This document shows, piece after piece, positions 1-64,000 of a stretch of 64,000 nucleotides of DNA. The position numbers were made by a program, and so were the translations under genes. The notes under the pieces were generated by a model. The model worked only from the letters and a program-made list of their open reading frames with translations. It had not been told where the DNA came from and did no database searches. The stretch spans positions 1-64,000 of the forward strand of contig NZ_AOCN01000012.1 of assembly GCF_000350525.1 (NCBI RefSeq), in the 5' to 3' direction. The stretch is from Leucobacter salsicius M1-8. GTDB lineage: Bacteria; Actinomycetota; Actinomycetes; Actinomycetales; Microbacteriaceae. Numbering within the stretch: position 1 is the stretch's first letter; every line of letters begins with the position of its first letter.

Positions 1-32
1 GCGGACAAGTGCCCGATGGCCTACCTTTCGGC

Positions 33-45
33 TAGAAGTCCCAAT
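33..45. other. attL core of the ICE (copy of the nrdF 3' end)
   Basis: The 13-base string TAGAAGTCCCAAT occurs here and again at 63368-63380, where it encodes the end of nrdF including two bases of its stop codon. Read on the minus strand the copy gives Trp-Asp-Phe-stop, the same C-terminal residues as NrdF. Bases 1-32 would then be the chromosome that originally followed nrdF. The two copies are direct repeats 63,335 bases apart and bracket every conjugation gene and the integrase, which is the arrangement expected of an integrated element. The exact crossover point within the repeat cannot be seen. Confidence 0.82.
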
Positions 46-57
46 ATTAGTCACCAC

Positions 58-75
58 CCGCGTGATTCCGCGGAT
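58..75. repeat. Terminal arm repeat, left copy
   Basis: CCGCGTGATTCCGCGGAT matches 63085-63102 at 17 of 18 positions, in the same orientation. A GTGCCACT motif, like the longer repeats near the integrase, follows at 109-116. With the attL core just to the left, these look like integrase or excisionase arm sites on the P' side. The site assignment is inference; the sequence match is direct. Confidence 0.6.
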
Positions 76-204
76 TATCGGTAGTTATGGAGTTGTCGTG
101 CCCCCAGCGTGCCACTGTGAAATGGGCTTCGTGTCCACGTCGCAATTGCGGTCGCTGGCACACTTTCAAGGGTAGTCGCGCGTCGTCCCCCGGGCAACGA
201 AAAC

Positions 205-456
205 TCACTCAGGCGACGCGGGAACTCTGAAAGCCGTCGTCGTGTCCGACTTCTCGATGGCAAGGTCAAAATCTGCTTCAGTCATTGTTGCCAGCAGGCC
301 TGTGGGGGCTCGCATCGACCCATCAGAAGCAGTTGGCAGATCGGTATTTGGTGTCTGCCACCAGTCCAGGAGTGCCTCTGCCGTCTCCGTAGAATCTCGT
401 TTGGCAAGCCTGGGTGTCTCGCACTGAGGTAGAAAAAGAACAAGCTCGCGTCTCAT
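205..456 (-). CDS. Short open frame, possible remnant of a DUF305 protein
   Basis: An 83-residue frame with no convincing ribosome site. Its C-terminal half (DWWQTPNTDLPTASDGSM, then MTEADFDLAIEKS) resembles the linker and second helix of the intact DUF305 copper protein at 3175-3771, which has SWGMPQASTDGMDM and MTEEDMAALDA at the corresponding place. The histidine-methionine metal motifs of that family are absent, so if related it is a decayed fragment. The rest of 76-575 shows no other gene. Confidence is low. Confidence 0.25.
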   Translation of the reverse strand: MRRELVLFLPQCETPRLAKRDSTETAEALLDWWQTPNTDLPTASDGSMRAPTGLLATMTEADFDLAIEKSDTTTAFRVPASPE

Positions 457-575
457 CTAGAGAAGCGAGCCTGCCGTGTTACTTCAACAATACGTGGTGC
501 ATCCGGCAATATCAAGTAACGGAAACTACGCGGCAGCGGTGGGTTTTGGCCAGGCCGCAACGCCGCTGCAGCTGG

Positions 576-2027
576 TCAGCCGACATCGACGATGGCCATC
601 ATGCCAGCATCTTCATGATCAAGGATGTGGCAGTGGTATACGGTGCGCCCCGGGTGACGAGCGAAGTCGATGAGCACCCGCACTCGACCTTGGGCAGGAA
701 CATTGACGACGTCACGCCAAACCTGTTCGCTGACCGGTTGCCCGTCCGTCTCGATCACCTGCATCGGCCATACGTGTAAATGGAAGGGGTGATCCATGGG
801 TGTGGGGTTCGTGATGAGCCACTCTTCCACGGCTCCCGCAGCAACGCGTTGGTCAACTCGGTCGATGTCGAAAGTACGACCGTCGAATCCGAGATCCATC
901 ATGCTCCCGCCACCGCGCATCATCGACCCCATTCCCATGGTGAAGGCAATCTCCCGCCGCCGCGCAACAGGCTGCTCGCGTAGATCCCGAAGAACCGGCG
1001 AGCGAACTGGCACCGTATCTGGCGTAGAAGTCTCTTGCCCGGAGACAGTGAACGTGGCAATGGCCTCAGCTCCGGAGAGGTTTCGACCTCCCATCATTCC
1101 CATTCCACCACGGTCGTAGCCCAGTGTCTGAAACTCACCACTACCGGCGCTCATGCTCACGAGAAGGTCGGCGCGATTACCGGGAGCCAGGAGCACGTCC
1201 CGCACTTCCCGGGGAGCCTGTTCGTGACCCCCGTCGATCCCCAGCAACTCCAGGCGCTGCCCGGGCAAGGCCAAACGTAGGTAACGGGAAGTGCACGCAT
1301 TGATCACTCGCCAGCGTTCCCGCTCCCCAGGTCGTGCCGACATGTGTGGGCGGTGCTGGCCGTTGACCAATAGGAGATCACCTTCACGGCCCATCATCAC
1401 GTCCATGCCCGAGGCGGTCGCGATCTGTCCTCCAGCGGTGAGTGAAATGTCGGAGACGACGAGCACCCGCTCTCGACTGACCGGCATTTTTTCATCCTCG
1501 ACAATAAGTGCACCGTACAAGCCGCCGAATAGCTGGTCAGCGACTGAGCCATGCCGATGAGGGTGATACCAGCACACACCAGACGGGTGATCCTCTGGCA
1601 AGGTAAACCGGTAACCAAAACTCTGCCCAGGGTCTATAGAGAGGAAGGGGTTGTCACTATTCCCGGAGGGAGAAACCTGTAGCCCGTGGGTATGCAGGTT
1701 GGTTGGGGTGTCCAGTTCGTTACGCAACTGCACCTCGATGGTGTCCCCCGGTCGCACCCACCAGGTTCTCCCCGGCAATGTGCCCCCGTAGGTCAAGGCT
1801 TGTACCTGTCGTCCGGCGATGGTCACCTCGCGACGAGCGGCGACAAGATCCACCTGCAGCAAACCACCGCTGCTGCGTAACACCTCTGGCTCAACCAGCA
1901 GATCACCATCAGCCACGCGCCCACCCCAGGGAAGACCTGTCTGAGAGAGACCGATCCCTCCAATAACGACACCGAGCCCTCCCACAGCCCCGAGCTGGAG
2001 CGCCTGTCGACGGGTGATCGGTTTCAT
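576..2027 (-). CDS. Multicopper oxidase, CueO/laccase type, Tat-exported
   Basis: Predicted 483-residue exported copper oxidase, expected to oxidise Cu(I) outside the membrane. The N-terminus has a twin-arginine signal (TRRQALQL followed by a hydrophobic stretch to about residue 30). All four copper-ligand blocks are visible: HTHG near 112-115, WYHPHRHG near 153-160, HPFHLHVWP in the last domain, and YHCHILDHEDAGMM close to the C-terminus with the type-1 Cys and Met. A Met/Gly-rich segment between domains resembles the Met-rich copper-binding inserts of CueO. Length fits three cupredoxin domains. The start overlaps the stop of the SHOCT gene upstream (ATGA), indicating one transcript. Intact and probably functional. 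Confidence 0.9.
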   Translation of the reverse strand: MKPITRRQALQLGAVGGLGVVIGGIGLSQTGLPWGGRVADGDLLVEPEVLRSSGGLLQVDLVAARREVTIAGRQVQALTYGGTLPGRTWWVRPGDTIEVQLRNELDTPTNLHTHGLQVSPSGNSDNPFLSIDPGQSFGYRFTLPEDHPSGVCWYHPHRHGSVADQLFGGLYGALIVEDEKMPVSRERVLVVSDISLTAGGQIATASGMDVMMGREGDLLLVNGQHRPHMSARPGERERWRVINACTSRYLRLALPGQRLELLGIDGGHEQAPREVRDVLLAPGNRADLLVSMSAGSGEFQTLGYDRGGMGMMGGRNLSGAEAIATFTVSGQETSTPDTVPVRSPVLRDLREQPVARRREIAFTMGMGSMMRGGGSMMDLGFDGRTFDIDRVDQRVAAGAVEEWLITNPTPMDHPFHLHVWPMQVIETDGQPVSEQVWRDVVNVPAQGRVRVLIDFARHPGRTVYHCHILDHEDAGMMAIVDVG

Positions 2028-2284
2028 GCGTCAGGTGCTCCGTCGAGTCGTTGACGTCGCTCGTCGTACTCACTGGTTTCAATTTCTCCACGGGCATAGC
2101 GCTCATCGAGCAACTCGCGAGCCCTATTGGTCCCGATGCGATGAGGTGTCTGTCGAGGCCCACGTGCGGCGAAGACTCGAACAAGAACCACGATCAGTAT
2201 GACAATTCCCACCACGAGCAGGACGAGGAAGACCAAACTCCAGCCCATACCCCACCAGCCCATGTGGTCCCCATTCGGCCCCAT
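2024..2284 (-). CDS. Small SHOCT-domain membrane protein
   Basis: A short protein (about 86 residues) with one strong transmembrane segment (GWSLVFLVLLVVGIVILIVVL) shown here only in part of its length, then a C-terminal SHOCT motif (ARELLDERYARGEIETSEYD). GGAGG at about 2295 lies 8 bases from the ATG at 2284; an ATG at 2290 is also possible but sits directly on the ribosome site. It overlaps the multicopper oxidase start by four bases. SHOCT proteins often accompany copper oxidases in actinobacteria; their role is thought to be oligomerisation, but the function here is unknown. Confidence 0.75.
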   Translation of the reverse strand: MGPNGDHMGWWGMGWSLVFLVLLVVGIVILIVVLVRVFAARGPRQTPHRIGTNRARELLDERYARGEIETSEYDERRQRLDGAPDA

Positions 2285-2612
2285 TTCCATCACCTCCGAG
2301 GTGCTGTATCCAAAGACGGCGCGGCAACTGTTGAGATGATCTCGGCGAAACAGTAATTGTTCCAACAGTCATCGAGTCATTGGACTCAATTCTAGTCGAG
2401 ACCCGATTCACCGACCGCGTGTAACTGCTGCGGGTGAATCAAGTGCCGCGAAACTGACCATGCGTCAGCATCTATTCGAGTTCTCGTATCGACACAGTGG
2501 CGCCCCCACGTCGAACGAATTCTCAGGTGGTACCCCAGGGAAGTATCGCCTCGACATGGTTGAATGGCAGGTAGGAGTTGAGTTGCGAAGCACAGGTCGG
2601 AGAGGTGATGGA

Positions 2613-3095
2613 ATGTCAGTTCTACGTGCCCTCCCCTCGGCTCTGTTCGACCTGAAGCCTCGCCGGTTCGTCGTCGCCATCTTCGCGATCGGCGCTTTGC
2701 TTCTGTGCGCCTTCCTCATGCACGCTTTCGGGCATGGTCAGAGCCATGAGAGTATGCCGACCGCGGCATCCACGGTGCACGTCGAGGCTGCCGCTGGAAG
2801 CCATTCAACACTGGTCGCCGCCAGTCACGGTACCCAAACTTCAATAGTCCAATCTGATGGAGTCTCGGGTCTTAGCGGCGCGTGCAGTGCGGGCTGCGGC
2901 GGATCTGACGCGATACAGATCGCCTGCATACTCGCGTTTCTGAGCACCGTTGTGTTCTTCGTTTTCTTCCTCCCCCGTCTTTTGTCAATGAACCAAAGGC
3001 TTCGTGAGCGTGCGATAGAAATCGTCGTGAGCGTGCGGGCTGGTCCTCGCCCGATGACGCCGTCGCCACAGGAACTTTCCATTAGCCGAACTTGA
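2613..3095 (+). CDS. Small membrane protein, DUF6153-like, of the copper cluster
   Basis: 160 residues with an N-terminal transmembrane segment (about residues 18-36), a His/Ser-rich extracytoplasmic loop containing GHGQSHESM and a Cys pair (ACSAGC), then a second transmembrane segment (CILAFLSTVVFFVFFLP) and a basic tail. The ATG at 2613 follows GGAGAGGTG at 2600-2607; a longer frame opens at 2460 but lacks a ribosome site. The His/Cys-rich loop and position suggest metal handling outside the membrane. Family assignment is from general resemblance. The interval 2285-2612 would hold divergent promoters for this gene and the SHOCT-oxidase pair; no regulator gene is nearby. Confidence 0.6.
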   Translation: MSVLRALPSALFDLKPRRFVVAIFAIGALLLCAFLMHAFGHGQSHESMPTAASTVHVEAAAGSHSTLVAASHGTQTSIVQSDGVSGLSGACSAGCGGSDAIQIACILAFLSTVVFFVFFLPRLLSMNQRLRERAIEIVVSVRAGPRPMTPSPQELSISRT

Positions 3096-3174
3096 TCGGC
3101 CTTCTGAGGTTGCGCCACGTGCGCGCCGCCTCAATTCGCCGACCCCAAAATTCTCCGACCCTTTGGAAAGACTC

Positions 3175-3771
3175 ATGAAACTCCGAACACTTTTCGTTAT
3201 CCCTGGCATCCTCGCAGCTGGTCTGGTCCTGGCCGGATGCTCGACTGGCCCTGTCGAGTCGCCACCGTCTCAGTCCCCAACTGCACCGTCCGTGACTGAA
3301 GACTTCAACTCCGCTGACGTGATGTTCGCACAGATGATGGTGCCTCACCACGTACAGGCCGTGGAGATGTCCGACGTGATCCTCGCGAAGGATGGGATCG
3401 ATCCTCGGGTCATCTCCCTCGCCGAAGAGATCAAGGCGGCTCAACAGCCTGAAATCGACGCACTCAATGGCATGCTCGAATCGTGGGGCATGCCCCAGGC
3501 TTCGACGGACGGCATGGATATGGGTCACGGCGACCAAATGGATGGCATGATGACCGAGGAAGACATGGCCGCACTCGACGCCGCGACAGGGACAGAAGCA
3601 AGCCGACTGTTCCTTGAGCAGATGATCGTTCACCACGAGGGCGCGGTCGAAATGGCGCAAATCGAGGTTGACTCGGGGACGAACCCGGATGCAGTGGCGA
3701 CGGCACAAGCCATCATCGACGCTCAGAATATCGAGATCGAGACAATGCGCGAGATCCTCCAGAGCCTTTAG
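3175..3771 (+). CDS. DUF305 copper-binding lipoprotein
   Basis: 198 residues. A lipoprotein signal ends in the lipobox LAGC near residue 22. Two helical repeats follow, each with the family signature: FAQMMVPHHVQAVEMSD and FLEQMIVHHEGAVEMAQ, separated by a Met/His-rich linker (GMDMGHGDQMDGMM). DUF305 proteins bind copper through these HH/Met motifs at the outer face of the membrane. ATG at 3175 is preceded by GGAAAG; the TTG at 3163 has no support. It sits between the copper oxidase and CueP genes. Confidence 0.85.
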   Translation: MKLRTLFVIPGILAAGLVLAGCSTGPVESPPSQSPTAPSVTEDFNSADVMFAQMMVPHHVQAVEMSDVILAKDGIDPRVISLAEEIKAAQQPEIDALNGMLESWGMPQASTDGMDMGHGDQMDGMMTEEDMAALDAATGTEASRLFLEQMIVHHEGAVEMAQIEVDSGTNPDAVATAQAIIDAQNIEIETMREILQSL

Positions 3772-3778
3772 CCCGCCG

Positions 3779-3820
3779 TTCGGTGTGGGCGATGTTGCTT
3801 TCAGCAATGCCCGCACCGAA
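3779..3820 (+). terminator. Hairpin after the DUF305 gene
   Basis: TTCGGTGTGGGC pairs with GCCCGCACCGAA (one G-T mismatch) around an 18-base loop directly after the DUF305 stop. No T-run follows, so this may be a weak terminator or an mRNA-stabilising hairpin. A second inverted repeat, GCTGTGCTC / GAGCACAGC, lies at 3843-3879 before the CueP gene. Confidence 0.5.
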
Positions 3821-3904
3821 CCGTACCCCTACGTTGACTTCCGCTGTGCTCTTCGTGGTGAACCCGCGAGGAGCACAGCGTGACCGCCACTGAAAGACTA
3901 TGAA

Positions 3905-4480
3905 ATGAAACGACCAACCATCCTCGCCACAGCTGCCGCTGCAATTCTTGCCCTCGTGCTGGTCGGCTGTTCCGCACCTGACACGAACCCGGGCTCAGCT
4001 GGGGCAGATCTGCTCGCCGAACACGGCCTCGCCGACATGTCGGCACCGGAGATCATCGACAGCCTCGACCGAATGAACGTGAGCGATCGCCCATCAGACT
4101 TGATCGCATCCGTCCGCCCCGACGCACTCGTTCTCACAGACAATGTCCAAGAAGTGGTCTTGGACATGCCGGATGACGTCACATATTTGTCGATAGCGCC
4201 ATACATTGAGCAGACCCATGAGTGCTTCTTCCACAGCCTCACGACCTGCCGCGGCGAGCTGTCGGGGCAGGACATCGAAGTACGCATCGTTGACGACGCA
4301 ACCGGCGATGTGATCGTCACAGAGTCCACGGCGACGTTCGATAACGGGTTCGCTGGATTCTGGGTTCCTCGTGACCTACAGGGAACGATCGAAGTGACAT
4401 ACAACGGCCGATCTGGCACCACCCCGTTTTCCACCGCCGACGAGAAAGCAACCTGCATCACAACGCTCCAGCTCACTTGA
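3905..4480 (+). CDS. cueP: CueP family metal-binding lipoprotein
   Basis: 191 residues with a lipobox (LVGC near residue 22). The body carries the CueP family pattern: LAEHGLADMSAPEIIDSLDR, then PSDLIASVRPDALVL, then QTHECFFHSLTTCRGEL with its conserved His and Cys residues, and a C-terminal ATCITTLQL. CueP is the periplasmic copper-binding protein of Salmonella; actinobacterial lipoprotein versions are usual in copper clusters. It should bind copper outside the membrane and hand it to or protect neighbouring proteins. It starts 134 bases after the DUF305 stop and precedes the copper ATPase. Confidence 0.88.
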   Translation: MKRPTILATAAAAILALVLVGCSAPDTNPGSAGADLLAEHGLADMSAPEIIDSLDRMNVSDRPSDLIASVRPDALVLTDNVQEVVLDMPDDVTYLSIAPYIEQTHECFFHSLTTCRGELSGQDIEVRIVDDATGDVIVTESTATFDNGFAGFWVPRDLQGTIEVTYNGRSGTTPFSTADEKATCITTLQLT

Positions 4481-4577
4481 AACGACGTGCCTCCGAATCC
4501 TTAGTGACGACGCCCATCTCGCACCCACCGGGCCGACGTCCCCATCGCGACGTAGCCAGCAATAGACGGGATCTGCA

Positions 4578-6839
4578 ATGAAGCAACAACCAAACCACGA
4601 CCATCACGGCCACCACCCGTCTGATGACCACGACCACGGTCGGCCGGACACGCCGATCGAGCACGCCATTCACGGTGATCGGGGCGTTCAACACTCGAAT
4701 GGACACGCAAACCTCGGCATGCACGCCGAGCACGCCGTCGCGGGCAGCCGGGATCCCCATGGAGATCACGATGCTCGCTCGGGTCATGGAAACGGCTCAG
4801 AGGGACATGATGCCCATGCTGACCATGATCCGGGTGCACATGCGGGGCACAGCGTGTCGATGTTCCGTAACCGGTTCTGGGTGACTCTCGTTCTTTCAAT
4901 TCCAGTGGTCGCGTTCAGCCACATGATCGGGATGATCTTCGGCTACGATCTGCCCGAGACCGGCTGGACGACATGGATTGCCCCTGTTCTGGGCACGGTC
5001 ATTTTCTTCTACGGCGGTATGCCGTTTCTGAAGGGCGCGTTGCGGGAGATTACGCTCCGACAGCCGGGGATGATGCTGCTCATCGCGATGGCAATCACGG
5101 TCGCGTTCCTCGCGTCGTGGGTCACGTCGCTTGGTGCCGGTCTCGATCTTGATTTCTGGTGGGAGCTCGCCCTGCTGGTGGTCATCATGCTGCTGGGTCA
5201 CTGGCTTGAAATGCGCGCACTCGGTGGGGCATCAAGTGCCCTCGATGCGCTAGCGGCATTGCTGCCCGATACCGCCGAGTTGGTCCATGAAGACGGGGCC
5301 GTGGAACAGGTCCCGAGTGCCGATGTCAGCGCCGGTGACCTCGTGCTCGTGCGTGCGGGAGGACGCGTTCCGGCCGACGGCACTGTCGAATCCGGATTCG
5401 CGGACATGGATGAGTCTATGGTTACGGGCGAGTCGGCGTCCGTTTCCCGAGCCGTTGGCGATACCGTCACCGCGGGCACCGTTGCCACTGACTCAGCAAT
5501 CCAAGTGCGCGTGACCGCGGTAGGCGAGAACACAGCACTGGCTGGCATCCGTCGACTCGTGGCGGACGCGCAAGCATCCTCGACTCGGGCCCAAGCCCTC
5601 GCCGATCGCGCAGCGGCTCTGCTGTTCTACTTCGCCGTCGCGGCCGCCGTGATCACCGTAGTGGTATGGCTCATCGTCGGCAGCCCTGCCGACGCCATTA
5701 CCCGCGCGGTGACGGTGCTGATCATCGCCTGCCCGCACGCACTCGGGCTCGCGATTCCTTTGGTGATCTCGATCGCGACAGAGCGGGCTGCCCGCGCTGG
5801 CGTTTTGGTGAAGGACCGGTTGGCGCTGGAACGGATGCGCAGCATCGACGTGGTGATGTTTGACAAGACCGGCACTCTCACGGAGGGACGCCACGCCGTT
5901 GCAGCAGCCACAGCCGTTCCGGGCACCGACCCTCAGCGCGTGTTTCGGCTGGCTGCCGCGGCGGAATCACCGAGTGAGCACCCTGTTGCTCGCGCGATCG
6001 TCGCATGGGCAAACGAACACAGCGACGGGTTGCCGATTCCACCGATCTCCGAGTTCCGCTCCGAGCCGGGTGTCGGAGTTTCAGGAACCGTCGATGGCGC
6101 CGAGGTTCGCGTTGGTGGGCCCCGGCTCCTCGCCGCACTCAACCTGTCCGTGCCCGAACGCATCCAGGCCGAGGTCACCGATTGGGAATCGACCGGGTCG
6201 AGCGTCCTGTTCGCGGTCATCAACGGCCGCGTCGAGGGGGCATTCTCGCTTGAGGACGTCATTCGCCCCGAATCGCGTGCCGCCATTGATGAACTGCACC
6301 GTCGTGGCATCCGGGTTGGCATGATCACTGGTGACGCACAACAGGTTGCGGACGCGGTCGCAACCGATCTCGGTATCGACGAAGTGTTCGCAGGAGTTCT
6401 CCCCGGGGACAAGTCCGCCAAGGTCGCTGAACTGCAGGAGCGTGGCTTCAAGGTTGCGATGGTTGGCGACGGGGTGAACGATGCCCCTGCTCTTGCTCGC
6501 GCAGACGTGGGTGTTGCAATCGGCGCGGGTACCGACGTCGCGATCGAGTCGGCGGGCGTCGTTCTGGTGTCGAGCGACCCGCGTGCCGTGCTGAGCGCGA
6601 TCGAGCTTTCACACGCCTCCTACCGGAAGATGGTGCAAAACCTCGTTTGGGCGACCGCGTACAACGCCATCTCGGTACCGCTGGCCGCTGGTGTGCTCGC
6701 TCCCATCGGCTTCAACCTGCCACCGGCCGCCGCCGCAGTGTTGATGTCGCTGTCCACGATCATCGTTGCCCTGAACGCCCAGTTACTCCGCCGCCACGAG
6801 CTGAACCCGGAGATACTGGCACCAGTGCATACTGCCTAG
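4578..6839 (+). CDS. CopB-type copper-exporting P1B-ATPase
   Basis: 753 residues. The first ~95 are extremely His/Asp-rich instead of a CxxC metal domain. The membrane metal site is CPH ([13 protein letters not shown], near residue 384), diagnostic of the P1B-3/CopB subgroup. Also present are the phosphorylation site DKTGTLTEG near 428, the nucleotide-site SEHPVARAI and the hinge [17 protein letters not shown] lies in the actuator domain. The protein exports copper at ATP cost from the inner membrane and completes the oxidase/DUF305/CueP set. A 97-base gap with no clear hairpin separates it from cueP, so they may be cotranscribed. Intact. Confidence 0.92.
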
Positions 6840-6956
6840 CTGTACCAAACCGCTGACCGATCAAGGTGGCCCAGCAACTCCACCCAGGTCGAGCCTGTGC
6901 TCGCAATGGTCTTGCTACCGGCCGAAGGGACAACGACGCTTCCGATTCGTCAAGTC

Positions 6957-9900
6957 TCACAAACGGAGGCCGCGCGTTTCCCGCACCCGTTCCCGTTCGT
7001 GCTCTTGAGTTCGAGGGGCACGAGCAGCTCTTATGACTCGGAGAGCGGCTTCCGCACGAGCGTGATCGACCTTCTGCGTTGTGGAATCGGGCGAGGCTCC
7101 GAATATCGCGGCACTCGTGATCTGATATCGGTCGCGGTAGGCGGCGATCACGGACGCTGCACGATACCAGGCGGCGGCGCACTGCGGGTCTGCGGGCTCG
7201 GCACCGAGAGCTGCAATCCATGGCGCCGAGTCAGCGACCGCGGTGTTAAGAACTACATCGACTCGCTCCTCGATGAGGTCACGCCGTTCATCGAGTGCCT
7301 GACGCATGTCATCAGCGACCGGTCCCATTGCTTCGGGTACGAGCCCGGCAATGAGCCTCGGCGCCCCGCGTGTGCGTCCCGCTCCGGCAGGGCGCGCTGT
7401 AGCAGTGGTGAGCCGATGCCGCAGCACCGCAGCGATGTCATCCGCGTCAGCGAAGTCGCGTGCTCGCACCAGACGTGGGAGCAGAACCGCGAGGTCATGG
7501 TGGTTGGCTTCCGCACGGCGCAGCTCGGCGGCCAGAGGGCCGAACGCATCCGACTCGATCACTTCCGCAGCTTGCTCAGCGCCGAGACCAGACGCACGCA
7601 CCAGAGCAGCCCACCGATCACGCTGCGCCGCCGCGGCAATCGTCTCGTATTCAGCAGCGAGCTGCGCGATCGTCCCCCAAGATTCTTGTTCGACGGCGAT
7701 CGTTTCATGCGCGGAGAGTTCAGCACCAACGTGCTGCAGCACTCCGGCGAGAACGCTGCGGCCGGTGACTTCGTCGTTCTCGCCAGGATGTGGTCCATCG
7801 TGAGAAGTGTCAGGCCTATCGACGGCGACATAGGCGACGTTGGCGTCACGACCCCGAGTCATCGCCACGTAGAGGTGCTCCCGAGTCATGGTCGAGTCGA
7901 CGAGCACGTGGGCAGTGTCGGTGGTGAGACCTTGCGCACGGAAGGACGTCACGGCGTAGCCAAGTTCGACGTGCTCCGCTGCATAATCAGCTGGTAGAAG
8001 TACGCTGGTCCCCCGAGAGTTTCCAGCGCGTCGAGCAAGCATCGATCCATCGCGTCGAACGTCGATGACGTTCCAGCGATCTCCGTTGCGCACCCAACCG
8101 CGCCCTGCCAGTAGACGACGGTCGTTGCGGCGCGTGATGACGATGTCACCGGATGCCGCATGCGTCCCGTCATGCAGCTCGGATTCACGCGACCCGTGAA
8201 CGGTGCCGTCGAGGATCAGATCGGTACGCGCTCGGTTGTTGAGTGCGGTCACCGATTCATTGGAGTCTGAGACGAGAACCGTTGCGCGCCCCGCGACGAG
8301 ATCGCTGCGCCAGGAGGCGTACGCCGCATCGATCATTTCCTCAGTGTCTCCGTCAACGATGCGTTGCTGCTCGTCGTAGATGTCAATGACTTCAGTGTGT
8401 CCATGCCGGAGGTCGAGTGACGCGCGCTTTTCCCAGTCGTGCGCGAACCGGTGAACGTCGACAAGTTCGGGCACGTCATCACGATCGTGCGTGAGCATCC
8501 CGAAGGCGCCGCCTGCGTCGACCGCCTGGAGCTGTGCGTAGTCGCCGACGAGTAGCACTTTCGCCCCGGCCTCTGCGGCAAGCTGAGTGATTCGGTCCAG
8601 GGAGAGCGTTCCAGCAAGCGACGCTTCATCGACGATGACGAGCTGGCCCTGCTGGAATGTCTCACCTTCTCGCAGGTGATTCTGCCACCACTTCGCCGTG
8701 TTCTCCGTGGCGATCCCAAGATCCTCGGCAAGCACTTGTGCCGCACTCGACGACGGTGCCAGTCCGACAACGGATCCTTGGCCGTGTTCCTTTTCCCAGA
8801 CCCGGCGTAGTGCGTTCATCGCGGTCGTTTTCCCGGCACCAGCTGGGCCGACGAGCAAGTCAACGACACGACCTGAGACGGCGATCTCCGTCAGCGCCGT
8901 TGCTTGGTCCTCCCCCAGCACCAAGCCCTCGCGGTCAGGCTTCCGTGTGACGCGTTCGACCGTCTCCAGAGATACCGTCGGTCCCGTCGTTGTGTGCGCG
9001 AGCTGAAGCAGTCGCTCCTCGGCATCGAGCAGCTGACCGGATGAGAACACCGTGGAGTTCTTCGGCCGGAACACCGACGATTCATCGCTCCTGCGAAAGA
9101 CGGCAGGACTGGATGCCAGTTCGGGCGGCGTGAGTCGAATCGACACAGCCTCAGCAGCAGCCACAACCATGCCGATGATCGCCTCACGATCACGCGTACT
9201 GGCGAACCGGTACCTCATCGTCTGCCGGGCAGCCTCGGCAGTGAGATTCCAGCGGCGCCATGTCGAACGCTTTTCCCCGACTGTGGCTACGACGCTCTCC
9301 CCCAGCCCACGAACTACATCCAGCGGCAGGTCATCGGCGCGCAGGAGCAACGGCGTCTGGTTCGCGGTGACCTCACGTGCCCAGCCGGTTGCATCGACAC
9401 CAAGGATGTTGCCCGCCCGTTGCCTCCACTGAGCGGTGAGGTCAGCAAGCGAATGGATCTCCTTCTTTGGTCTTGTGGCGAGCGTCGCCTGGGCACGCAG
9501 TTTGATGATCGTCGCACTGGAAGGTTGCCTGCCGTGCTTCTCGACGTACGCAGCGATAAGGCGATCCTTCTCCTCGTTGATATGCCGCGAACGTGACGAG
9601 AACTCGGACACGAGTTGTTCAGGGACCTTCGCGATAGCCCATGCCACATTGCGGTCCCGTCCCCGATCCCGCGTTTCCCACTCAACCCCGAAGAGTCTCG
9701 TGAGGTGATCAGCGAACACCGCCTCGTGAAACTCTGAGAGCGCCACCGTCGCAGCGTGCAGGGGGCGCCCGTCCAAGCTTCGCCACTTGTCGTCGAGCAC
9801 GGTCTGCACCTTGTTACTGATGACGACGTGCGTGTGAAGATGGGGATCGCCCGCACGCGAGTCATAGTGGTCATAGGCTGTTGCGATCAACCCACGCACC

Positions 9901-10508
9901 TCGACCTGCGCAACGGCACCATCCCCAGGGGTTGCACCAGCGCGCGTGGCTGCAACCTCGCGCTCCATGAACGCAACCACCTCTGCAACCGCCTCATGGT
10001 GTGCGTTGACGATGAGAGATTGCGTTCCCGCATCGGCAACGGCCCACAACACTGATGCAGACTTCGGGATCGAGAAGGTGAAGTCATATCCGGCCACCGC
10101 TCGCCGTGTGCCGCGCTCAGATTCTTCAACCTCGATCGCCGCGACCGCTTGGCCCCGAGAGATCGGACCCAGATCCGGATCAAGCGCGCCAACTCGCTCC
10201 TCGACGCGGTCCGCCACCGACCTGTACGCCGGGTACGCCCGCCCAAGTGGATCGCCCGTGAGCGGGTCACGTCCCATACCAATTAGCAGCTGAAGCTGCG
10301 CCTCGGTGACTTTCTCACCCTCATAAAGCTGGCCTCCTCCAAGCGCGGTGAGGCCGCTTCCCATCCATCGTCCCGGTGGCGTACCGTCTGCGTTGTAATA
10401 TCTCGTCAGCGGATTCGAAAGGTCTCGGTCACCGTCCCCCGCAGCTACCGTGCGGAGCAGGTACTTGTAGCCGTCACCCCCCGACATCACTCGCAGAGAC
10501 ACCGTCAT
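6957..10508 (-). CDS. MobF/TraA-type conjugative relaxase-helicase
   Basis: 1183 residues from the ATG at 10508, preceded by GGAGGGAAGGTGG. The N-terminal TrwC-type relaxase domain has the catalytic tyrosine pair (TRYYNADG, Y37-Y38) and the three-histidine metal site DPHLHTHVVIS (H223, H225, H227). The helicase half has Walker A GPAGAGKTT near residue 550, Walker B LVIVDEAS, and the RecD-like ending AVTSFRAQGLT and VAMTRGRDANVAYV. It should nick at oriT, stay attached to the 5' end and unwind the transferred strand. It converges on the copper ATPase gene (117-base gap), and its 5' side faces the non-coding stretch 10509-10948, the likeliest place for oriT. Confidence 0.9.
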   Translation of the reverse strand: MTVSLRVMSGGDGYKYLLRTVAAGDGDRDLSNPLTRYYNADGTPPGRWMGSGLTALGGGQLYEGEKVTEAQLQLLIGMGRDPLTGDPLGRAYPAYRSVADRVEERVGALDPDLGPISRGQAVAAIEVEESERGTRRAVAGYDFTFSIPKSASVLWAVADAGTQSLIVNAHHEAVAEVVAFMEREVAATRAGATPGDGAVAQVEVRGLIATAYDHYDSRAGDPHLHTHVVISNKVQTVLDDKWRSLDGRPLHAATVALSEFHEAVFADHLTRLFGVEWETRDRGRDRNVAWAIAKVPEQLVSEFSSRSRHINEEKDRLIAAYVEKHGRQPSSATIIKLRAQATLATRPKKEIHSLADLTAQWRQRAGNILGVDATGWAREVTANQTPLLLRADDLPLDVVRGLGESVVATVGEKRSTWRRWNLTAEAARQTMRYRFASTRDREAIIGMVVAAAEAVSIRLTPPELASSPAVFRRSDESSVFRPKNSTVFSSGQLLDAEERLLQLAHTTTGPTVSLETVERVTRKPDREGLVLGEDQATALTEIAVSGRVVDLLVGPAGAGKTTAMNALRRVWEKEHGQGSVVGLAPSSSAAQVLAEDLGIATENTAKWWQNHLREGETFQQGQLVIVDEASLAGTLSLDRITQLAAEAGAKVLLVGDYAQLQAVDAGGAFGMLTHDRDDVPELVDVHRFAHDWEKRASLDLRHGHTEVIDIYDEQQRIVDGDTEEMIDAAYASWRSDLVAGRATVLVSDSNESVTALNNRARTDLILDGTVHGSRESELHDGTHAASGDIVITRRNDRRLLAGRGWVRNGDRWNVIDVRRDGSMLARRAGNSRGTSVLLPADYAAEHVELGYAVTSFRAQGLTTDTAHVLVDSTMTREHLYVAMTRGRDANVAYVAVDRPDTSHDGPHPGENDEVTGRSVLAGVLQHVGAELSAHETIAVEQESWGTIAQLAAEYETIAAAAQRDRWAALVRASGLGAEQAAEVIESDAFGPLAAELRRAEANHHDLAVLLPRLVRARDFADADDIAAVLRHRLTTATARPAGAGRTRGAPRLIAGLVPEAMGPVADDMRQALDERRDLIEERVDVVLNTAVADSAPWIAALGAEPADPQCAAAWYRAASVIAAYRDRYQITSAAIFGASPDSTTQKVDHARAEAALRVIRAARAPRTQEHERERVRETRGLRL

Positions 10509-10948
10509 TGCGGCCCACCTTCCCTCCATCAAGGAGGAGGTGAACAAGCAGGATCGGTCACTTCAAAAACACCGGCGAGTGGTCACGACCTCGATCTGCA
10601 AGACGCGTGGTAGATCGGTGATTGCATCAGGTTGACCATCCTGAACAAGCCGCGAGTCAGCAATGTCAGGGGTGCAACCTACGATTCTCGTAGCGGCATC
10701 CACATTGGATACCCGAGCCATGCATAACAGGAGAACCGTTGGCACTTCCACGCATAGGAGCAGAAGAATCTATGTCATTCATCCAAATGTTCGGTGGGAC
10801 ATTCGGCACAAAGCGAGTCCTGGTTATTCCCCTCTGCGTTGGACTTGTCCAATGAACTCGAAGCCCGCCCAATCCTGCGCTAATCAGCCTTGATCCGGTA
10901 AAGTCCGGCATAGAGCTATTTGACCGTACGAACTATTGAGGGTGGATC
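10509..10948. promoter_or_regulatory. 440-base non-coding interval; promoters and possible oriT
   Basis: This divergent interval separates the relaxase from the defence-like island. It contains a perfect palindrome TTGGACTTGTCCAA at 10839-10852 and an inverted repeat AATGT...ACATT at 10786-10803. MobF oriT sites usually lie next to the relaxase gene and contain short inverted repeats, so these are candidates, but no nic site can be recognised. The promoter of the island should also lie in its right part. Confidence 0.35.
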
Positions 10949-11137
10949 ATGGTTGAGCCTTGGTTGGGTGCTGACGAGATCGCCGTACATCTTGGCGTCT
11001 CCAAGGACACCGTGTACGCCTGGATCAGCACCCAGCAGATGCCCGCGCACAAGGTCGGTCGGCTCTGGAAGTTTCAAACAAGCGAAGTAGACGAATGGGT
11101 ACGCCAAGGCGGCGCCTCAACACAGGAGAACGAATAA
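10949..11137 (+). CDS. Excisionase-like helix-turn-helix protein heading the defence-like island
   Basis: 62 residues forming an HTH_17/MerR-like winged helix: WLGADEIAVHLGVSKDTVYA, then IPGxKVG-like MPAHKVGRLWKF and SEVDEWVRQ. The GTG/ATG-initiated frame starts after GAGGGTGGATC. Its stop is three bases before the methylase start, so the two are translationally linked. Such small proteins act as DNA-binding regulators or as specificity subunits at the front of phage and defence operons. Here it could control expression of the island. It is too far from the integrase (about 50 kb) to be its usual excisionase, and a separate xis lies at 61458-61664. Confidence 0.75.
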   Translation: MVEPWLGADEIAVHLGVSKDTVYAWISTQQMPAHKVGRLWKFQTSEVDEWVRQGGASTQENE

Positions 11138-11140
11138 CGG

Positions 11141-13288
11141 ATGTCACGACTCACAGACCTGCTCCGCCAGGTGCGCGGCACCGATGCTCAGCTCGGTGCC
11201 GACCTTGAGAAAGAGATCAGTGCGCTCACGAAGCGACGCAGCTTCGGACTGGTCTTTGAACGCCACCAGCCTGAAGCCGTTGAGCTGCCCGGTCAGCCAA
11301 TACGACGCGGCGCAAAGGTGCGCGTGCTTCAGCCACGCGGCGAGACCGCAAAGGGCGACTCTCGCCTGTGGCGAGTCGATTCAATCGAGACCGACTTTGC
11401 AGGACAGCAAATCGCGCAACTCATTGAGCTGGTGAAGGACGCTCCCGAGCACACGACCGCTCCCATTGAGGACCTCGTTGTGGTTGCCGAGTTCGACGAC
11501 AAAATTTACCCTGGCCTCGTCGAGACTGGCCGTGTCGAACGCGGTGGTGACAAGCCGTTCCACACCGTAATCAACGCCGAGAACTTTCACGCGCTGGAGA
11601 TGCTCACCTACACGCACCGGGGCAAGGTCGATGCAATTTACATCGATCCACCGTACAACACAGGTGCACGCGACTGGAAGTACAACAACGATTATGTCGA
11701 GGGCGATGACGACTACCGTCACTCCAAGTGGCTCGCCTTCATGGAACGCCGTCTACTTGTCGCGCGCGAACTACTCAACCCGGATGATTCGGTACTCATC
11801 GTCACCATCGACGAGAAGGAGTATCTGCGGCTCGGAATGCTTCTGGAGCAGACGTTCCCGGAAGCAAGTATCCAAATGATCTCTAGCGTCATCAACCCGA
11901 GCGGGGTCGCTCGCAAAAACCAGTTCTATCGCGCAGATGAATATCTTTACTTCGTATTCCTAGGGACATCGACGGTGGTACCGCACGGCGGCAACATGCT
12001 AACCCCCGCTGAAGCATACGAAGGGAAGCGGATTGACATATGGCGGCGTCTTCTGCGGAGCGGCACCAACTCCCGTCGACAAGACGGTGTCAAGCAGTTC
12101 TATCCCTTCTGGATCGACGAAGAGAGCAAACGAATCCATTCGATTGGAGACTATCTGCCACTTGGCGAAGACCCGAAGGCTGTCACGCCTCCCCTACCGG
12201 GCCTAGTTCCCTGCTGGCCAATTCGTTCAGATAATGGTGAGGGCTGCTGGCAAATTAGCTCAGAAACGGCCCGGACTGGCCTTGCTGAAGGTACTGTGAA
12301 GCTGGGATCCTACACTGCGTCGAAAGGCAGATGGTCAGTTTCATACTTACGAAATGCTGAGAAGCAACGCCTTGCTCGTGGTGAGCTTGAGGTTGTTGGC
12401 AGTGATCAAAATGGTGCTCTGATTCTCAAACAATCGGAATCCATAGCACGCACACTGAACCCTGTCACCGTTTGGAACCAGGTTTCACATAACGCTGGAG
12501 CGGGCGGATCAAACATTATTCGGGCGCTACTGCCCGATAGAAAATTTCCGTTCCCTAAATCACTATTCGCCGTCGAGGACGCTCTCCGCTTTTTCGTTAA
12601 GGAAAAACCTGACGCTGTAGTGTTGGACTTTTTCTCCGGATCCGGCACCACTGCTCATGCAATTATGCGCCTTAACAAACAGGACGATGGCCGTCGCCAG
12701 TGTATTTCGGTGACGAACAACGAGGTGAGCGCCGAAGAACAGGGAAAACTTCGCAAGCAAAGTCTCCGCCCCGGAGATACTGAGTGGGAGCGCTGGGGCA
12801 TCTGCGACTACATCACCAAGCCGCGTATCCGTGCAGCGATCACTGGGAAGACTCCTGACGGCGAGCCCATCAAGGGTGAGTACAAGTTCACGGACGAGTT
12901 CCCGATGGCTGAGGGTTTCGAGGAGAACGCTGCGTTCTTCACGCTGACCTATGAGGCACCGCTGTCTGTACGCCACCACCGAGCATTCGAACGTATCGCC
13001 CCGATGTTGTGGCTGCGAGCCGGCGCAACCGGTCGTTTGATCGATGACCTCGGTGATCGCGGTTGGGACATCTCAGCTGTGTACGCGGTGCTGGAAAACA
13101 TCGATGATGCCGAGAGCTTCTTTGACGCTATGTGCGGTGCCGAAGCTGTTCACACGGTGTTCGTCGTGGCTGATGACGATGCTGCGTTCCAGATGGTGTG
13201 CCGTGAACTTCGCTCCGACCTTCATGTCGTTCGACTGTACGAGTCATACCTGCAGAACTTCGAGATTAATCAGGGGCGAGGTTTCTGA
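11141..13288 (+). CDS. Beta-class DNA adenine methyltransferase (type III Mod-like)
   Basis: 715 residues. Motif IV DPPYNTG lies at 169-175 and the SAM-binding motif I VLDFFSGSGTT near 495-505; this order defines the beta class used by type III Mod subunits, which make N6-methyladenine. An N-terminal ~150-residue region precedes the catalytic core. The segment between the motifs (about 11880-12620) is noticeably richer in A and T than either side and has different codon use, which fits a replaced target-recognition domain. The C-terminal ~190 residues form an additional domain. The gene is joined to the helicase gene by a one-base overlap (13288). It probably marks host DNA for the island. 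Confidence 0.9.
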   Translation: MSRLTDLLRQVRGTDAQLGADLEKEISALTKRRSFGLVFERHQPEAVELPGQPIRRGAKVRVLQPRGETAKGDSRLWRVDSIETDFAGQQIAQLIELVKDAPEHTTAPIEDLVVVAEFDDKIYPGLVETGRVERGGDKPFHTVINAENFHALEMLTYTHRGKVDAIYIDPPYNTGARDWKYNNDYVEGDDDYRHSKWLAFMERRLLVARELLNPDDSVLIVTIDEKEYLRLGMLLEQTFPEASIQMISSVINPSGVARKNQFYRADEYLYFVFLGTSTVVPHGGNMLTPAEAYEGKRIDIWRRLLRSGTNSRRQDGVKQFYPFWIDEESKRIHSIGDYLPLGEDPKAVTPPLPGLVPCWPIRSDNGEGCWQISSETARTGLAEGTVKLGSYTASKGRWSVSYLRNAEKQRLARGELEVVGSDQNGALILKQSESIARTLNPVTVWNQVSHNAGAGGSNIIRALLPDRKFPFPKSLFAVEDALRFFVKEKPDAVVLDFFSGSGTTAHAIMRLNKQDDGRRQCISVTNNEVSAEEQGKLRKQSLRPGDTEWERWGICDYITKPRIRAAITGKTPDGEPIKGEYKFTDEFPMAEGFEENAAFFTLTYEAPLSVRHHRAFERIAPMLWLRAGATGRLIDDLGDRGWDISAVYAVLENIDDAESFFDAMCGAEAVHTVFVVADDDAAFQMVCRELRSDLHVVRLYESYLQNFEINQGRGF

Positions 13289-15867
13289 TGCGGTACACAC
13301 TCAAGGACTACCAAGCTGAAGCCGTCGGGGACGTGCTACGCAACCTTGCGCAAGCCAAAGACATGTACCATCGCTACGGATCACTGTCGCAGTTCTCTCT
13401 ATCGGCCACGACCGGTGCGGGCAAGACAGTGATGGCAGCTGCGGTCATTGAGGCGCTTGTGACGGGCTCCGATGAGTTCGATTTCCCGGCTGACCCCGGC
13501 GCGGTGATCCTGTGGTTCTCAGACGATCCTTCGCTGAATGAGCAGTCGCGTGCACGCATTCAGGCGGCGTCGAGCGAGCTGGATTGGCGGCTCAAGCTCA
13601 TCACGAATGATTTCCGTGACACGTCGTTCCAGCCGGGTCACGTGTATTTCTTGAACACGCAGAAGCTGAGTAAGAGTTCAAACTTGGTGAAGGGTGCGGG
13701 CGCAAAGCTTGACCCGACAGCCACGCTTGATGAGTTGACGCCTGCGCCGGATGAGATGCAGTCGAACATTTATGACACCATCATCAACACGATCGAAAAC
13801 AAAGACCTCACCCTGTACCTCGTGCTCGACGAGGCACACCGTGGCATGAAACCGCAGCGTGATCGGGCGACAATTGTGCAGCGGCTCATCAACGGGCAAG
13901 GAGTTATTCCGCCGATCCCGATCGTGTTTGGTATCTCGGCCACGGTCGACCGGTTCGAGCAGGCAATGAAAGCCGTCACGGGGCGTTCCGCGTTGCCGAG
14001 CGTGCAGGTCGATTCTGCGCTCGTGCAGGCATCTGGTCTACTCAAAGACGATATTGTTCTGTCAATTCCCGCTGAAACGGGTGCGTTTGAGGGTGTACTA
14101 CTTCGTCGCGCCGTCGAGAAGATTCGTGAAGCTGGACGCGCGTGGGACGAATACACACGCGAGCAGGAGGAAGCCGATTCGGTCGTTCCGTTGTTAGTCG
14201 TGCAGATGGCCGACAAACCCAGTGACGACAAACTCGTCAGCACGATCGACGCGATCCTCGAGGCGTGGCCTGAACTGGGCAACGAAGCGATTGCCAATGT
14301 GTTTGGTGAGCACCAGGATCTCAAGGTCGGTGGCTATACCGTGCCGTACATTGAGCCGCAGCGCGTGCAGGATTCGAAGCACATTCGCGTGCTGATCGCG
14401 AAGTCCGCAATCTCAACAGGGTGGGATTGTCCGCGCGCCGAGGTGCTGGTGTCGTTCCGCCCGGCGTCTGACCCCACGAACATCACCCAGCTGCTCGGCC
14501 GCATGATCCGCACTCCCCTCGCTCGGCGCATCCCCGGCAATGAGGTGCTGAATTCGGTCGACTGCATGTTGCCCTACTTCGATCGTGACACGGCGAAGCG
14601 CGTCGCGGAGATGTTGATGCACGGTGCCACCTCGAAGGACGATGAAGGTGACAGCGGCGGCGGCGAAGGACGCCGCGTGCTGTTCGACCCGGTGCTGCTG
14701 CACCCCAACGAAGAGTTGCCAGTCGAAGTGTGGGAAAAGTTTGAGTCGCTGCCGACCGTGACTATTCCGAAGCATCGCAGCAAGCCGATCAAGCGGTTCA
14801 CCGCGCTTGCCGCAGCCCTCACCAAGGACAAAGTCATTGACCAGGCCGTCCGCAAATCGAACGATGAGCTGGATCGCGTGGTCGAGTCGCGTGCAATGCA
14901 GTACAAGGCGCAGGTGGATCGGGCGCGCGAAGACGTGCTGACCATGTCAGGTGAGGAGCTGCGGGCCCGACTGGGTGGCGGGCTCTGGGTGAACTCTTCC
15001 TTTGAGCTTGCGGCTGACCCACGCGCAATCATGGAGGCGTACAAGGTCGCCGAGCGCCATCTCAGCCCAGCACTATGCTCGTCGTACGTCGACTACCTTG
15101 TGCCCGAGGATGCAATCGAAGATGACCTGCTTGAGGCATACATCGAGGTGGCAGCTATCGGCTTGGTGCCCGACATCGTCGCGAGTGTCGAAGCGGAAGC
15201 AGATCGACTTGCCCGCACGTGGCTGACTGACACACGTGTTGATCGTAAGAACCTCAGCGACGAGAAGCAGGCAGAGTACGACCGACTCGAAGGCATGTCG
15301 ACCGAGCCTGAACGTATCAATCTTGTGAGCCCGAAGACCGGGCAGACCGAGATGAAGATTCGTCAGGCTGACGGTAGCGAAACGGACCTTCCGTCGTACC
15401 GGAATCACCTCATGGTCACCGACAGCGGTGAATTCCCGGTTGAACTCAACGGTTGGGAACAGCGTGTTCTCGCAGTCGAGTCTGGACGCAGCGGGTATGT
15501 CGGATGGTGGCGTAACCCTGACCGTGCAGTGAAGGAATCATTGGCGATCGCATACAAGGACCCTTCACGAAATTGGAAGTCACTGCGTCCTGATTTCGTG
15601 TTCTTCGGGCAAGGACAGAACGGCATCGTCGTCGACCTCGTCGACCCGCACGGGCATCACCTCTCTGATGCGATGCCGAAGCTGCGCGGGCTCGCGGACT
15701 TCGTTGAAGAATGGGGTGACGCGTTCCGACGGGTCGAGTCTGTCGCCGAAACGAATGGCGTCTACCGCGTGCTCGATTTGAAGCGGGACCAGGTACGGCA
15801 AGCCATCCGCGAGCATCATGACGCGAAGGCCTTGTACGAGTCTGACCTCGCAGGCGACTACCGGTAG
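13288..15867 (+). CDS. DEAD/DEAH helicase, type III Res-like, with altered nuclease motif
   Basis: 859 residues, ATG sharing its first base with the Mod stop codon. Superfamily 2 helicase motifs: Walker A TTGAGKT at 41-47, motif II LVLDEAHRG near 180, motif III ISATVDRF, motif V STGWDCPRAE and motif VI LLGRMIRTP. Type III Res proteins carry a C-terminal PD-(D/E)xK nuclease. Here RPDFVFFGQ near 767 supplies the PD, but the expected ExK position reads VVDLVDPHG, lacking Glu/Asp-x-Lys. The nuclease may be inactive or use another geometry. The partner of the Mod protein; the next gene follows after only nine bases. Confidence 0.88.
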   Translation: MRYTLKDYQAEAVGDVLRNLAQAKDMYHRYGSLSQFSLSATTGAGKTVMAAAVIEALVTGSDEFDFPADPGAVILWFSDDPSLNEQSRARIQAASSELDWRLKLITNDFRDTSFQPGHVYFLNTQKLSKSSNLVKGAGAKLDPTATLDELTPAPDEMQSNIYDTIINTIENKDLTLYLVLDEAHRGMKPQRDRATIVQRLINGQGVIPPIPIVFGISATVDRFEQAMKAVTGRSALPSVQVDSALVQASGLLKDDIVLSIPAETGAFEGVLLRRAVEKIREAGRAWDEYTREQEEADSVVPLLVVQMADKPSDDKLVSTIDAILEAWPELGNEAIANVFGEHQDLKVGGYTVPYIEPQRVQDSKHIRVLIAKSAISTGWDCPRAEVLVSFRPASDPTNITQLLGRMIRTPLARRIPGNEVLNSVDCMLPYFDRDTAKRVAEMLMHGATSKDDEGDSGGGEGRRVLFDPVLLHPNEELPVEVWEKFESLPTVTIPKHRSKPIKRFTALAAALTKDKVIDQAVRKSNDELDRVVESRAMQYKAQVDRAREDVLTMSGEELRARLGGGLWVNSSFELAADPRAIMEAYKVAERHLSPALCSSYVDYLVPEDAIEDDLLEAYIEVAAIGLVPDIVASVEAEADRLARTWLTDTRVDRKNLSDEKQAEYDRLEGMSTEPERINLVSPKTGQTEMKIRQADGSETDLPSYRNHLMVTDSGEFPVELNGWEQRVLAVESGRSGYVGWWRNPDRAVKESLAIAYKDPSRNWKSLRPDFVFFGQGQNGIVVDLVDPHGHHLSDAMPKLRGLADFVEEWGDAFRRVESVAETNGVYRVLDLKRDQVRQAIREHHDAKALYESDLAGDYR

Positions 15868-15876
15868 GGCGGGGAA

Positions 15877-18741
15877 ATGGCGACACCGCTGACCGCGCAC
15901 CAAGCGAAGTTCTACGCGCACCAATTGGAACGTTCGTATGCGTCTGACCATGTGGGGCGTCTTGCCGGGTTGCTGTTTGATGCGCAAGTGGAGCCAAAGC
16001 CGCACCAAATCGACGCGGCGCTGTTCGCTCTTCAAACTTCGTCGTCTCCCGGTGTGATCCTGGCCGATGAAGTCGGGTTGGGAAAGACCATTGAAGCCGG
16101 AATCGTGCTCTGCCAGTATTGGGCGGAGCGGAAGCGGCGGATTCTGATCGTTGCGCCATCCTCGTTGCGCCAGCAGTGGCAACAGGAGCTTGATGAGAAG
16201 TTTGCGATCCCGGCGAAGCTGCTCGACGCGAAGAACAAGCGCGATCTGCTGAAACCAGGAACCGGTTTGGCGGGCAGCGTCTTGATCTGCTCGTATGAGT
16301 TCGTGCTGCGAAATGTCGACGACCTGGCGCGCCATTGGGATCTGGTGATTGCCGACGAAGCACACCGGCTGCGCTCGTTCTGGAAGGGCGACGCGAAGAT
16401 CGCACAAGCGGTGTCGGACGTGATCGGCTCTGCAAGTAAATCTCTGCTGCTCACAGCCACGCCCTTGCAGAACCGATTGGAGGAGCTCTTCGGCCTGGTG
16501 TCAGTGTTTGACCCTGAGTTTTTCCACTCGATCGAGGGGTTTAAGGAACGCTACGTCGATCACCCCGAGGATTACGGCAATGACGACCTTGCGATGAGAA
16601 TCTCACACATCGCGAAACGTACCCTGCGACGCGACGCGCAGAAGTACATCCGGTTCACCGAGCGAATGCCACTCACCCTCGGCTTTATGCCCTCGGACGC
16701 GGAGCAAGATCTATACAACAAAGTCAACGAGTACTTGCAGCGGCCGTTCCTCTACGCATTCGCCAAGTCGCAACGGCACCTATCCGCACTCATCCTCCGT
16801 AAACGTCTGGGGTCATCGACCTATGCGGTTGCCTCGACGCTCGAGGGCATCGCGAATCGGCTCGAAGCCGAGATGCTGTCCGGTCGGCGGCGTGACAACC
16901 GTGGGGGGCTCGTCGACGAAGATATGACCGATGAGGAGATTGAAGACACTGAGTCGGCACTCTTCAGCCTGACGCCGTCACCTGTTGCCGAGGACGCCCG
17001 CAAGGAGACGGCGGAGGAAGTCGATGAGCTTCGCGCATACGCACATCTTGCCCGGTCGATTACGATCAATCAGAAGGCCGTAAAGCTGTTGGATGCGCTC
17101 GACCAAGGCTTCGCTAAACTCGCGGAGATCGGCGCACCACAGAAAGCGATTATCTTTACTGACTCCACGAAGACACAGGAGTATCTTGCCGCGTCGCTGC
17201 GGGAGGCCGGGCGCGGTGACGGTCTGGTGCTCTTCAACGGTTCCAACAGTTCGCCCGAAGCGACAGAGACCTATCGCGAATGGTTGAAGGCCAACGAGGG
17301 CTCTGACCTCATCACAGGCATCCCTTCCGCAGATCGCCGCAAGGCACTCGTCGATGAGTTCCGTGAGCGTGGCACGATCATGATCGCAACTGAAGCCGCC
17401 GCCGAGGGCATCAACTTGCAGTTCTGCTCGATGCTGGTCAACTATGATCTGCCGTGGAACCCGCAGCGCGTCGAACAGCGTATTGGCCGTGTGCACCGAT
17501 ACGGGCAGCAGCACAATGTCATCGTCGTGAATTTCTCGAATCAGGGAAACCTCGCCGAAGAACGCATCCTCGAACTACTGGACGAGAAGTTCAATCTTTT
17601 CAAGTCAGTATTTGGTGCTTCAGACGAAGTACTCGGGACAATCGAGGACGGTCTCGACTTTGAGAAGAGAATCGCTGAGATCCTCGAACGATGCAAAACG
17701 GCGGACGAGATCAACACGGCGTTCGACGCGCTGGAACGCGAATACCAGAGCGAGATCAGCCACGAGATGCAGTCGGCCCGCGCCCGCGTCTTCGACAATC
17801 TCGACCCGAACGTTCAGGACAAGCTCAAGAGTTACGATGCCCAGCAAGGTGCAGTGCTCAACACCTTTGAACGGTTGCTGCTGCAGGTCACGCGGCACGA
17901 GCTGGATCCCTTCGCCACGTTCGATGCCGATGGCTACAACTTCACACTTGCTGAAGCACCAGCCAACGGGATCCCCGTTGGCCGCTACTTCTTCAAGTCG
18001 AAACCGCAGCCTGGCGCGCACCAGTACCGTTACGGCAGCGATCTTGGTCAGTATGTGGTGCAGTCCGCTCTCACTGAGGAGACTCCGGAGCGGTCACTTG
18101 TCTTTTCGATCAATCAGTCTGAGCGCGTCGCCTCCGCCGTGCGTGACCTCGTTGGCGAACACGGAACGCTAACTGCCGAACTACTCACGTTCACTACGCA
18201 AGCTGGCGAAGACACCGTCACCGAGTCATATATTCTCGCCGCAGGCCGATCGGACAGCGGCCTGATGCTTGATGCAGAACAAATTGGGCAGATCCTCGAT
18301 CTCTCTTGCGTGCGAATCGAACGCACCGAAGACATAGAAGTCAGTGACCTCCAGCCCGCACTCGTCCAGCAGGCAGAGGCGTTCAGCGGCGAGGTACAGA
18401 ACAGGTCGGCACAATTTAGCATTGAGCAAGGTGACCTGATTGAGTCACGGTTGAAGGATCATAAGGCGAAGTACGACGCCGATACGCGCAAGCTTGAGAA
18501 GGACCGGGCTGAAGCACTCGCGCAAGAGCGCCGGACCGAAGACCTCACCGCGCGACTGAAATGTCGTAAAGAAGCGCAGCGTCTCGCTCGTCGAGCCGAC
18601 GACCTGTACGACGAGTTCAAGATTGAGCGCGACCAGCTCAGGAGCAAGGCCGACGAATTTCTCGACATGATCGAACAGGCGCTGAAAGGTACCGACGACC
18701 GGCAGCACATTTTTAATCTGAAGTGGACAGTGGAAGCATGA
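15877..18741 (+). CDS. SNF2/RapA-type helicase of the island
   Basis: 954 residues. SNF2-family motifs: I ADEVGLGKTIEAG at 63-75, Ia IVAPSSLRQQW, II IADEAHRLRS near 158, III LTATPLQN, V EAAAEGINLQFC and VI QRIGRVHRYGQ near 530. An acidic insert (DEDMTDEEIEDTES) interrupts the two lobes, and the C-terminal ~90 residues are highly charged coiled coil. Related proteins (RapA-like, DrmD-like) translocate on duplex DNA and accompany methylases in defence loci such as class 1 DISARM, but the DISARM partners DrmB and DrmC are missing here. It sits in tight series with the Mod and Res genes, so it should act with them. Confidence 0.87.
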   Translation: MATPLTAHQAKFYAHQLERSYASDHVGRLAGLLFDAQVEPKPHQIDAALFALQTSSSPGVILADEVGLGKTIEAGIVLCQYWAERKRRILIVAPSSLRQQWQQELDEKFAIPAKLLDAKNKRDLLKPGTGLAGSVLICSYEFVLRNVDDLARHWDLVIADEAHRLRSFWKGDAKIAQAVSDVIGSASKSLLLTATPLQNRLEELFGLVSVFDPEFFHSIEGFKERYVDHPEDYGNDDLAMRISHIAKRTLRRDAQKYIRFTERMPLTLGFMPSDAEQDLYNKVNEYLQRPFLYAFAKSQRHLSALILRKRLGSSTYAVASTLEGIANRLEAEMLSGRRRDNRGGLVDEDMTDEEIEDTESALFSLTPSPVAEDARKETAEEVDELRAYAHLARSITINQKAVKLLDALDQGFAKLAEIGAPQKAIIFTDSTKTQEYLAASLREAGRGDGLVLFNGSNSSPEATETYREWLKANEGSDLITGIPSADRRKALVDEFRERGTIMIATEAAAEGINLQFCSMLVNYDLPWNPQRVEQRIGRVHRYGQQHNVIVVNFSNQGNLAEERILELLDEKFNLFKSVFGASDEVLGTIEDGLDFEKRIAEILERCKTADEINTAFDALEREYQSEISHEMQSARARVFDNLDPNVQDKLKSYDAQQGAVLNTFERLLLQVTRHELDPFATFDADGYNFTLAEAPANGIPVGRYFFKSKPQPGAHQYRYGSDLGQYVVQSALTEETPERSLVFSINQSERVASAVRDLVGEHGTLTAELLTFTTQAGEDTVTESYILAAGRSDSGLMLDAEQIGQILDLSCVRIERTEDIEVSDLQPALVQQAEAFSGEVQNRSAQFSIEQGDLIESRLKDHKAKYDADTRKLEKDRAEALAQERRTEDLTARLKCRKEAQRLARRADDLYDEFKIERDQLRSKADEFLDMIEQALKGTDDRQHIFNLKWTVEA

Positions 18742-18772
18742 TGAACGTCCCTCATAGTTCACGAGTTTGTGG

Positions 18773-20830
18773 ATGGAAGATAGGCCCGAAATGACAGGTC
18801 AGCCACAAACCCAAAGCCTGTCAACGCGAACTTGGGACCCTCTCGCCGAGGCGCGTGAACAAGAGTTTCAAGCCATTGTGCAGCTCCACCGCGAAAGCAA
18901 AGCAACCCTCGGCCACTTGCCATATGCAGCGTTTGAAGCCGCCGGAGACAAAGGGCAACTCATCCTTGGTTTCTTGGACGATGAAATTGCCGGATACATC
19001 CTCTTCAGCACTCCGCGTCAGCACGTAATCAAGTTAGTTCACGTCTGCGTTGGAACGACCGCGCGAAGATCTGGACTGGCAAGAAGAATGGTTGATGCTG
19101 TCATTGACGCGAACCCTTCTCGAACGATTATCGCCGCACATTGTCGGACCGACTATGGCCTCGACGACTTCTGGCGATCGCTCGATATGGCTCCCACAGC
19201 CCAACGTCCTGGACGCGCAGCAACCGGCTCAGTGCTCACCATCTGGACGCGCTCAATTGGTCAGTTCGACCTATTTGAGAGCGCACTGTATGACTCTGTC
19301 AAGCCGAAAGCAGTTCTCGACTCCAACGTCGTGATAGATCTGTTTAGCTCCACTGCGCTAGAGCGTCCCGAACGACGAGAGTCGCTCGGGCTCGAAGCAG
19401 ATTGGGTCGCCGGCGAGGTCGAATTCACAATCTCTCCTGAAGTGACATCGGACGTCAATCGGCTGCAACCGGAGGGCGAGCGCGACCGCGTGCGGGAGTC
19501 CTTAGGCGGCTTCGTAACGCTCCGGCGAGAGGAAACCATGCGCGATACCGCCGCAGAACTTCTCGAACGGATGCCGAGTGAACTGACAACGAGTGACTTT
19601 AGCCTCTCTGATGATGCAAAGCATCTTGCTGACGCAATCCTGGCGGGTGCCGATTTTTTCGTGACTCGGGACTCAAACCTATTGAATGCCACCTCTGCGT
19701 GGATCGAAGGAGAGTTTGGACTTGAGGTCCTACGCCCAGTCGATCTCATCCAACGCTTGATGCCGCCAGCACCGCCATTTAGATTCCGTTCAGAGCAACT
19801 CGAATCCGTCGGCCTCCAATGGGAAGCTGTAACAGCACTCCCCCAAAAGCTCGAAGATGCCTTCTTAGAACGCACCTCCAACGAGAAAGCCACCTACTTC
19901 CGCAAGCAGTTACAGGCAGTCCTCGCTAGGCCTGCAACGACCGAGCTGCAGGCACTCGTCGATGACAGGTCACGGTTCTGGGCACTGCTCGCGACCGAAA
20001 TACTCGACGGTGTGCTTAACGTCCCCGTCCTCCGCGTTGGAAGCGGTCCGTTTGGCGAGACAATCGCTTTCCAGCTGGTACGTCACCTTCGCGCACACGC
20101 CTTAGATGAGGGCTGCAGTCACATCACGGTCACAGATTCTGCGATCTCACCCGTGCTGCGGTCCGCATTGACCACCGATGGATTTTTGGGTGCAGTTCCG
20201 AGCGTCGAATTGTCCTGGGCCACCCCGCCTGAGGTCGCAGCAAGAACGTTCACTGCGACTGAAGTCAGTGATTACGAGCGATCCAACTGGCCGCAAGTAC
20301 TCATCGAGCGCGATGTCCCCGTCAACATCGTTCCAATCCAACCCAAATACGCACGGGAACTCGTTGGCTACAATGACACTCTCCTGAACACTCGTGCGAA
20401 GCGTGCACTTGGCCTGACGCGTCAAGTCGTCTATTTTTCCTCGCCGAGAGGTGACTGGGAAGTTCCTTCGCGTGTCCTGTGGTACGTAACTAAGGATCCG
20501 AAAGCGAGCCCAGCTTCAGCCATTCGTGCGGTCGTTGCGCACTCTCGCGTGGTTGACGCCGCCATACTCTCAACCGAAAATGCAATTGAGCAGTACCGTG
20601 CTATCGGAACCTTACGAAGAAGCGAGATTGAGTCATATGCAAAGAATGGAAAGGTGTCAGTCCTGAGAGTAGAAGACACACAGTTGCTCGAAAGCCCCGT
20701 CAATAGGACGGCCTTCGACGAGATACTCACGAAACACGGAGTCACCACTTCAAAAATCACCACGCGCCGAGCAAAGCCCGGTGTATTCGATGATGTGATG
20801 CGGCTTCAGCCTCGGTGGTCCGAGCAATGA
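18773..20830 (+). CDS. GNAT - PIN - PUA-like multidomain protein
   Basis: About 685 residues; the alternative start at 18791 has AGG six bases upstream and may be the true one. Residues ~25-155 form a GNAT acetyltransferase (acetyl-CoA loop TARRSGLARRM). Residues ~179-325 form a PIN nuclease, with VLDSNVVIDLF at its start and DDAKHLADAI...FFVTRDSNLL carrying the later acidic residues. A second alpha/beta segment (FGETIAFQLVRHLRAH near 427) resembles another GNAT half. The C-terminal part (PSRVLWYVT near 564, DTQLLE) looks like a PUA/EVE-type modified-base reader, judged by pattern only. It follows the SNF2 gene by 31 bases and overlaps the ASCH start. Such fusions suggest an effector acting on RNA or on acylated substrate; unproven. 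Confidence 0.75.
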   Translation: MEDRPEMTGQPQTQSLSTRTWDPLAEAREQEFQAIVQLHRESKATLGHLPYAAFEAAGDKGQLILGFLDDEIAGYILFSTPRQHVIKLVHVCVGTTARRSGLARRMVDAVIDANPSRTIIAAHCRTDYGLDDFWRSLDMAPTAQRPGRAATGSVLTIWTRSIGQFDLFESALYDSVKPKAVLDSNVVIDLFSSTALERPERRESLGLEADWVAGEVEFTISPEVTSDVNRLQPEGERDRVRESLGGFVTLRREETMRDTAAELLERMPSELTTSDFSLSDDAKHLADAILAGADFFVTRDSNLLNATSAWIEGEFGLEVLRPVDLIQRLMPPAPPFRFRSEQLESVGLQWEAVTALPQKLEDAFLERTSNEKATYFRKQLQAVLARPATTELQALVDDRSRFWALLATEILDGVLNVPVLRVGSGPFGETIAFQLVRHLRAHALDEGCSHITVTDSAISPVLRSALTTDGFLGAVPSVELSWATPPEVAARTFTATEVSDYERSNWPQVLIERDVPVNIVPIQPKYARELVGYNDTLLNTRAKRALGLTRQVVYFSSPRGDWEVPSRVLWYVTKDPKASPASAIRAVVAHSRVVDAAILSTENAIEQYRAIGTLRRSEIESYAKNGKVSVLRVEDTQLLESPVNRTAFDEILTKHGVTTSKITTRRAKPGVFDDVMRLQPRWSEQ

Positions 20831-21258
20831 CCCGAGCCTTACTCTTGTCAATCAAGCCTCGACACGCTCGCGCGATCCTCGAAGGACGCAAAACTATTGA
20901 AGTCCGACGTAAGTTTCCTGCTGTACCTTCCGGAACCATCGTGGTGCTGTACTCAAGTTCTCCTGAAAAGGCTATTCTTGGCACCGTCAGGCTCAAACGG
21001 ACAATAAAAATCGACTCCGATTGTGTTTGGGATTCGCATGGTGCGGCCATCGGCATAGACGAGAGTGCTCTCGATGACTACCTCAGAGGGTCCGATCAAT
21101 CGACACTTCTAGAAGTTGACTGCCCGGATTCATGGGATCAACCGCTGCCGCTAGATTCGCTTCGGCATGACCTAGGTCTGGAACCTCCACAGAGCTTTCG
21201 CTATCTCAAGACCGAACAGGTGACACAGGCCAGACAGCTAAGTTCGCAAGTTTCCTGA
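20827..21258 (+). CDS. ASCH-domain protein
   Basis: 143 residues from the ATG that overlaps the preceding stop (ATGA). The ASCH signature is clear: LLSIKPRHARAILEGRKTIE then VRRKFP, followed by VVLYSSSPEKAILGTV. ASCH domains share the PUA-like fold and bind RNA or modified nucleotides. Its place as the last gene of the island, next to another PUA-like domain and a methylase, suggests a sensor of nucleic-acid modification. Its 3' end overlaps by 21 bases, tail to tail, the end of the hydrolase gene of the next module, marking the island's right edge. Confidence 0.83.
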   Translation: MTRALLLSIKPRHARAILEGRKTIEVRRKFPAVPSGTIVVLYSSSPEKAILGTVRLKRTIKIDSDCVWDSHGAAIGIDESALDDYLRGSDQSTLLEVDCPDSWDQPLPLDSLRHDLGLEPPQSFRYLKTEQVTQARQLSSQVS

Positions 21259-22410
21259 CCGTACGGGGCCGACCTGCAGCCAATCGGTCACGGCCTCGCG
21301 CCAGCGATTGGGATCAGCGTTCCAGTTAAGCGTGTGGTCTGCGTTGAAGGTTTCGAGAGTGACGACGTCGGGGCGCTGAACGTGCAGCGCCTTAGCTGTA
21401 TCGACTGGTGTTGAGTTGTCCCGGATGCCGTGAAGGATGAGTGTGGGGACAGCGAGTTCTTCTGCCCGCTGCACCCAATCAAACTCCCGAAGCGGGATCC
21501 CGCTCGGCAGCCCAACCATGCGAGCAAGCGGCTCAAGCGCCAACCAAGGAATCGCGAGATGGCCTGCAGCTGCGGGCAACCCGCTTCGTGCGCAGTTCGC
21601 TTTAATCGCCTCGCCCCAATCGAGCACGGGCGAGTCAAGCACGAGACCGGCGATTAGCTTCGCGTAGTCCGACCTGTGCGCGAGCTGTAGCGCGATCGCG
21701 GCGCCCATCGACCAGCCAAACAACACGAACCGCTCAGCTCCACGACGCACCGCATAACTGATCGCTGCTTCGACGTCGTCTACCTCGGTTGCTCCAAGTG
21801 TTGAGCGACCGCTGCCGATTCTTGGGCCTTCTCCGTCGTTGCGGAAGCTCAAGACGAGTGACGTGTACCCAAGCTGTGTTGCAACTTGCACACCGCGCAG
21901 CGTGCCTGCACGGGGGCTACTAAGACCGTGAATATGGATTGCCCACGTGGACGAGCTTCCGTTGACTCGCCATGCGGGTGCGTACCCCGACGGTGTGTTG
22001 ATCATGATGTCATGAGCTTCGAGCCCCGCATCCGCTGGAGTAGCAAAGTAGACGCCGCTCCACGAGACGCTGTCACCCACTTGAACGTTGAGGTAGTTAG
22101 CAGCCCCGGTGACCGCACGGGCGATTCGGTTTGGACCGCGGCCCTGCATCTCGCTACCGAGCTGCACACACCCGCCTCGTTCGAACCAGAGATTGTAGAG
22201 ACCTTCGGCGGTGGTGTCTGGCGTGCGGTCGAGTACGATCCTGAGCGCACCGTCGTCGTCTTCAACGTCGCGAACTACGAGGTTGAAGGTTCGCGGGCCC
22301 ACTGGTGCGGTGAGCTTGCGGGCGATAACCCACCCCAAAGCTGCTGTGCCCGCGCCGAGCAGCGCAGTGCCACCCCAGAGACATGCACCAATAGCGCGCC
22401 TGGCCCTCAC
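21238..22410 (-). CDS. Membrane-anchored alpha/beta hydrolase
   Basis: 390 residues. One N-terminal transmembrane helix (about residues 8-30) precedes an alpha/beta-hydrolase domain with nucleophile elbow FGWSMGAAIA near 232, a downstream acid in HGIRDNSTPVD and the catalytic His in NADHTLNWN. The relative order fits dienelactone-hydrolase/peptidase-type serine hydrolases. The substrate is unknown. Its ATG overlaps the stop of the 7-TM gene, making it the last gene of the XRE-ImmA-membrane-hydrolase operon. It would act on the outer or inner face of the membrane, possibly on lipid or peptide. Confidence 0.8.
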   Translation of the reverse strand: MRARRAIGACLWGGTALLGAGTAALGWVIARKLTAPVGPRTFNLVVRDVEDDDGALRIVLDRTPDTTAEGLYNLWFERGGCVQLGSEMQGRGPNRIARAVTGAANYLNVQVGDSVSWSGVYFATPADAGLEAHDIMINTPSGYAPAWRVNGSSSTWAIHIHGLSSPRAGTLRGVQVATQLGYTSLVLSFRNDGEGPRIGSGRSTLGATEVDDVEAAISYAVRRGAERFVLFGWSMGAAIALQLAHRSDYAKLIAGLVLDSPVLDWGEAIKANCARSGLPAAAGHLAIPWLALEPLARMVGLPSGIPLREFDWVQRAEELAVPTLILHGIRDNSTPVDTAKALHVQRPDVVTLETFNADHTLNWNADPNRWREAVTDWLQVGPVRSGNLRT

Positions 22411-23423
22411 GACGACTCCGCTTTGGTCTCAACGTCGTCGGTCTTGCGCCGGTTCATTTTCGGCGCCTTCAATCCCAGCAAATGGGACTCAGCTCGTTCG
22501 AGCAATGTGCGTTCAGCGTCGTCGATGGCGAAGGTCACCCGTGGATCGATCATGGCGTCACGTATCTCGACGATGTTGCGATGCAATCGTGCTTCGGGTT
22601 CTTCGAGAATTCCCGGAGTAGGGTGGCTCCCGCTGAGACCAGGTCTGAGGCTGGTTGCATCACGCCAGATCGGGTCGAGCTGGGCGACGAGCACGTCGGT
22701 CTGCACATCACGCAGACGCTGCCGGAGCGAGCGCATCGCAGGCTGCGCAATGAAGCCAGCACAAAGAAACAGGAACGTCGCGATCATGAGCGGCCCGTAT
22801 GCGGGATCAACCGCATACATGACACTCAGTGCGCCGGTGACGTGTGCGACGTCCATGATAATCACGTTGACACACAGTGCAATACCGCAACCAGCTCCGA
22901 CCGCCAGCAGCATCGCGGGCACTCGAAACACGCCTGAAGCGAGTCGAAACTGCCGCACGGCCAGCACGAGCATGGCGGCGACAACAATGCCGCAGTACGC
23001 GAAGACGGTAATCGAGTAGATCGCAGCAGCGGGATGAGCGCCAAGATCACGCATGAACTCTGTGGTCGTCTCGCCGCGGTCGATGAAGAAGAACAGTACG
23101 GCGACGCAGGTAAGTGCAACGACGAGCGCCGGGAGCCCGACGGCGATCTTGACCGGTTGGGGCCGGTAGTCCCCTGCCCTCATCACGCCCCGGCCCAGAA
23201 AGAAGAGACCCGTCATGAGCAAAGCATCGCTCGCAACGGTGACGAGGTTCGTTCCACTCAGTGCGGGATCGATCGCGAGGTAGATGTCGTCGACATTGAG
23301 CGTCATCGCGAATGCGATGGCAACGGCAGCGTAGGTGACGCTGCGGTCAGTACGCCCTCGACGCAGAATGAGCAGGCTTGCGACCAGCGTCCACATGACG
23401 CTTGCGACAAGCACCTGGATCAA
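22407..23423 (-). CDS. Seven-helix membrane protein (MAB_1171c/DUF6545-like)
   Basis: 338 residues with about seven hydrophobic segments in the first 240 and a soluble basic tail. Segments include VLVASVMWTLVASLLILRR, VKIAVGLPALVVALTCVAVL and GPLMIATFLFLCAGFIAQ. The family is common beside XRE/ImmA pairs in actinobacteria and has no proven function; some are called putative transporters, though a sensor role fits the context equally well. Start and stop overlap both neighbours by four bases, so the three genes are translationally coupled. Family naming is from memory of similar gene orders. Confidence 0.65.
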   Translation of the reverse strand: MIQVLVASVMWTLVASLLILRRGRTDRSVTYAAVAIAFAMTLNVDDIYLAIDPALSGTNLVTVASDALLMTGLFFLGRGVMRAGDYRPQPVKIAVGLPALVVALTCVAVLFFFIDRGETTTEFMRDLGAHPAAAIYSITVFAYCGIVVAAMLVLAVRQFRLASGVFRVPAMLLAVGAGCGIALCVNVIIMDVAHVTGALSVMYAVDPAYGPLMIATFLFLCAGFIAQPAMRSLRQRLRDVQTDVLVAQLDPIWRDATSLRPGLSGSHPTPGILEEPEARLHRNIVEIRDAMIDPRVTFAIDDAERTLLERAESHLLGLKAPKMNRRKTDDVETKAESS

Positions 23424-23896
23424 CCGAATATCTCTGTGTAACTCGTCTCGGCAAACGCTGATCCACGGATACCCGCAGCCAGGCGATCAGCCAAGCTTTC
23501 AGCGGCGATCTCGTCTTCTGATTCAACGTCCTTTCGTGCCAGTACGCGGGAGCGCAGAGACGCGGGAATATCAGGGAACAGCGTGTTGTGAACTACATCG
23601 TTGAGCGCGCAGCCGTCGCCCTCACAGTGTCCAAGGATGATGTGCGCAAATTCGTGCAGCACGAACTGCTGACTGTGAAGAACCGAGTCTGTACGGGCGT
23701 GGAGGATCAAGTCTTGATCCTCGCCATAGAACAGCAACGCGCAAAGCCCGTCGTTTTCGCCTAGCTCCGCGAGTTCAGTGACCCGGATCTCTCGCCCTCG
23801 TTGCCGCTGTACAGCATCGGTGAGTGCGGCGAACGTGAAGTTTTCGCCCAGCTGCAAGCTCGCGACTGCGGTCGTTACGGTCTGTTCGATATTCAC
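23420..23896 (-). CDS. ImmA/IrrE-type metalloprotease
   Basis: 158 residues. The zinc-protease motif HEFAHIILGH starts at residue 81. ImmA-type proteases cleave or antagonise their partner XRE repressor and so switch on ICE genes; the XRE gene lies directly upstream (70-base gap) and the membrane protein overlaps downstream. That arrangement makes it the likely anti-repressor of the element, possibly receiving a signal from the 7-TM protein. No other domain is visible. Confidence 0.85.
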   Translation of the reverse strand: MNIEQTVTTAVASLQLGENFTFAALTDAVQRQRGREIRVTELAELGENDGLCALLFYGEDQDLILHARTDSVLHSQQFVLHEFAHIILGHCEGDGCALNDVVHNTLFPDIPASLRSRVLARKDVESEDEIAAESLADRLAAGIRGSAFAETSYTEIFG

Positions 23897-23965
23897 TGCG
23901 TGCTCACTATCTGCTTCGGAAGCATCCTCGGCGCCAGCCTTGTGAGCGACACCGGTGGCGCTCGC

Positions 23966-24391
23966 TTACTGTGTCATCTCTTGATCCAAGAATTGGGTGA
24001 TCGCCCGAAGCGTTTCCGGCGAAAGATCACCGAGAGTACGCGTCGCATACGATTTCACTTTTGCTGCCCGCATCGAACGCACAAGATCAATCTGGGCCTT
24101 CACCTTCTCGGGCGTTGAGGCATCGCTATCACCGGTGATGAAGTCGATGTCAACGTCGAAGAACTCGGCGAGCCCCGCAAACACCTCAGCGTCATCGACC
24201 TTTCGGTGCCCGTTGATCATGTAGGTCCAGCGGGATCGCGACAGGCTCGTACCGCGCTCTCTCAAGAATGCGGCGATCTCCGAGAACGACGGTTCAGCGC
24301 CGGTCTCGGCAGCTTTGACGTCGAGCAGCAGACGCAGACGTTTCTCAAGAAGCTCGGCCGCGGCCTTGTTCTGATCTTCGGTCTGTTGCAT
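23966..24391 (-). CDS. XRE-family repressor
   Basis: 141 residues from the ATG at 24391, preceded by GAAGGGAAGGG. The HTH region is SFSEIAAFLRERG then SLSRSRWTYMINGHR, followed by DDAEVFAGLAEFFDVDIDFI, the usual ending of the XRE domain; the C-terminal helices would dimerise. It faces the ArdC-primase operon across an array of near-palindromic sites, which it probably binds. Together with the ImmA/IrrE gene it forms the regulatory switch of the element. Confidence 0.83.
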   Translation of the reverse strand: MQQTEDQNKAAAELLEKRLRLLLDVKAAETGAEPSFSEIAAFLRERGTSLSRSRWTYMINGHRKVDDAEVFAGLAEFFDVDIDFITGDSDASTPEKVKAQIDLVRSMRAAKVKSYATRTLGDLSPETLRAITQFLDQEMTQ

Positions 24392-24448
24392 AGTGCCCTT
24401 CCCTTCGGGATGGGTTTGGCGATGGTCAAACGTCACCTCTTGAGGTGA

Positions 24449-24550
24449 TTACGCATGATCAATGTACCTCTTGGGCATGCTCAAATCAAGGGTTGCGCAT
24501 GCTCAAATGTGATGTTAGACAGTAGATCACAGGATTTTGGGCATGCTCAA
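24449..24550. promoter_or_regulatory. Operator array with 22-bp periodicity between XRE and ArdC genes
   Basis: Three copies of the near-palindrome TTGSGCATGCTCAA lie at 24471-24484, 24493-24506 and 24537-24550. A weaker copy (TTACGCATGATCAA) lies at 24449-24462. Starts are spaced 22, 22 and 44 bases, i.e. exact two- and four-turn steps, so dimers would align on one DNA face. A separate palindrome ACCTCTTGAGGT is at 24435-24446. Probable binding sites of the XRE protein controlling both divergent operons. Confidence 0.75.
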
Positions 24551-24611
24551 CGACGGGTGTTGAGTGTGCACCCGTCTCTGCGCCGAGGAGGTGCACCATG
24601 CGCTTCACCCA

Positions 24612-24718
24612 TGCCAAAAGCCGGTTACTCTGTCGCCGATCCGGACACCCACGCGCACCTCTCAGATGTACTGCCGCACGAGTTCGCCGCGCGGAACGTC
24701 AGAGAGGAGATCCAGTTA
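24612..24718 (+). other. ArdC leader with possible small overlapping frame
   Basis: Two frames open here. One begins at 24598 behind an excellent GAGGAGG site and runs in frame into ArdC, adding 40 Arg-rich residues with poor codon use. The other begins at 24612 (MPKAGYSVADPDTHAHLSDV) and has the GC-rich third positions of real genes here until it enters ArdC; it would end at 24835. The stretch may be the remnant of a gene or a translated leader. Nothing further can be claimed. Confidence 0.25.
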
Positions 24719-25809
24719 TGGCCACGATCGAGGATCGCCAAGCCGCCAGAGACGCAAAGCTCGATGAGCTGCACGAAAAGCTCGCGGGGGCCGTCGAAGA
24801 ACTCGTATCTGGTGACGGTTGGAAGCGGGCCTTGACGTTCGCGGCCAACTTTCGAAGCCGTTCTTTCAACAACACACTGCTGATCTGGGTGCAGCATCAG
24901 GCGGCCCACGAACAGGGGTTTGTGCCTGATCCGATGCCGACCTACGTCGCCGGATACAAGCAATGGCAAGATCTCGGCCGCCAAGTGCAGAAGGGGCAAC
25001 CCGGGTATCAGATCCTCGCGCCCGTCACCGGCCGCTTCGCTTCTGCCACGCCAGCAAGTACAGATTCATGGAGGCGACTAAAGAAGTTCGAGAAACCTCG
25101 GCCAGGTGAGGCGGTGCGATCAAAGATGATCGGCGTTCGCCCGGCCTACGTGTGGGATGCCTCTCAGACCGCGGGCGATCCACTTCCTGAGCTACCCGCC
25201 CCGACTTTGCTTGAGGGCGAAGCACCCGCCGGGCTTTGGGAAGGGCTCGCGAAACAGGTTGAAGCCGCGGGATTCTCGTTGGGCGATGTGCCCGATACAC
25301 CGTCAATTCACGGGGCGAATGGCGTCACGAACTACACCGAGAAGAGCGTGCTCGTGCGCGCCGACATGGATGCTGCAGCAAGGGTGAAGACGCTCGCGCA
25401 CGAGTTGGGACACGTGCTTATGCACGACCCTGAGAATGCCGATACTCGACTGCACCGTGGCATCGGCGAGGTCGAAGCAGAATCTGTCGCACTGATGATC
25501 GGCGCAGCGCATGGCATGGACACCTCGGGGTACACAATCCCCTACGTCGCCTCTTGGTCGGCACACGTCGATGGGAAGGAACCCGTCGACGTGATCAAAT
25601 CCACCGGCGAGAGAGTACGTGCCACCGCCATCAGGATTCTCGATCAGCTCGACACCCCCATGACCGGCGACGGTACCCCTCCGGGTATCGAGCGGGAATC
25701 GACGCATCGCAACGTCGCGGCAGCTCAGCGTGCGAGCGCTTCACACACGCCTTCGGCTACAGCTGCCCCAAAACAGGTGGCGCTGGCAGACGTGCGGGGA
25801 ATGCGATGA
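24718..25809 (+). CDS. ArdC-like antirestriction / ssDNA-binding protein
   Basis: 363 residues from the ATG at 24718 with GAGAGGAG upstream. The N-terminal ~150 residues match the ArdC single-strand-binding domain (RSRSFNNTLLIWVQHQ, then GYKQWQDLGRQVQKGQPGYQ). The C-terminal half is a zinc-protease-like domain with HELGHVLMH near 228. ArdC proteins coat and protect the entering single strand and counter restriction after conjugation. First gene of the rightward operon, under the operator array, and overlapping the primase start by four bases. Confidence 0.87.
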   Translation: MATIEDRQAARDAKLDELHEKLAGAVEELVSGDGWKRALTFAANFRSRSFNNTLLIWVQHQAAHEQGFVPDPMPTYVAGYKQWQDLGRQVQKGQPGYQILAPVTGRFASATPASTDSWRRLKKFEKPRPGEAVRSKMIGVRPAYVWDASQTAGDPLPELPAPTLLEGEAPAGLWEGLAKQVEAAGFSLGDVPDTPSIHGANGVTNYTEKSVLVRADMDAAARVKTLAHELGHVLMHDPENADTRLHRGIGEVEAESVALMIGAAHGMDTSGYTIPYVASWSAHVDGKEPVDVIKSTGERVRATAIRILDQLDTPMTGDGTPPGIERESTHRNVAAAQRASASHTPSATAAPKQVALADVRGMR

Positions 25810-26729
25810 GTTCATCGAAAGCGTTCACTACGGCGCTCGATCACGTTGGTCGCGGGATGCCGCTCGAACAGGGCGCACTCGCATTTGCCGACTCCGGCTT
25901 CCCCGTGTTCCCCTGTGCCGCGGGTGGGAAGCGCCCCGTCGTTGCGGGCGGATTTCATTCGGCCCGCAACGATCCTGAGCTGATTCGTCGCTGGTGGACT
26001 GCGATTCCGTCCGCAAATATCGGGATGCCGACCGGCACAACCTCTGGGCTCGTTGTCGTCGATGTAGACGTGCACGGTTCTGTCAACGGCTACGACGCCC
26101 TCGATGGCGCCTGGCGCGCGGGATTGCTGAGCGGCTGGGAGGCTGCGGTCAGAACTCCATCCGGTGGGCTACATCTCTATTTCCCCGCAGACCCGAATAT
26201 CGAACAACGCTCGTGGCAATCTGCGCGGGCGGGAATCGATTTTCGCGGTGATGGCGGATACGTCATCGTCCCTCCCTCGCTACGCGTGCTTGACGGGCAA
26301 TCATGGCAATACGAGACACTCCAGTTGGCTCGTGAACCAGGTCGTGCGCTCGCTTCGCAGCAACTCCGTGACTATCTCGATCCACCACAACGTAACGAGG
26401 CGCATCAAAGTGGGCGATCAGCACAACAGCCTGTCGATGTGCAGCGCCTCGCAGCTTGGGTTGCGCGGCGCCAAAAAGGCGAACGCAACCATGGACTCTT
26501 CTGGGCCGCTTGCAAAATGGCTGAACAGCGAGTGCCGACAGTCGAAGCGCTCGAAGCACTGAGTCCCGCCGCTGAGCGGGCAGGCCTCAGCCACCGAGAA
26601 ACGACGACGACCGTGCGGTCAGCTTACCGAGCGGTGCAGGGCGCCCCTCCGCAGCAGTCGATACGAGCCAGCGCATCAACTTCACACGACCGACCGCCGC
26701 CTTCATCAACCTTTCGGGCGCTGTCATGA
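25806..26729 (+). CDS. Bifunctional primase/polymerase (Prim-Pol) protein
   Basis: 307 residues. The archaeo-eukaryotic primase fold is shown by GFPVFPCAAGGKRPV, the catalytic VVVDVDVHG near 85-90 and the TPSGGLHLYFPAD motif, ending with a VPPS loop. The C-terminal ~100 residues are a helical domain and a disordered tail. It would prime or extend the element's DNA during replication after transfer. ATG overlaps the ArdC stop; the DUF2637 gene overlaps its end. Confidence 0.85.
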   Translation: MSSSKAFTTALDHVGRGMPLEQGALAFADSGFPVFPCAAGGKRPVVAGGFHSARNDPELIRRWWTAIPSANIGMPTGTTSGLVVVDVDVHGSVNGYDALDGAWRAGLLSGWEAAVRTPSGGLHLYFPADPNIEQRSWQSARAGIDFRGDGGYVIVPPSLRVLDGQSWQYETLQLAREPGRALASQQLRDYLDPPQRNEAHQSGRSAQQPVDVQRLAAWVARRQKGERNHGLFWAACKMAEQRVPTVEALEALSPAAERAGLSHRETTTTVRSAYRAVQGAPPQQSIRASASTSHDRPPPSSTFRALS

Positions 26730-27349
26730 GTGACTTCAACGGACGACGGTGGGCAGTATCGACAGCTGTGGCAGGCACCGTCTTCATTGCTGCGGGAGCC
26801 TTCTGGCTGTCGTTCACCTCGCTCGCAGACCTTGCCGCACGGTCTGGAATTGGTGATGGCCAAGCATGGGCATGGCCACTGATTGTCGACGGAGTCATCG
26901 TCGTCTCGACCGTCGCCGTCGTCGCGCTGGCCGGGGCCCGCGCCGCCTGGTATCCCTGGGCACTACTCGCTGGTGCGGCAGCCGTATCGGTCACGGCGAA
27001 TTCAATCCATGCCGTAGTCGCCGCGGATGCCGATGTGCCGAGCCTTCTTGCCGCTGCGGTCGCCGCAGTTCCGCCCGTGGTCTTGCTGGCGATCACGCAT
27101 CTCACCGTGCTCCTTATCCGGACTCCCGCGACTACTGAAACAGCCGAAAGCACTGAGACGTCAGCCATTCAGACCTCACCCCAAGGCTCTGCGATGACGT
27201 TGCGCGATGCCGGTTGGTCGAACAAGGCCATCGCACGCGAACTGAATGTGCACCCTTCCACCGTGGGGCGCTGGTTCGCCAACATCCCGCTCACCGTTGA
27301 GGGCCTCAAGCCCTCCCCCGCAACAACATCCGAGGAGGAGCCAAAATGA
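26726..27349 (+). CDS. DUF2637 membrane protein with C-terminal HTH
   Basis: 207 residues. Four hydrophobic segments fill the first ~135 residues (for example VSTAVAGTVFIAAGAFWLSF and HAVVAADADVPSLLAA), the DUF2637 pattern of actinobacterial mobile elements, related in context to the Spd spread proteins. The tail has a homeodomain-like HTH (TLRDAGWSNKAIARELNVH, then PSTVGRWF). Joined to the genes on both sides by ATGA overlaps. The role is unknown; membrane location plus DNA binding would suit tethering or spreading of the element. Confidence 0.75.
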   Translation: MSDFNGRRWAVSTAVAGTVFIAAGAFWLSFTSLADLAARSGIGDGQAWAWPLIVDGVIVVSTVAVVALAGARAAWYPWALLAGAAAVSVTANSIHAVVAADADVPSLLAAAVAAVPPVVLLAITHLTVLLIRTPATTETAESTETSAIQTSPQGSAMTLRDAGWSNKAIARELNVHPSTVGRWFANIPLTVEGLKPSPATTSEEEPK

Positions 27350-27717
27350 ACGAGATAGAGAAGGAAGCTTTGACTGCCAGCACCGATCGTCATCTGACAG
27401 ACGATCCTCTCTTGCCAGAAGCTGTCGAGGCCGCGAGCGTTCAGCGTCGACGCCCTCGTGCTGGAATCGATCCCTCAGCCTACCGAGGCCGAGGAGTCGA
27501 ATGGGTGCGTCCGACTGACCTGATCGCACGCGGGAGTTCGCGCCTCGCCGGGGCAGGGATCAACTTCCAAACCGAACTCCGGCGCCGCACATTTGAAGTG
27601 ACTGCGGCGAGCGCCCGCGGCATCGCAGACCGAGCCCGGCACCTCCCACCGTTATCCGCGTTCGGCCATGGCAATTCCCGTCATGGTGCTGAACGAGGCG
27701 CGATCGGGACGCACTGA
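27346..27717 (+). CDS. Hypothetical protein of the ICE replication operon
   Basis: 123 residues, translationally coupled to the DUF2637 gene (ATGA). The N-terminus is acidic, and the middle reads RGVEWVRPTDLIARGSSRLA then GAGINFQTELRRR, a basic segment that could contact nucleic acid. No known domain is recognised. Codon use matches its neighbours, supporting a real gene. Confidence 0.6.
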   Translation: MNEIEKEALTASTDRHLTDDPLLPEAVEAASVQRRRPRAGIDPSAYRGRGVEWVRPTDLIARGSSRLAGAGINFQTELRRRTFEVTAASARGIADRARHLPPLSAFGHGNSRHGAERGAIGTH

Positions 27718-27762
27718 TCGTTGGTCAAGACCTCTCATGGGCACTTCACGGACACCTAAGAA

Positions 27763-27778
27763 CCCGCTGGGGAGCGGG
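27763..27778 (+). terminator. Short hairpin between operon genes
   Basis: CCCGCTGGGGAGCGGG forms a six-base GC stem with a GGGG loop, in the 93-base gap before the next gene. No T-run follows; it may attenuate transcription or protect the upstream message. Confidence 0.35.
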
Positions 27779-27810
27779 CGCGCACCTGCTTGCCAGGAGG
27801 TTCCCACACC

Positions 27811-28668
27811 ATGACCAATTCAAGCCACTCAGCGTCACAACCTCGCGAGGACTACACAACCAGCGAAGGGCTCCGCGCCCTCCTGCATCGACTGCACCGC
27901 TCGGGTTCACATGCCTGGAAGCACGACCACGTCGCCGCTGAACTCGCCGCATTTGCCGCAGAAAAGTACGCGGCATTGGCTCGCAAGCATGGCCTCGATC
28001 CGTGGGAGGCAGCGTCAGCAGCTTTCGACGTCATGAGGACGCGATCCGCTCGTGAGGCGATTGATCCTTGGGCCGTGGTAACTCGCGGTGTTCAAGTCAC
28101 CTGCATCGCCGAAGAGCGGGGACAGGGATTGCTCTGCGCGACCCATCAAGCACGTCGACCCCATATTTCTGCGTTCCATGACCCGGAGCGCTTTGCCGAC
28201 CGAGAGAACCCACTGGCCGATTATCACCCGGCATTCCACGTGGTGGACCGGTACTCGGTCGCTGAAGACGATGACCCTGACGTTACCCGAAATGTTGACA
28301 CTGCTCGCCGCGCAATCGACGCGTCGATCACTCTGTTTACAACGTTGGGCTGGCCCGAAAGCACTGCCCGTGCGGCGATCGAACACGTTTGCAGTGCGGT
28401 GGCACGTGCCGGGTCTCGACAGAGTGCGTACGAACTGCTGCGTCGAGACAAGCACGCCCGGGCACTGCTCGATTTGCCCGCCGACTCTTGGTCGGCGCTA
28501 TTGCAGGTGTTGCTCGGGCACCCCCATCCCGCGTATCGCGCGACGAGCACCGGACGAGGCATCCTTCTCCGAATACTCGTTGGTGAAGCGCTCGCAACAC
28601 TCCTCAGCGACGATGACTTGGTCACGGCTATCGCGATGTCTGTCCCCACCCACGGGAACAACCAATGA
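27811..28668 (+). CDS. Hypothetical protein of the ICE backbone
   Basis: 285 residues, ATG at 27811 after CAGGAGG. The predicted fold is mostly helical, without membrane segments or recognisable motif. DVMRTRSAREAIDPWAVVTR and DSWSALLQVLLGHPHPAY look conserved in character. The gene overlaps the ParB-like gene by four bases. Position between primase and ParB suggests a replication or maintenance role, but that rests on context only. Confidence 0.6.
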   Translation: MTNSSHSASQPREDYTTSEGLRALLHRLHRSGSHAWKHDHVAAELAAFAAEKYAALARKHGLDPWEAASAAFDVMRTRSAREAIDPWAVVTRGVQVTCIAEERGQGLLCATHQARRPHISAFHDPERFADRENPLADYHPAFHVVDRYSVAEDDDPDVTRNVDTARRAIDASITLFTTLGWPESTARAAIEHVCSAVARAGSRQSAYELLRRDKHARALLDLPADSWSALLQVLLGHPHPAYRATSTGRGILLRILVGEALATLLSDDDLVTAIAMSVPTHGNNQ

Positions 28669-29681
28669 GTCGGGACGGCGGACACATCGAGTTGGACCGT
28701 GCGGTCGACTCGATCCGCGTCGGGCGCCGTCACCGCACCGGGTTCGGCGACCTCGATGCTCTTGCTGCCTCGATCGAACGTGACGGTTTGCTCCAACCGA
28801 TCACGGTCACGCCCGACGGGATCTTGGTATGCGGTGCGCGACGATTGGCCGCGATCAAACAACTCGGCTGGCAGCACGTCAAGGTTTGGGTGCGTTCAGG
28901 TATCTCGGGAGATCTCGCGCACCTGCTTGCTGAACAAGATGACAACATGCTGCACAAGCCGCTCACCCAGCTGGAGGGTGCAGCGCTCTATCGGGAGATC
29001 AAGGCGCTGATGGCTGAGGATGCTGCTCGTCGGCAAGAAGCGTCGCGTTTCAGCAGCGAAAATCAGCCGGGAAGTGACGGTGCAGCAAATTTTGCGCCAC
29101 CGTCAGAATCACCGGGACAATCTCGCGCCCAGGCCGCTGCGATGATCCCCGATGGTGCTTCACACACCACGCTCGAGAAGATCAACTACCTGCAGCAGAT
29201 CGCTGAGGACCAAGATCAATCAGAGACAGTTCGTGTGGGAGTTGCCGCCGAGCTCGAACTCATCGGTTCAGGCGGGCCGGTACACCCGAGTTATCTGAGG
29301 GCCCGCCAGCTTGTCGCGGAGGCGGACTCCGATGCACCTGAGGAACATGTCGCGAAGCTGGCGGAAGAAGCTCTGGCGCGTCTCAAGAGCACGCCGCGCA
29401 CCAAGCGCCGCTCTTCGCCGAGTCCGCAGACGAATCGTGCGGACGACGACGAGCCGTGGCCAGTTCGCGCGTTCGTTGTTACCTGGACTGAGCTCGATGG
29501 GTGGTGGCGTCACTTTGATGTCGACGACCTCGCTCTCAAACTGAGTGCTGCTGAAGTCGAGTTGTTCTTGCGGGCAGTGGATGCGACCTCAGACTTCGCG
29601 GAGCGACTCCGAACAGCGCTCGATACCAACGTTGATACCGCTGAGCAGCCAATGGAGATAAGGAACCTCCGAGCGATCTGA
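28665..29681 (+). CDS. ParB-like partition/regulatory protein
   Basis: 338 residues. The ParB N-terminal domain is clear: SIRVGRRHRTGFGDLDALAA, then LLQPITVTPDGILVCGARR (the GxRR box), then EQDDNMLHKPLTQLE, where the last block replaces the usual NxxR-xxLxPxE. A helical middle (AQAAAMIPDGASHTTLEKI) would form the HTH. A charged linker and a C-terminal helical domain complete it. No ParA gene is nearby, so it may regulate or assist replication rather than partition. Overlaps the previous gene by ATGA. Confidence 0.8.
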   Translation: MSRDGGHIELDRAVDSIRVGRRHRTGFGDLDALAASIERDGLLQPITVTPDGILVCGARRLAAIKQLGWQHVKVWVRSGISGDLAHLLAEQDDNMLHKPLTQLEGAALYREIKALMAEDAARRQEASRFSSENQPGSDGAANFAPPSESPGQSRAQAAAMIPDGASHTTLEKINYLQQIAEDQDQSETVRVGVAAELELIGSGGPVHPSYLRARQLVAEADSDAPEEHVAKLAEEALARLKSTPRTKRRSSPSPQTNRADDDEPWPVRAFVVTWTELDGWWRHFDVDDLALKLSAAEVELFLRAVDATSDFAERLRTALDTNVDTAEQPMEIRNLRAI

Positions 29682-29711
29682 TGCGCGGCCAACGCTGCGC
29701 ACCTTCCAGGC

Positions 29712-30395
29712 ATGAAGCTTCTGACCGCCCCTCGTTCCCGCCGCACCGTTGTCGCCCTCATCGCCGCTGCAGTCGTGGCGCTCCTCGTCATCGGCGTTGG
29801 CGTCTCCGGACTCATCGCCGGTTCCCGTGGGCACGGTGAGTCAACCGGCCCGGTCTCACCAACTACTGAACATGATCCTGGCCCCTCGAATACCCCTGAT
29901 AGACCGGCGCCTCGGATTCCGGCAATCCCCCACAGCACCGATGCCGAGATCTTTGCACGCAGCGTCGCGACGACGCTGTTTACCTGGGACACCGGCAGTG
30001 GATTCCTTCCGCTGGACTACACCGAGGTCATCCTCGACGTTGCGGACCCGAGTGGCACGGAGCAGCCCGGCCTCGCAGCCGATCTTGCAACCTACTTACC
30101 CACGCACGATGCGTGGACGCAACTGCGCCAGTACGCAACGCAGCAACACTTGGAGATCACTTCCGCGTACGTGCCGGATGCCTGGGCCGACGCGCTTGCG
30201 CAAGCTCAACGAGGCCAGCTCCCCAAAGGTGCCACAGCGTTCACGATCGAGGGAATCCGCCATCGCTCCGGCGACTGGAATGGTGACCAGGTCAGTGCCG
30301 ACCAACAGGTCGCTTTCACTATTTTCATCGCCTGCCCGCCCAAAGACACCTGCCATGTCTTGCGGCTGTCACAGCTGAATAATCCGCTGCGTTAG
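29712..30395 (+). CDS. TcpC/VirB8-like conjugation membrane protein
   Basis: 227 residues. One N-terminal transmembrane helix (VVALIAAAVVALLVIGVGVS), a Pro/Ser-rich linker, then an extracytoplasmic domain beginning STDAEIFARSVATTLFTWDT, a pattern typical of NTF2-like VirB8/TcpC domains in Gram-positive ICEs. It would be a scaffold of the mating channel outside the membrane. Followed by the cell-wall hydrolase gene after 12 bases. Assignment rests on architecture and place. Confidence 0.65.
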   Translation: MKLLTAPRSRRTVVALIAAAVVALLVIGVGVSGLIAGSRGHGESTGPVSPTTEHDPGPSNTPDRPAPRIPAIPHSTDAEIFARSVATTLFTWDTGSGFLPLDYTEVILDVADPSGTEQPGLAADLATYLPTHDAWTQLRQYATQQHLEITSAYVPDAWADALAQAQRGQLPKGATAFTIEGIRHRSGDWNGDQVSADQQVAFTIFIACPPKDTCHVLRLSQLNNPLR

Positions 30396-30407
30396 GAGGC
30401 CCGGCTT

Positions 30408-31610
30408 ATGATGAAGAAACTCGCGATCGCAGTCGTCGCGCTCATGTTCCTCGCACCGACGCTGGGGCTCGTCACCGTCGGTCTCGTGATGAATCCAGCC
30501 GCTATTGCGTGTCTCTCATCGTCAAGTCTCACGCTCGGTAACGTGCCGGACTCTCTCGTGGTGACAACTGCTAATGGGGAGACGTTCACGCTCAACAAGC
30601 AACAGTTGACGCATGCCGCAACGATCATCACCGTGGGCTCAAGCATCGAAGGTGTCACACGCGATGGAGTGCAGATCGCGATCATGGCCGCTCTCACCGA
30701 GTCAACGCTGCGGCAGCTCGCGAACACGGGCACCTACCCGGAATCCGGGGACTACCCGAACGATGGAAATGGATCCGATCATGACTCGCTCGGCCTGTTT
30801 CAAATGCGCCCGCAATCGGGCTGGGGATCTGTCGCCGACCTGATGGACCCCGAATATCAGGTTGCTGCTTTCTTCGGTGGATCGTCCGGGCCCAACTATC
30901 CATCGCCTCGCGGCCTGCTCGATATCCCCGGCTGGCAGAGCATGGGCAAGGGCGAAGCCGCACAAGCTGTCGAGGTGTCTGCGTACCCGGATCGGTACAA
31001 CAACTACGAACCCGTTGCCGAGAAGATTCTCGCAACGCTCACGAGCGGTGCCTCGACGTCGTCAGCGACGGCGTCACCGGCGGTTCCCCCAGCACCATCA
31101 CCTGGCGCGGTGACGAAAACCTCTCGTGTCGTGTTTCCGCTGCCGGAAGGCACCTGGGTTCACACGGGTGACTTTGGTCCGCGCGTCGATCCCCTCACCG
31201 GCGAGAACGCCTTCCATACCGGTACCGATCTTGCGGCCGCCGACGGAACTCAGATTCTCGCTGCAGCGGATGGAGTGGTGACCGTCGCAGAGTTCTCCGG
31301 TGGTTGGGGCGGGCTGACCGTCATCGAACACCACATCGACAGCACTACCGTCGCCACCGCGTACGCGCACATGTGGGAAACCGGCATCCACGTCACGGTC
31401 GGAGACCGTGTCATCGCCGGCCAGCACATCGGTGATGTCGGTTCATCGGGGCGTTCAACCGGACCACATTTGCATTTTGAAGTCCGTCCAGGCGGCACCT
31501 ATGCGGAGGCGATCGATGCGGCGAAATGGCTCAACGATCACGATGCCGCTGATCTCCCAGAGGCGACCGCTGGTGCTGGATGTTCTGCGATGACAGGAGG
31601 CACGTCATGA
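30408..31610 (+). CDS. Conjugative cell-wall hydrolase: transglycosylase-like plus M23 peptidase
   Basis: 400 residues with an N-terminal membrane/signal segment. Residues ~75-210 resemble a lytic-transglycosylase domain (MAALTESTLRQLANTG, then SDHDSLGLFQMRPQ with the GLFQ motif). A Ser/Pro/Thr linker follows, then an M23 peptidase domain with zinc ligands in HTGTDLAAADGT and SGRSTGPHLHFEVRPGG. It would open the peptidoglycan for the mating channel. Preceded by AGGAGG; its stop overlaps the next start (ATGA). Confidence 0.88.
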   Translation: MMKKLAIAVVALMFLAPTLGLVTVGLVMNPAAIACLSSSSLTLGNVPDSLVVTTANGETFTLNKQQLTHAATIITVGSSIEGVTRDGVQIAIMAALTESTLRQLANTGTYPESGDYPNDGNGSDHDSLGLFQMRPQSGWGSVADLMDPEYQVAAFFGGSSGPNYPSPRGLLDIPGWQSMGKGEAAQAVEVSAYPDRYNNYEPVAEKILATLTSGASTSSATASPAVPPAPSPGAVTKTSRVVFPLPEGTWVHTGDFGPRVDPLTGENAFHTGTDLAAADGTQILAAADGVVTVAEFSGGWGGLTVIEHHIDSTTVATAYAHMWETGIHVTVGDRVIAGQHIGDVGSSGRSTGPHLHFEVRPGGTYAEAIDAAKWLNDHDAADLPEATAGAGCSAMTGGTS

Positions 31611-31873
31611 ATGTATTTCCAGACTTCGGCAGCATGAGCGGCATCGGTGAACTCAAGGTTGTCATCGGAGCGATGCTCACGATCATCCTTGTTGTCGCCG
31701 TCCTCATGATCATCGTCAGCGCCATCATCTGGGCCATCTCGACCTCCAGCGGCAACCCCGCGGTCGCTGCTAAGGCACGCGCGGGGGTCTTCGTAGCTCT
31801 GGGCGCCGCGATCCTCGCAGGCGGCGGTGTGACCTGGCTGAACTGGCTCATTAGCGTCGGTGCGAGCTTATAA
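31607..31873 (+). CDS. Small two-helix conjugation membrane protein (DUF6112-like), copy 1
   Basis: 88 residues with two transmembrane segments (MLTIILVVAVLMIIVSAIIW and a second near 62-84) separated by a short charged loop. GACAGGAGG precedes the ATG. It is clearly paralogous to the protein at 33370-33681: IGAMLT/VGAVMT, SAIIW/SAIVW, GAAILAGGGVTWLNW/GAAVICGASVTLINF. Size and topology recall VirB2-type pilins. The two paralogues are separated by a minus-strand gene. Confidence 0.75.
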   Translation: MNVFPDFGSMSGIGELKVVIGAMLTIILVVAVLMIIVSAIIWAISTSSGNPAVAAKARAGVFVALGAAILAGGGVTWLNWLISVGASL

Positions 31874-31920
31874 CTCAAGACTCTTGTTAGCTAGGCAGCG
31901 AAACATGTCTCTCGTGATCA

Positions 31921-33243
31921 CTATTTTGAGGTCTTCGCGATGGCCTCGACTGCAGCTTGCACCAACTTGACTAGCTCCGCGTTTGGGGTCGAATCGGATG
32001 ATTGGTCAGCTTTCTGTTCTGGAACCCACGCCCGGCCAAAGGCCTGCCGCACGAAAGTAAGCTTCGCTTCATCAGAACCTTGGACTCCCTGAAGGAACGG
32101 AGTTAGCGCGCGGAGTTCAAGCTCCTGCCGCTTGAACGCAGTCGCACGTGAGAGAGACTGGCCGCCGAATCTGAACGCCACAGCAGCAACACCCCCGATA
32201 CCCGTAGTCAACCCAAGCTTGAGTGCTACTTGGGGCCATTCGAGCCCGGCTTGCGCGTCACCGAAGGCAAAAAGAAGAATCCAAATGCCCATCGCACCCG
32301 CAAGTATGCCCACCCCGTAACCGATGTACCCAGCGACTCGATCCCAACGAGCAGATTTCTTGTATTCGTCCCCAAGAATATCTCCGGAAGCGATGTTAGA
32401 CACGTTGACGACGCTCGTCCTCAGTTCTTCAACTTCCTTCAAAGCTTCATCAGCTCTGTTCGCAGCAGCCATTATGCTCTCATACTGCGGGCGCGCTTCC
32501 TCATCGAATCTTTCTTCTTGTTGTTCAAGCCACTTTCCGAAGCGCTCTTGGCGCTCACTTTGAGCCTTATTGAAGGCCTCGTTTGACTCGGTGAGTGCCG
32601 TTGATATCCGGGTTTCGTCCTCACCAATTCGAGAAGTTAAAGCAGATATTTGAGAACGTAGATTCTCTACAACAATGGTCTGCTCTTCCAGTTCGACTTT
32701 GTGCCGCTCGATCATCTGATCGCGATCACTTTTCAGCGCCTGGATTTGAGCTGCTAATAGCTCCCGAGACTCATCAAGTTGACTCAGGTACGCCGATGCC
32801 GCTCGGGTAGCAGCTGCCTTCTTTGCTCCGGCCTCATCCGCCCGTGGGAACCGCGAGAGAGAACTCCGAACCGCGTCGAGATACGGTCCAGTTGCGTTGT
32901 CAAGATGCGATTTATGACCTGCAGGGTTCTGGAGATAGTTGTTCAAACTCGTGCCGACTTGAGACCAAGCGGCGTTCAGCTCATCGAGGAGGGGTGCACC
33001 AATAAGGAACAGTTGATCTGCTTCTGAAAGCGCAACAGCGTAGGCACGAACTTGTCGAACTTCATCGAGTTCTGATGAAATGACGGCGTCTCCGAGCTCG
33101 TCAATCTGGGTAAGTGCGGATTCGATATCTTTCAGCGCTCCCCATATCTGATGAGATGCGAACAAGTCTTTTTCCAAATGAAGCTCCAAGCTGCTGAACA
33201 AGAACCGACTTCGGCTAAGTAACATCACACTACTGCTTGCCAC
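31921..33243 (-). CDS. Coiled-coil membrane protein inserted in the transfer operon
   Basis: 440 residues, opposite in direction to the surrounding transfer genes and visibly richer in A and T, both signs of separate acquisition. Residues ~1-150 are helical, ~150-285 are a long charged coiled coil (for example EELRTSVVNVSNIAS near its end). Two transmembrane helices follow (GYGVGILAGAMGIWILLFAF and LGLTTGIGGVAAVAF), and a soluble tail. No enzyme motif was found. The topology resembles membrane-anchored sensor or defence proteins carried singly by mobile elements, but function is unknown. Confidence 0.8.
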   Translation of the reverse strand: MASSSVMLLSRSRFLFSSLELHLEKDLFASHQIWGALKDIESALTQIDELGDAVISSELDEVRQVRAYAVALSEADQLFLIGAPLLDELNAAWSQVGTSLNNYLQNPAGHKSHLDNATGPYLDAVRSSLSRFPRADEAGAKKAAATRAASAYLSQLDESRELLAAQIQALKSDRDQMIERHKVELEEQTIVVENLRSQISALTSRIGEDETRISTALTESNEAFNKAQSERQERFGKWLEQQEERFDEEARPQYESIMAAANRADEALKEVEELRTSVVNVSNIASGDILGDEYKKSARWDRVAGYIGYGVGILAGAMGIWILLFAFGDAQAGLEWPQVALKLGLTTGIGGVAAVAFRFGGQSLSRATAFKRQELELRALTPFLQGVQGSDEAKLTFVRQAFGRAWVPEQKADQSSDSTPNAELVKLVQAAVEAIAKTSK

Positions 33244-33369
33244 TGACTAATTCGATTGACCAAGTTGGTGGGCTCCGCAGCCTCTGGAACACCCGGCACC
33301 GATAGTGCACCTGGCTCTCGACCATGTTTCGTCTGCCGCCGTCGGCGGTGTTCACGCCAAGGAGCCACC

Positions 33370-33681
33370 GTGTTTGAACTCATCACGACCATCGCCGCAG
33401 TCTTGCCGATGGACATCGACATCACACCGAATGACTCCGGTCTGCCGGGGATCGCGCAATTGCGCACCATTGTCGGTGCCGTCATGACTGTCGGGCTCAT
33501 CCTTTCCGTACTCGCGCTGATTATCTCCGCGATCGTGTGGGGGTTCGGATCGAACTCGTCCAATCCGCATCTCGCAGGTCGCGGCAAGCTCGGCGTACTC
33601 ATCTCGTGTGGTGCGGCAGTCATCTGTGGCGCATCCGTGACCTTGATCAATTTCTTCTGGAACGTCGGACAGCAGGTCTGA
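33370..33681 (+). CDS. Small two-helix conjugation membrane protein (DUF6112-like), copy 2
   Basis: 103 residues from a GTG at 33370 with AGGAG seven bases upstream. Two transmembrane helices (AVMTVGLILSVLALIISAIV and LISCGAAVICGASVTLINFF) surround a short loop. Paralogue of 31607-31873 with an extra N-terminal ~20 residues (PMDIDITPNDSGLPGIAQL). Likely pilin-like or channel component, in operon with the VirB6-like gene 34 bases downstream. Confidence 0.72.
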   Translation: MFELITTIAAVLPMDIDITPNDSGLPGIAQLRTIVGAVMTVGLILSVLALIISAIVWGFGSNSSNPHLAGRGKLGVLISCGAAVICGASVTLINFFWNVGQQV

Positions 33682-33714
33682 GGCCCACCACCCACTAGTT
33701 CAGGGAGGCCTGCG

Positions 33715-35067
33715 ATGAGTGTCTGCGATATCCCCGTCATATCCAACGTCTGCGATGCCGTCGGCGAAGGCGCCGCAACCTTGGTGTCGGCCCCTTTTGA
33801 CTGGCTCGCCTCCACGATGGGTCAAGCCGCGGGCTGGCTCATCGAAGCCATGTGGACTGTCTTTGACAGCACGACCCTCGTGGACGTCCAATCCGAGGGC
33901 TACCTCGACGTCTACAACCTGCTCTTTGGCATCGGTGTCTTCATCGTCTTGCTGTTTTTCTGCTTCCAACTCGTCCTCGGCCTCATCAGACGGGAGCCCG
34001 CCGCGCTCTCACGCGCAGCACTCGGCGCAGCCAAAGCCGTTCTCGGCTCCTTCGTCGTCATCATGTTGACGGCAACTGCTCTGGAGATCGTGGATCAGTT
34101 GTGCATCGGTGTCGTCCAGGCGGCAGGAGAAACCACCGAAACTATGGGCGACAAGATCGCGCTCCTCACCGCCGGGCTCACCACAATCAACATCGCGGCC
34201 CCAGGCGTCGGTGCGATCGTTACGATCTTCCTCGCCGGGCTGATGATCTGTGCGGTCGCGATTGTCTGGTTCTCGCTCCTGATCCGTAAAGCGTTGTTGC
34301 TCGTCGCGATCGTGCTCGCACCCATCGCATTCGCTGGAGCGGCCTGGGATGTCACCCGCGGATGGATCGGTAAATGGGCCGCGTTCGTTGTCGCGCTCAT
34401 CATCTCCAAACTCGTCCTCGTCGTCGTGTTCCTCATCGCGATCACGCAGGTCTCAACGCCGATTGAGGCCGATTTGTCTTCCGTGACTGAACCGATCTCA
34501 GGCATCGTGCTGCTGTTCATTGCAGCCTTCGCGCCATACATGGTCTACCGGTTCATCTCGTTCCTCGGCTTCGATCTTTACCACGCGATGGGAAGCGAGC
34601 AAGAAGCAAAGAGCGCCGTGAACCGGCCCGTTCCCGTGCCGTCGAAACCGCAGAGCGACGGAGTCAAGAAGGTGCTCGATGGTGGCTCCGGCGGCGGTGC
34701 GACGCCGAACGCCACCCCCGCAGCAACCGGTGCGCCCAGCACCTCTGCTTCAACTGGAGCGACATCCAGCGGATCAGCTGCCGGTGCAGGTGCAGGATCC
34801 GGCGCGGGGGCCAGTGGTGCTGCCGCGGCTGCCGGCCCCGCGGCAGCGGTCGTTATCGGCGCGGAGGTCATCAAAGGTGCCGCGACTGCCGGACCTCAGC
34901 TCGGCGGCGCTGTTGCTGGGACGGCCGAATCAGCTACCGCTGGTGCGGATGGACCGGCCGCGGCTTCCGCCGCACCTCATTCAACGCCTCAGCCTCCCGC
35001 GCCCCGAACCGATCCTGCACCGCCCAGCACCCAGCCTCCACAGCCGCGCACGGCAGGAAAGGAATAG
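33715..35067 (+). CDS. VirB6/TrbL-like channel protein
   Basis: 450 residues. AGGGAGG precedes the ATG. About six transmembrane segments occupy residues 60-290 (such as LLFGIGVFIVLLFFCFQLVL, and EPISGIVLLFIAAFAPYMVY), the VirB6/TrbL pattern. The last ~150 residues are an Ala/Gly/Ser/Pro-rich low-complexity tail. It should form part of the inner-membrane pore of the type IV secretion system. Followed after 6 bases by the SCO6880 gene. Confidence 0.8.
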   Translation: MSVCDIPVISNVCDAVGEGAATLVSAPFDWLASTMGQAAGWLIEAMWTVFDSTTLVDVQSEGYLDVYNLLFGIGVFIVLLFFCFQLVLGLIRREPAALSRAALGAAKAVLGSFVVIMLTATALEIVDQLCIGVVQAAGETTETMGDKIALLTAGLTTINIAAPGVGAIVTIFLAGLMICAVAIVWFSLLIRKALLLVAIVLAPIAFAGAAWDVTRGWIGKWAAFVVALIISKLVLVVVFLIAITQVSTPIEADLSSVTEPISGIVLLFIAAFAPYMVYRFISFLGFDLYHAMGSEQEAKSAVNRPVPVPSKPQSDGVKKVLDGGSGGGATPNATPAATGAPSTSASTGATSSGSAAGAGAGSGAGASGAAAAAGPAAAVVIGAEVIKGAATAGPQLGGAVAGTAESATAGADGPAAASAAPHSTPQPPAPRTDPAPPSTQPPQPRTAGKE

Positions 35068-35073
35068 CCCACC

Positions 35074-36540
35074 ATGTCGAAGAACTATGACGATCAACGA
35101 GCCGGTGATCTCGTCCCGGTGAAGTTCTCCCGGCTGACGCGACGCGGCGTCCTGCTTGGCCTGTCACTCTCGCAGCTGATCGCACTCGGACTTGGCGTCG
35201 GCTCACTGGTGTGGGCGTTCTACGCCGGAGGCGGCATGTTCATCGCGTTCTCGGCACCCGTGTGGCTCTCCGCCGCGGCGACGGTGTGGATCCGGATCTC
35301 TGGACGGGCAATCGTCGAATGGATTCCCGTTGTTTTCTGGTGGCTCTGGAAGAGCACCGGTGGCCAGTTGCTCTATCGGCGACGCGTTGTGAGGCCACGG
35401 CCTGCGGGTTCACTCGCGCTACCCGGCGACATGGCGCGGCTGCGTGAGTATGAGGATCCGATCACTGGCGCCGCGATGGTTCATGACCCGACCGCGAGCA
35501 CTCTCACAGTCATCGTTGCCGTCTCGCATCCAGCATTCGTGCTCCTCGATCCCGGCGAGCAGGATCGGCGCGTCAGCTCTTGGGGTCGTGTGCTCGCAAC
35601 CGTGTGTAGGTCTGGTCGACTCTCGATGCTGCAAATACTTGAGCGCACGCTGCCAGATTCTGGCACCGGGCTCGCTGAATGGTGGGCATCACATGGCAAC
35701 GCCAATGATTCATGGGCGTCAACGACGTACGCCGAACTAATTGAGCGCGCCGGGCCAGCGGGTGAGCGCCACGCCACGACACTCTCCCTCTCGCTAGATA
35801 TGCACGCAGCTGCACGACAGATCCGCACTGCCGGTGGCGGCATTCGCGGTGCTGCAGCTGTTCTTCGCCAAGAGATGTCCACGTTGATCGCTGCGCTACG
35901 ATCAGCCGACCTCGCTCCGTCGGATTGGTTGTCGTGCGGCGAGATCGCTGTGATCTTGCGCTCTGCGTATGACCCCGCAATCGCAGCGACGCTCGAACGC
36001 CACGGTGAACTCGGCCAGTCACTCGCCACCGCGGGGCCGGTCGCCGTGAATGAGTCATGGTCAAGGTTACGCACAGACTCGGCGTTTCATGCGGTGTTGT
36101 GGATCTCAGAGTGGCCCCGCTCGATGGTCTATCCCGGCTTCCTAGCGCCGGTGCTTTTGTCCTCAGGGATCCAGCGTTCCTTCTCGCTGCTATGCACTCC
36201 GATGCGGTCGGATCAGGCAGCACGCGACATCCGCAAGAAGAAGACCGAGTACATCTCAGACGCGGCTCAGCGCCAGCGCATCGGCCAGATCGAGGATGCC
36301 TCGCAGACCGCTGAGTTTCAGGATGTGCTCCAGCAGGAAGCCGACCTCACCGCGGGACACGGAATCTTGCGTTACACGGGGCTCATCTCAGTTTCCGCAC
36401 GGACCGCTGACGAACTCGACGCAGCCGTCGCCGCGATCGAGCAGGCCGCCATCCAGGCATCGTGTGAGACTCGTCTCCTCGTCGGCCAGCAGGCTCAGGC
36501 GTTCACCGCGGCGGCACTGCCGTTATGCCGCACCGTCTGA
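35074..36540 (+). CDS. SCO6880 family conjugation protein
   Basis: 488 residues. Two N-terminal membrane segments in a PrgI-like region (GVLLGLSLSQLIALGLGVGS, then FIAFSAPVWLSAAATVW) are followed by a soluble VirB4-like N-terminal domain. It lacks a Walker A motif, as is usual for this family. SCO6880 proteins pair with a separate VirB4 ATPase, which lies at 38276-39790. Characteristic strings: ERTLPDSGTGLAEWWASHG and RSDQAARDIRKKKTEYISDA. Core mating-channel component. Confidence 0.85.
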   Translation: MSKNYDDQRAGDLVPVKFSRLTRRGVLLGLSLSQLIALGLGVGSLVWAFYAGGGMFIAFSAPVWLSAAATVWIRISGRAIVEWIPVVFWWLWKSTGGQLLYRRRVVRPRPAGSLALPGDMARLREYEDPITGAAMVHDPTASTLTVIVAVSHPAFVLLDPGEQDRRVSSWGRVLATVCRSGRLSMLQILERTLPDSGTGLAEWWASHGNANDSWASTTYAELIERAGPAGERHATTLSLSLDMHAAARQIRTAGGGIRGAAAVLRQEMSTLIAALRSADLAPSDWLSCGEIAVILRSAYDPAIAATLERHGELGQSLATAGPVAVNESWSRLRTDSAFHAVLWISEWPRSMVYPGFLAPVLLSSGIQRSFSLLCTPMRSDQAARDIRKKKTEYISDAAQRQRIGQIEDASQTAEFQDVLQQEADLTAGHGILRYTGLISVSARTADELDAAVAAIEQAAIQASCETRLLVGQQAQAFTAAALPLCRTV

Positions 36541-36548
36541 AGCATCCC

Positions 36549-37406
36549 TTATCCGACGTGAAAGTCTCGTTCCTTCAGCTCGCCGTCCTCGTTCCAGCGG
36601 ATTCGAAGAACATCCGGGTCGCCTCCACCCATGTGGTGCATGACGGTGAGTCGTCGGGTTTGGCCTGCATGGATCACTGTTGGCGTACTGTCGTTACCCA
36701 GCATCATGCTTGAGTTATCACCTACCGTCTCAAACGTGACCTCGTGTGCGTCTTCGTCACCAGTATTAGTGATCTCAATCCAGTGCCTGTTCGAGTATCG
36801 AGGCTTGCCTTTGTTGTCGAAGCTCTTAACCTCACGCTCCTGTTGCGGCTGAGCGGTAAGTTGAACGCCACGCTTCGAAGAAATCAGTGTTGGTGCTTCG
36901 AGATCCAGCTGAGCGATATCAAACTCAATAGCCTTCCAAACTTCATGTCCTAACTGAGCTGCGGTCGCAAACTCGCCCAGCAGGCCACGTTGGCTAACTT
37001 CAGCCCTGAACTCACGGAGGCCATCCAGCTGGCGTGTATCCACATCATTCGGTAGCGAGGCCGTCGAAAAGTAGAGGTGTACCGGCATTCCACTGGAGAC
37101 TGCCCGTTCGATCTCTTCGACGGTTCCGGAGACTGCGTCTGGGGTTGGAGAGCCCAATCGACTGCCAAATAAGGCGAAGACTATATCGGACTCGTCAACG
37201 CCTTGAGAGTTGATCAGCGACTGTGGATGGTCTCCCAGGACTGGAACAGAGGAACTCTCCCATCTCCACGGCAACAGCACGATCTGCTTGTTCTTTGCAT
37301 TTGCATTGTTCCAACCGTTGATCGAGGCTTCGACAGCATCGCGGGCATCGGGGATGTCTGACGGCGACGCGATCATTACGCGGAGGACAGTTGCACCAAA
37401 GCTCAT
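36549..37406 (-). CDS. DUF4062-type protein with Ig-like tail, lone cargo gene
   Basis: 285 residues from the ATG at 37406 (an upstream ATG at 37436 is possible). The N-terminal half matches DUF4062: VLRVMIASPSDIPDARDAVE, LLPWRWESSSVPVLGDHPQ, SDIVFALFGSRLGSPT and SGTVEEIERAV. This TIR-like Rossmann fold is used as a sensor or effector part in STAND-type proteins. The C-terminal ~95 residues look like a beta-sandwich (HWIEITNTGDEDAHEVTFE). It runs against the transfer operon and is more AT-rich, so it is probably an acquired accessory, perhaps defensive. Confidence 0.78.
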   Translation of the reverse strand: MSFGATVLRVMIASPSDIPDARDAVEASINGWNNANAKNKQIVLLPWRWESSSVPVLGDHPQSLINSQGVDESDIVFALFGSRLGSPTPDAVSGTVEEIERAVSSGMPVHLYFSTASLPNDVDTRQLDGLREFRAEVSQRGLLGEFATAAQLGHEVWKAIEFDIAQLDLEAPTLISSKRGVQLTAQPQQEREVKSFDNKGKPRYSNRHWIEITNTGDEDAHEVTFETVGDNSSMMLGNDSTPTVIHAGQTRRLTVMHHMGGGDPDVLRIRWNEDGELKERDFHVG

Positions 37407-37496
37407 GTGTTCAAGGGTATCCAACGCTTCCGACACTGCCTCGGGTGTCGTCGCTCACCTGGTTGGCAACTGCAGCCATAACTCCAGGAGGTCACC

Positions 37497-38279
37497 ATGC
37501 CCACGTTCTATGACCCCGGCGCTGATGCCGGGGAAGTATCCGAAGCTTTGCGCGGGCTCGCGCACGCTACTCGTTCATTCGAGAATCCACAGGATCTGTA
37601 CGGGGTGCTCGGCGACCTGCTGTCAGGCGTGCGATCACTCAAACAGGTGCTCGATCAGCTCGCCACCGCCCATGTCGAGAATCGGCCGCGCGCGGTTGGT
37701 GATCATGGTGACCACACCATCGGGTCACAGGACGCTCTTGCGTCCGCCGACGAACTCCATCAGGCCGCGAGCCTGATCGACCAGGCAGAAGAGCGACTCG
37801 ACGCAGCGGCAGCGGCTACGAGCCGCGTTGCTTGGCGCGACGACCCAGCCGCAAACGTACCCCAGGCTGCTCGATGGATCAGTGTCGTCTTCCTGCAAGG
37901 CCCAGAGGCAGATGAGGTTCTCGACATGATCGACAGAGACGGCGCTCTTGCCGGGCTCGACCATCTGAAATCCTGGGACTTCGGTGACGAAACCACAAGC
38001 GCGGCAATGGAGAACGGATACGTTTACGACGTTCCGCCGAGCGGTCCACTTGAGCGTGAGGTACGAGATGGCGACTGCCATCTCGCTTACAGCCACAGCT
38101 TCGAGCACGTCGCCCTGTACCGACTCCATGGTGTTGCACCAGCTGACCGGCTACCCGATGACAAACGGACCCTTGGTGCCCCGTCGGCATCGAGACCGAC
38201 GCGTGAGCAGCAGCAAACGTCATGGTTCGAGCCCGCCAGCATCACGGCGATCAAGCAGCAAAGGGGCCTGGGACTATGA
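37497..38279 (+). CDS. Conjugation-operon protein of unknown function
   Basis: 260 residues, ATG preceded by CCAGGAGG. Helical N-terminal half (LYGVLGDLLSGVRSLKQVL) typical of small regulatory or packing proteins seen between SCO6880 and VirB4 genes in actinobacterial ICEs. The segment 90-120 is Ala-rich coiled coil (QAEERLDAAAAATSRVAW). No catalytic motif. It overlaps the VirB4 start by four bases, so it belongs to the transfer operon. Confidence 0.65.
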   Translation: MPTFYDPGADAGEVSEALRGLAHATRSFENPQDLYGVLGDLLSGVRSLKQVLDQLATAHVENRPRAVGDHGDHTIGSQDALASADELHQAASLIDQAEERLDAAAAATSRVAWRDDPAANVPQAARWISVVFLQGPEADEVLDMIDRDGALAGLDHLKSWDFGDETTSAAMENGYVYDVPPSGPLEREVRDGDCHLAYSHSFEHVALYRLHGVAPADRLPDDKRTLGAPSASRPTREQQQTSWFEPASITAIKQQRGLGL

Positions 38280-39790
38280 GCCACGTTGATGCCGAACGCC
38301 TGCACACGTCGGTCCTCGTCGCTCCAGCATCTGAGAAGCGGCGCGTGCGCAGGCAGCGCAGTCAGGCTGCCGCGAAGTTACAGGCTGAGCAGCAGCAGTC
38401 GGAGCGAAAGGCCGCCCGCGCAAAGTACGCCGCCGAACTGGCAGAACGTCGGGCCGCCACGTATCTCCCGGCAGCTGGAGAGCTTGGCACTGCCCAGCTG
38501 CGTTCTTCCGGAAAGCTTCGCCTACCGCGGCATCAAGACACGTCGGCAACCCTCGCTGGCGCGTACCCATTCCTAGCCGAAGGCGGCCTCGGACCTGACG
38601 GGGTTTTCGTTGGTCAGGACCTGTACTCTGGTGGGTCCTTCGTCTACGACCCATGGGTGCTCTACGCACGCGGCCTCATCACCGCGCCAAACCTCGTGCT
38701 CGCGGGCATCGTCGGTTCCGGAAAATCCAGTCTGGCCAAAAGCCTCTACACACGATCGCTCCCGTTCGGCCGTCGTGTCTACGTTCCTGGCGATCCGAAG
38801 GGTGAGCACACTGCGGTAGCCGAAGCCGTCGGCGGCAAAGCAATCGTGCTCGGTCACGGACTCTCTACCCGGCTGAATCCTCTCGACGAGGGCTATCGGC
38901 CCACAGGTATGAGTGAGGAGAGCTGGTCAGCCACCGTCTCCGCGCGACGACGCGATCTGATCGGTGCACTCGCGGAGACAGTTCTGACGCGACCTCTCAC
39001 TCCGCTGGAACACACGTCGATCGATACAGCGCTGACTGAGGTCGTACGCAGCAACGATGTACCGATCCTTCCGATGGTCGTCGACCACATCCTTGCCCCG
39101 ACCTCGGAAGCGGATCTCGATGGGCGTCTCGCCGAAGACGGACGTCTCGTTGGGCACGCACTGCGGCGGTTAGTCTCGGGTGATCTCGCCGGGCTCTTCG
39201 ATGGCCCGTCGACCGTCACATTCGATCCGACGCTGCCGATGATCTCGCTTGATCTGTCACGGGTGACGGAGAACTCGACGCTGATGTCGGTGCTCATGAC
39301 GTGCTCGTCGGCCTGGATGGAGTCCGCGCTGCTCGACCAGAACGGCGGCCAGCGCTGGTGTATCTATGACGAAGCATGGCGTCTCATGTCTCATCCGGCG
39401 TTGCTGCGACGCATGGATGCTCACTGGCGGCTGGCGAGGCACTACGGAATCGCGAACATGCTCATTTTCCATAAGCTGACCGATCTGGAGAACGTCGGAG
39501 ATCAAGGATCCGCAATGCGAGCTCTGGCCAATAGCCTGCTCGCGAACGCCGAAACGCGGATCATCTACCGCCAGGAGTCCGACCAGCTCGGAGCCACGGC
39601 GAAAGCACTTGGACTAACCGGCACCGAGCAGAAGCTCCTGCCCGGGCTCGGTGTGGGCCAAGGACTTTGGCGCATCAAGGACCGTTCCTTCGTATGCCAG
39701 CACCAACTGCATCCCGGGGAACTGGAACTCTTCGATACCACCACCAGGATGACTGGCGACTCCCGTAAGTTCACGATTCGTGAACCCTGA
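38276..39790 (+). CDS. VirB4-like ATPase of the mating channel
   Basis: 504 residues from the ATG overlapping the previous stop. Walker A GIVGSGKSSLAKSL, Walker B region RWCIYDEAWRLM and the adjacent LLRRMDAHWRLARHYG (arginine-bearing helix) fit VirB4/TraC ATPases. The N-terminus is a charged helix (RQRSQAAAKLQAEQQQSERK). It would power channel assembly and substrate passage. The operon is broken straight after this gene: the coupling protein expected next is 16.7 kb away at 57000. Confidence 0.87.
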   Translation: MSHVDAERLHTSVLVAPASEKRRVRRQRSQAAAKLQAEQQQSERKAARAKYAAELAERRAATYLPAAGELGTAQLRSSGKLRLPRHQDTSATLAGAYPFLAEGGLGPDGVFVGQDLYSGGSFVYDPWVLYARGLITAPNLVLAGIVGSGKSSLAKSLYTRSLPFGRRVYVPGDPKGEHTAVAEAVGGKAIVLGHGLSTRLNPLDEGYRPTGMSEESWSATVSARRRDLIGALAETVLTRPLTPLEHTSIDTALTEVVRSNDVPILPMVVDHILAPTSEADLDGRLAEDGRLVGHALRRLVSGDLAGLFDGPSTVTFDPTLPMISLDLSRVTENSTLMSVLMTCSSAWMESALLDQNGGQRWCIYDEAWRLMSHPALLRRMDAHWRLARHYGIANMLIFHKLTDLENVGDQGSAMRALANSLLANAETRIIYRQESDQLGATAKALGLTGTEQKLLPGLGVGQGLWRIKDRSFVCQHQLHPGELELFDTTTRMTGDSRKFTIREP

Positions 39791-39798
39791 AATGGTGG

Positions 39799-39847
39799 GA
39801 ACTCACGGGTCCAGGTGCTGTTTCAGCGTATCTGGACCCGTGAGTTC
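39799..39847. terminator. Perfect 16-bp inverted repeat between convergent genes
   Basis: GAACTCACGGGTCCAG pairs perfectly with CTGGACCCGTGAGTTC around a 17-base loop, in the 64-base gap between the VirB4 gene and the oppositely directed fusion gene. It can serve both strands as a terminator, although T-runs are absent. It also marks the left edge of the metal island. Confidence 0.65.
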
Positions 39848-39854
39848 GTGCGGG

Positions 39855-41801
39855 TCAGGCTGGGGTCGCGGCGAGGCGGTTTTGCGCTTCCCATGCCTGG
39901 GTCGCGACCTGGACGGCGTCCCATGGGGAGCCGAGGGGTGGGGTGTAGGAGAGGTCGAGTTCGGTGATCTGCTCGATGGTGAGCCCGGCGTAGAGGGCGG
40001 TGGCGTAGGTGTCGACGCGTTTGGCGACCTCGGTGCCGCGCCTGCCGACGAGTTGCGCGCCGAGCAATCGGCCATCGCGGGTGTTGCCGGTGATGCGGAA
40101 GTGGATGGGGTGCGCGCCGGGGTAGTACCGCTTGTGATCGTCGGCCGCCGCCGCGATCGTCGAGGGCGTGTATCCGGCGGCGATCGCCTCGTGATCGCGC
40201 AGGCCGGTGCGGGCGGCGACGAGGTCGAAGACTTTGACGACCTGGGTGCCGACGGAGCCTTGGAAGGCCCGGTTGCCGCCGAGCGCGTTCTCTCCGGCGA
40301 TGCGGCCCTGCTTGTGGCTCGTGGTACCCAAGGGCAGGTACGTCTGGCCCAGGAGGCGGTGGTGGGTGATGATGCCGTCGCCGGCGGCCCATACGTGCGG
40401 GAGCCCGGTGCGCATGTGCTCGTCGACGACCACGGCGCGTCCCGCGCCGAGGCGTGCCCCGGCCCGTTCGAGCAGTTCGGTGTTCGGCCGGACACCGACG
40501 ACGACGAGGACGAGGTCCGTGGTCTGCGTGAATGGCTGGCCGGCGCGGGTGCCGGTGACGGTGAGGCCGGCCGGGGTCTTCTCGATGCCGGTGACGGTCG
40601 TGCCGGTGACGACCTCGACCCCATGCGTGGTGAGCTCGTCGTGGACGAGGGTGCCGAGTTCGGGGTCGAGGGTGGAGAGCACTTCGGGGCCGCGTTGAAG
40701 CTGGGTGACCGTCATGTCGCGGGTGATGAAGGCTTCGGCCATCTCAAGGCCGACGTAGCCGGCGCCGACGATGATCGCGGACTGCGGCTGCCGCGCGGTG
40801 AGGTCGTGGTCGAGGGCGAAGGTGTCGCCCATCGAGTGGATGACATGCACCCCGTCTACCGGGGTGAGCTGGTCGAGGCCGGCGATGCCAGCGTGGGACG
40901 GGAGGGCACCGGTGCCGACGATCAGTTCGTCGTAGCCGATGTCTTCGGTGCGGCCGTCAGGGGTGCGGACGGTGAGGCGCCGCCCTGCGACGTCGATGTC
41001 CGTGGCGAAGGTGTTGAGCCGCAGGCTCATCCCGGTCGCTTCCAGGTCGGCGGCGGTGCGGTGCGCGAGCGACTGCCACGGCTGGACTTCGCCGGTGAAG
41101 TAGTAGGGGATGCCGCAGATGGAGAAGTTCGGATACTCATCCGCCACCACCACGGTCACGTCGGTGCTGGGGTCGAGTTCGCGGGCGCGGAGGGCGGCGG
41201 AGATGCCGGCGAAGGTGTCGGTGAAGATCCGGCCGATCGTCACGGCCTGGTTGGCGAATGACGTGGAGGAGGTGAACCAGTACGCGGCGCCGATGTAGGC
41301 GCCGACCGCGGGGGCGACCAGGGCGCTGCGGCCGGTGCGGGCGAGGGCGAAGATCAGCAGGACGAGGCCTGCGGTGGCGACGACATCGCCGAGCAGATGC
41401 CCTGCCGAGAACCGATCCGTCGTGGCGATCGTCGTCGGGGCGTCGAACATCAGGTTCGCCAGCACCGCCCCGCCGATCCCTCCGGCGATCTGCGCGACGA
41501 GGTACGCGGTGATCTCGGTCGGCCGGTGTCGGGTGCCGAGGAGCCGGTCGGCGAGGGTGACGACCGGGTTGAAGTGCGCCCCGCTGACGGGCTGGAAGAT
41601 CAGGATGAGCACGGTCAGGCCGAGCGCGGTCGCCAGCGAGTTCTCCAGCAACTGCAGGCCGACGTCATCTGGCGAGAGTTGCTGGGCGGCGATGCCGGAG
41701 CCGACCACGACGGTCACCAGCAGTCCGGTGCCGAGGAACTCGGCGATCGCGCGCCGCCACAGCGGCGAGGAGGTCGATCTTGCGCTTGTTTCGTGGTTCA
41801 C
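39855..41801 (-). CDS. Aquaporin - FAD/NAD oxidoreductase in-frame fusion
   Basis: 648 residues from a GTG at 41801, apparently leaderless. Residues 1-200 are an aquaporin/glyceroporin with the first box as NPV (78-80) and the second box as NQA (184-186) where NPA is usual; the last helix is missing. At about 198-203 the chain passes directly into a pyridine-nucleotide disulphide oxidoreductase (SAALRARELDPSTDV, SICGIPYY, NAD fold IIVGAGYVGLEMAEAF). That enzyme has lost its own N-terminal FAD GxGxxG segment. Both parents occur as separate genes in arsenic operons, so an in-frame deletion joining them is the simplest explanation. Function of the product is doubtful. Divergent from the ArsR-ArsC gene. 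Confidence 0.85.
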   Translation of the reverse strand: MNHETSARSTSSPLWRRAIAEFLGTGLLVTVVVGSGIAAQQLSPDDVGLQLLENSLATALGLTVLILIFQPVSGAHFNPVVTLADRLLGTRHRPTEITAYLVAQIAGGIGGAVLANLMFDAPTTIATTDRFSAGHLLGDVVATAGLVLLIFALARTGRSALVAPAVGAYIGAAYWFTSSTSFANQAVTIGRIFTDTFAGISAALRARELDPSTDVTVVVADEYPNFSICGIPYYFTGEVQPWQSLAHRTAADLEATGMSLRLNTFATDIDVAGRRLTVRTPDGRTEDIGYDELIVGTGALPSHAGIAGLDQLTPVDGVHVIHSMGDTFALDHDLTARQPQSAIIVGAGYVGLEMAEAFITRDMTVTQLQRGPEVLSTLDPELGTLVHDELTTHGVEVVTGTTVTGIEKTPAGLTVTGTRAGQPFTQTTDLVLVVVGVRPNTELLERAGARLGAGRAVVVDEHMRTGLPHVWAAGDGIITHHRLLGQTYLPLGTTSHKQGRIAGENALGGNRAFQGSVGTQVVKVFDLVAARTGLRDHEAIAAGYTPSTIAAAADDHKRYYPGAHPIHFRITGNTRDGRLLGAQLVGRRGTEVAKRVDTYATALYAGLTIEQITELDLSYTPPLGSPWDAVQVATQAWEAQNRLAATPA

Positions 41802-41814
41802 CTTGACGACGATA

Positions 41815-41841
41815 CATTGCTCAGTCACTATTGAGGTAATG
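41815..41841. promoter_or_regulatory. Candidate ArsR operator between divergent genes
   Basis: CATT-G-CTCA...TGAG-GT-AATG forms an interrupted inverted repeat in the 37-base gap, reaching into the ArsR-ArsC start codon. A repressor bound here would block both the fusion gene and its own gene. Short spacing implies leaderless messages. Confidence 0.5.
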
Positions 41842-42516
41842 AACATTGAGCGAACTGACTTGACGGGGCGAGTGGCGCGGTATGCGGCGCTGGCCGATCC
41901 GGTGCGACTGCGGATCATGGACCTACTGACCCTGGGCGATGTCGCCCCGGTCGAGCTGCAAGCCGGGCTGGGAATCTCGTCCAGCTTGCTCGCGCATCAC
42001 CTGAACCAGCTCGAGCACGCCGGATTCCTGGTGCGCACTCGGTCTGAGGCCGACCGGCGCCGCACCTACCTGCACCTCGCCCCCGACGCGTTCTCGGGGC
42101 TGACCCCGTCGCCGGGGCTCGGGGTGCGGCGGGTGGTGTTCGTCTGCACCGGCAACTCCGCCCGCTCCCAGCTCGCCGCCGCCCTCTGGCACGACGCCAG
42201 CGACATCCCGGCAGCCTCGGCCGGCACCCACCCGGCAAACGCCATCGAGCCCGGCGCGATCGCCGCCGCGAACCGGCACGGCCTCACCCTCCGCGCCACC
42301 CGGCCGCGCGCACTGGAGGACGTGGCCGAGGCGGACGACTTCGTGGTCACCGTCTGCGACACCGCCCACGAAGAACTCGCCGGCACGGGCGGGGTGCACT
42401 GGTCCGTGCCTGACCCCGTGCGCGACGGGTCCGATGCTGCATTCGATGCGGCCTTCGAAGACATCGCCGACCGCATCCAGAGCCTCGCCCCGAGACTGAC
42501 CACCACCAAAGGATGA
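41839..42516 (+). CDS. ArsR repressor fused to ArsC-type arsenate reductase
   Basis: 225 residues. Residues 1-90 are an ArsR winged helix (ADPVRLRIMDLLTLGD, LGISSSLLAHHLNQLEHAGF). Residues ~95-225 are a low-molecular-weight phosphatase-fold reductase with the CxxxxxR loop VFVCTGNSARSQ and later VTVCDTAHEE. It lacks the helical spacer seen in the second fusion at 49368-50369, and the Cys pair of that repressor is absent. Known actinobacterial ArsRC fusions sense arsenic and reduce arsenate. Translation starts at 41839, with no good ribosome site. Confidence 0.82.
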   Translation: MNIERTDLTGRVARYAALADPVRLRIMDLLTLGDVAPVELQAGLGISSSLLAHHLNQLEHAGFLVRTRSEADRRRTYLHLAPDAFSGLTPSPGLGVRRVVFVCTGNSARSQLAAALWHDASDIPAASAGTHPANAIEPGAIAAANRHGLTLRATRPRALEDVAEADDFVVTVCDTAHEELAGTGGVHWSVPDPVRDGSDAAFDAAFEDIADRIQSLAPRLTTTKG

Positions 42517-42550
42517 CGACGCTACCCCGCCAGGGGCGAGCGCTGAACCG

Positions 42551-42623
42551 ATGGCCGCGAGCATCAGTTCTCCATCTGCAGCGCACAGGCGTGAGTGCTC
42601 AGGAGTGATTTGGCCTGACTAAA
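42551..42623 (+). pseudogene. Possible truncated gene start, cut by the IS element
   Basis: An ATG 34 bases after arsRC begins MAASISSPSAAHRRECSGV and is cut at 42606 by the IS left end, reaching a stop inside it. The position after arsRC is where an arsenite efflux gene is usual, so it may be the stump of one. Evidence is positional and weak. Confidence 0.25.
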
Positions 42624-42642
42624 GTTCCGACATGGTTGTCCG

Positions 42643-43555
42643 TTACATCGTCAGTGCGGGCAACGGTTCAGTGACAGCGTAGTACGCCGCTTCAACCTCT
42701 GCAGGGGTACGCATATCAAGCTCCCCGTGAAGGCGTTCGTTGTTCCACCACCACACATATTCCAACGTCGCAAGCTCGACCTGCTCGACCGTTTTCCAAG
42801 GCCCCTGCTGCCTGATCAATTCGGCTTTGTAGAGCGCGTTCACTGCTTCAGCCATCGAATTGTCGTAGCTATCGCCGACTGTCCCGGTTGACGGGATCCG
42901 CGCCGAGCTCTGCGACCCGGTTGGTGTAGACCATCGACATATAATTCGAGCCGTGGTCGCTGTGATGCACCAACCCCTCGAGATCACCACCGGCCTGCCA
43001 GGCCGCCATCTCAAGCGCTTGCAACGGCAATACCTCGGCCTTGAGTGTTGAAGCGACATTCCAGCCGACGATTCTGCGCGAGTACACGTCGGTCACGAAC
43101 GATACGTACGCGAACCCAGACCACGTCGCAACATAGGTGATGTCGACGACCCACAACCGCTTCGGTGCTGCCGCAGTGAAGTTCCGATTCACGAGATCAC
43201 CTGGCAGCCGGTCCGCCGGGTCGCTCTTCGTGGTGAATGCCCGTTTCGAGCGTTGCACGCCGCGTACTCCAGCGATCTTCATGAGCCGCTCGCAGGCGTC
43301 ACGGCCAATTTCCCAGCCCTCACGCCGCAATAGGGCATGCATTTTGCGGCGACCATACACGCCGTAATGCTTGTGGTGGAGGCGCGTGATCTCCGGGATG
43401 AGGATCTCATCACGGAGGTGCCTAGCTGAAGGCAGCCGGTTCCTCGCTGCCCGATACCCGCGTGAGGTGAGGAAACCACGGACTGCCGCACGTAGCGTGC
43501 GGCAGAGGAACTCGACCCCGAAACGATCACGATACTTATCGATGAATCGGATCAT
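42643..43555 (-). pseudogene. IS3 transposase orfB, frameshifted
   Basis: The DDE integrase core reads VVDITYVATWSGFAYVSF (first Asp) and LVHHSDHGSNYMSMVY (second Asp) in one frame. It then needs a one-base shift near 42898 to reach IPSTGTVGDSYDNSMAEAVN with the catalytic Glu. Removing one G from the run gives a continuous VAELGAIPSTGTVGDSYDN. The start codon overlaps the orfA stop (ATGA). Because the shift lies between the second Asp and the Glu, no active transposase is expected. Confidence 0.85.
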
Positions 43556-43866
43556 TTCGATCGTGGCCGGTCGAGTTCCTGCGCGAAAAATATGCTCGCA
43601 GCTTTGAGAACTTCATTCGCTTTCCGAAGCTCCGCATTCTCGCGGCGCAACCGACGGTTCTCTTCATTCATATCGGTGGTGACACCGGGCTTCGCGCCAG
43701 CGTCGACCTGGGTTTGGCGATGCCAGACGCGAAGCGTGTCGGGCGAGACTCCAAGGAGCCCGCCGATGTGTTTACTCGCCGCATGAAGACTTGCGTGTTC
43801 GGGTAGAGCTTCGGTGAGCATGCGGAGGGCGCGCTCACGGAACTCGGGTTCGTATTTCTTGGCCAT
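43552..43866 (-). CDS. IS3 transposase orfA
   Basis: 104 residues: HTH domain KKYEPEFRERALRMLTEAL and SPDTLRVWHRQTQVDAG, followed by a leucine-zipper helix ENRRLRRENAELRKANEVLK. Typical of IS3-group OrfA proteins that bind the IS ends. Intact, but its OrfB partner is frameshifted. Confidence 0.87.
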   Translation of the reverse strand: MAKKYEPEFRERALRMLTEALPEHASLHAASKHIGGLLGVSPDTLRVWHRQTQVDAGAKPGVTTDMNEENRRLRRENAELRKANEVLKAASIFFAQELDRPRSK

Positions 43867-43911
43867 GGTGTTCCTATCCTTGTAAAAGATCGGAACTTTA
43901 ACCAGGCCAAA

Positions 43912-43992
43912 TCAGACGAGAAGTCCAACAAGGAGGGCCACCAAGTAGAGCCGCACCTGGAATCGCTCCATCCACTCGACCCCGGCTCGCAT
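43912..43992 (-). pseudogene. 5' stump of an arsenite-transporter-like gene
   Basis: A ribosome site AGGAG (about 44007) precedes ATG at 43992, and the frame reads MRAGVEWMERFQVRLYLVAL then LVGLLV, ending in a stop formed by the IS terminus. MERxQVxLYLxAL is the usual opening of Acr3/bile-acid-symporter-type arsenic pumps. The rest of the gene is gone. It lies 24 bases downstream of the thioredoxin-like gene, so it was probably the third gene of that operon. Confidence 0.45.
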
Positions 43993-44016
43993 GGCTCTCA
44001 TTCTCCTCTATGTCAG

Positions 44017-44325
44017 TTACAGGTGATTCTGGAGTGCTCGCTCGATCTGCGTTCGGGTGGGCGTTCCGGCAAGGCCGTATTCAGTGAAATAGACCCGGCA
44101 GGCGAGCGAAGTGGTCTGTCCATCGGACGGAAACAGGTCTTCACCGTCGACGACGATAGTTGGCGAGCCAGCGAACGCAGTACTCGCTGCTTCGTTTGGC
44201 GTGCGGATAACGACGAACTCAACAGCCACATCCGCCAGACCTGCACCGTCGAGTACTTGTCTGGCCCGTGCCCCGGCCTCCTCCCAGCTGGGGCATTCTT
44301 CGATATGTAATACCTGAACCTTCAT
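44017..44325 (-). CDS. Thioredoxin-fold protein of the metal operon
   Basis: 102 residues. MKVQVLHIEECPSWEEAGAR opens a thioredoxin-like fold with a single Cys in place of CxxC, and AGSPTIVVDGEDLFP supplies the cis-Pro loop. Proteins of this kind lie beside mercury, cadmium and arsenic genes; a metal-binding or reductive role is likely but the substrate is unknown. It overlaps the P-type ATPase stop by four bases. Confidence 0.65.
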   Translation of the reverse strand: MKVQVLHIEECPSWEEAGARARQVLDGAGLADVAVEFVVIRTPNEAASTAFAGSPTIVVDGEDLFPSDGQTTSLACRVYFTEYGLAGTPTRTQIERALQNHL

Positions 44326-46316
44326 GCATCCACTCCTTCGTTCTTCACTTCGGGTGTGGTCTTTGCATTGCGGTTCTGCTCTGATGCGATCGGGTATAGG
44401 CGCGGTCGTCGGGTACGGGCAGCGCGTAACCCGTTGGCAATGACAAAAACTTCGGCGACCTCGTGAACCAGGACGACGGCGGCAAGACCGAGTACACCGG
44501 TGATCGCCAGTGGCAACAGCACGACGATGATCGCTAAAGACAGAACGATGTTCTGGTTGATGATGTTTCGCCCGCGACGCGCATGGCGCAGCGCTTGTGG
44601 GATGAGGCGAAGATCATGACCTGTGAAGGCGATATCGGCAGACTCTATGGCTGCATCCGACCCGGTTGCGCCCATTGCGATGCCGACGGTGGCCGAGGCC
44701 AGCGCGGGGGCGTCATTGATACCGTCACCAATCATGCCTGTCGGCTGTTGCTTCACTGAGTCGGTGATTTCACGGGCTTTATCTTCGGGGCGTAGTTCCG
44801 CGCGCACGTCAGCGATCCCAGCGATCTTCGCGAGAGCGTTCGCGGTGCGGGAGTTATCGCCAGTGAGCATCATTACCTCGACCCCCAGGTCACGGAGTGA
44901 GGCAACGGTTTCGGCGGCCTCGGGCCGGAGCTCGTCGCGGACACCAATCGCACCGACAGTGTGCCCGTCGCGGGTGACCATGACGCAGGTCTGACCGTCT
45001 GATTCCATCGCCGCGACCCTACTCGCGAGGTCACCGGCCGGGGTGATCCAGCGGGGGCTCCCGACGGTGATCTTGTGGCTGTCGACATGGCCGGTGACGC
45101 CGTGGCCGGGTGTTTCGCTCACCCCGGATGCGGCGGGTGTACCCGGGGCCGCGGCGGTGATAGCGGCTGCAAGTGGATGGGTGCTGTGCTGCTCGATGGC
45201 CGCTGCCCAGGCGAGCACTTCTTCGCGGGAAACACCGTCGGCTGCCTCGACCGCGGTGACTGCAGGCTGGTTGCGGGTGAGGGTGCCGGTCTTATCGACA
45301 GCGATACGACGCAAGGTGCCAAAGCGTTCGAACGCCGCACCGCTCTTGAATATCACTCCAAAGCGACTCGCGGCACCAATCGCGGAAACGACTGTGACCG
45401 GCACCGCGATCGCGAGTGCACACGGGGAGGCCGCGACAAGCACAACCAGAGCGCGAATGATCCACGTCTCCGGGTCACCGAACAACGACCCGATCGTCCC
45501 GACGAGCACAGCGAGGATAATCACGCCCGGTACAAGTGGGCGTGCGATGCGGTCCGCGAGGCGGGCGCGCTGACCTCGGTCCTGCTGCGCCTGCTCCACG
45601 AGCCCGACGAGAGTAGTCAGCGAGTTGTCTGTGCCATCAGCGGTGGCGGTGATTTCCAGTGACCCGGAGGTGTTGATCGACCCCGCCGCGACCTGATCGC
45701 CAGCGGTAACTTCCACGGGGATAGATTCCCCAGTGACCGCCGAGGTGTCCAGCCTGCTCGCACCCCGAGCGACCGTGCCGTCGGTTGCGATGCGTTCACC
45801 GGGCCGCACCCGCAACACATCACCGCCCCGGATCTCTCGTGCAGGAATCTCGACAGGTATGCCAGCGCGAAGGATGGTCGCCGTCTCGGGTACCAGCTTG
45901 AGCAGAGAGCGAAGGCCGGACCGGGCCCGATCCATCGCTTTGTCTTCGAGCGCTTCGGCGATGGAGTACAGGAACGCCAGCGCCGCGGCCTCCTCGACAT
46001 ACCCGAGGATCACCGCCCCAACGGCACTGATCGTCATGAGTAGCGCGATGCCGAGCTTGCCCTTGGTGAATAGACCCCGCAGCGCCCCGGGCACGAACGT
46101 GTATGCCCCGAGCAGTAGCCCAATCCAGAACAGCACCAACGCCACCATTTCAGCGGTCGGATTATTCCCCGTCGTCCACTCGGTGACCAGGCCCACGATG
46201 AAGAAAAGTCCAGAAGCCAGTGGAATCAGGATCGCTAGATCACGCCACCATGGGCGCTCCATCTCCTCCGTCTCAGCCCCTGTTGTGCTGGGCAGCTCGC
46301 AACACGACGCGCTCAA
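44322..46316 (-). CDS. P1B-type heavy-metal ATPase (Cd/Zn/Co class)
   Basis: 664 residues without an N-terminal metal-binding domain, only a short CC pair (SCCELP). The membrane site is SPC (LVAASPCALAIAVPVT near 297) rather than CPC, and the later helix has VLVHEVAEVFVIANGLRA; such SPC pumps belong to the P1B-4-like group handling Co, Cd or Zn. TGES, DKTGTLTRNQ near 335 and MIGDGINDAPALA are intact. It overlaps by four bases with the upstream ArsR/CmtR gene, which should regulate it. Confidence 0.85.
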   Translation of the reverse strand: MSASCCELPSTTGAETEEMERPWWRDLAILIPLASGLFFIVGLVTEWTTGNNPTAEMVALVLFWIGLLLGAYTFVPGALRGLFTKGKLGIALLMTISAVGAVILGYVEEAAALAFLYSIAEALEDKAMDRARSGLRSLLKLVPETATILRAGIPVEIPAREIRGGDVLRVRPGERIATDGTVARGASRLDTSAVTGESIPVEVTAGDQVAAGSINTSGSLEITATADGTDNSLTTLVGLVEQAQQDRGQRARLADRIARPLVPGVIILAVLVGTIGSLFGDPETWIIRALVVLVAASPCALAIAVPVTVVSAIGAASRFGVIFKSGAAFERFGTLRRIAVDKTGTLTRNQPAVTAVEAADGVSREEVLAWAAAIEQHSTHPLAAAITAAAPGTPAASGVSETPGHGVTGHVDSHKITVGSPRWITPAGDLASRVAAMESDGQTCVMVTRDGHTVGAIGVRDELRPEAAETVASLRDLGVEVMMLTGDNSRTANALAKIAGIADVRAELRPEDKAREITDSVKQQPTGMIGDGINDAPALASATVGIAMGATGSDAAIESADIAFTGHDLRLIPQALRHARRGRNIINQNIVLSLAIIVVLLPLAITGVLGLAAVVLVHEVAEVFVIANGLRAARTRRPRLYPIASEQNRNAKTTPEVKNEGVDA

Positions 46317-46684
46317 TGGGCTGCCTCAGCGGTGTCCACGGTGATGCAGCAACCGGGAACAGTGCAGGCCGGATCGATGCACGGAACCTGCTCGTCGACT
46401 GCAAGGGTCACATCCACCAGTGCCGTCAATGCCGCCGTCAGGTGAGGGTCGGCGATCTCGTAACGAGTCTTGCGGCCCTCGGGCTCAGCGGCCACGATCC
46501 CGCACCCGCGCAGACAGGCCAGGTGGTTCGACACATTCGTCCGTGTCAGCTCCAATTCCCGCGCCAACTCCGCTGGGTATCCTGGTCCCGAAAGCAATGT
46601 CAACAGAATCCTCGACCGCGTCGGATCAGCCATGGCGCGACCCAACCGGTTCATCACGTCCACACGAGAAGCAATAGTCAGCAT
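46313..46684 (-). CDS. cmtR: CmtR/ArsR-type metal-sensing repressor
   Basis: 123 residues. HTH ELTRTNVSNHLACLRGCGIV, then EGRKTRYEIADPHLTAAL, the CmtR hallmark. The C-terminal CIDPACTVPGCC provides extra thiols beside the CmtR cysteine of the LRGCG helix. CmtR senses cadmium or lead and releases DNA when loaded. First gene of the operon with the ATPase; its upstream region 46685-46979 holds its own and the ars operon promoters. The symbol is given by family resemblance. Confidence 0.78.
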   Translation of the reverse strand: MLTIASRVDVMNRLGRAMADPTRSRILLTLLSGPGYPAELARELELTRTNVSNHLACLRGCGIVAAEPEGRKTRYEIADPHLTAALTALVDVTLAVDEQVPCIDPACTVPGCCITVDTAEAAH

Positions 46685-46760
46685 GTGCTGAACTATACAG
46701 TCCTAGATGAACAGTCAGCAAGTGGTGACCTATGAGCTGACGCTTTGGCTGGAACCTCAG

Positions 46761-46803
46761 AGAAGATCCCGACAATCGCCATCACGCGCGTGATTCCACG
46801 GAT
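46761..46803. repeat. Degenerate internal copy of the ICE left end (relic att-like site)
   Basis: AGAAGATCCCGACAAT at 46761 recalls the core AGAAGTCCCAAT, and GCGCGTGATTCCACGGAT at 46786-46803 matches the terminal arm repeat at 16 of 18 positions. Spacing between the two parts (25 bases) is nearly that at the left end (24 bases). Similarity also continues to the right (TCGG, TGGAGTT, CCCAGCG). The rest of 46685-46979 holds only promoters. Confidence 0.55.
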
Positions 46804-46951
46804 CGTCGGCGGCGTGGAGTTTCCGCGTCCCAGCGCTCCTCTCGTGAAGCGTTGCGCGCTCGCTAGCCGCAGCGGGGCCATGGCGCACCCGCAACCTTAT
46901 AGTTGAACACCACCTAACGAGTCAGTGAATTTCGTCACACGAGGTTGCAGC

Positions 46952-46981
46952 ATGTATCGAAGTTTGCCAATATAGATACAT
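46952..46981. promoter_or_regulatory. Inverted repeat at the ars operon start, probable ArsR operator
   Basis: ATGTATC (46952) and GATACAT (ending 46981) form a perfect 7-base inverted repeat whose right half includes the trxB start codon. No ribosome site precedes that ATG, so the message is probably leaderless and the repressor would cover the initiation site. The ArsR part of the fusion at 49368 is the likely ligand. Confidence 0.6.
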
Positions 46982-47957
46982 GTCGATTCAAGAAGTAGAG
47001 CTAGTTATTGTCGGCTCCGGACCTGCTGGATACACGGCCGCGGTATACGCAGCACGTGCGGGCCTTGCTCCGGTAGTCCTCGCAGGATCCGTAACTGCGG
47101 GCGGCGCGCTGATGACAACAACCGAGGTCGAAAACTTTCCCGGCTTTATCGACGGGATTCAGGGCCCAGACCTGATGGATGCGATGCGCGCCCAGGCCGA
47201 GCGATTCGGTGCGCGAATCATCAACGACGATGCTGTAAGCATCGACCTTCAAGGTGCCGTCAAAACGATCAAGACCGGTAACGGTGAGGCCTATGCCGCT
47301 CGTGCTGTAGTGCTGGCGATGGGGTCCGAGTACCGCAAGCTCGGCTTGCCCGAGGAAGATCGTCTTTCTGGCCATGGTATCTCGTGGTGTGCCACGTGTG
47401 ATGGATTCTTCTTCCGCGAGAAGCAGATCGCCGTAGTTGGAGGCGGTGATTCCGCGATGGAAGAGGCGCTATTTTTGACGCGATTCGCGTCAAAGGTCAC
47501 GATCGTCCACCGTCGTGATGAGTTCCGCGCCTCAAAGGTCATGGTCGATCGAGTGCTCGCTGACTCCAAGATTGAAGTTGCCTGGAACTCCGAAGTGGCT
47601 GAAATCCTTGGCGAGGAGCAGGCCGATGGACTCCGGCTCAAGAACACGGTTGACGGCTCGGAACGAGTGTTAGATGTGACGGGGGTATTCATTGCCATCG
47701 GCCATGACCCACGATCCGCGCTTGTCGCAGAGCAGGTGGCAACCGATAGCGACGGCTACGTGAAAGTTGAGCATCCATCCACCCGAACGAGCCTCACAGG
47801 CGTGTTCGCGGCGGGCGACTTGGTCGATCACACTTACCGGCAGGCGATCACCGCTGCAGGTACAGGATGCGCCGCAGCGCAGGATGCACAGCAATTTTTA
47901 TCAAGCCTCATCCCATCTGAACAACGCTCGGATCTCGTTCTGGAGAGTGCCATATGA
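46980..47957 (+). CDS. trxB: Thioredoxin reductase of the arsenic operon
   Basis: 325 residues. FAD fold [20 protein letters not shown], redox site [15 protein letters not shown] fold [19 protein letters not shown] and C-terminal [16 protein letters not shown] all intact. It regenerates the thioredoxin encoded next, which in turn recycles ArsC. Overlaps trxA by four bases. The operon start seems leaderless. Confidence 0.92.
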
Positions 47958-48277
47958 GTATCGTCAACGTCACCGATGACACCTTTGAACACGAAGTGCT
48001 CCAGTCAGGTCTCCCTGTTGTTGTCGACATCTGGGCGACCTGGTGCGGCCCGTGCAAGGCGATCGCACCAGTGCTTGAAGACTTAGCAGCCGAGTTTTCG
48101 GGCCAAGTGAAGATTGTCAAAGTTGATGCGGATGCGAATCCTGCCACCGTATCTGCGGCGGGTGTCATTTCGATTCCGACCCTCGGTTTTTACCAGGCTG
48201 GAGAGCGAGTCGATGTGCTTATCGGGGCACACCCAAGACCAGTTATCGCGGCAAAGATTAAGGAATTGCTCTCGTGA
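47954..48277 (+). CDS. trxA: Thioredoxin of the arsenic operon
   Basis: 107 residues with the active site [13 protein letters not shown] and the cis-proline [10 protein letters not shown]. Standard length. It receives electrons from the adjacent reductase and reduces the arsenate reductases downstream. Start overlaps the trxB stop; end overlaps the GTG of acr3. Confidence 0.93.
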
Positions 48278-49371
48278 CGAATACCTTGGCAACTCCGTCG
48301 CGGGTGACACCCAAGCGCATGTCGGCTCTCGACAAGTGGCTCGCAGTCTGGATCGGGCTAGCCATGATCGTAGGCCTCCTGCTCGGCCGTTTCATCCCCG
48401 GCCTCTCCGAACTCTTGACACGACTTGAGGTTGGTGGCATCTCCGTGCCCATCGCACTCGGGCTACTCGTCATGATGTACCCCGTGCTCGCGAAGGTCCG
48501 CTACGACAAAGTCGCAGCAGTCACCGGGGACAAAAAGCTGCTCATTTCATCGCTCGTGCTTAACTGGCTCGTCGGCCCTGCGCTTATGTTCACCCTTGCA
48601 TGGATCTTCCTCGCGGATCTCCCCGAGTATCGCACCGGTGTCATCATCGTTGGGCTTGCTCGCTGTATCGCGATGGTCGTGATTTGGAACGACCTGGCAT
48701 GCGGTGACGGCGACGCAACCGCGGTACTGATCGCGGTGAACTCAGTGTTCCAGGTCGTCATGTTCTCCGTGCTCGGCTGGTTCTACCTCACGGTACTCCC
48801 CGGCTGGCTCGGCCTCGACACTCAGGGCCTCGACGTTTCGGTGTGGCAGATCGCGCTCAATGTGCTGGTTTTCCTGGGCGTCCCACTGCTTGCAGGGTTT
48901 ATGTCGCGGTGGGTCGGCGAGAAGCGTCGCGGCCGCGAATGGTACGAAGCGAAGTTCCTCCCGAGGATAGGCCCGTGGGCGCTCTACGGCCTGCTCTTCA
49001 CCATCGTGCTGCTCTTCGCGTTCCAGGGCGAAGCAATCACAAATAACCCGCTTGATGTTGCTCGTATCGCGGTGCCACTGCTCGCATACTTCGCCATTAT
49101 GTGGTTTGTCGGCATGATCGCTGGTAAAGCGATCGGTCTCGGCTATGCCCGATCCACGTCCCTTGCGTTCACCGCAGCAGGCAATAACTTTGAGCTCGCG
49201 ATCGCAGTCGCAATCGGCACGTTCGGTGCTGCCTCTGGCCAGGCGCTCGCGGGTGTGGTCGGCCCCCTCATTGAAGTGCCGGTGCTCGTCGGCCTGGTGT
49301 ACGTCTCCCTGTGGCTGGCGAGAGTTTGGTTTAAGACTGACCCATACGCGACTGAAACGAGCAAGTCATGA
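48274..49371 (+). CDS. acr3: Acr3-type arsenite efflux pump
   Basis: 365 residues from a GTG overlapping the trxA stop. About ten transmembrane helices; conserved LIGLARCIAMV-like segment here IIVGLARCIAMVVIWNDLA with the essential Cys, and the later TAAGNNFELAIAVAIGTFG. Acr3 pumps arsenite out by proton motive force. The N-terminus ALDKWLAVWIGLAMIVGLLL is that of the Acr3(2) group. Overlaps the ArsR-ArsC fusion by ATGA. Confidence 0.92.
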   Translation: MTNTLATPSRVTPKRMSALDKWLAVWIGLAMIVGLLLGRFIPGLSELLTRLEVGGISVPIALGLLVMMYPVLAKVRYDKVAAVTGDKKLLISSLVLNWLVGPALMFTLAWIFLADLPEYRTGVIIVGLARCIAMVVIWNDLACGDGDATAVLIAVNSVFQVVMFSVLGWFYLTVLPGWLGLDTQGLDVSVWQIALNVLVFLGVPLLAGFMSRWVGEKRRGREWYEAKFLPRIGPWALYGLLFTIVLLFAFQGEAITNNPLDVARIAVPLLAYFAIMWFVGMIAGKAIGLGYARSTSLAFTAAGNNFELAIAVAIGTFGAASGQALAGVVGPLIEVPVLVGLVYVSLWLARVWFKTDPYATETSKS

Positions 49372-50369
49372 TCCCGGACACCGCGCTCCGCAACCCAGAA
49401 ATATGCACACCTACAGTGGAGCACGCGATGGGAGCTGCAGCCGCTTCCTCTGTCGCAACCACACTCAAGGCGCTCGCTGAGCCACTCCGCCTGCGAATGC
49501 TCTCTGCCATCGCCACAGACCCCCGCGGTGAAGCGTGCGTGTGCGATCTTGCTGAGCTTACTGACGTGTCGCAGCCCACGGTGTCTCACCATCTGAAAGT
49601 CATGAAGGACGCTGGGTTGCTCGCCTCAGAACGTCGTGGCACCTGGGTCTGGTATCGAGTCGTCGCATCTCGCAAAAATGCTGTCACCGCGCTGCTAGAT
49701 TCCTTTGCACCGGCGACCCTCCTTGAAGATGTTGAGAGCGAACAGGATCGCACTGTCGCGCTGCGCACTATGGATGCTCGCGTTACGCGGCTCGCGGATG
49801 AACTGGCCGACGAACTTTCCGAGTTGAATCGCGACCTGGTAACCGCGATCGTACGGGAATCGTATGCGGGTCTCGTCAGGTCTGCGAAACTTACCCAACA
49901 CATGATTCCCCTCACTGAACGCTTCGCGAGACAACGTCTTGCTGACCTGATGCGTGACCGTGAGACTTCTGTTCCGCAGGTGCTGTTCGTATGTGTTGCG
50001 AATGCCGGGCGTTCGCAGCTCGCGGCAGCCCTCATGAATCAGTTGTCGGGTGGCACCGTTATCGCTCGCTCGGCCGGATCGAACCCAGCTGTCGATGTGC
50101 ACCCGAGTGTACGTTCGCTCCTCACAGAAATTGAGGGTGACAAAGATGCGACAACAGCATTTCCAAAGCCACTCACCGATGACGCGGTGCGTGCCGCAGA
50201 CGTCGTCATCACCATGGGCTGCGGTGATGTCTGCCCCATCATTCCCGGTGTGCGCTACGAGGATTGGGCAGTGGGAGACCCTGCACTCGCCTCTGATGAC
50301 GGTGCCAAAGCGATCCGCGACGACCTCGCCACCCGCGTACACACATTGCTTGACACGCTCACCACATAA
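49368..50369 (+). CDS. ArsR - three-helix spacer - ArsC fusion
   Basis: 333 residues. Residues ~25-110 form ArsR, with arsenic ligands in EACVCDLAEL and recognition helix DVSQPTVSHHLKVMK. A helical spacer (~120-200) resembles the three-helix bundle found with actinobacterial phosphatase-type reductases. The C-terminal ArsC has VLFVCVANAGRSQ and ITMGCGDVCPIIPG, keeping all catalytic cysteines. It is both regulator and enzyme. Different in build from the 41839-42516 fusion, so independently acquired. Confidence 0.87.
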   Translation: MIPDTALRNPEICTPTVEHAMGAAAASSVATTLKALAEPLRLRMLSAIATDPRGEACVCDLAELTDVSQPTVSHHLKVMKDAGLLASERRGTWVWYRVVASRKNAVTALLDSFAPATLLEDVESEQDRTVALRTMDARVTRLADELADELSELNRDLVTAIVRESYAGLVRSAKLTQHMIPLTERFARQRLADLMRDRETSVPQVLFVCVANAGRSQLAAALMNQLSGGTVIARSAGSNPAVDVHPSVRSLLTEIEGDKDATTAFPKPLTDDAVRAADVVITMGCGDVCPIIPGVRYEDWAVGDPALASDDGAKAIRDDLATRVHTLLDTLTT

Positions 50370-50381
50370 GGAAAAACTTCA

Positions 50382-50789
50382 ATGACCACTCAAACCAAGC
50401 CCTCCGTGCTATTCGTCTGTGTGCACAACGCCGGGCGTTCGCAAATGGCCTCGGGATACCTACGCCACATCGCTGGCGATCGCATCGAGGTACGCTCCGC
50501 CGGGTCGATGCCCGCCGACCAGATCAATCCCACAGCCGTCGCCGCCATGCGCGAAGAAGGCATCGACATCACCGCCGAGCAACCCAAAGTGCTTACCACT
50601 GAGGCTGTGCAGGACTCTGACGTAGTGATCACGATGGGTTGCGGTGATGCCTGCCCATTCTTCCCAGGCAAGCGTTACGAGGACTGGGAGCTTGATGACC
50701 CCGCGGGGCAGGGCATTGACTCAGTGCGCCCCATTCGTGACGACATCAAGCTGCGCATCGAAGAGTTGGTGGCGTCGCTACTCGATTAG
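50382..50789 (+). CDS. arsC: Arsenate reductase, thioredoxin-linked
   Basis: 135 residues. Phosphatase-like loop FVCVHNAGRSQMA near 12-24 and the second cysteine pair in ITMGCGDACPFFPG. This class reduces arsenate to arsenite with thioredoxin. AGGAAAAAC precedes the ATG, 12 bases after the fusion stop. Closes the ars operon, followed by a hairpin at 50800-50837. Confidence 0.93.
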   Translation: MTTQTKPSVLFVCVHNAGRSQMASGYLRHIAGDRIEVRSAGSMPADQINPTAVAAMREEGIDITAEQPKVLTTEAVQDSDVVITMGCGDACPFFPGKRYEDWELDDPAGQGIDSVRPIRDDIKLRIEELVASLLD

Positions 50790-50799
50790 TTAGCGCTGC

Positions 50800-50837
50800 G
50801 CCGGGGTGGGGCTCAGTAACATGAGCACTGCCCCGGC
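50800..50837 (+). terminator. Hairpin ending the ars operon
   Basis: GCCGGGG and CCCCGGC pair around an inner GCTCA/TGAGC stem. It sits just after arsC and before the converging flavoprotein gene. No T-run on the plus strand. Confidence 0.6.
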
Positions 50838-50882
50838 ACAGTTCAGACGATTGGAAACGGAAGACGTCACTCCCCAAGGGAA

Positions 50883-52199
50883 TTAGCGGTTGAGTGAGGT
50901 AACAAGCTCAATCGGTGCAGGAGCGGTTGCACAACAGCTACCGCCCGACGTTTCCTCAGGAGCATCAAACAAGCCAGCACCACCACACACACCCGTATCC
51001 GGCAGCACAAGATCAACGCGCTGTGCAGCCACAAGGTCGCCCGTTAATGCCGCGGCGACGCTGCGCACCTGTTCGAATCCCGTCAGCGCCAAGAATGTTG
51101 GGGCGCGCCCGTAGGACTTCGCGCCAACAATGTAGAGATCTTCTTCAGGGTGGGCAAGATCCGCTGCACCAGTGGCACGGATCGATCCACATGAGTGCAA
51201 ATTGGGATCTACCTCGGTCGCCACACGTGCGGGTGCCTGAAGACGCTGATCGATCTCCAATCGAACTTCCGACAAAATCGACAGGTCAGGGCGGAACCCG
51301 GTCAGCACGATGATCTGGTCTGCTGGGGCAAGCGACCGACCGTCTTCCGCGACCAAAATCGCACGATCACCGTCACGATTCACTTCTACAACCCTGAATC
51401 CCGTGACAAGGTCCGCGAGCCCGTCAGCGACGTACTTTTCTGCAAGCTGGCCAAGTGCGCCACGCTCTGGAAGCTCATCCGCAGTGCCACCGCCGAACGT
51501 ATTACCGACTATACCGCGGCGCAGCACCCAGGTGATCTGGGTAGAAGGATCGCGCCGGGCGATCCGAGCCAACTGTGTAATGGCTGTTTTCGCCGACGCA
51601 CCATTACCAACGACAACGACGTGTTTACCCGAGAGCGCACGGGCATCCTCTGGCGTCGGAATCAGGTAACTGAGGATGCCTGCTGCCGCGACAGCTTGCT
51701 CTCCCAATGCGGGGAGACCGTCCGCACCCGCTGGACTTGGTGTATTCCAGGTTCCCGAAGCATCAATTACGGATCGAGCTTCAATTCGCTCTTCTCCACC
51801 ATCCGAATTCACCACATGAATGGTGAACGGTTGATCTGACCGGCCTGCATCTACCGAGCGGTCCCGCCCCTTCTTGCTGACTCCTGTCACGCGAACGCCG
51901 TAACGCACCCGCTCCGCAAGTGTCTCGGCAAGGGGCGCGAGATACTCAGAGATCCACTGTGCCCCCGTCGGGTAGCCTTCAGCGGGTTCGATCCAGTCAG
52001 TTGCCTCAAGGAGACGCTTACTCGCACCGTCGATCACTTCAGACCATTTCGAAAACAAGCGCACGTGCGCCCACTCCGATACTGCTACGGCCGGGCCATC
52101 GCCCGCTTCCAGCACCAGTGGTTCAACTCCGCGCTCCAGCAAATGGGCAGCAGCTGCGAGCCCCTGGGGTCCTGCTCCAATCACGACGACTTCGTGCAT
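50883..52199 (-). CDS. FAD/NAD(P)-dependent flavoprotein of the arsenic region
   Basis: 438 residues from the ATG at 52199, with ATGGAGA upstream. FAD fold VVVIGAGPQGLAAAAHLLER and a second nucleotide fold HVVVVGNGASAKTAITQLA fit flavin monooxygenase/lysine-hydroxylase-like enzymes. The C-terminus is Cys-rich (GVCGGAGL, SGGSCCATA), unusual for the family and suggestive of metalloid binding. ArsO-type flavoproteins occur in ars clusters, and the divergent ArsR gene at 52288 supports control by arsenic or a similar metalloid. Reaction unproven. Confidence 0.78.
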   Translation of the reverse strand: MHEVVVIGAGPQGLAAAAHLLERGVEPLVLEAGDGPAVAVSEWAHVRLFSKWSEVIDGASKRLLEATDWIEPAEGYPTGAQWISEYLAPLAETLAERVRYGVRVTGVSKKGRDRSVDAGRSDQPFTIHVVNSDGGEERIEARSVIDASGTWNTPSPAGADGLPALGEQAVAAAGILSYLIPTPEDARALSGKHVVVVGNGASAKTAITQLARIARRDPSTQITWVLRRGIVGNTFGGGTADELPERGALGQLAEKYVADGLADLVTGFRVVEVNRDGDRAILVAEDGRSLAPADQIIVLTGFRPDLSILSEVRLEIDQRLQAPARVATEVDPNLHSCGSIRATGAADLAHPEEDLYIVGAKSYGRAPTFLALTGFEQVRSVAAALTGDLVAAQRVDLVLPDTGVCGGAGLFDAPEETSGGSCCATAPAPIELVTSLNR

Positions 52200-52252
52200 T
52201 ACATTTCTCCATCCATTGACATTCATCGATATGAAAAACCTATCGCCTCACA

Positions 52253-52266
52253 TCGACAACTGTCAA
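52253..52266. promoter_or_regulatory. Imperfect palindrome between flavoprotein and ArsR genes
   Basis: TCGACAACTGTCAA (TTGACAG/TTGTCGA on the other strand) sits in the 88-base divergent interval 52200-52287. It is the best candidate for the ArsR binding site controlling both genes. An ATCGAT box lies at 52225-52230. Confidence 0.5.
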
Positions 52267-52287
52267 TATGTTGGGCAGAATGGTGAT

Positions 52288-52650
52288 ATGAACAATTTGC
52301 AGGATGCTGCGCCTCCAGTTTTGTCGTCAAGTTGCTGCGCGACGTTTGACCACAATGTCGTGACTGATGTGGATGCCCAGCATTTGGCGAAAGTATTCAA
52401 GGCTCTCGGCGACCCGACACGAGTGAAGCTGCTCTCACTCATTACTGCGAGCGCCAGCGGCGAGATGTGCGTGTGTGACCTCACGGAACCAATCGGACTC
52501 TCGCAACCTACGGTTTCACACCACATGAAGCAACTCGTCGAGGCCGGACTCGTCACTCGACAGCAGCGCGGCCGATGGGCCTACTACAGTCCGGTCATGT
52601 CTGTGCTCGCGGCGGCTACCCGCAGGTTGGCACCTCAGCCAACCCAGTAG
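52288..52650 (+). CDS. ArsR-family metalloid repressor
   Basis: 120 residues. CC pair in SSSCCATFD near the N-terminus, HTH with GEMCVCDLTEPIGL and SQPTVSHHMKQLVEAGL; the CVC motif is the classical As(III)/Sb(III) site. GRWAYYSPV completes the wing. It faces the flavoprotein gene and is a third arsenic-type sensor in this island. No ribosome site is obvious at the ATG; longer frames upstream have none either. Confidence 0.85.
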   Translation: MNNLQDAAPPVLSSSCCATFDHNVVTDVDAQHLAKVFKALGDPTRVKLLSLITASASGEMCVCDLTEPIGLSQPTVSHHMKQLVEAGLVTRQQRGRWAYYSPVMSVLAAATRRLAPQPTQ

Positions 52651-52696
52651 CTCAGGAGCGCCTCTCGATGAGAATCTCGAATTGCCAGTACGAGTA

Positions 52697-54052
52697 TCAG
52701 CCTCTCGGCTGCGCACCCGAGCCATCTTGATAGACGTCAGGGATGCCGTCTTGGTTCGCGTCAAGACGGTCACGGTGTCGGATGCGCCCGTACTGGCGGT
52801 TGCGGATTCCAAGCAGAACCGCCGCGAGTACGGCGGCGAGCACGGAAGCGGTGAGGATCGCGACCTTCGCGTAGTTGTGCTCGACTGAGCCGGGGGTAAA
52901 GCTGAGTTCCGCGACAAGGAGCGAGACGGTGAACCCAATGCCTGCGAGGAGTCCGACACCGATCATGTCGATCCATCGCAGTTCAGGGTCGAGCTTGGTG
53001 CGCATGGTCTTCGTCATGATCCAAGTCGTTGTGACGATCCCGAGTGGCTTGCCGAGCACGAGAGCCGCGACAATGGCGAAGGTAATGGGATGGGTCATCG
53101 CGGCATGGATACCTTCCCACCCTCCGACAGAAACGCCTGCAGCGAAAAATGCAAACACCGGCACGGCGACACCGGCAGACAGTGGCCGGAATCGGTGCTC
53201 GAACTCCTCAGCAAGCCCGACACGGTCTGCAGATAGCTTGGAATCTCTTCTGCGATGCAGGACCGGAATCGTGAAGCCCAGCAGGACGCCTGCGATGGTG
53301 GCGTGGATCCCAGAGGCGTGCATAAGTGCCCACGCGACCACTCCGATGGGGAGCAGAATCAGCCATGCTGCAAACGGGCGCACCCCGAAGAATCCCCGAT
53401 ATCGCTGCGCGATGAACCCGTAGACCACAATCACCGCGAACGCGAGCAACAGTGGCACGAAGGCGACGTCATCGGTGTAGAAAATGGCGATGATGCTGAT
53501 CGCAAGCAGGTCATCGACCACGGCGAGAGTGAGCAGAAAAATGCGGAGCGCAGCTGGCAAATGGGAGCCAATGATCGCGAGCACTGCCACCGCGAACGCG
53601 ATATCGGTGGCGGTGGGGATCGCCCACCCTTGCCGGAGTTCAGGATGAGTCCACACGATCGCGGCATAGATGAGCGCGGGTACAGCAACCCCTCCGGCGG
53701 CAGCGGCGATCGGTATGATTGCCGTGCGGAACCGGCGCAGGTCGCCAGCGACAAACTCCTTCTTGAGCTCGAGCCCTACCAAGAAAAAGAAGATCGCAAG
53801 CAGCCCGTCTGCTGCCCACGCCCCCAAGGTCAATCGGAGATGCCAGGGCTCATAGCCGATTTCAAAATCGCGCAATGCGAAGTAGGAATCCGCAAGGGGT
53901 GAGTTAGCCCAGACGATCGCAATCAGTGCCGCGATAACGAGCAAGACTCCGCCGACGGTCTCCTTGCGCAGCAGCGCGCCGATGCGTCGGGCTTCGGTGA
54001 AGGTGCCGTAGCGCGGAAATGTGTGCTTTGTAGTTTCAGGTGCGGGGGTCAT
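52697..54052 (-). CDS. nhaA: Na+/H+ antiporter NhaA
   Basis: 451 residues, ATG preceded by GGGAGAAGC. NhaA hallmarks: TATDIAFAVAVLAIIGSH with the ion-binding aspartates, LTLAVVDDLLAISIIAIFY, and eleven to twelve helices. The C-terminal ~45 residues end in DRLDANQDGIPDVYQDG, an EF-hand/dockerin-like calcium motif not usual in NhaA. Exchanges sodium for protons. Convergent with the ArsR gene (46-base gap). Confidence 0.9.
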   Translation of the reverse strand: MTPAPETTKHTFPRYGTFTEARRIGALLRKETVGGVLLVIAALIAIVWANSPLADSYFALRDFEIGYEPWHLRLTLGAWAADGLLAIFFFLVGLELKKEFVAGDLRRFRTAIIPIAAAAGGVAVPALIYAAIVWTHPELRQGWAIPTATDIAFAVAVLAIIGSHLPAALRIFLLTLAVVDDLLAISIIAIFYTDDVAFVPLLLAFAVIVVYGFIAQRYRGFFGVRPFAAWLILLPIGVVAWALMHASGIHATIAGVLLGFTIPVLHRRRDSKLSADRVGLAEEFEHRFRPLSAGVAVPVFAFFAAGVSVGGWEGIHAAMTHPITFAIVAALVLGKPLGIVTTTWIMTKTMRTKLDPELRWIDMIGVGLLAGIGFTVSLLVAELSFTPGSVEHNYAKVAILTASVLAAVLAAVLLGIRNRQYGRIRHRDRLDANQDGIPDVYQDGSGAQPRG

Positions 54053-54309
54053 GCTTCTCCCAGGGTCGTTCGTAGGCAGGAATGATCGACTCGAACGAGA
54101 GTGGTGCCATCGTCGCTAGGCGTGCGAAAGCTGCCGAGCCGTGATTACGCTGCGCTGACGGCGGGAGTGGTGCCAGACAACATCGCACCCCAGGAAGAGA
54201 TGTATCCGTTTGTACCCGGGTGCGGCAGCACCCACTGGGCCGGTGAAAAGACCAAGCGGAACGGATTCGAAGACATCACGTTCAGGCTACCATCGCCCCC
54301 TGCTACCAA
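54053..54309. other. Intergenic stretch between SulP and nhaA genes
   Basis: 257 bases between two minus-strand genes. A short rightward frame crosses it but has no ribosome site or recognisable motif. It should contain the nhaA promoter. Nothing else could be supported. Confidence 0.4.
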
Positions 54310-55833
54310 TTAGTGGCCCGCGCCTAGTCCGCCCGACAGTCGGGAGTGGAACTCGGTCGTGGCTTTATTCATCCCAATGATCTCGACGCTCTTGCCGTGT
54401 TTTTCATACTTCGTGACGATCGCATCCAGTGCTGCGACGGTCGAGGCGTCCCAGATATGCGATTTCGACAAATCGATCACGACACGTTCCGGATCATCCG
54501 TGTATTCGAACAGGGTGGTGAGGTCGTTGCTTGAGGCGAAGAGCAACTGCCCTTCAACTGTGTAGTGCGCGGTCTGGACGTCGAACTGTTCGGTGACCTC
54601 ACGATCCACGTTCACGAGATGCGCGACGCGGCGCACAAACATGATCGCGGCGACGAACACCCCGACGATGACCCCAATCGCAAGGTTATGGGTCGCGACC
54701 ACCACCGCAACCGTGATGACCATAACAGTCGTCTCGCTCTTTGGCATCCGCTTGAGCGTCGAGAGCTTGATGGAGTGCCAATCGAATGTGCCAACCGAGA
54801 CCATGATCATCACCGCAACAAGTGCCGCCATTGGGATGATCGCGACCAGATCACCGAGTACGACAATGAGAATCAGTAAGAATACGCCTGCGAGGAAAGT
54901 CGAGATGCGGGTGCGCGCTCCCGATGCTTTCACGTTTATCATCGTCTGTCCGATCATCGCGCAGCCACCCATACCGCCGAACATGCCTGACGCGATGTTC
55001 GCAACTCCTTGCCCCCAGGATTCGCGGGTCTTGTTCGAGTGGGTGTCGGTGACGTCGTCAACGAGCTTCGCAGTCATGAGCGACTCCATGAGTCCGACAA
55101 GCGCCATCGCGAGGGCGTACGGGGCGATGATCGTGAGCGTTTCCCAGGTGAGTGGCACGTTCGGAATAAACAACTCCGGGAGGCTCCGGGGCAGCTCGCC
55201 CTGGTCGCCGACGGTTGGCACATTGATGGCGAACACCACTACTGCAGCTGTGACGATCACTATTGACACCAACGGTGCAGGAATCACTTTCGTGATCTTC
55301 GGCATGAACACCATGATCACGAGGCCCACCGCGACGAGCGGGTAAACCAGCCAAGGTACGTCGATGAGCTGTGGCAGCTGTGCAATGAAAATCAGAATCG
55401 CGAGCGCGTTCACAAAGCCGACCATGACGCTACGCGGAATGAACCGCATAAGCTTCGCGACCCCGAACACGGCCAAGGCGACTTGCAGCGCCCCGGCCAG
55501 AAGCACAGTCGCGATGAAGTAGTCCATCCCGTAGTCGCGTGCTACCGGGGCGATGACGAGCGCGATTGCACCCGTCGCGGCGGTGATCATGGCGGGCCTT
55601 CCACCGACGAACGCGATCGTCACCGCCATGATGAACGAGGAGAATAATCCGACCTTTGGGTCGACGCCTGCGATGATCGAGAACGAGATTGCTTCCGGAA
55701 TGAGGGCGAGTGCGACCACGAGACCGGCGAGAGCCTCACGAGTCAAGAGGCGGGGCGATTTCAGCGCGGTGAGCACTGAGGGTTCCGGCCGGTAGCGGAC
55801 TTTCTCGTCTGCGGTTGATACGGCAAAGGCCAT
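54310..55833 (-). CDS. SulP-family anion transporter with STAS domain
   Basis: 507 residues from the ATG at 55833 (GGAGG seven bases upstream). Residues ~30-400 hold the SulP membrane core ([40 protein letters not shown]). The last ~100 residues form a STAS domain ([20 protein letters not shown]). SulP proteins import sulphate, bicarbonate or other anions; beside nhaA and arsenic genes it may serve ion homeostasis or bicarbonate/sodium symport. Divergent from the MerR gene, which probably regulates it. Confidence 0.88.
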
Positions 55834-55957
55834 GCGGGTCCTCCGTGTTTGGGGTGGGTGCCTTCGTCGTGAAGGCATGGATAGTGTCTGCGTTCGCGTG
55901 ATCGCGCGGGCCCAGAAACGGGCGGGAAGGTACCCTGATAAGCGGAGTACACTCACA

Positions 55958-55980
55958 AACACTAACGTAACGTGAGGGTT
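55958..55980. promoter_or_regulatory. MerR-type operator between SulP and MerR genes
   Basis: AACACTAACGT-A-ACGTGAGGGTT is an 11-1-11 inverted repeat with two mismatched pairs, in the 167-base divergent interval 55834-56000. MerR proteins bind such long dyads between promoter elements. It lies nearer to the merR start, consistent with control of both genes. Confidence 0.6.
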
Positions 55981-56000
55981 GACGCGAGTTTGGAGTATGG

Positions 56001-56384
56001 ATGATGCCTGAACCTGTAACGATGCACATCGGCGAGCTTGCGGAACGCACAGGTCTCTCACTGCGCACGATCCGCCATTACGACGAGATAGGTCTCCTCA
56101 CGCCTTCAGGCCGTTCTGAGGGCGGATTTCGCCTGTATACGGAAGACGACTACGACCGACTGATGCTAATCCGGCGCATGAAGCCTCTCGGATATTCGCT
56201 CGAGCAGATGGGGGACCTGCTACACGCCCTCCACAACGCCTTGCCATCAAGCACTGATCCGGAAGGTGCCCGCCGCACCCTGGCTGATTTCCGTCAAGAC
56301 GCACAGGAGCGACGCGAGAAGCTCGCCCAACAGCTCGGGATGGCGGACGAGTTCCTCGCCCTCCTGAACACGCACACGACCTGA
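56001..56384 (+). CDS. MerR-family regulator
   Basis: 127 residues. HTH HIGELAERTGLSLRTIRHYD then EIGLLTPSGRSEGGFRLY, and a dimerisation helix RREKLAQQLGMADEFLAL. No metal-binding cysteines are present, so it is not a mercury/copper sensor; the effector is unknown. It is divergent from the SulP gene and probably activates it. Confidence 0.87.
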   Translation: MMPEPVTMHIGELAERTGLSLRTIRHYDEIGLLTPSGRSEGGFRLYTEDDYDRLMLIRRMKPLGYSLEQMGDLLHALHNALPSSTDPEGARRTLADFRQDAQERREKLAQQLGMADEFLALLNTHTT

Positions 56385-56466
56385 TCTCGCGCGCGCAATC
56401 CCCTAGGGTTTAAAACTAGTGGTTTGAACAATTGAGCGAGCGTGCGCGGAAGTACACCTCTGTGGC

Positions 56467-57003
56467 ATGAGCGATCGCAACATCCATGTCGAAACACTTT
56501 CTGAATCACACGTCAACCTTCCGCTCGCCGTCGTCACGGTCGATGAGCGCGGCACCATGGACGTCAGCTACGACGGTCGTGACTTCCCACCTCTGACACC
56601 AGACCCTCCTTGGATCAGGGCACGGTTTGGGGATCTGCTCGATTCGATCTCCGCCCACCGGACGCGGACAGTCCGAATCGAAGTCCATGAGTTTGACGGC
56701 TCCGTCTTCACCGACATCATTCATGCGGCAGAAAACGAACGCACCGCCGTCGATGCCGGGCATCCCAGTTCGATGCGGCGAGCGCGGCACCGCCCAGCGC
56801 GTCAGCTGTTCGAGATTACCGGGTCCGGGTTCATTCCTGGCGAAGACGTCACCGTTGCGCTGGAAGTGTCCAGCGCCGAGGGATCCGCTGATGGAAAGGC
56901 TCGTGGGCTCGTCGACTTGAGCCAGTTGGCGGATCACCGTTCAGAGATCATGCTCATTGGACGCGTCTCGGGCGTGATCATCTCGGAACGGCTGCCGTTA
57001 TGA
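56467..57003 (+). CDS. Transfer-operon protein preceding the coupling protein
   Basis: 178 residues, no membrane segment. NLPLAVVTVDERGTMDVSYD and RHRPARQLFEITGSGFIPGE suggest a beta-rich fold. The stop overlaps the coupling-protein start. In related ICEs such a protein lies between VirB4 and the coupling protein, so this gene marks where the operon resumes after the resistance island. Function unknown. Confidence 0.62.
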   Translation: MSDRNIHVETLSESHVNLPLAVVTVDERGTMDVSYDGRDFPPLTPDPPWIRARFGDLLDSISAHRTRTVRIEVHEFDGSVFTDIIHAAENERTAVDAGHPSSMRRARHRPARQLFEITGSGFIPGEDVTVALEVSSAEGSADGKARGLVDLSQLADHRSEIMLIGRVSGVIISERLPL

Positions 57004-58778
57004 GCGCTCCACACGCGCAGGGTCGTGGGCTCGGTGATGAGCTGACCAATGTCTTGATGATTGCACTTGTCGCTGTTTTTGGTGTTGCCGTAGTCCTGCG
57101 AGCAGCAGGTTCGATTGCTGCCTTCCTCACTGGGGCAACGCAACCAGATGTCGGAATTGCCGGTGGTGTCAACGTTCTCTTTGATCCGTTGGACCCGGCG
57201 GCAGCGCTCCAAGCGCCCGCGCTCAACGCGATCATCTACTGGGCCGTGGCGATGACGTTACTTCTTGGACTCGGTGGCGCGATCGGCTGGACCTGGATGA
57301 GGTGGCGTCGCTATTCTCGAGCCTCGGATGCCGATCCGCACAAGCTCGCGGGCACTGCCACGAGCCACGAAGTCGTGGTCAATGCGTCCGCGAAGTCGCT
57401 CTTGCACCGCGCTGCCACGCTTCGTCCTTCGCTGGAGAAGCCAATGCCCGAGGACGTGGGTTACTTGCTGGGCCGGTCACGTGGCAAGCAGATTTGGGCC
57501 AGCGTCGAAGACTCGATCCTGCTGATCGGTCCACCGCGCTCAGGTAAAGGTCTCCACATCGTCATTCCGGCAATCCTTGACGCACCCGGTGCAGTCGTAA
57601 CGACGTCGACGAGGCCCGACAATCTCACCGCAACACTCAGAGCACGCGAGCGGCTCGGGCCGGTTGCCGTCTTCGATCCACAACGCCTCGCCGAAGGTAT
57701 CCCTGCCGGACTGCGCTGGTCGCCTATACGCGGGTGCGAGGATCCGCTGACCGCGATGATCCGAGCAACCGGGCTAGCCGCGGCCACCGAGCTATCTTCG
57801 GGTGGCGTCGAAGGCGGCGGGTTCTGGGAGGGAAAGACGCGCATTGCGTTGCAGGCACTCTTGCACGCTGCAGCTCTCGACCGCCGCAGCCCAACTGAAC
57901 TCTTCCGGTGGACACTCGATCCTTCGGCGGCGGCCGAGGCAGTTGCGATCCTGGTCGGCTCGCAACTTGCGGCGACAGGTTGGGCGGAGTCGCTGGAGGC
58001 GATGCTCGATGCTGACCCGCGCACGCGTGACAGCATCTGGCAGGGTGTTTCTCTCGCGCTCTCGGCACTGGCAGATCCGCGGGTGCTCGATGCCGTCAGC
58101 CCGTCGGACGGTGAGCACTTCGACCCCGAGACGTTCATTCGCAGTCACGGTACGCTCTATTTGCTGGCAACCGGGGCGGGTGCCGGGAACAGCTCGGCTC
58201 TCGTTGCGGCATTCGTTGAAGACCTCGTCGAGACCGCCCGCCGCATGGCAGCACGCTCACCGGGCGCCCGGCTTGATCCGCCGCTACTACTCGCCCTCGA
58301 TGAGATTGGAAATCTCGCGCCGCTCCCCTCCCTCCCGACGCTCATGGCAGAGGGCGGCGGCACAGGGATCACCACCATGCCCGTGCTCCAGACACTCGCC
58401 CAAGCGCGAGACAAGTGGTCCGAGAATCAAGCAGCCGCGATCTGGGATGCCAGCATCGCCAAGATCATTCTGGGCGGCGCATCCAACTCGCGTGACCTCC
58501 AAGACCTCTCCACCCTGATCGGAGAACGGGACGAGTTCACCGACTCGATCACGCTGGGAGACTATGGTTCGCGCTCGAACCAACGTTCCATTCGGCGCGT
58601 CCCGATTTTGCCGCCCGACCTCATCCGCACCCTGCCATTTGGCACCGGGGTCATCCTGCTGCGATCGGCACCGCCGATCGTTACTGACCTGCATCCGTGG
58701 CCGAAGCGGACCGACAGCCCGCAGCTCAAAGCCGATCGCACGGCGGTTGAGGCATTGCTGGAACGCCCCGCGACGTAA
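57000..58778 (+). CDS. Type IV coupling protein (TraD/TraG-like)
   Basis: 592 residues. Two N-terminal transmembrane helices (ALVAVFGVAVVLRAAGSIAA, AVAMTLLLGLGGAIGWTW), Walker A LLIGPPRSGKGLHIVIPAIL, Walker B LLLALDEIGNLAPLPSLP, then TTMPVLQTLAQARDKW. This is the TraG/TraD architecture that brings the relaxase-DNA complex to the channel. ATGA overlap with the preceding gene. Intact. Confidence 0.9.
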   Translation: MSAPHAQGRGLGDELTNVLMIALVAVFGVAVVLRAAGSIAAFLTGATQPDVGIAGGVNVLFDPLDPAAALQAPALNAIIYWAVAMTLLLGLGGAIGWTWMRWRRYSRASDADPHKLAGTATSHEVVVNASAKSLLHRAATLRPSLEKPMPEDVGYLLGRSRGKQIWASVEDSILLIGPPRSGKGLHIVIPAILDAPGAVVTTSTRPDNLTATLRARERLGPVAVFDPQRLAEGIPAGLRWSPIRGCEDPLTAMIRATGLAAATELSSGGVEGGGFWEGKTRIALQALLHAAALDRRSPTELFRWTLDPSAAAEAVAILVGSQLAATGWAESLEAMLDADPRTRDSIWQGVSLALSALADPRVLDAVSPSDGEHFDPETFIRSHGTLYLLATGAGAGNSSALVAAFVEDLVETARRMAARSPGARLDPPLLLALDEIGNLAPLPSLPTLMAEGGGTGITTMPVLQTLAQARDKWSENQAAAIWDASIAKIILGGASNSRDLQDLSTLIGERDEFTDSITLGDYGSRSNQRSIRRVPILPPDLIRTLPFGTGVILLRSAPPIVTDLHPWPKRTDSPQLKADRTAVEALLERPAT

Positions 58779-58816
58779 CGATACGCGCGGGAATCCACGC
58801 GCACCTTCCTGTTGCA

Positions 58817-58838
58817 GTGACCGAACAATGCCGGTCAC
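58817..58838 (+). other. Hairpin upstream of ssb
   Basis: GTGACCG and CGGTCAC form a 7-bp stem with an 8-base loop in the 81-base gap between the coupling-protein and SSB genes. It could modulate expression of ssb; no T-run is present. Confidence 0.35.
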
Positions 58839-58859
58839 CCGAGCAGACAGGAAGAGAAA

Positions 58860-59318
58860 ATGTCGATCCACACGCAAGAATCCGTCTCAGGCTTTGTCGC
58901 CACCGACCCCAAGCTGACGACCTCGGCAAACGGAAACCAGCGTCTCTATTTCCGCTTTGGGCAGGAGCATTTTCGTCGCGAAGAGGACGGCAGCTTCACG
59001 CAGCTCGAGACGAGCTTCCATCATCTCGTCATGTTTGGGCGCTCAGCGGAACTGGCAAATGAACGGTTCACGAAAGGCGACAACTTCATCGCCGAGGGTT
59101 ACCAACAGCCGGTGAGCTTCGAACGAGATGGACAGCCCGTTGAGGGGGAAGAGTTCGTGGCGAAGCGCATCGGTCATGATGTCGTTCGCACCCGGTACGA
59201 CGTGGATCGCTCACCTCGCAAAGTTGCAGGTCAAGACGCTCCCGCCCGGGAGCAGAATCGAGCGTTTGAATCCCCCGCACAACGATCAGTATTCAGCCCA
59301 CCGGTACTCGGCCTCTAA
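58860..59318 (+). CDS. ssb: Single-stranded DNA-binding protein of the ICE
   Basis: 152 residues, ATG preceded by AGGAAGAG. OB-fold pattern ISGFVATDP-like here VSGFVATDPKLTTSANGNQR, then FRFGQEHF, TSFHHLVMFGRSAELANERF and KGDNFIAEGYQ. A flexible Gly-poor tail follows in place of the classic acidic tip. It would protect transferred single-stranded DNA along with ArdC. Confidence 0.82.
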   Translation: MSIHTQESVSGFVATDPKLTTSANGNQRLYFRFGQEHFRREEDGSFTQLETSFHHLVMFGRSAELANERFTKGDNFIAEGYQQPVSFERDGQPVEGEEFVAKRIGHDVVRTRYDVDRSPRKVAGQDAPAREQNRAFESPAQRSVFSPPVLGL

Positions 59319-59339
59319 CGCACGAATGGGGATCGACTC

Positions 59340-59906
59340 ATGAACACTCAGGAGAACCTTGATGAAAGCGATGACCGCGTTCACGGTCAGTGGGGCGATG
59401 GCAATCTGGTGGCTGAACCGCCGCATCCAGTCAACTGGAACCTGCTCACCTCGCACGATCTCGAACAAGAGCTGCTTGAACTCAATCGCTGGGTGGACTG
59501 GCTCCGAGTGGAGTACGGGCTCCCGGCATCAGTAATTCCGCCCCTCTGGCACCGGCACTCCGAGCTGCTCTGGGAGCTGTCTGCGCTCCATCTGCATTGG
59601 CTCTGCGCCTATGACGCGAACCAAGACGGCTCTGCCCCACTGGGCTGGCATCGAGACTTCGCTGACGCGCGGCAGCGGCTGCGCGATTGGATCGCCGCAA
59701 GCGGCACCCGTCTCGATCGAGACCGGCCCACACGGCTGACAATCTGGCCCGGTGAGGATCACACGGTCGAAAACGTCGAGCAGGTCATTACTGACCGCGA
59801 TGCCGACTTCGTGCAATTCGTCGTCGACCAGGTTCAAGTACGCGAAGCCGCCGAAGATACCTTTTACGCGAGCATCGACGATCACACGGGAGAAGTGCCC
59901 AACTAA
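59340..59906 (+). CDS. DUF4913-like ICE protein
   Basis: 188 residues, 21 bases after ssb. ELNRWVDWLRVEYGLPASVI, PLWHRHSELLWELSALHLHW and GWHRDFADARQRLRDW match the DUF4913 character, a Trp-rich helical protein near ssb in many actinobacterial elements. No enzymatic motif. Probably the last gene of the transfer operon. Confidence 0.75.
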   Translation: MNTQENLDESDDRVHGQWGDGNLVAEPPHPVNWNLLTSHDLEQELLELNRWVDWLRVEYGLPASVIPPLWHRHSELLWELSALHLHWLCAYDANQDGSAPLGWHRDFADARQRLRDWIAASGTRLDRDRPTRLTIWPGEDHTVENVEQVITDRDADFVQFVVDQVQVREAAEDTFYASIDDHTGEVPN

Positions 59907-59921
59907 TCGCCGTCACCGGCT

Positions 59922-60278
59922 GAGCACAGTGTTGGGCTCAGCCGGTGACTCGTGCATGGCTACCTCTCTGCGGGCGACTGCCTCAAAATGCTTCCAACGC
60001 AACAACAGCACCACGCTGACCGGGCCCATGACGATGAACTTTATCGCGTTCCAGATACAGATCAAGATCACGAGGGGTAACCACCCCGGCCCGCCGTGAT
60101 CGATCAGATCTAAACACCACACGGCAGCCAGCGCGTAGGGCACGGCAAGCAACATCGCTGGCACACCCCACTTCAGCCCATGACGCCGCCGAATGAAAGC
60201 GATGAGGATGTTGGTCGGCATGCAGTGCTGCATGAACGAGCGAACGTAGATACTCAAGATCCAGATTGAGCGAATCAT
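59922..60278 (-). CDS. Small three-helix membrane protein
   Basis: 118-121 residues. RSIWILSIYVRSFMQHCMPT, then GLKWGVPAMLLAVPYALAAV and LPLVILICIWNAIKFIVMG. This is a conserved actinobacterial family, often mislabelled sulphate permease; its role is unknown. It is a minus-strand gene tucked between the transfer operon and dprA. The stop lies within 59913-59922; its upstream region is shared with the dprA leader. Confidence 0.68.
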
Positions 60279-60310
60279 GGCGGGGACTCCCGATGTACAT
60301 ATTTCTCCGA

Positions 60311-60433
60311 AGAGGAGGCGACATATGATCGAGTTCCCGTGAGGGCCGCCCCGAAGGGCCTGCTATTTGTGGACGTGCCTCATCTTCCAATGTACGCCCC
60401 CTTTTACAGATGCGAAAGGGGTCGGATGAGGCG
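60311..60433 (+). promoter_or_regulatory. Structured leader with possible 5-codon upstream frame before dprA
   Basis: GAGGAGG at 60312-60318 lies six bases before ATG at 60325, which opens the pentapeptide MIEFP (stop 60340-60342). Then GCCTCATC (60377-60384) pairs with GATGAGGC (60425-60432), enclosing CCCCTTT (60398-60404) paired with AAAGGGG (60415-60421). A two-tier hairpin after a minimal translated frame looks like a regulatory leader. No known riboswitch class was recognised. Confidence 0.4.
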
Positions 60434-60470
60434 CACCTTCTAGAAGAAGTCACTCTCGAAGGAGGCCACC

Positions 60471-61454
60471 ATGCCCGCGCTCACCGCTCTTACTAGGGAT
60501 GATCGTTCCGCCCGCGTATTGCTGTCGATGATCGGCACCCCCGCTGACATCGCCACGGGAAACTTGCTCGCCGAGGTGGGCGCAGCAGAGCTGATCTCGA
60601 TCGCCGAGGGGGACGGCACGGTCCCGGGAATGGATCGCGTTGAGGCTGCGGTGTGGCGCGATCGGCTCCTTTCAGTTGCCGCCCCGGGTCGCCTTGCCGA
60701 GCGAATAGTTGAGGCCAGCGAGTTCCGTGTGATCATTCCCAGCGACCCTGACTGGCCAGCGGCGCTTAACGATCTCGGCCCTCGTGCCCCGTACGCGCTC
60801 TGGGTAAAGGGGCGCACGGAGTTGCTCGCTGAGCCGCTCCCGCAGCGCATCACCGTCACGGGCGCCCGCGCCGCCACCTCATACGGCGCGCATGTCACCG
60901 ACGAATTGTGCGGAGACATCGCTCAGGGCGGCAGAACACTGGTCGCAGGCGCGGCGTACGGGATCGAGGCCTCCGCGCACCGTGCCGCCCTCATCCGAGA
61001 TGCGAACACGATCGCGGTGCTCGCTTCTGGCGTCGATCGCCCATACCCCGCGGGCCACGCTGACCTCATCGATCGCATTGCCCGAGAGGGCCTGGTGCTG
61101 TCCGAGGTGCCACCGTCGGTCGCGCCGACTCGCCAGCGGTTTATCGACCGATCGCGCATCCTCGCCGCTCTGTCGAGCGCGATAATCATCGTTGAAGCAG
61201 GATCCCGGTCAGGTTCGTTGCACACGGCCACCGAGGCGACGCAGCTGGGGCGCTTCGTCGGCGCAGTCCCCGGGCCCATAACGAGCGCCGCCAGCACTGG
61301 CACCAACCTGCTGCTGCAAGGTGGCCACGCCCGTGTCGTCACCAGTGGAGCCGACATCGTACGAATGATGGAGGGCGAGACGAGCGCCCCTGCGCGGAGT
61401 GTGATCCGCGCAGGGGCGCCGCATGCTGTCTCACCCAAAAGCCGGGTGCTGTAA
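60471..61454 (+). CDS. dprA: DprA-like DNA-processing protein
   Basis: 327 residues, ATG after GAAGGAGG. The DprA Rossmann-like fold is evident: ITVTGARAATSYGAHVTDEL, VAGAAYGIEASAHRAAL, IAVLASGVDRPYPAGH and IIIVEAGSRSGSLHTATEA, GPITSAASTGTNLLLQGGHA. It binds single-stranded DNA and loads RecA; on a conjugative element it would help process the incoming strand. The C-terminal DprA winged helix is absent. Its last ~25 codons run through a perfect hairpin (61384-61419). Confidence 0.87.
   Translation: MPALTALTRDDRSARVLLSMIGTPADIATGNLLAEVGAAELISIAEGDGTVPGMDRVEAAVWRDRLLSVAAPGRLAERIVEASEFRVIIPSDPDWPAALNDLGPRAPYALWVKGRTELLAEPLPQRITVTGARAATSYGAHVTDELCGDIAQGGRTLVAGAAYGIEASAHRAALIRDANTIAVLASGVDRPYPAGHADLIDRIAREGLVLSEVPPSVAPTRQRFIDRSRILAALSSAIIIVEAGSRSGSLHTATEATQLGRFVGAVPGPITSAASTGTNLLLQGGHARVVTSGADIVRMMEGETSAPARSVIRAGAPHAVSPKSRVL
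61384..61419. terminator. Perfect 15-bp hairpin in the dprA 3' end
   Basis: GCGCCCCTGCGCGGA pairs perfectly with TCCGCGCAGGGGCGC around a six-base loop. It lies inside the dprA frame, between dprA and the convergent xis gene (3-base gap). It probably terminates both transcripts; it implies the dprA C-terminal tail is a read-through extension. Confidence 0.65.
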
Positions 61455-61457
61455 CTT

Positions 61458-61664
61458 CTATCTTGCTGTGGGAATCTCGACCACCAAACTCCGGCGAAGC
61501 TCGTCGAGATCAACGCGGATGAGTCGGCCGACCCGATACCCGCGGACGGTGCCGTCAGCGATTCGACGTCTGATGGTCTTGACCGAAACTCCCAGATTCT
61601 CGGCCGCGACCGCCAATGGAACCAGCGCGGATTCGTGTGCATCGGATGGAGTGCGAGCAGTCAT
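61458..61664 (-). CDS. xis: Excisionase-like MerR/HTH_17 protein
   Basis: 68 residues from the ATG at 61664 with GGGAGGTAAC upstream. VPLAVAAENLGVSVKTIRRR, then GTVRGYRVGRLIRVDLDEL, the excisionase winged-helix pattern. It follows the integrase gene by 58 bases on the same strand. It should direct the integrase to excision. Confidence 0.83.
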   Translation of the reverse strand: MTARTPSDAHESALVPLAVAAENLGVSVKTIRRRIADGTVRGYRVGRLIRVDLDELRRSLVVEIPTAR

Positions 61665-61722
61665 GGTGTTACCTCCCTGTAAGCGAATTGGTGTCACTCC
61701 ACAGGTGTCCTCGGCTGTCCGG

Positions 61723-63003
61723 TTAGGTCTCCTCGCCGCCGTCACCTTCTTTCTTTGCTCGGGCAATGCTCGTGCTAACACGATCGCTCATACGGTCGGC
61801 CAGTTCCCGGTCTCGATTCATCGTGGCGTGCTGATAACGCAACACGATGTGAATGTCAGCGTGACCGCCGCGTCTCATCAGCTCCGCGAGCGTCGCCCCC
61901 TCTTGCGCGAAGATCGTCAGCCCCGTGTGCCTCAGGTCGTGAAATCTGAAGCGGTGAGGCAGCCCCGCGACGCCGTCTCGCACGTCAGCCCAGATGTATC
62001 CCCAACGGGTGTTCGACAGCGGGATGCTCCCCCGGCGGTCGGCCGGGAGCACCGGCGCCTTCGCGTCGGACGAAACGTAGTCCTCCAAGTGCTGCTGCAG
62101 CCGACCGATCATGAGCTTCGGGATGCTGAGGGATCGCCTGCCAGCCTCACTCTTCAGATCGGTGTAGCCACCGGTGTTGGCGTTGAGCTGGCGCCGCACA
62201 TGCAGTGTGGCGCTTCCGTCGTCGTGCCACTCGATGTCACGACGTTGCAGGCCGAGGCACTCACCTCGGCGCAGCTGACACCATGCCGCGAGCAGCACCG
62301 CGATAGCCCACTGATCTGGAACCGCCTCGTACAGTGCTTCAACCTGAATGGGATTCGCAACGTCTTCACCCGCGTCGTGGTCTGCGTCGTGCCTCACCGA
62401 CTCTTGCCGCGGTACCGATACATTCGGTGCCGCCGGGATGATGCCGTCTCGTGCGGCCTGCCGAAGGATCATCATGAGCACGATGAGCACCGGTCTCGTA
62501 ATGCCGTTGAACTTCGAGTTCGGGTTGAGCGGCGCGGGGATCTGATCAAGCCGGTCCGTCATCACCTTGATGCGGGCGGCGTCGATCTCGCGCACCGGAG
62601 TGCTTCCGAACTCTGGAACGAGGTAGCCGGTAACCTTCCCCTGGTACGAGCGCACCGTACCAACCGCCCGTTTCTTACCGCTGCGATTGGGTTCGGTACG
62701 GATCATTTCAAGCCAACGCTTGGAATACTCCTCGAAGCCCAACGACTGCGCCTGTTCGATCTCCAGCTCGGCTTGCAGCCGCGCTGCAATCTGCTCCGGT
62801 GGCTCCCAAAGGCCCCGTGCCATCTTCGATTGCACCCCGGCAAGCCAGGTTCGTGCATCCGTTTTGGTGAGAAAGGTGAGCGGCCGGTCTTGATCGGTTC
62901 TGGCCGTGTAGGTCGTTCCGTCGAGTCCTGGGTATCGAGCTTGCCAGCGGCCCGATGGGAGCTTGCGCAGGCTCCCCCAATTCTCGCGTTTGCTGTTGCT
63001 CAT
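61723..63003 (-). CDS. int: Tyrosine-family integrase of the ICE
   Basis: 426 residues from the ATG at 63003 (GGGAGGGC upstream). N-terminal arm-binding domain (GSLRKLPSGRWQARYPGLDG), SAM-like domain, then the catalytic domain: Arg in QLRRGECLGLQRRD, HxxR in FRFHDLRHTGLTIF, and the nucleophile Tyr in HIVLRYQHATM. All catalytic residues are present. Position beside the attR end of the element is typical. Confidence 0.93.
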   Translation of the reverse strand: MSNSKRENWGSLRKLPSGRWQARYPGLDGTTYTARTDQDRPLTFLTKTDARTWLAGVQSKMARGLWEPPEQIAARLQAELEIEQAQSLGFEEYSKRWLEMIRTEPNRSGKKRAVGTVRSYQGKVTGYLVPEFGSTPVREIDAARIKVMTDRLDQIPAPLNPNSKFNGITRPVLIVLMMILRQAARDGIIPAAPNVSVPRQESVRHDADHDAGEDVANPIQVEALYEAVPDQWAIAVLLAAWCQLRRGECLGLQRRDIEWHDDGSATLHVRRQLNANTGGYTDLKSEAGRRSLSIPKLMIGRLQQHLEDYVSSDAKAPVLPADRRGSIPLSNTRWGYIWADVRDGVAGLPHRFRFHDLRHTGLTIFAQEGATLAELMRRGGHADIHIVLRYQHATMNRDRELADRMSDRVSTSIARAKKEGDGGEET

Positions 63004-63366
63004 GATGCCCTCCCATGGACTCGAACGGACGCTGGCGGACCGTCGTGCCACTTCGTGCCACTCGACCTCACACCCCTCCTAGATCCGCATGATTCCGCGG
63101 ATCTCCGGGGGTTGATTCGATCGTTCGTGGCACGAAGTGGCACGGCTTGGGCGGTGCAGCAACCGCAAATTCCGGTCGCTACCTCGCCCTCCTTCCGCAT
63201 GGAAGGTGCGCGCGTGCCATCCCCGTGCCACTTCGGGTGGGTATTCCTGTTCATCTCTGTTCTCCTCTGTCTTTCGACTGGGAGACACGAAAACGCCCCT
63301 GATCTGCGAAAACTCGCGGATCAGGGGCGTGAACAGGTATTTAGGCGGGGCCTCTAAGAAGAAATC
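63004..63366. other. Integrase upstream region: attP arm repeats and nrdF terminator
   Basis: GTGCCACTTCGTGCCAC at 63045-63061 is repeated as its exact reverse complement at 63127-63143, with GTGCCACTTCG again at 63225-63235. CCGCATGATTCCGCGGAT lies at 63085-63102 and matches 58-75. These are likely integrase/excisionase arm sites; the short GTGCCACT at 109-116 would be the opposite arm. The region holds no gene. Confidence 0.7.
63294..63329 (-). terminator. Intrinsic terminator for nrdF, carried by the ICE end
   Basis: CGCCCCTGATC pairs perfectly with GATCAGGGGCG; on the minus strand TTTT follows the stem. It lies 38-73 bases past the nrdF stop but inside the element, so the ICE supplies the terminator that insertion took away. 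Confidence 0.8.

Positions 63367-64000
<634 letters not shown>

Follow-up and report, generated by a model that had tools for sequence, protein, structure and literature searches.

Our analysis indicates that the open reading frame of 648 codons in which an aquaporin runs into a CoA-disulfide-reductase-like flavoenzyme is very probably the result of a recent, lineage-specific deletion of 143 bp spanning the border between two neighbouring genes of actinobacterial ars clusters. It lies in a stretch of 64,000 nucleotides from Leucobacter salsicius M1-8 (hereafter the window) and translates as one uninterrupted frame from position 41801 down to 39855, the in-frame joining of aquaporin to reductase that a preliminary description of this DNA had reported. 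The joint is also as described there, with TDTFAGI ending at residue 200 and SAALRAREL directly after it. The parts of the fused frame are:

39855-41801, minus strand: fused ORF, aquaporin plus CoA-disulfide-reductase-like flavoenzyme, 648 aa (direct translation, uninterrupted)
41202-41801, minus strand: aquaporin (MIP) half, residues 1-200, five TM helices and loop E with NQA
39855-41201, minus strand: flavoenzyme half, residues 201-648 plus stop (Pfam, TIGR03385 and comparison with 67 intact loci)
41202-41211, minus strand: deletion junction, where a single copy of the 10-bp repeat CGCCGGCATC is left (compared at base level with five intact relatives)
41244-41252, minus strand: second NPA box, reading NQA (Pro185 to Gln, codon CAG; alignment of 91 sequences)

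The intact gene pair and what the fusion has lost

More than 120 homologous loci were gathered by a scan of species-representative genomes together with genus- and family-wide searches. The two genes are adjacent in 67 distinct loci, and direct translation gives separate ORFs in all 67; in every one of them the aquaporin extends at least 25 residues beyond the position of the joint, and the N-terminal FAD loop of the reductase is present (IGGSDAG; MTHLIAIGGSDAG in relatives). The fused ORF lacks this loop, as the preliminary description had stated. Homologues with intact full-length domains, whose existence in number had been named beforehand as grounds for giving up the fusion, are therefore many, and they occur as separate genes, which speaks against the fusion reading. 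In relatives on plasmids, too, a FAD-dependent oxidoreductase and a MIP/aquaporin are annotated as two genes. In 18 of the 67 loci, the closest relatives among them, the aquaporin stop and the reductase start share a four-base ATGA overlap, so that in these closest relatives aquaporin and reductase are read in different frames. Candidate natural fusions among the relatives (e.g. G058 and G367, with a long common frame) were rejected, since the count behind them had read through stops and translation yields two ORFs. The pair itself, an aquaporin with a CoA-disulfide-reductase-like flavoprotein, is conserved in actinobacteria (positions 5985-8084 of locus L006 and 66 other distinct loci).

Both domains are truncated at the joint, since the match of the fused ORF to MIP (PF00230; 80.8 bits, cut-off 25) covers only positions 3-171 of the 222 in the profile and that to Pyr_redox_2 (PF07992) begins at profile position 10. 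On the channel side, about 34 residues including the last hydrophobic segment have been lost, plus the stop codon. The final helix that had been called missing is segment 208-226 of the intact homologue L007, which by hydropathy and alignment is absent from the fusion; of the six TM helices of an aquaporin, helix 6 has thus been deleted. The replacement of NPA by NQA in the second box is equally real, the proline being present in 89 of 91 aligned homologues. The first box reads NPV, shared with most of the family; with NQA as the second, the channel does not have two NPA-type boxes. A close relative, the L106 aquaporin (2868-3533, minus strand), carries NLA as its second box in a channel that is otherwise intact. 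Given this example, NQA may be a separate change and not necessarily a consequence of the deletion, and the second-box proline may be relaxed in this clade.

On the enzyme side, the start codon, the first strand and the FAD loop are gone relative to relatives, and the translation retains the active-site Cys (SICGIPYY) and the second GxGxxG, the NAD(P)H Rossmann loop (VGAGYVGLEMAE). This half matches TIGR03385 (CoA-disulfide reductase) over profile positions 8-438 of 439 with 313.5 bits, below the equivalog cut-off of 578.8; the intact homologue also falls under this cut-off (322.4 bits).

Origin and spread of the junction

Base-level comparison shows that exactly 143 bp are missing from the window relative to L006, L009, L010 and L011, and 146 bp relative to L008. 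Since the frames differ in the closest relatives, a loss of 143 bp brings the two genes into phase. In L006, L009 and L011 the missing piece is bounded at both ends by CGCCGGCATC, with one copy in each parent gene and a single copy in the window; this is the Gly-Ile region common to both parents that had been put forward as microhomology. The deletion probably arose by replication slippage or short-homology recombination between these 10-bp direct repeats. Shared strings of at least 10 bp appear in 26 of 100 shuffles, a 10-bp repeat being statistically ordinary in this GC-rich DNA; because such matches are common by chance, the repeat fits this mechanism and does not prove it.

The junction was searched for as a degenerate pattern in 132 fetched loci, in viral contigs and in 396 sampled genomes of the order. 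The preliminary description had proposed looking for it in other genomes; the search returned one of the 132 loci and one of the 396 genomes, each of them the window's own, and none of the viral contigs. Leucobacter sp. wl10 has a near-identical cassette, with a single mismatch over 1298 bp on one side and full identity over 39758-40844 on the other. In wl10 the locus is interrupted in both copies at the same points, 41308 and 40844, and the intervening piece is absent from the assembly. As this unassembled gap covers the spot of the junction, wl10 might share the deletion. The wl10 contigs (L142-L145) represent two divergent copies of the locus with the same two homologous breakpoints and identical contig ends, which suggests that the middle part underwent gene conversion or was collapsed in assembly. 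The near-identity with wl10 stops sharply at 39758 and 42605, near both limits of the arsR-arsC/aquaporin-reductase unit, as though recombination had moved this cassette by itself.

The breaks in both wl10 copies show that this region can cause difficulty in assembly, and this lends some weight to an assembly artefact, in which the organism would carry both genes intact and contig ends would have been merged across the short repeat by an assembler or gap-closer. However, the shared 10 bp fall short of the overlap that assemblers usually need, and no second copy was found in the window's own genome, so there is no repeat to force a collapse; an error of this kind is therefore unlikely. The joint is moreover in frame, a one-in-three chance, and the window sequence is continuous across both sides without N.

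Fate of the fused product and its genomic setting

The remainder of the fused frame is well preserved. Window-only changes at conserved sites number 2 and 3 in the two halves, within the control range, and pairwise dN/dS is ordinary in both. The absence of excess decay in the remainder of either half points to a recent deletion. An open frame of 648 codons without excess decay is nevertheless to be expected of a functional fusion and of a recent deletion alike.

Without helix 6 and the second-NPA proline an aquaporin should not form a channel, and without the FAD loop a flavoprotein of the CoA-disulfide reductase-like family should not hold FAD. With helix 6 lost and loop E altered, the fusion would not be expected to give a working channel, nor, with the first Rossmann strand and the FAD loop lost, a working reductase. 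In the aquaporin topology loop E is extracellular, so that with helix 6 lost the enzyme remnant would begin outside the cell, away from its cofactors. Structure models of the fusion and of an intact homologue, built from shallow alignments, were of low confidence (pLDDT 40 and 56) and too poor to bear on folding. The fused protein is most likely dead.

The preliminary description left two readings side by side. A non-functional deletion product formed at microhomology is well supported, whereas a novel membrane-tethered fusion of channel and redox enzyme, selected as such, is unsupported and in our view very improbable. Its attractions are the preserved open frame without excess decay, the possibility that the near-identical wl10 cassette might carry the same junction, and the occurrence of channel-enzyme fusions in ars clusters (AqpS-ArsC, cited in PMC6205960). 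Against it, the fusion has lost the C-terminal part of the channel and the FAD loop, essential elements kept in 67 of 67 homologous loci, the NPA proline is altered as well, the junction is absent from all other sequences examined, and from the topology the enzyme would be expected to lie on the wrong side of the membrane. No more credible is a residual role for one half, for example a truncated channel acting as a subunit that poisons other aquaporins, or a reductase fragment translated from an internal start codon: both remnants are conserved in sequence, but an internal start could not restore the first Rossmann strand and such a truncation occurs in no relative. We would give equally little credence to a working five-helix membrane-anchored protein, spread among Leucobacter strains including wl10, whose remnant has taken on a new, FAD-independent role.

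Besides the deletion product, the window holds other arsenic genes:

41842-42516, plus strand: ArsR-ArsC (LMWPc) fusion gene, divergent from and adjoining the fused ORF, an ars regulator/arsenate reductase (Pfam HTH_5/HTH_20 and LMWPc)
48274-49371, plus strand: Acr3 arsenite efflux pump (TIGR00832, 432.7 bits, cut-off 282.8; PF01758)

ArsR-ArsC fusions are already known, and a second gene of this type follows immediately after acr3 (49368-50369). An IS3-type transposase in overlapping frames (42643-43866) adjoins the ars genes. The genome has three Acr3 arsenite pump genes, one of them within the window, and two other aquaporins. As these remain, the loss of the channel and the reductase is probably tolerated by the cell and plausibly neutral.

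On this reading the locus illustrates, in an ordinary way, how genes of a resistance cluster are lost when a small deletion between short repeats takes out their boundary. In practice it serves as a warning, since automated annotation could call a novel aquaporin-oxidoreductase fusion here. The locus also brings to notice a conserved, little-described pair of aquaporin and CoA-disulfide-reductase-like enzyme in actinobacterial ars clusters; a literature search for the role of this enzyme in arsenic handling found no description.

Comparison with known systems

The separate ars pairs of Compostimonas suwonensis (L006), Microbacterium (L007 and L010) and Leucobacter weissii (L008) comprise the same genes in the same order as the fusion, and the closest of them share 86-87% protein identity with its channel and 90-91% with its enzyme. 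The pair of L006 adjoins the same divergent ArsR-ArsC as the fusion does. They differ in having two intact genes, often with the ATGA overlap, a channel with six helices and both NPA-type boxes, and an enzyme whose FAD domain is complete. The best solved relatives of the intact homologous enzyme are CoA-disulfide/CoA-persulfide reductases and NADH oxidases (PDB 8a56, 6ruz and 3cgb); compared with these, the window copy keeps the active-site Cys and the NAD(P)H Rossmann domain and is without the FAD loop.

AqpS-ArsC of Salinispora tropica, an aquaporin-ArsC fusion, is reported to reduce arsenate and export arsenite (Wu, Song and Beitz 2010, cited through PMC6205960). It resembles the fused ORF of the window in that an aquaporin and an enzyme share one frame in the context of arsenic, but its partner is an arsenate reductase and its channel works, whereas the partner in the window is a flavoprotein and helix 6 and the FAD loop have been lost. 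A functional fusion of the AqpS-ArsC type would join a complete channel to a complete enzyme; both domains of the ORF in the window are incomplete. The ORF lacks what defines a complete aquaporin and what defines a complete enzyme of the flavoprotein family, and is best classed as a deletion product.
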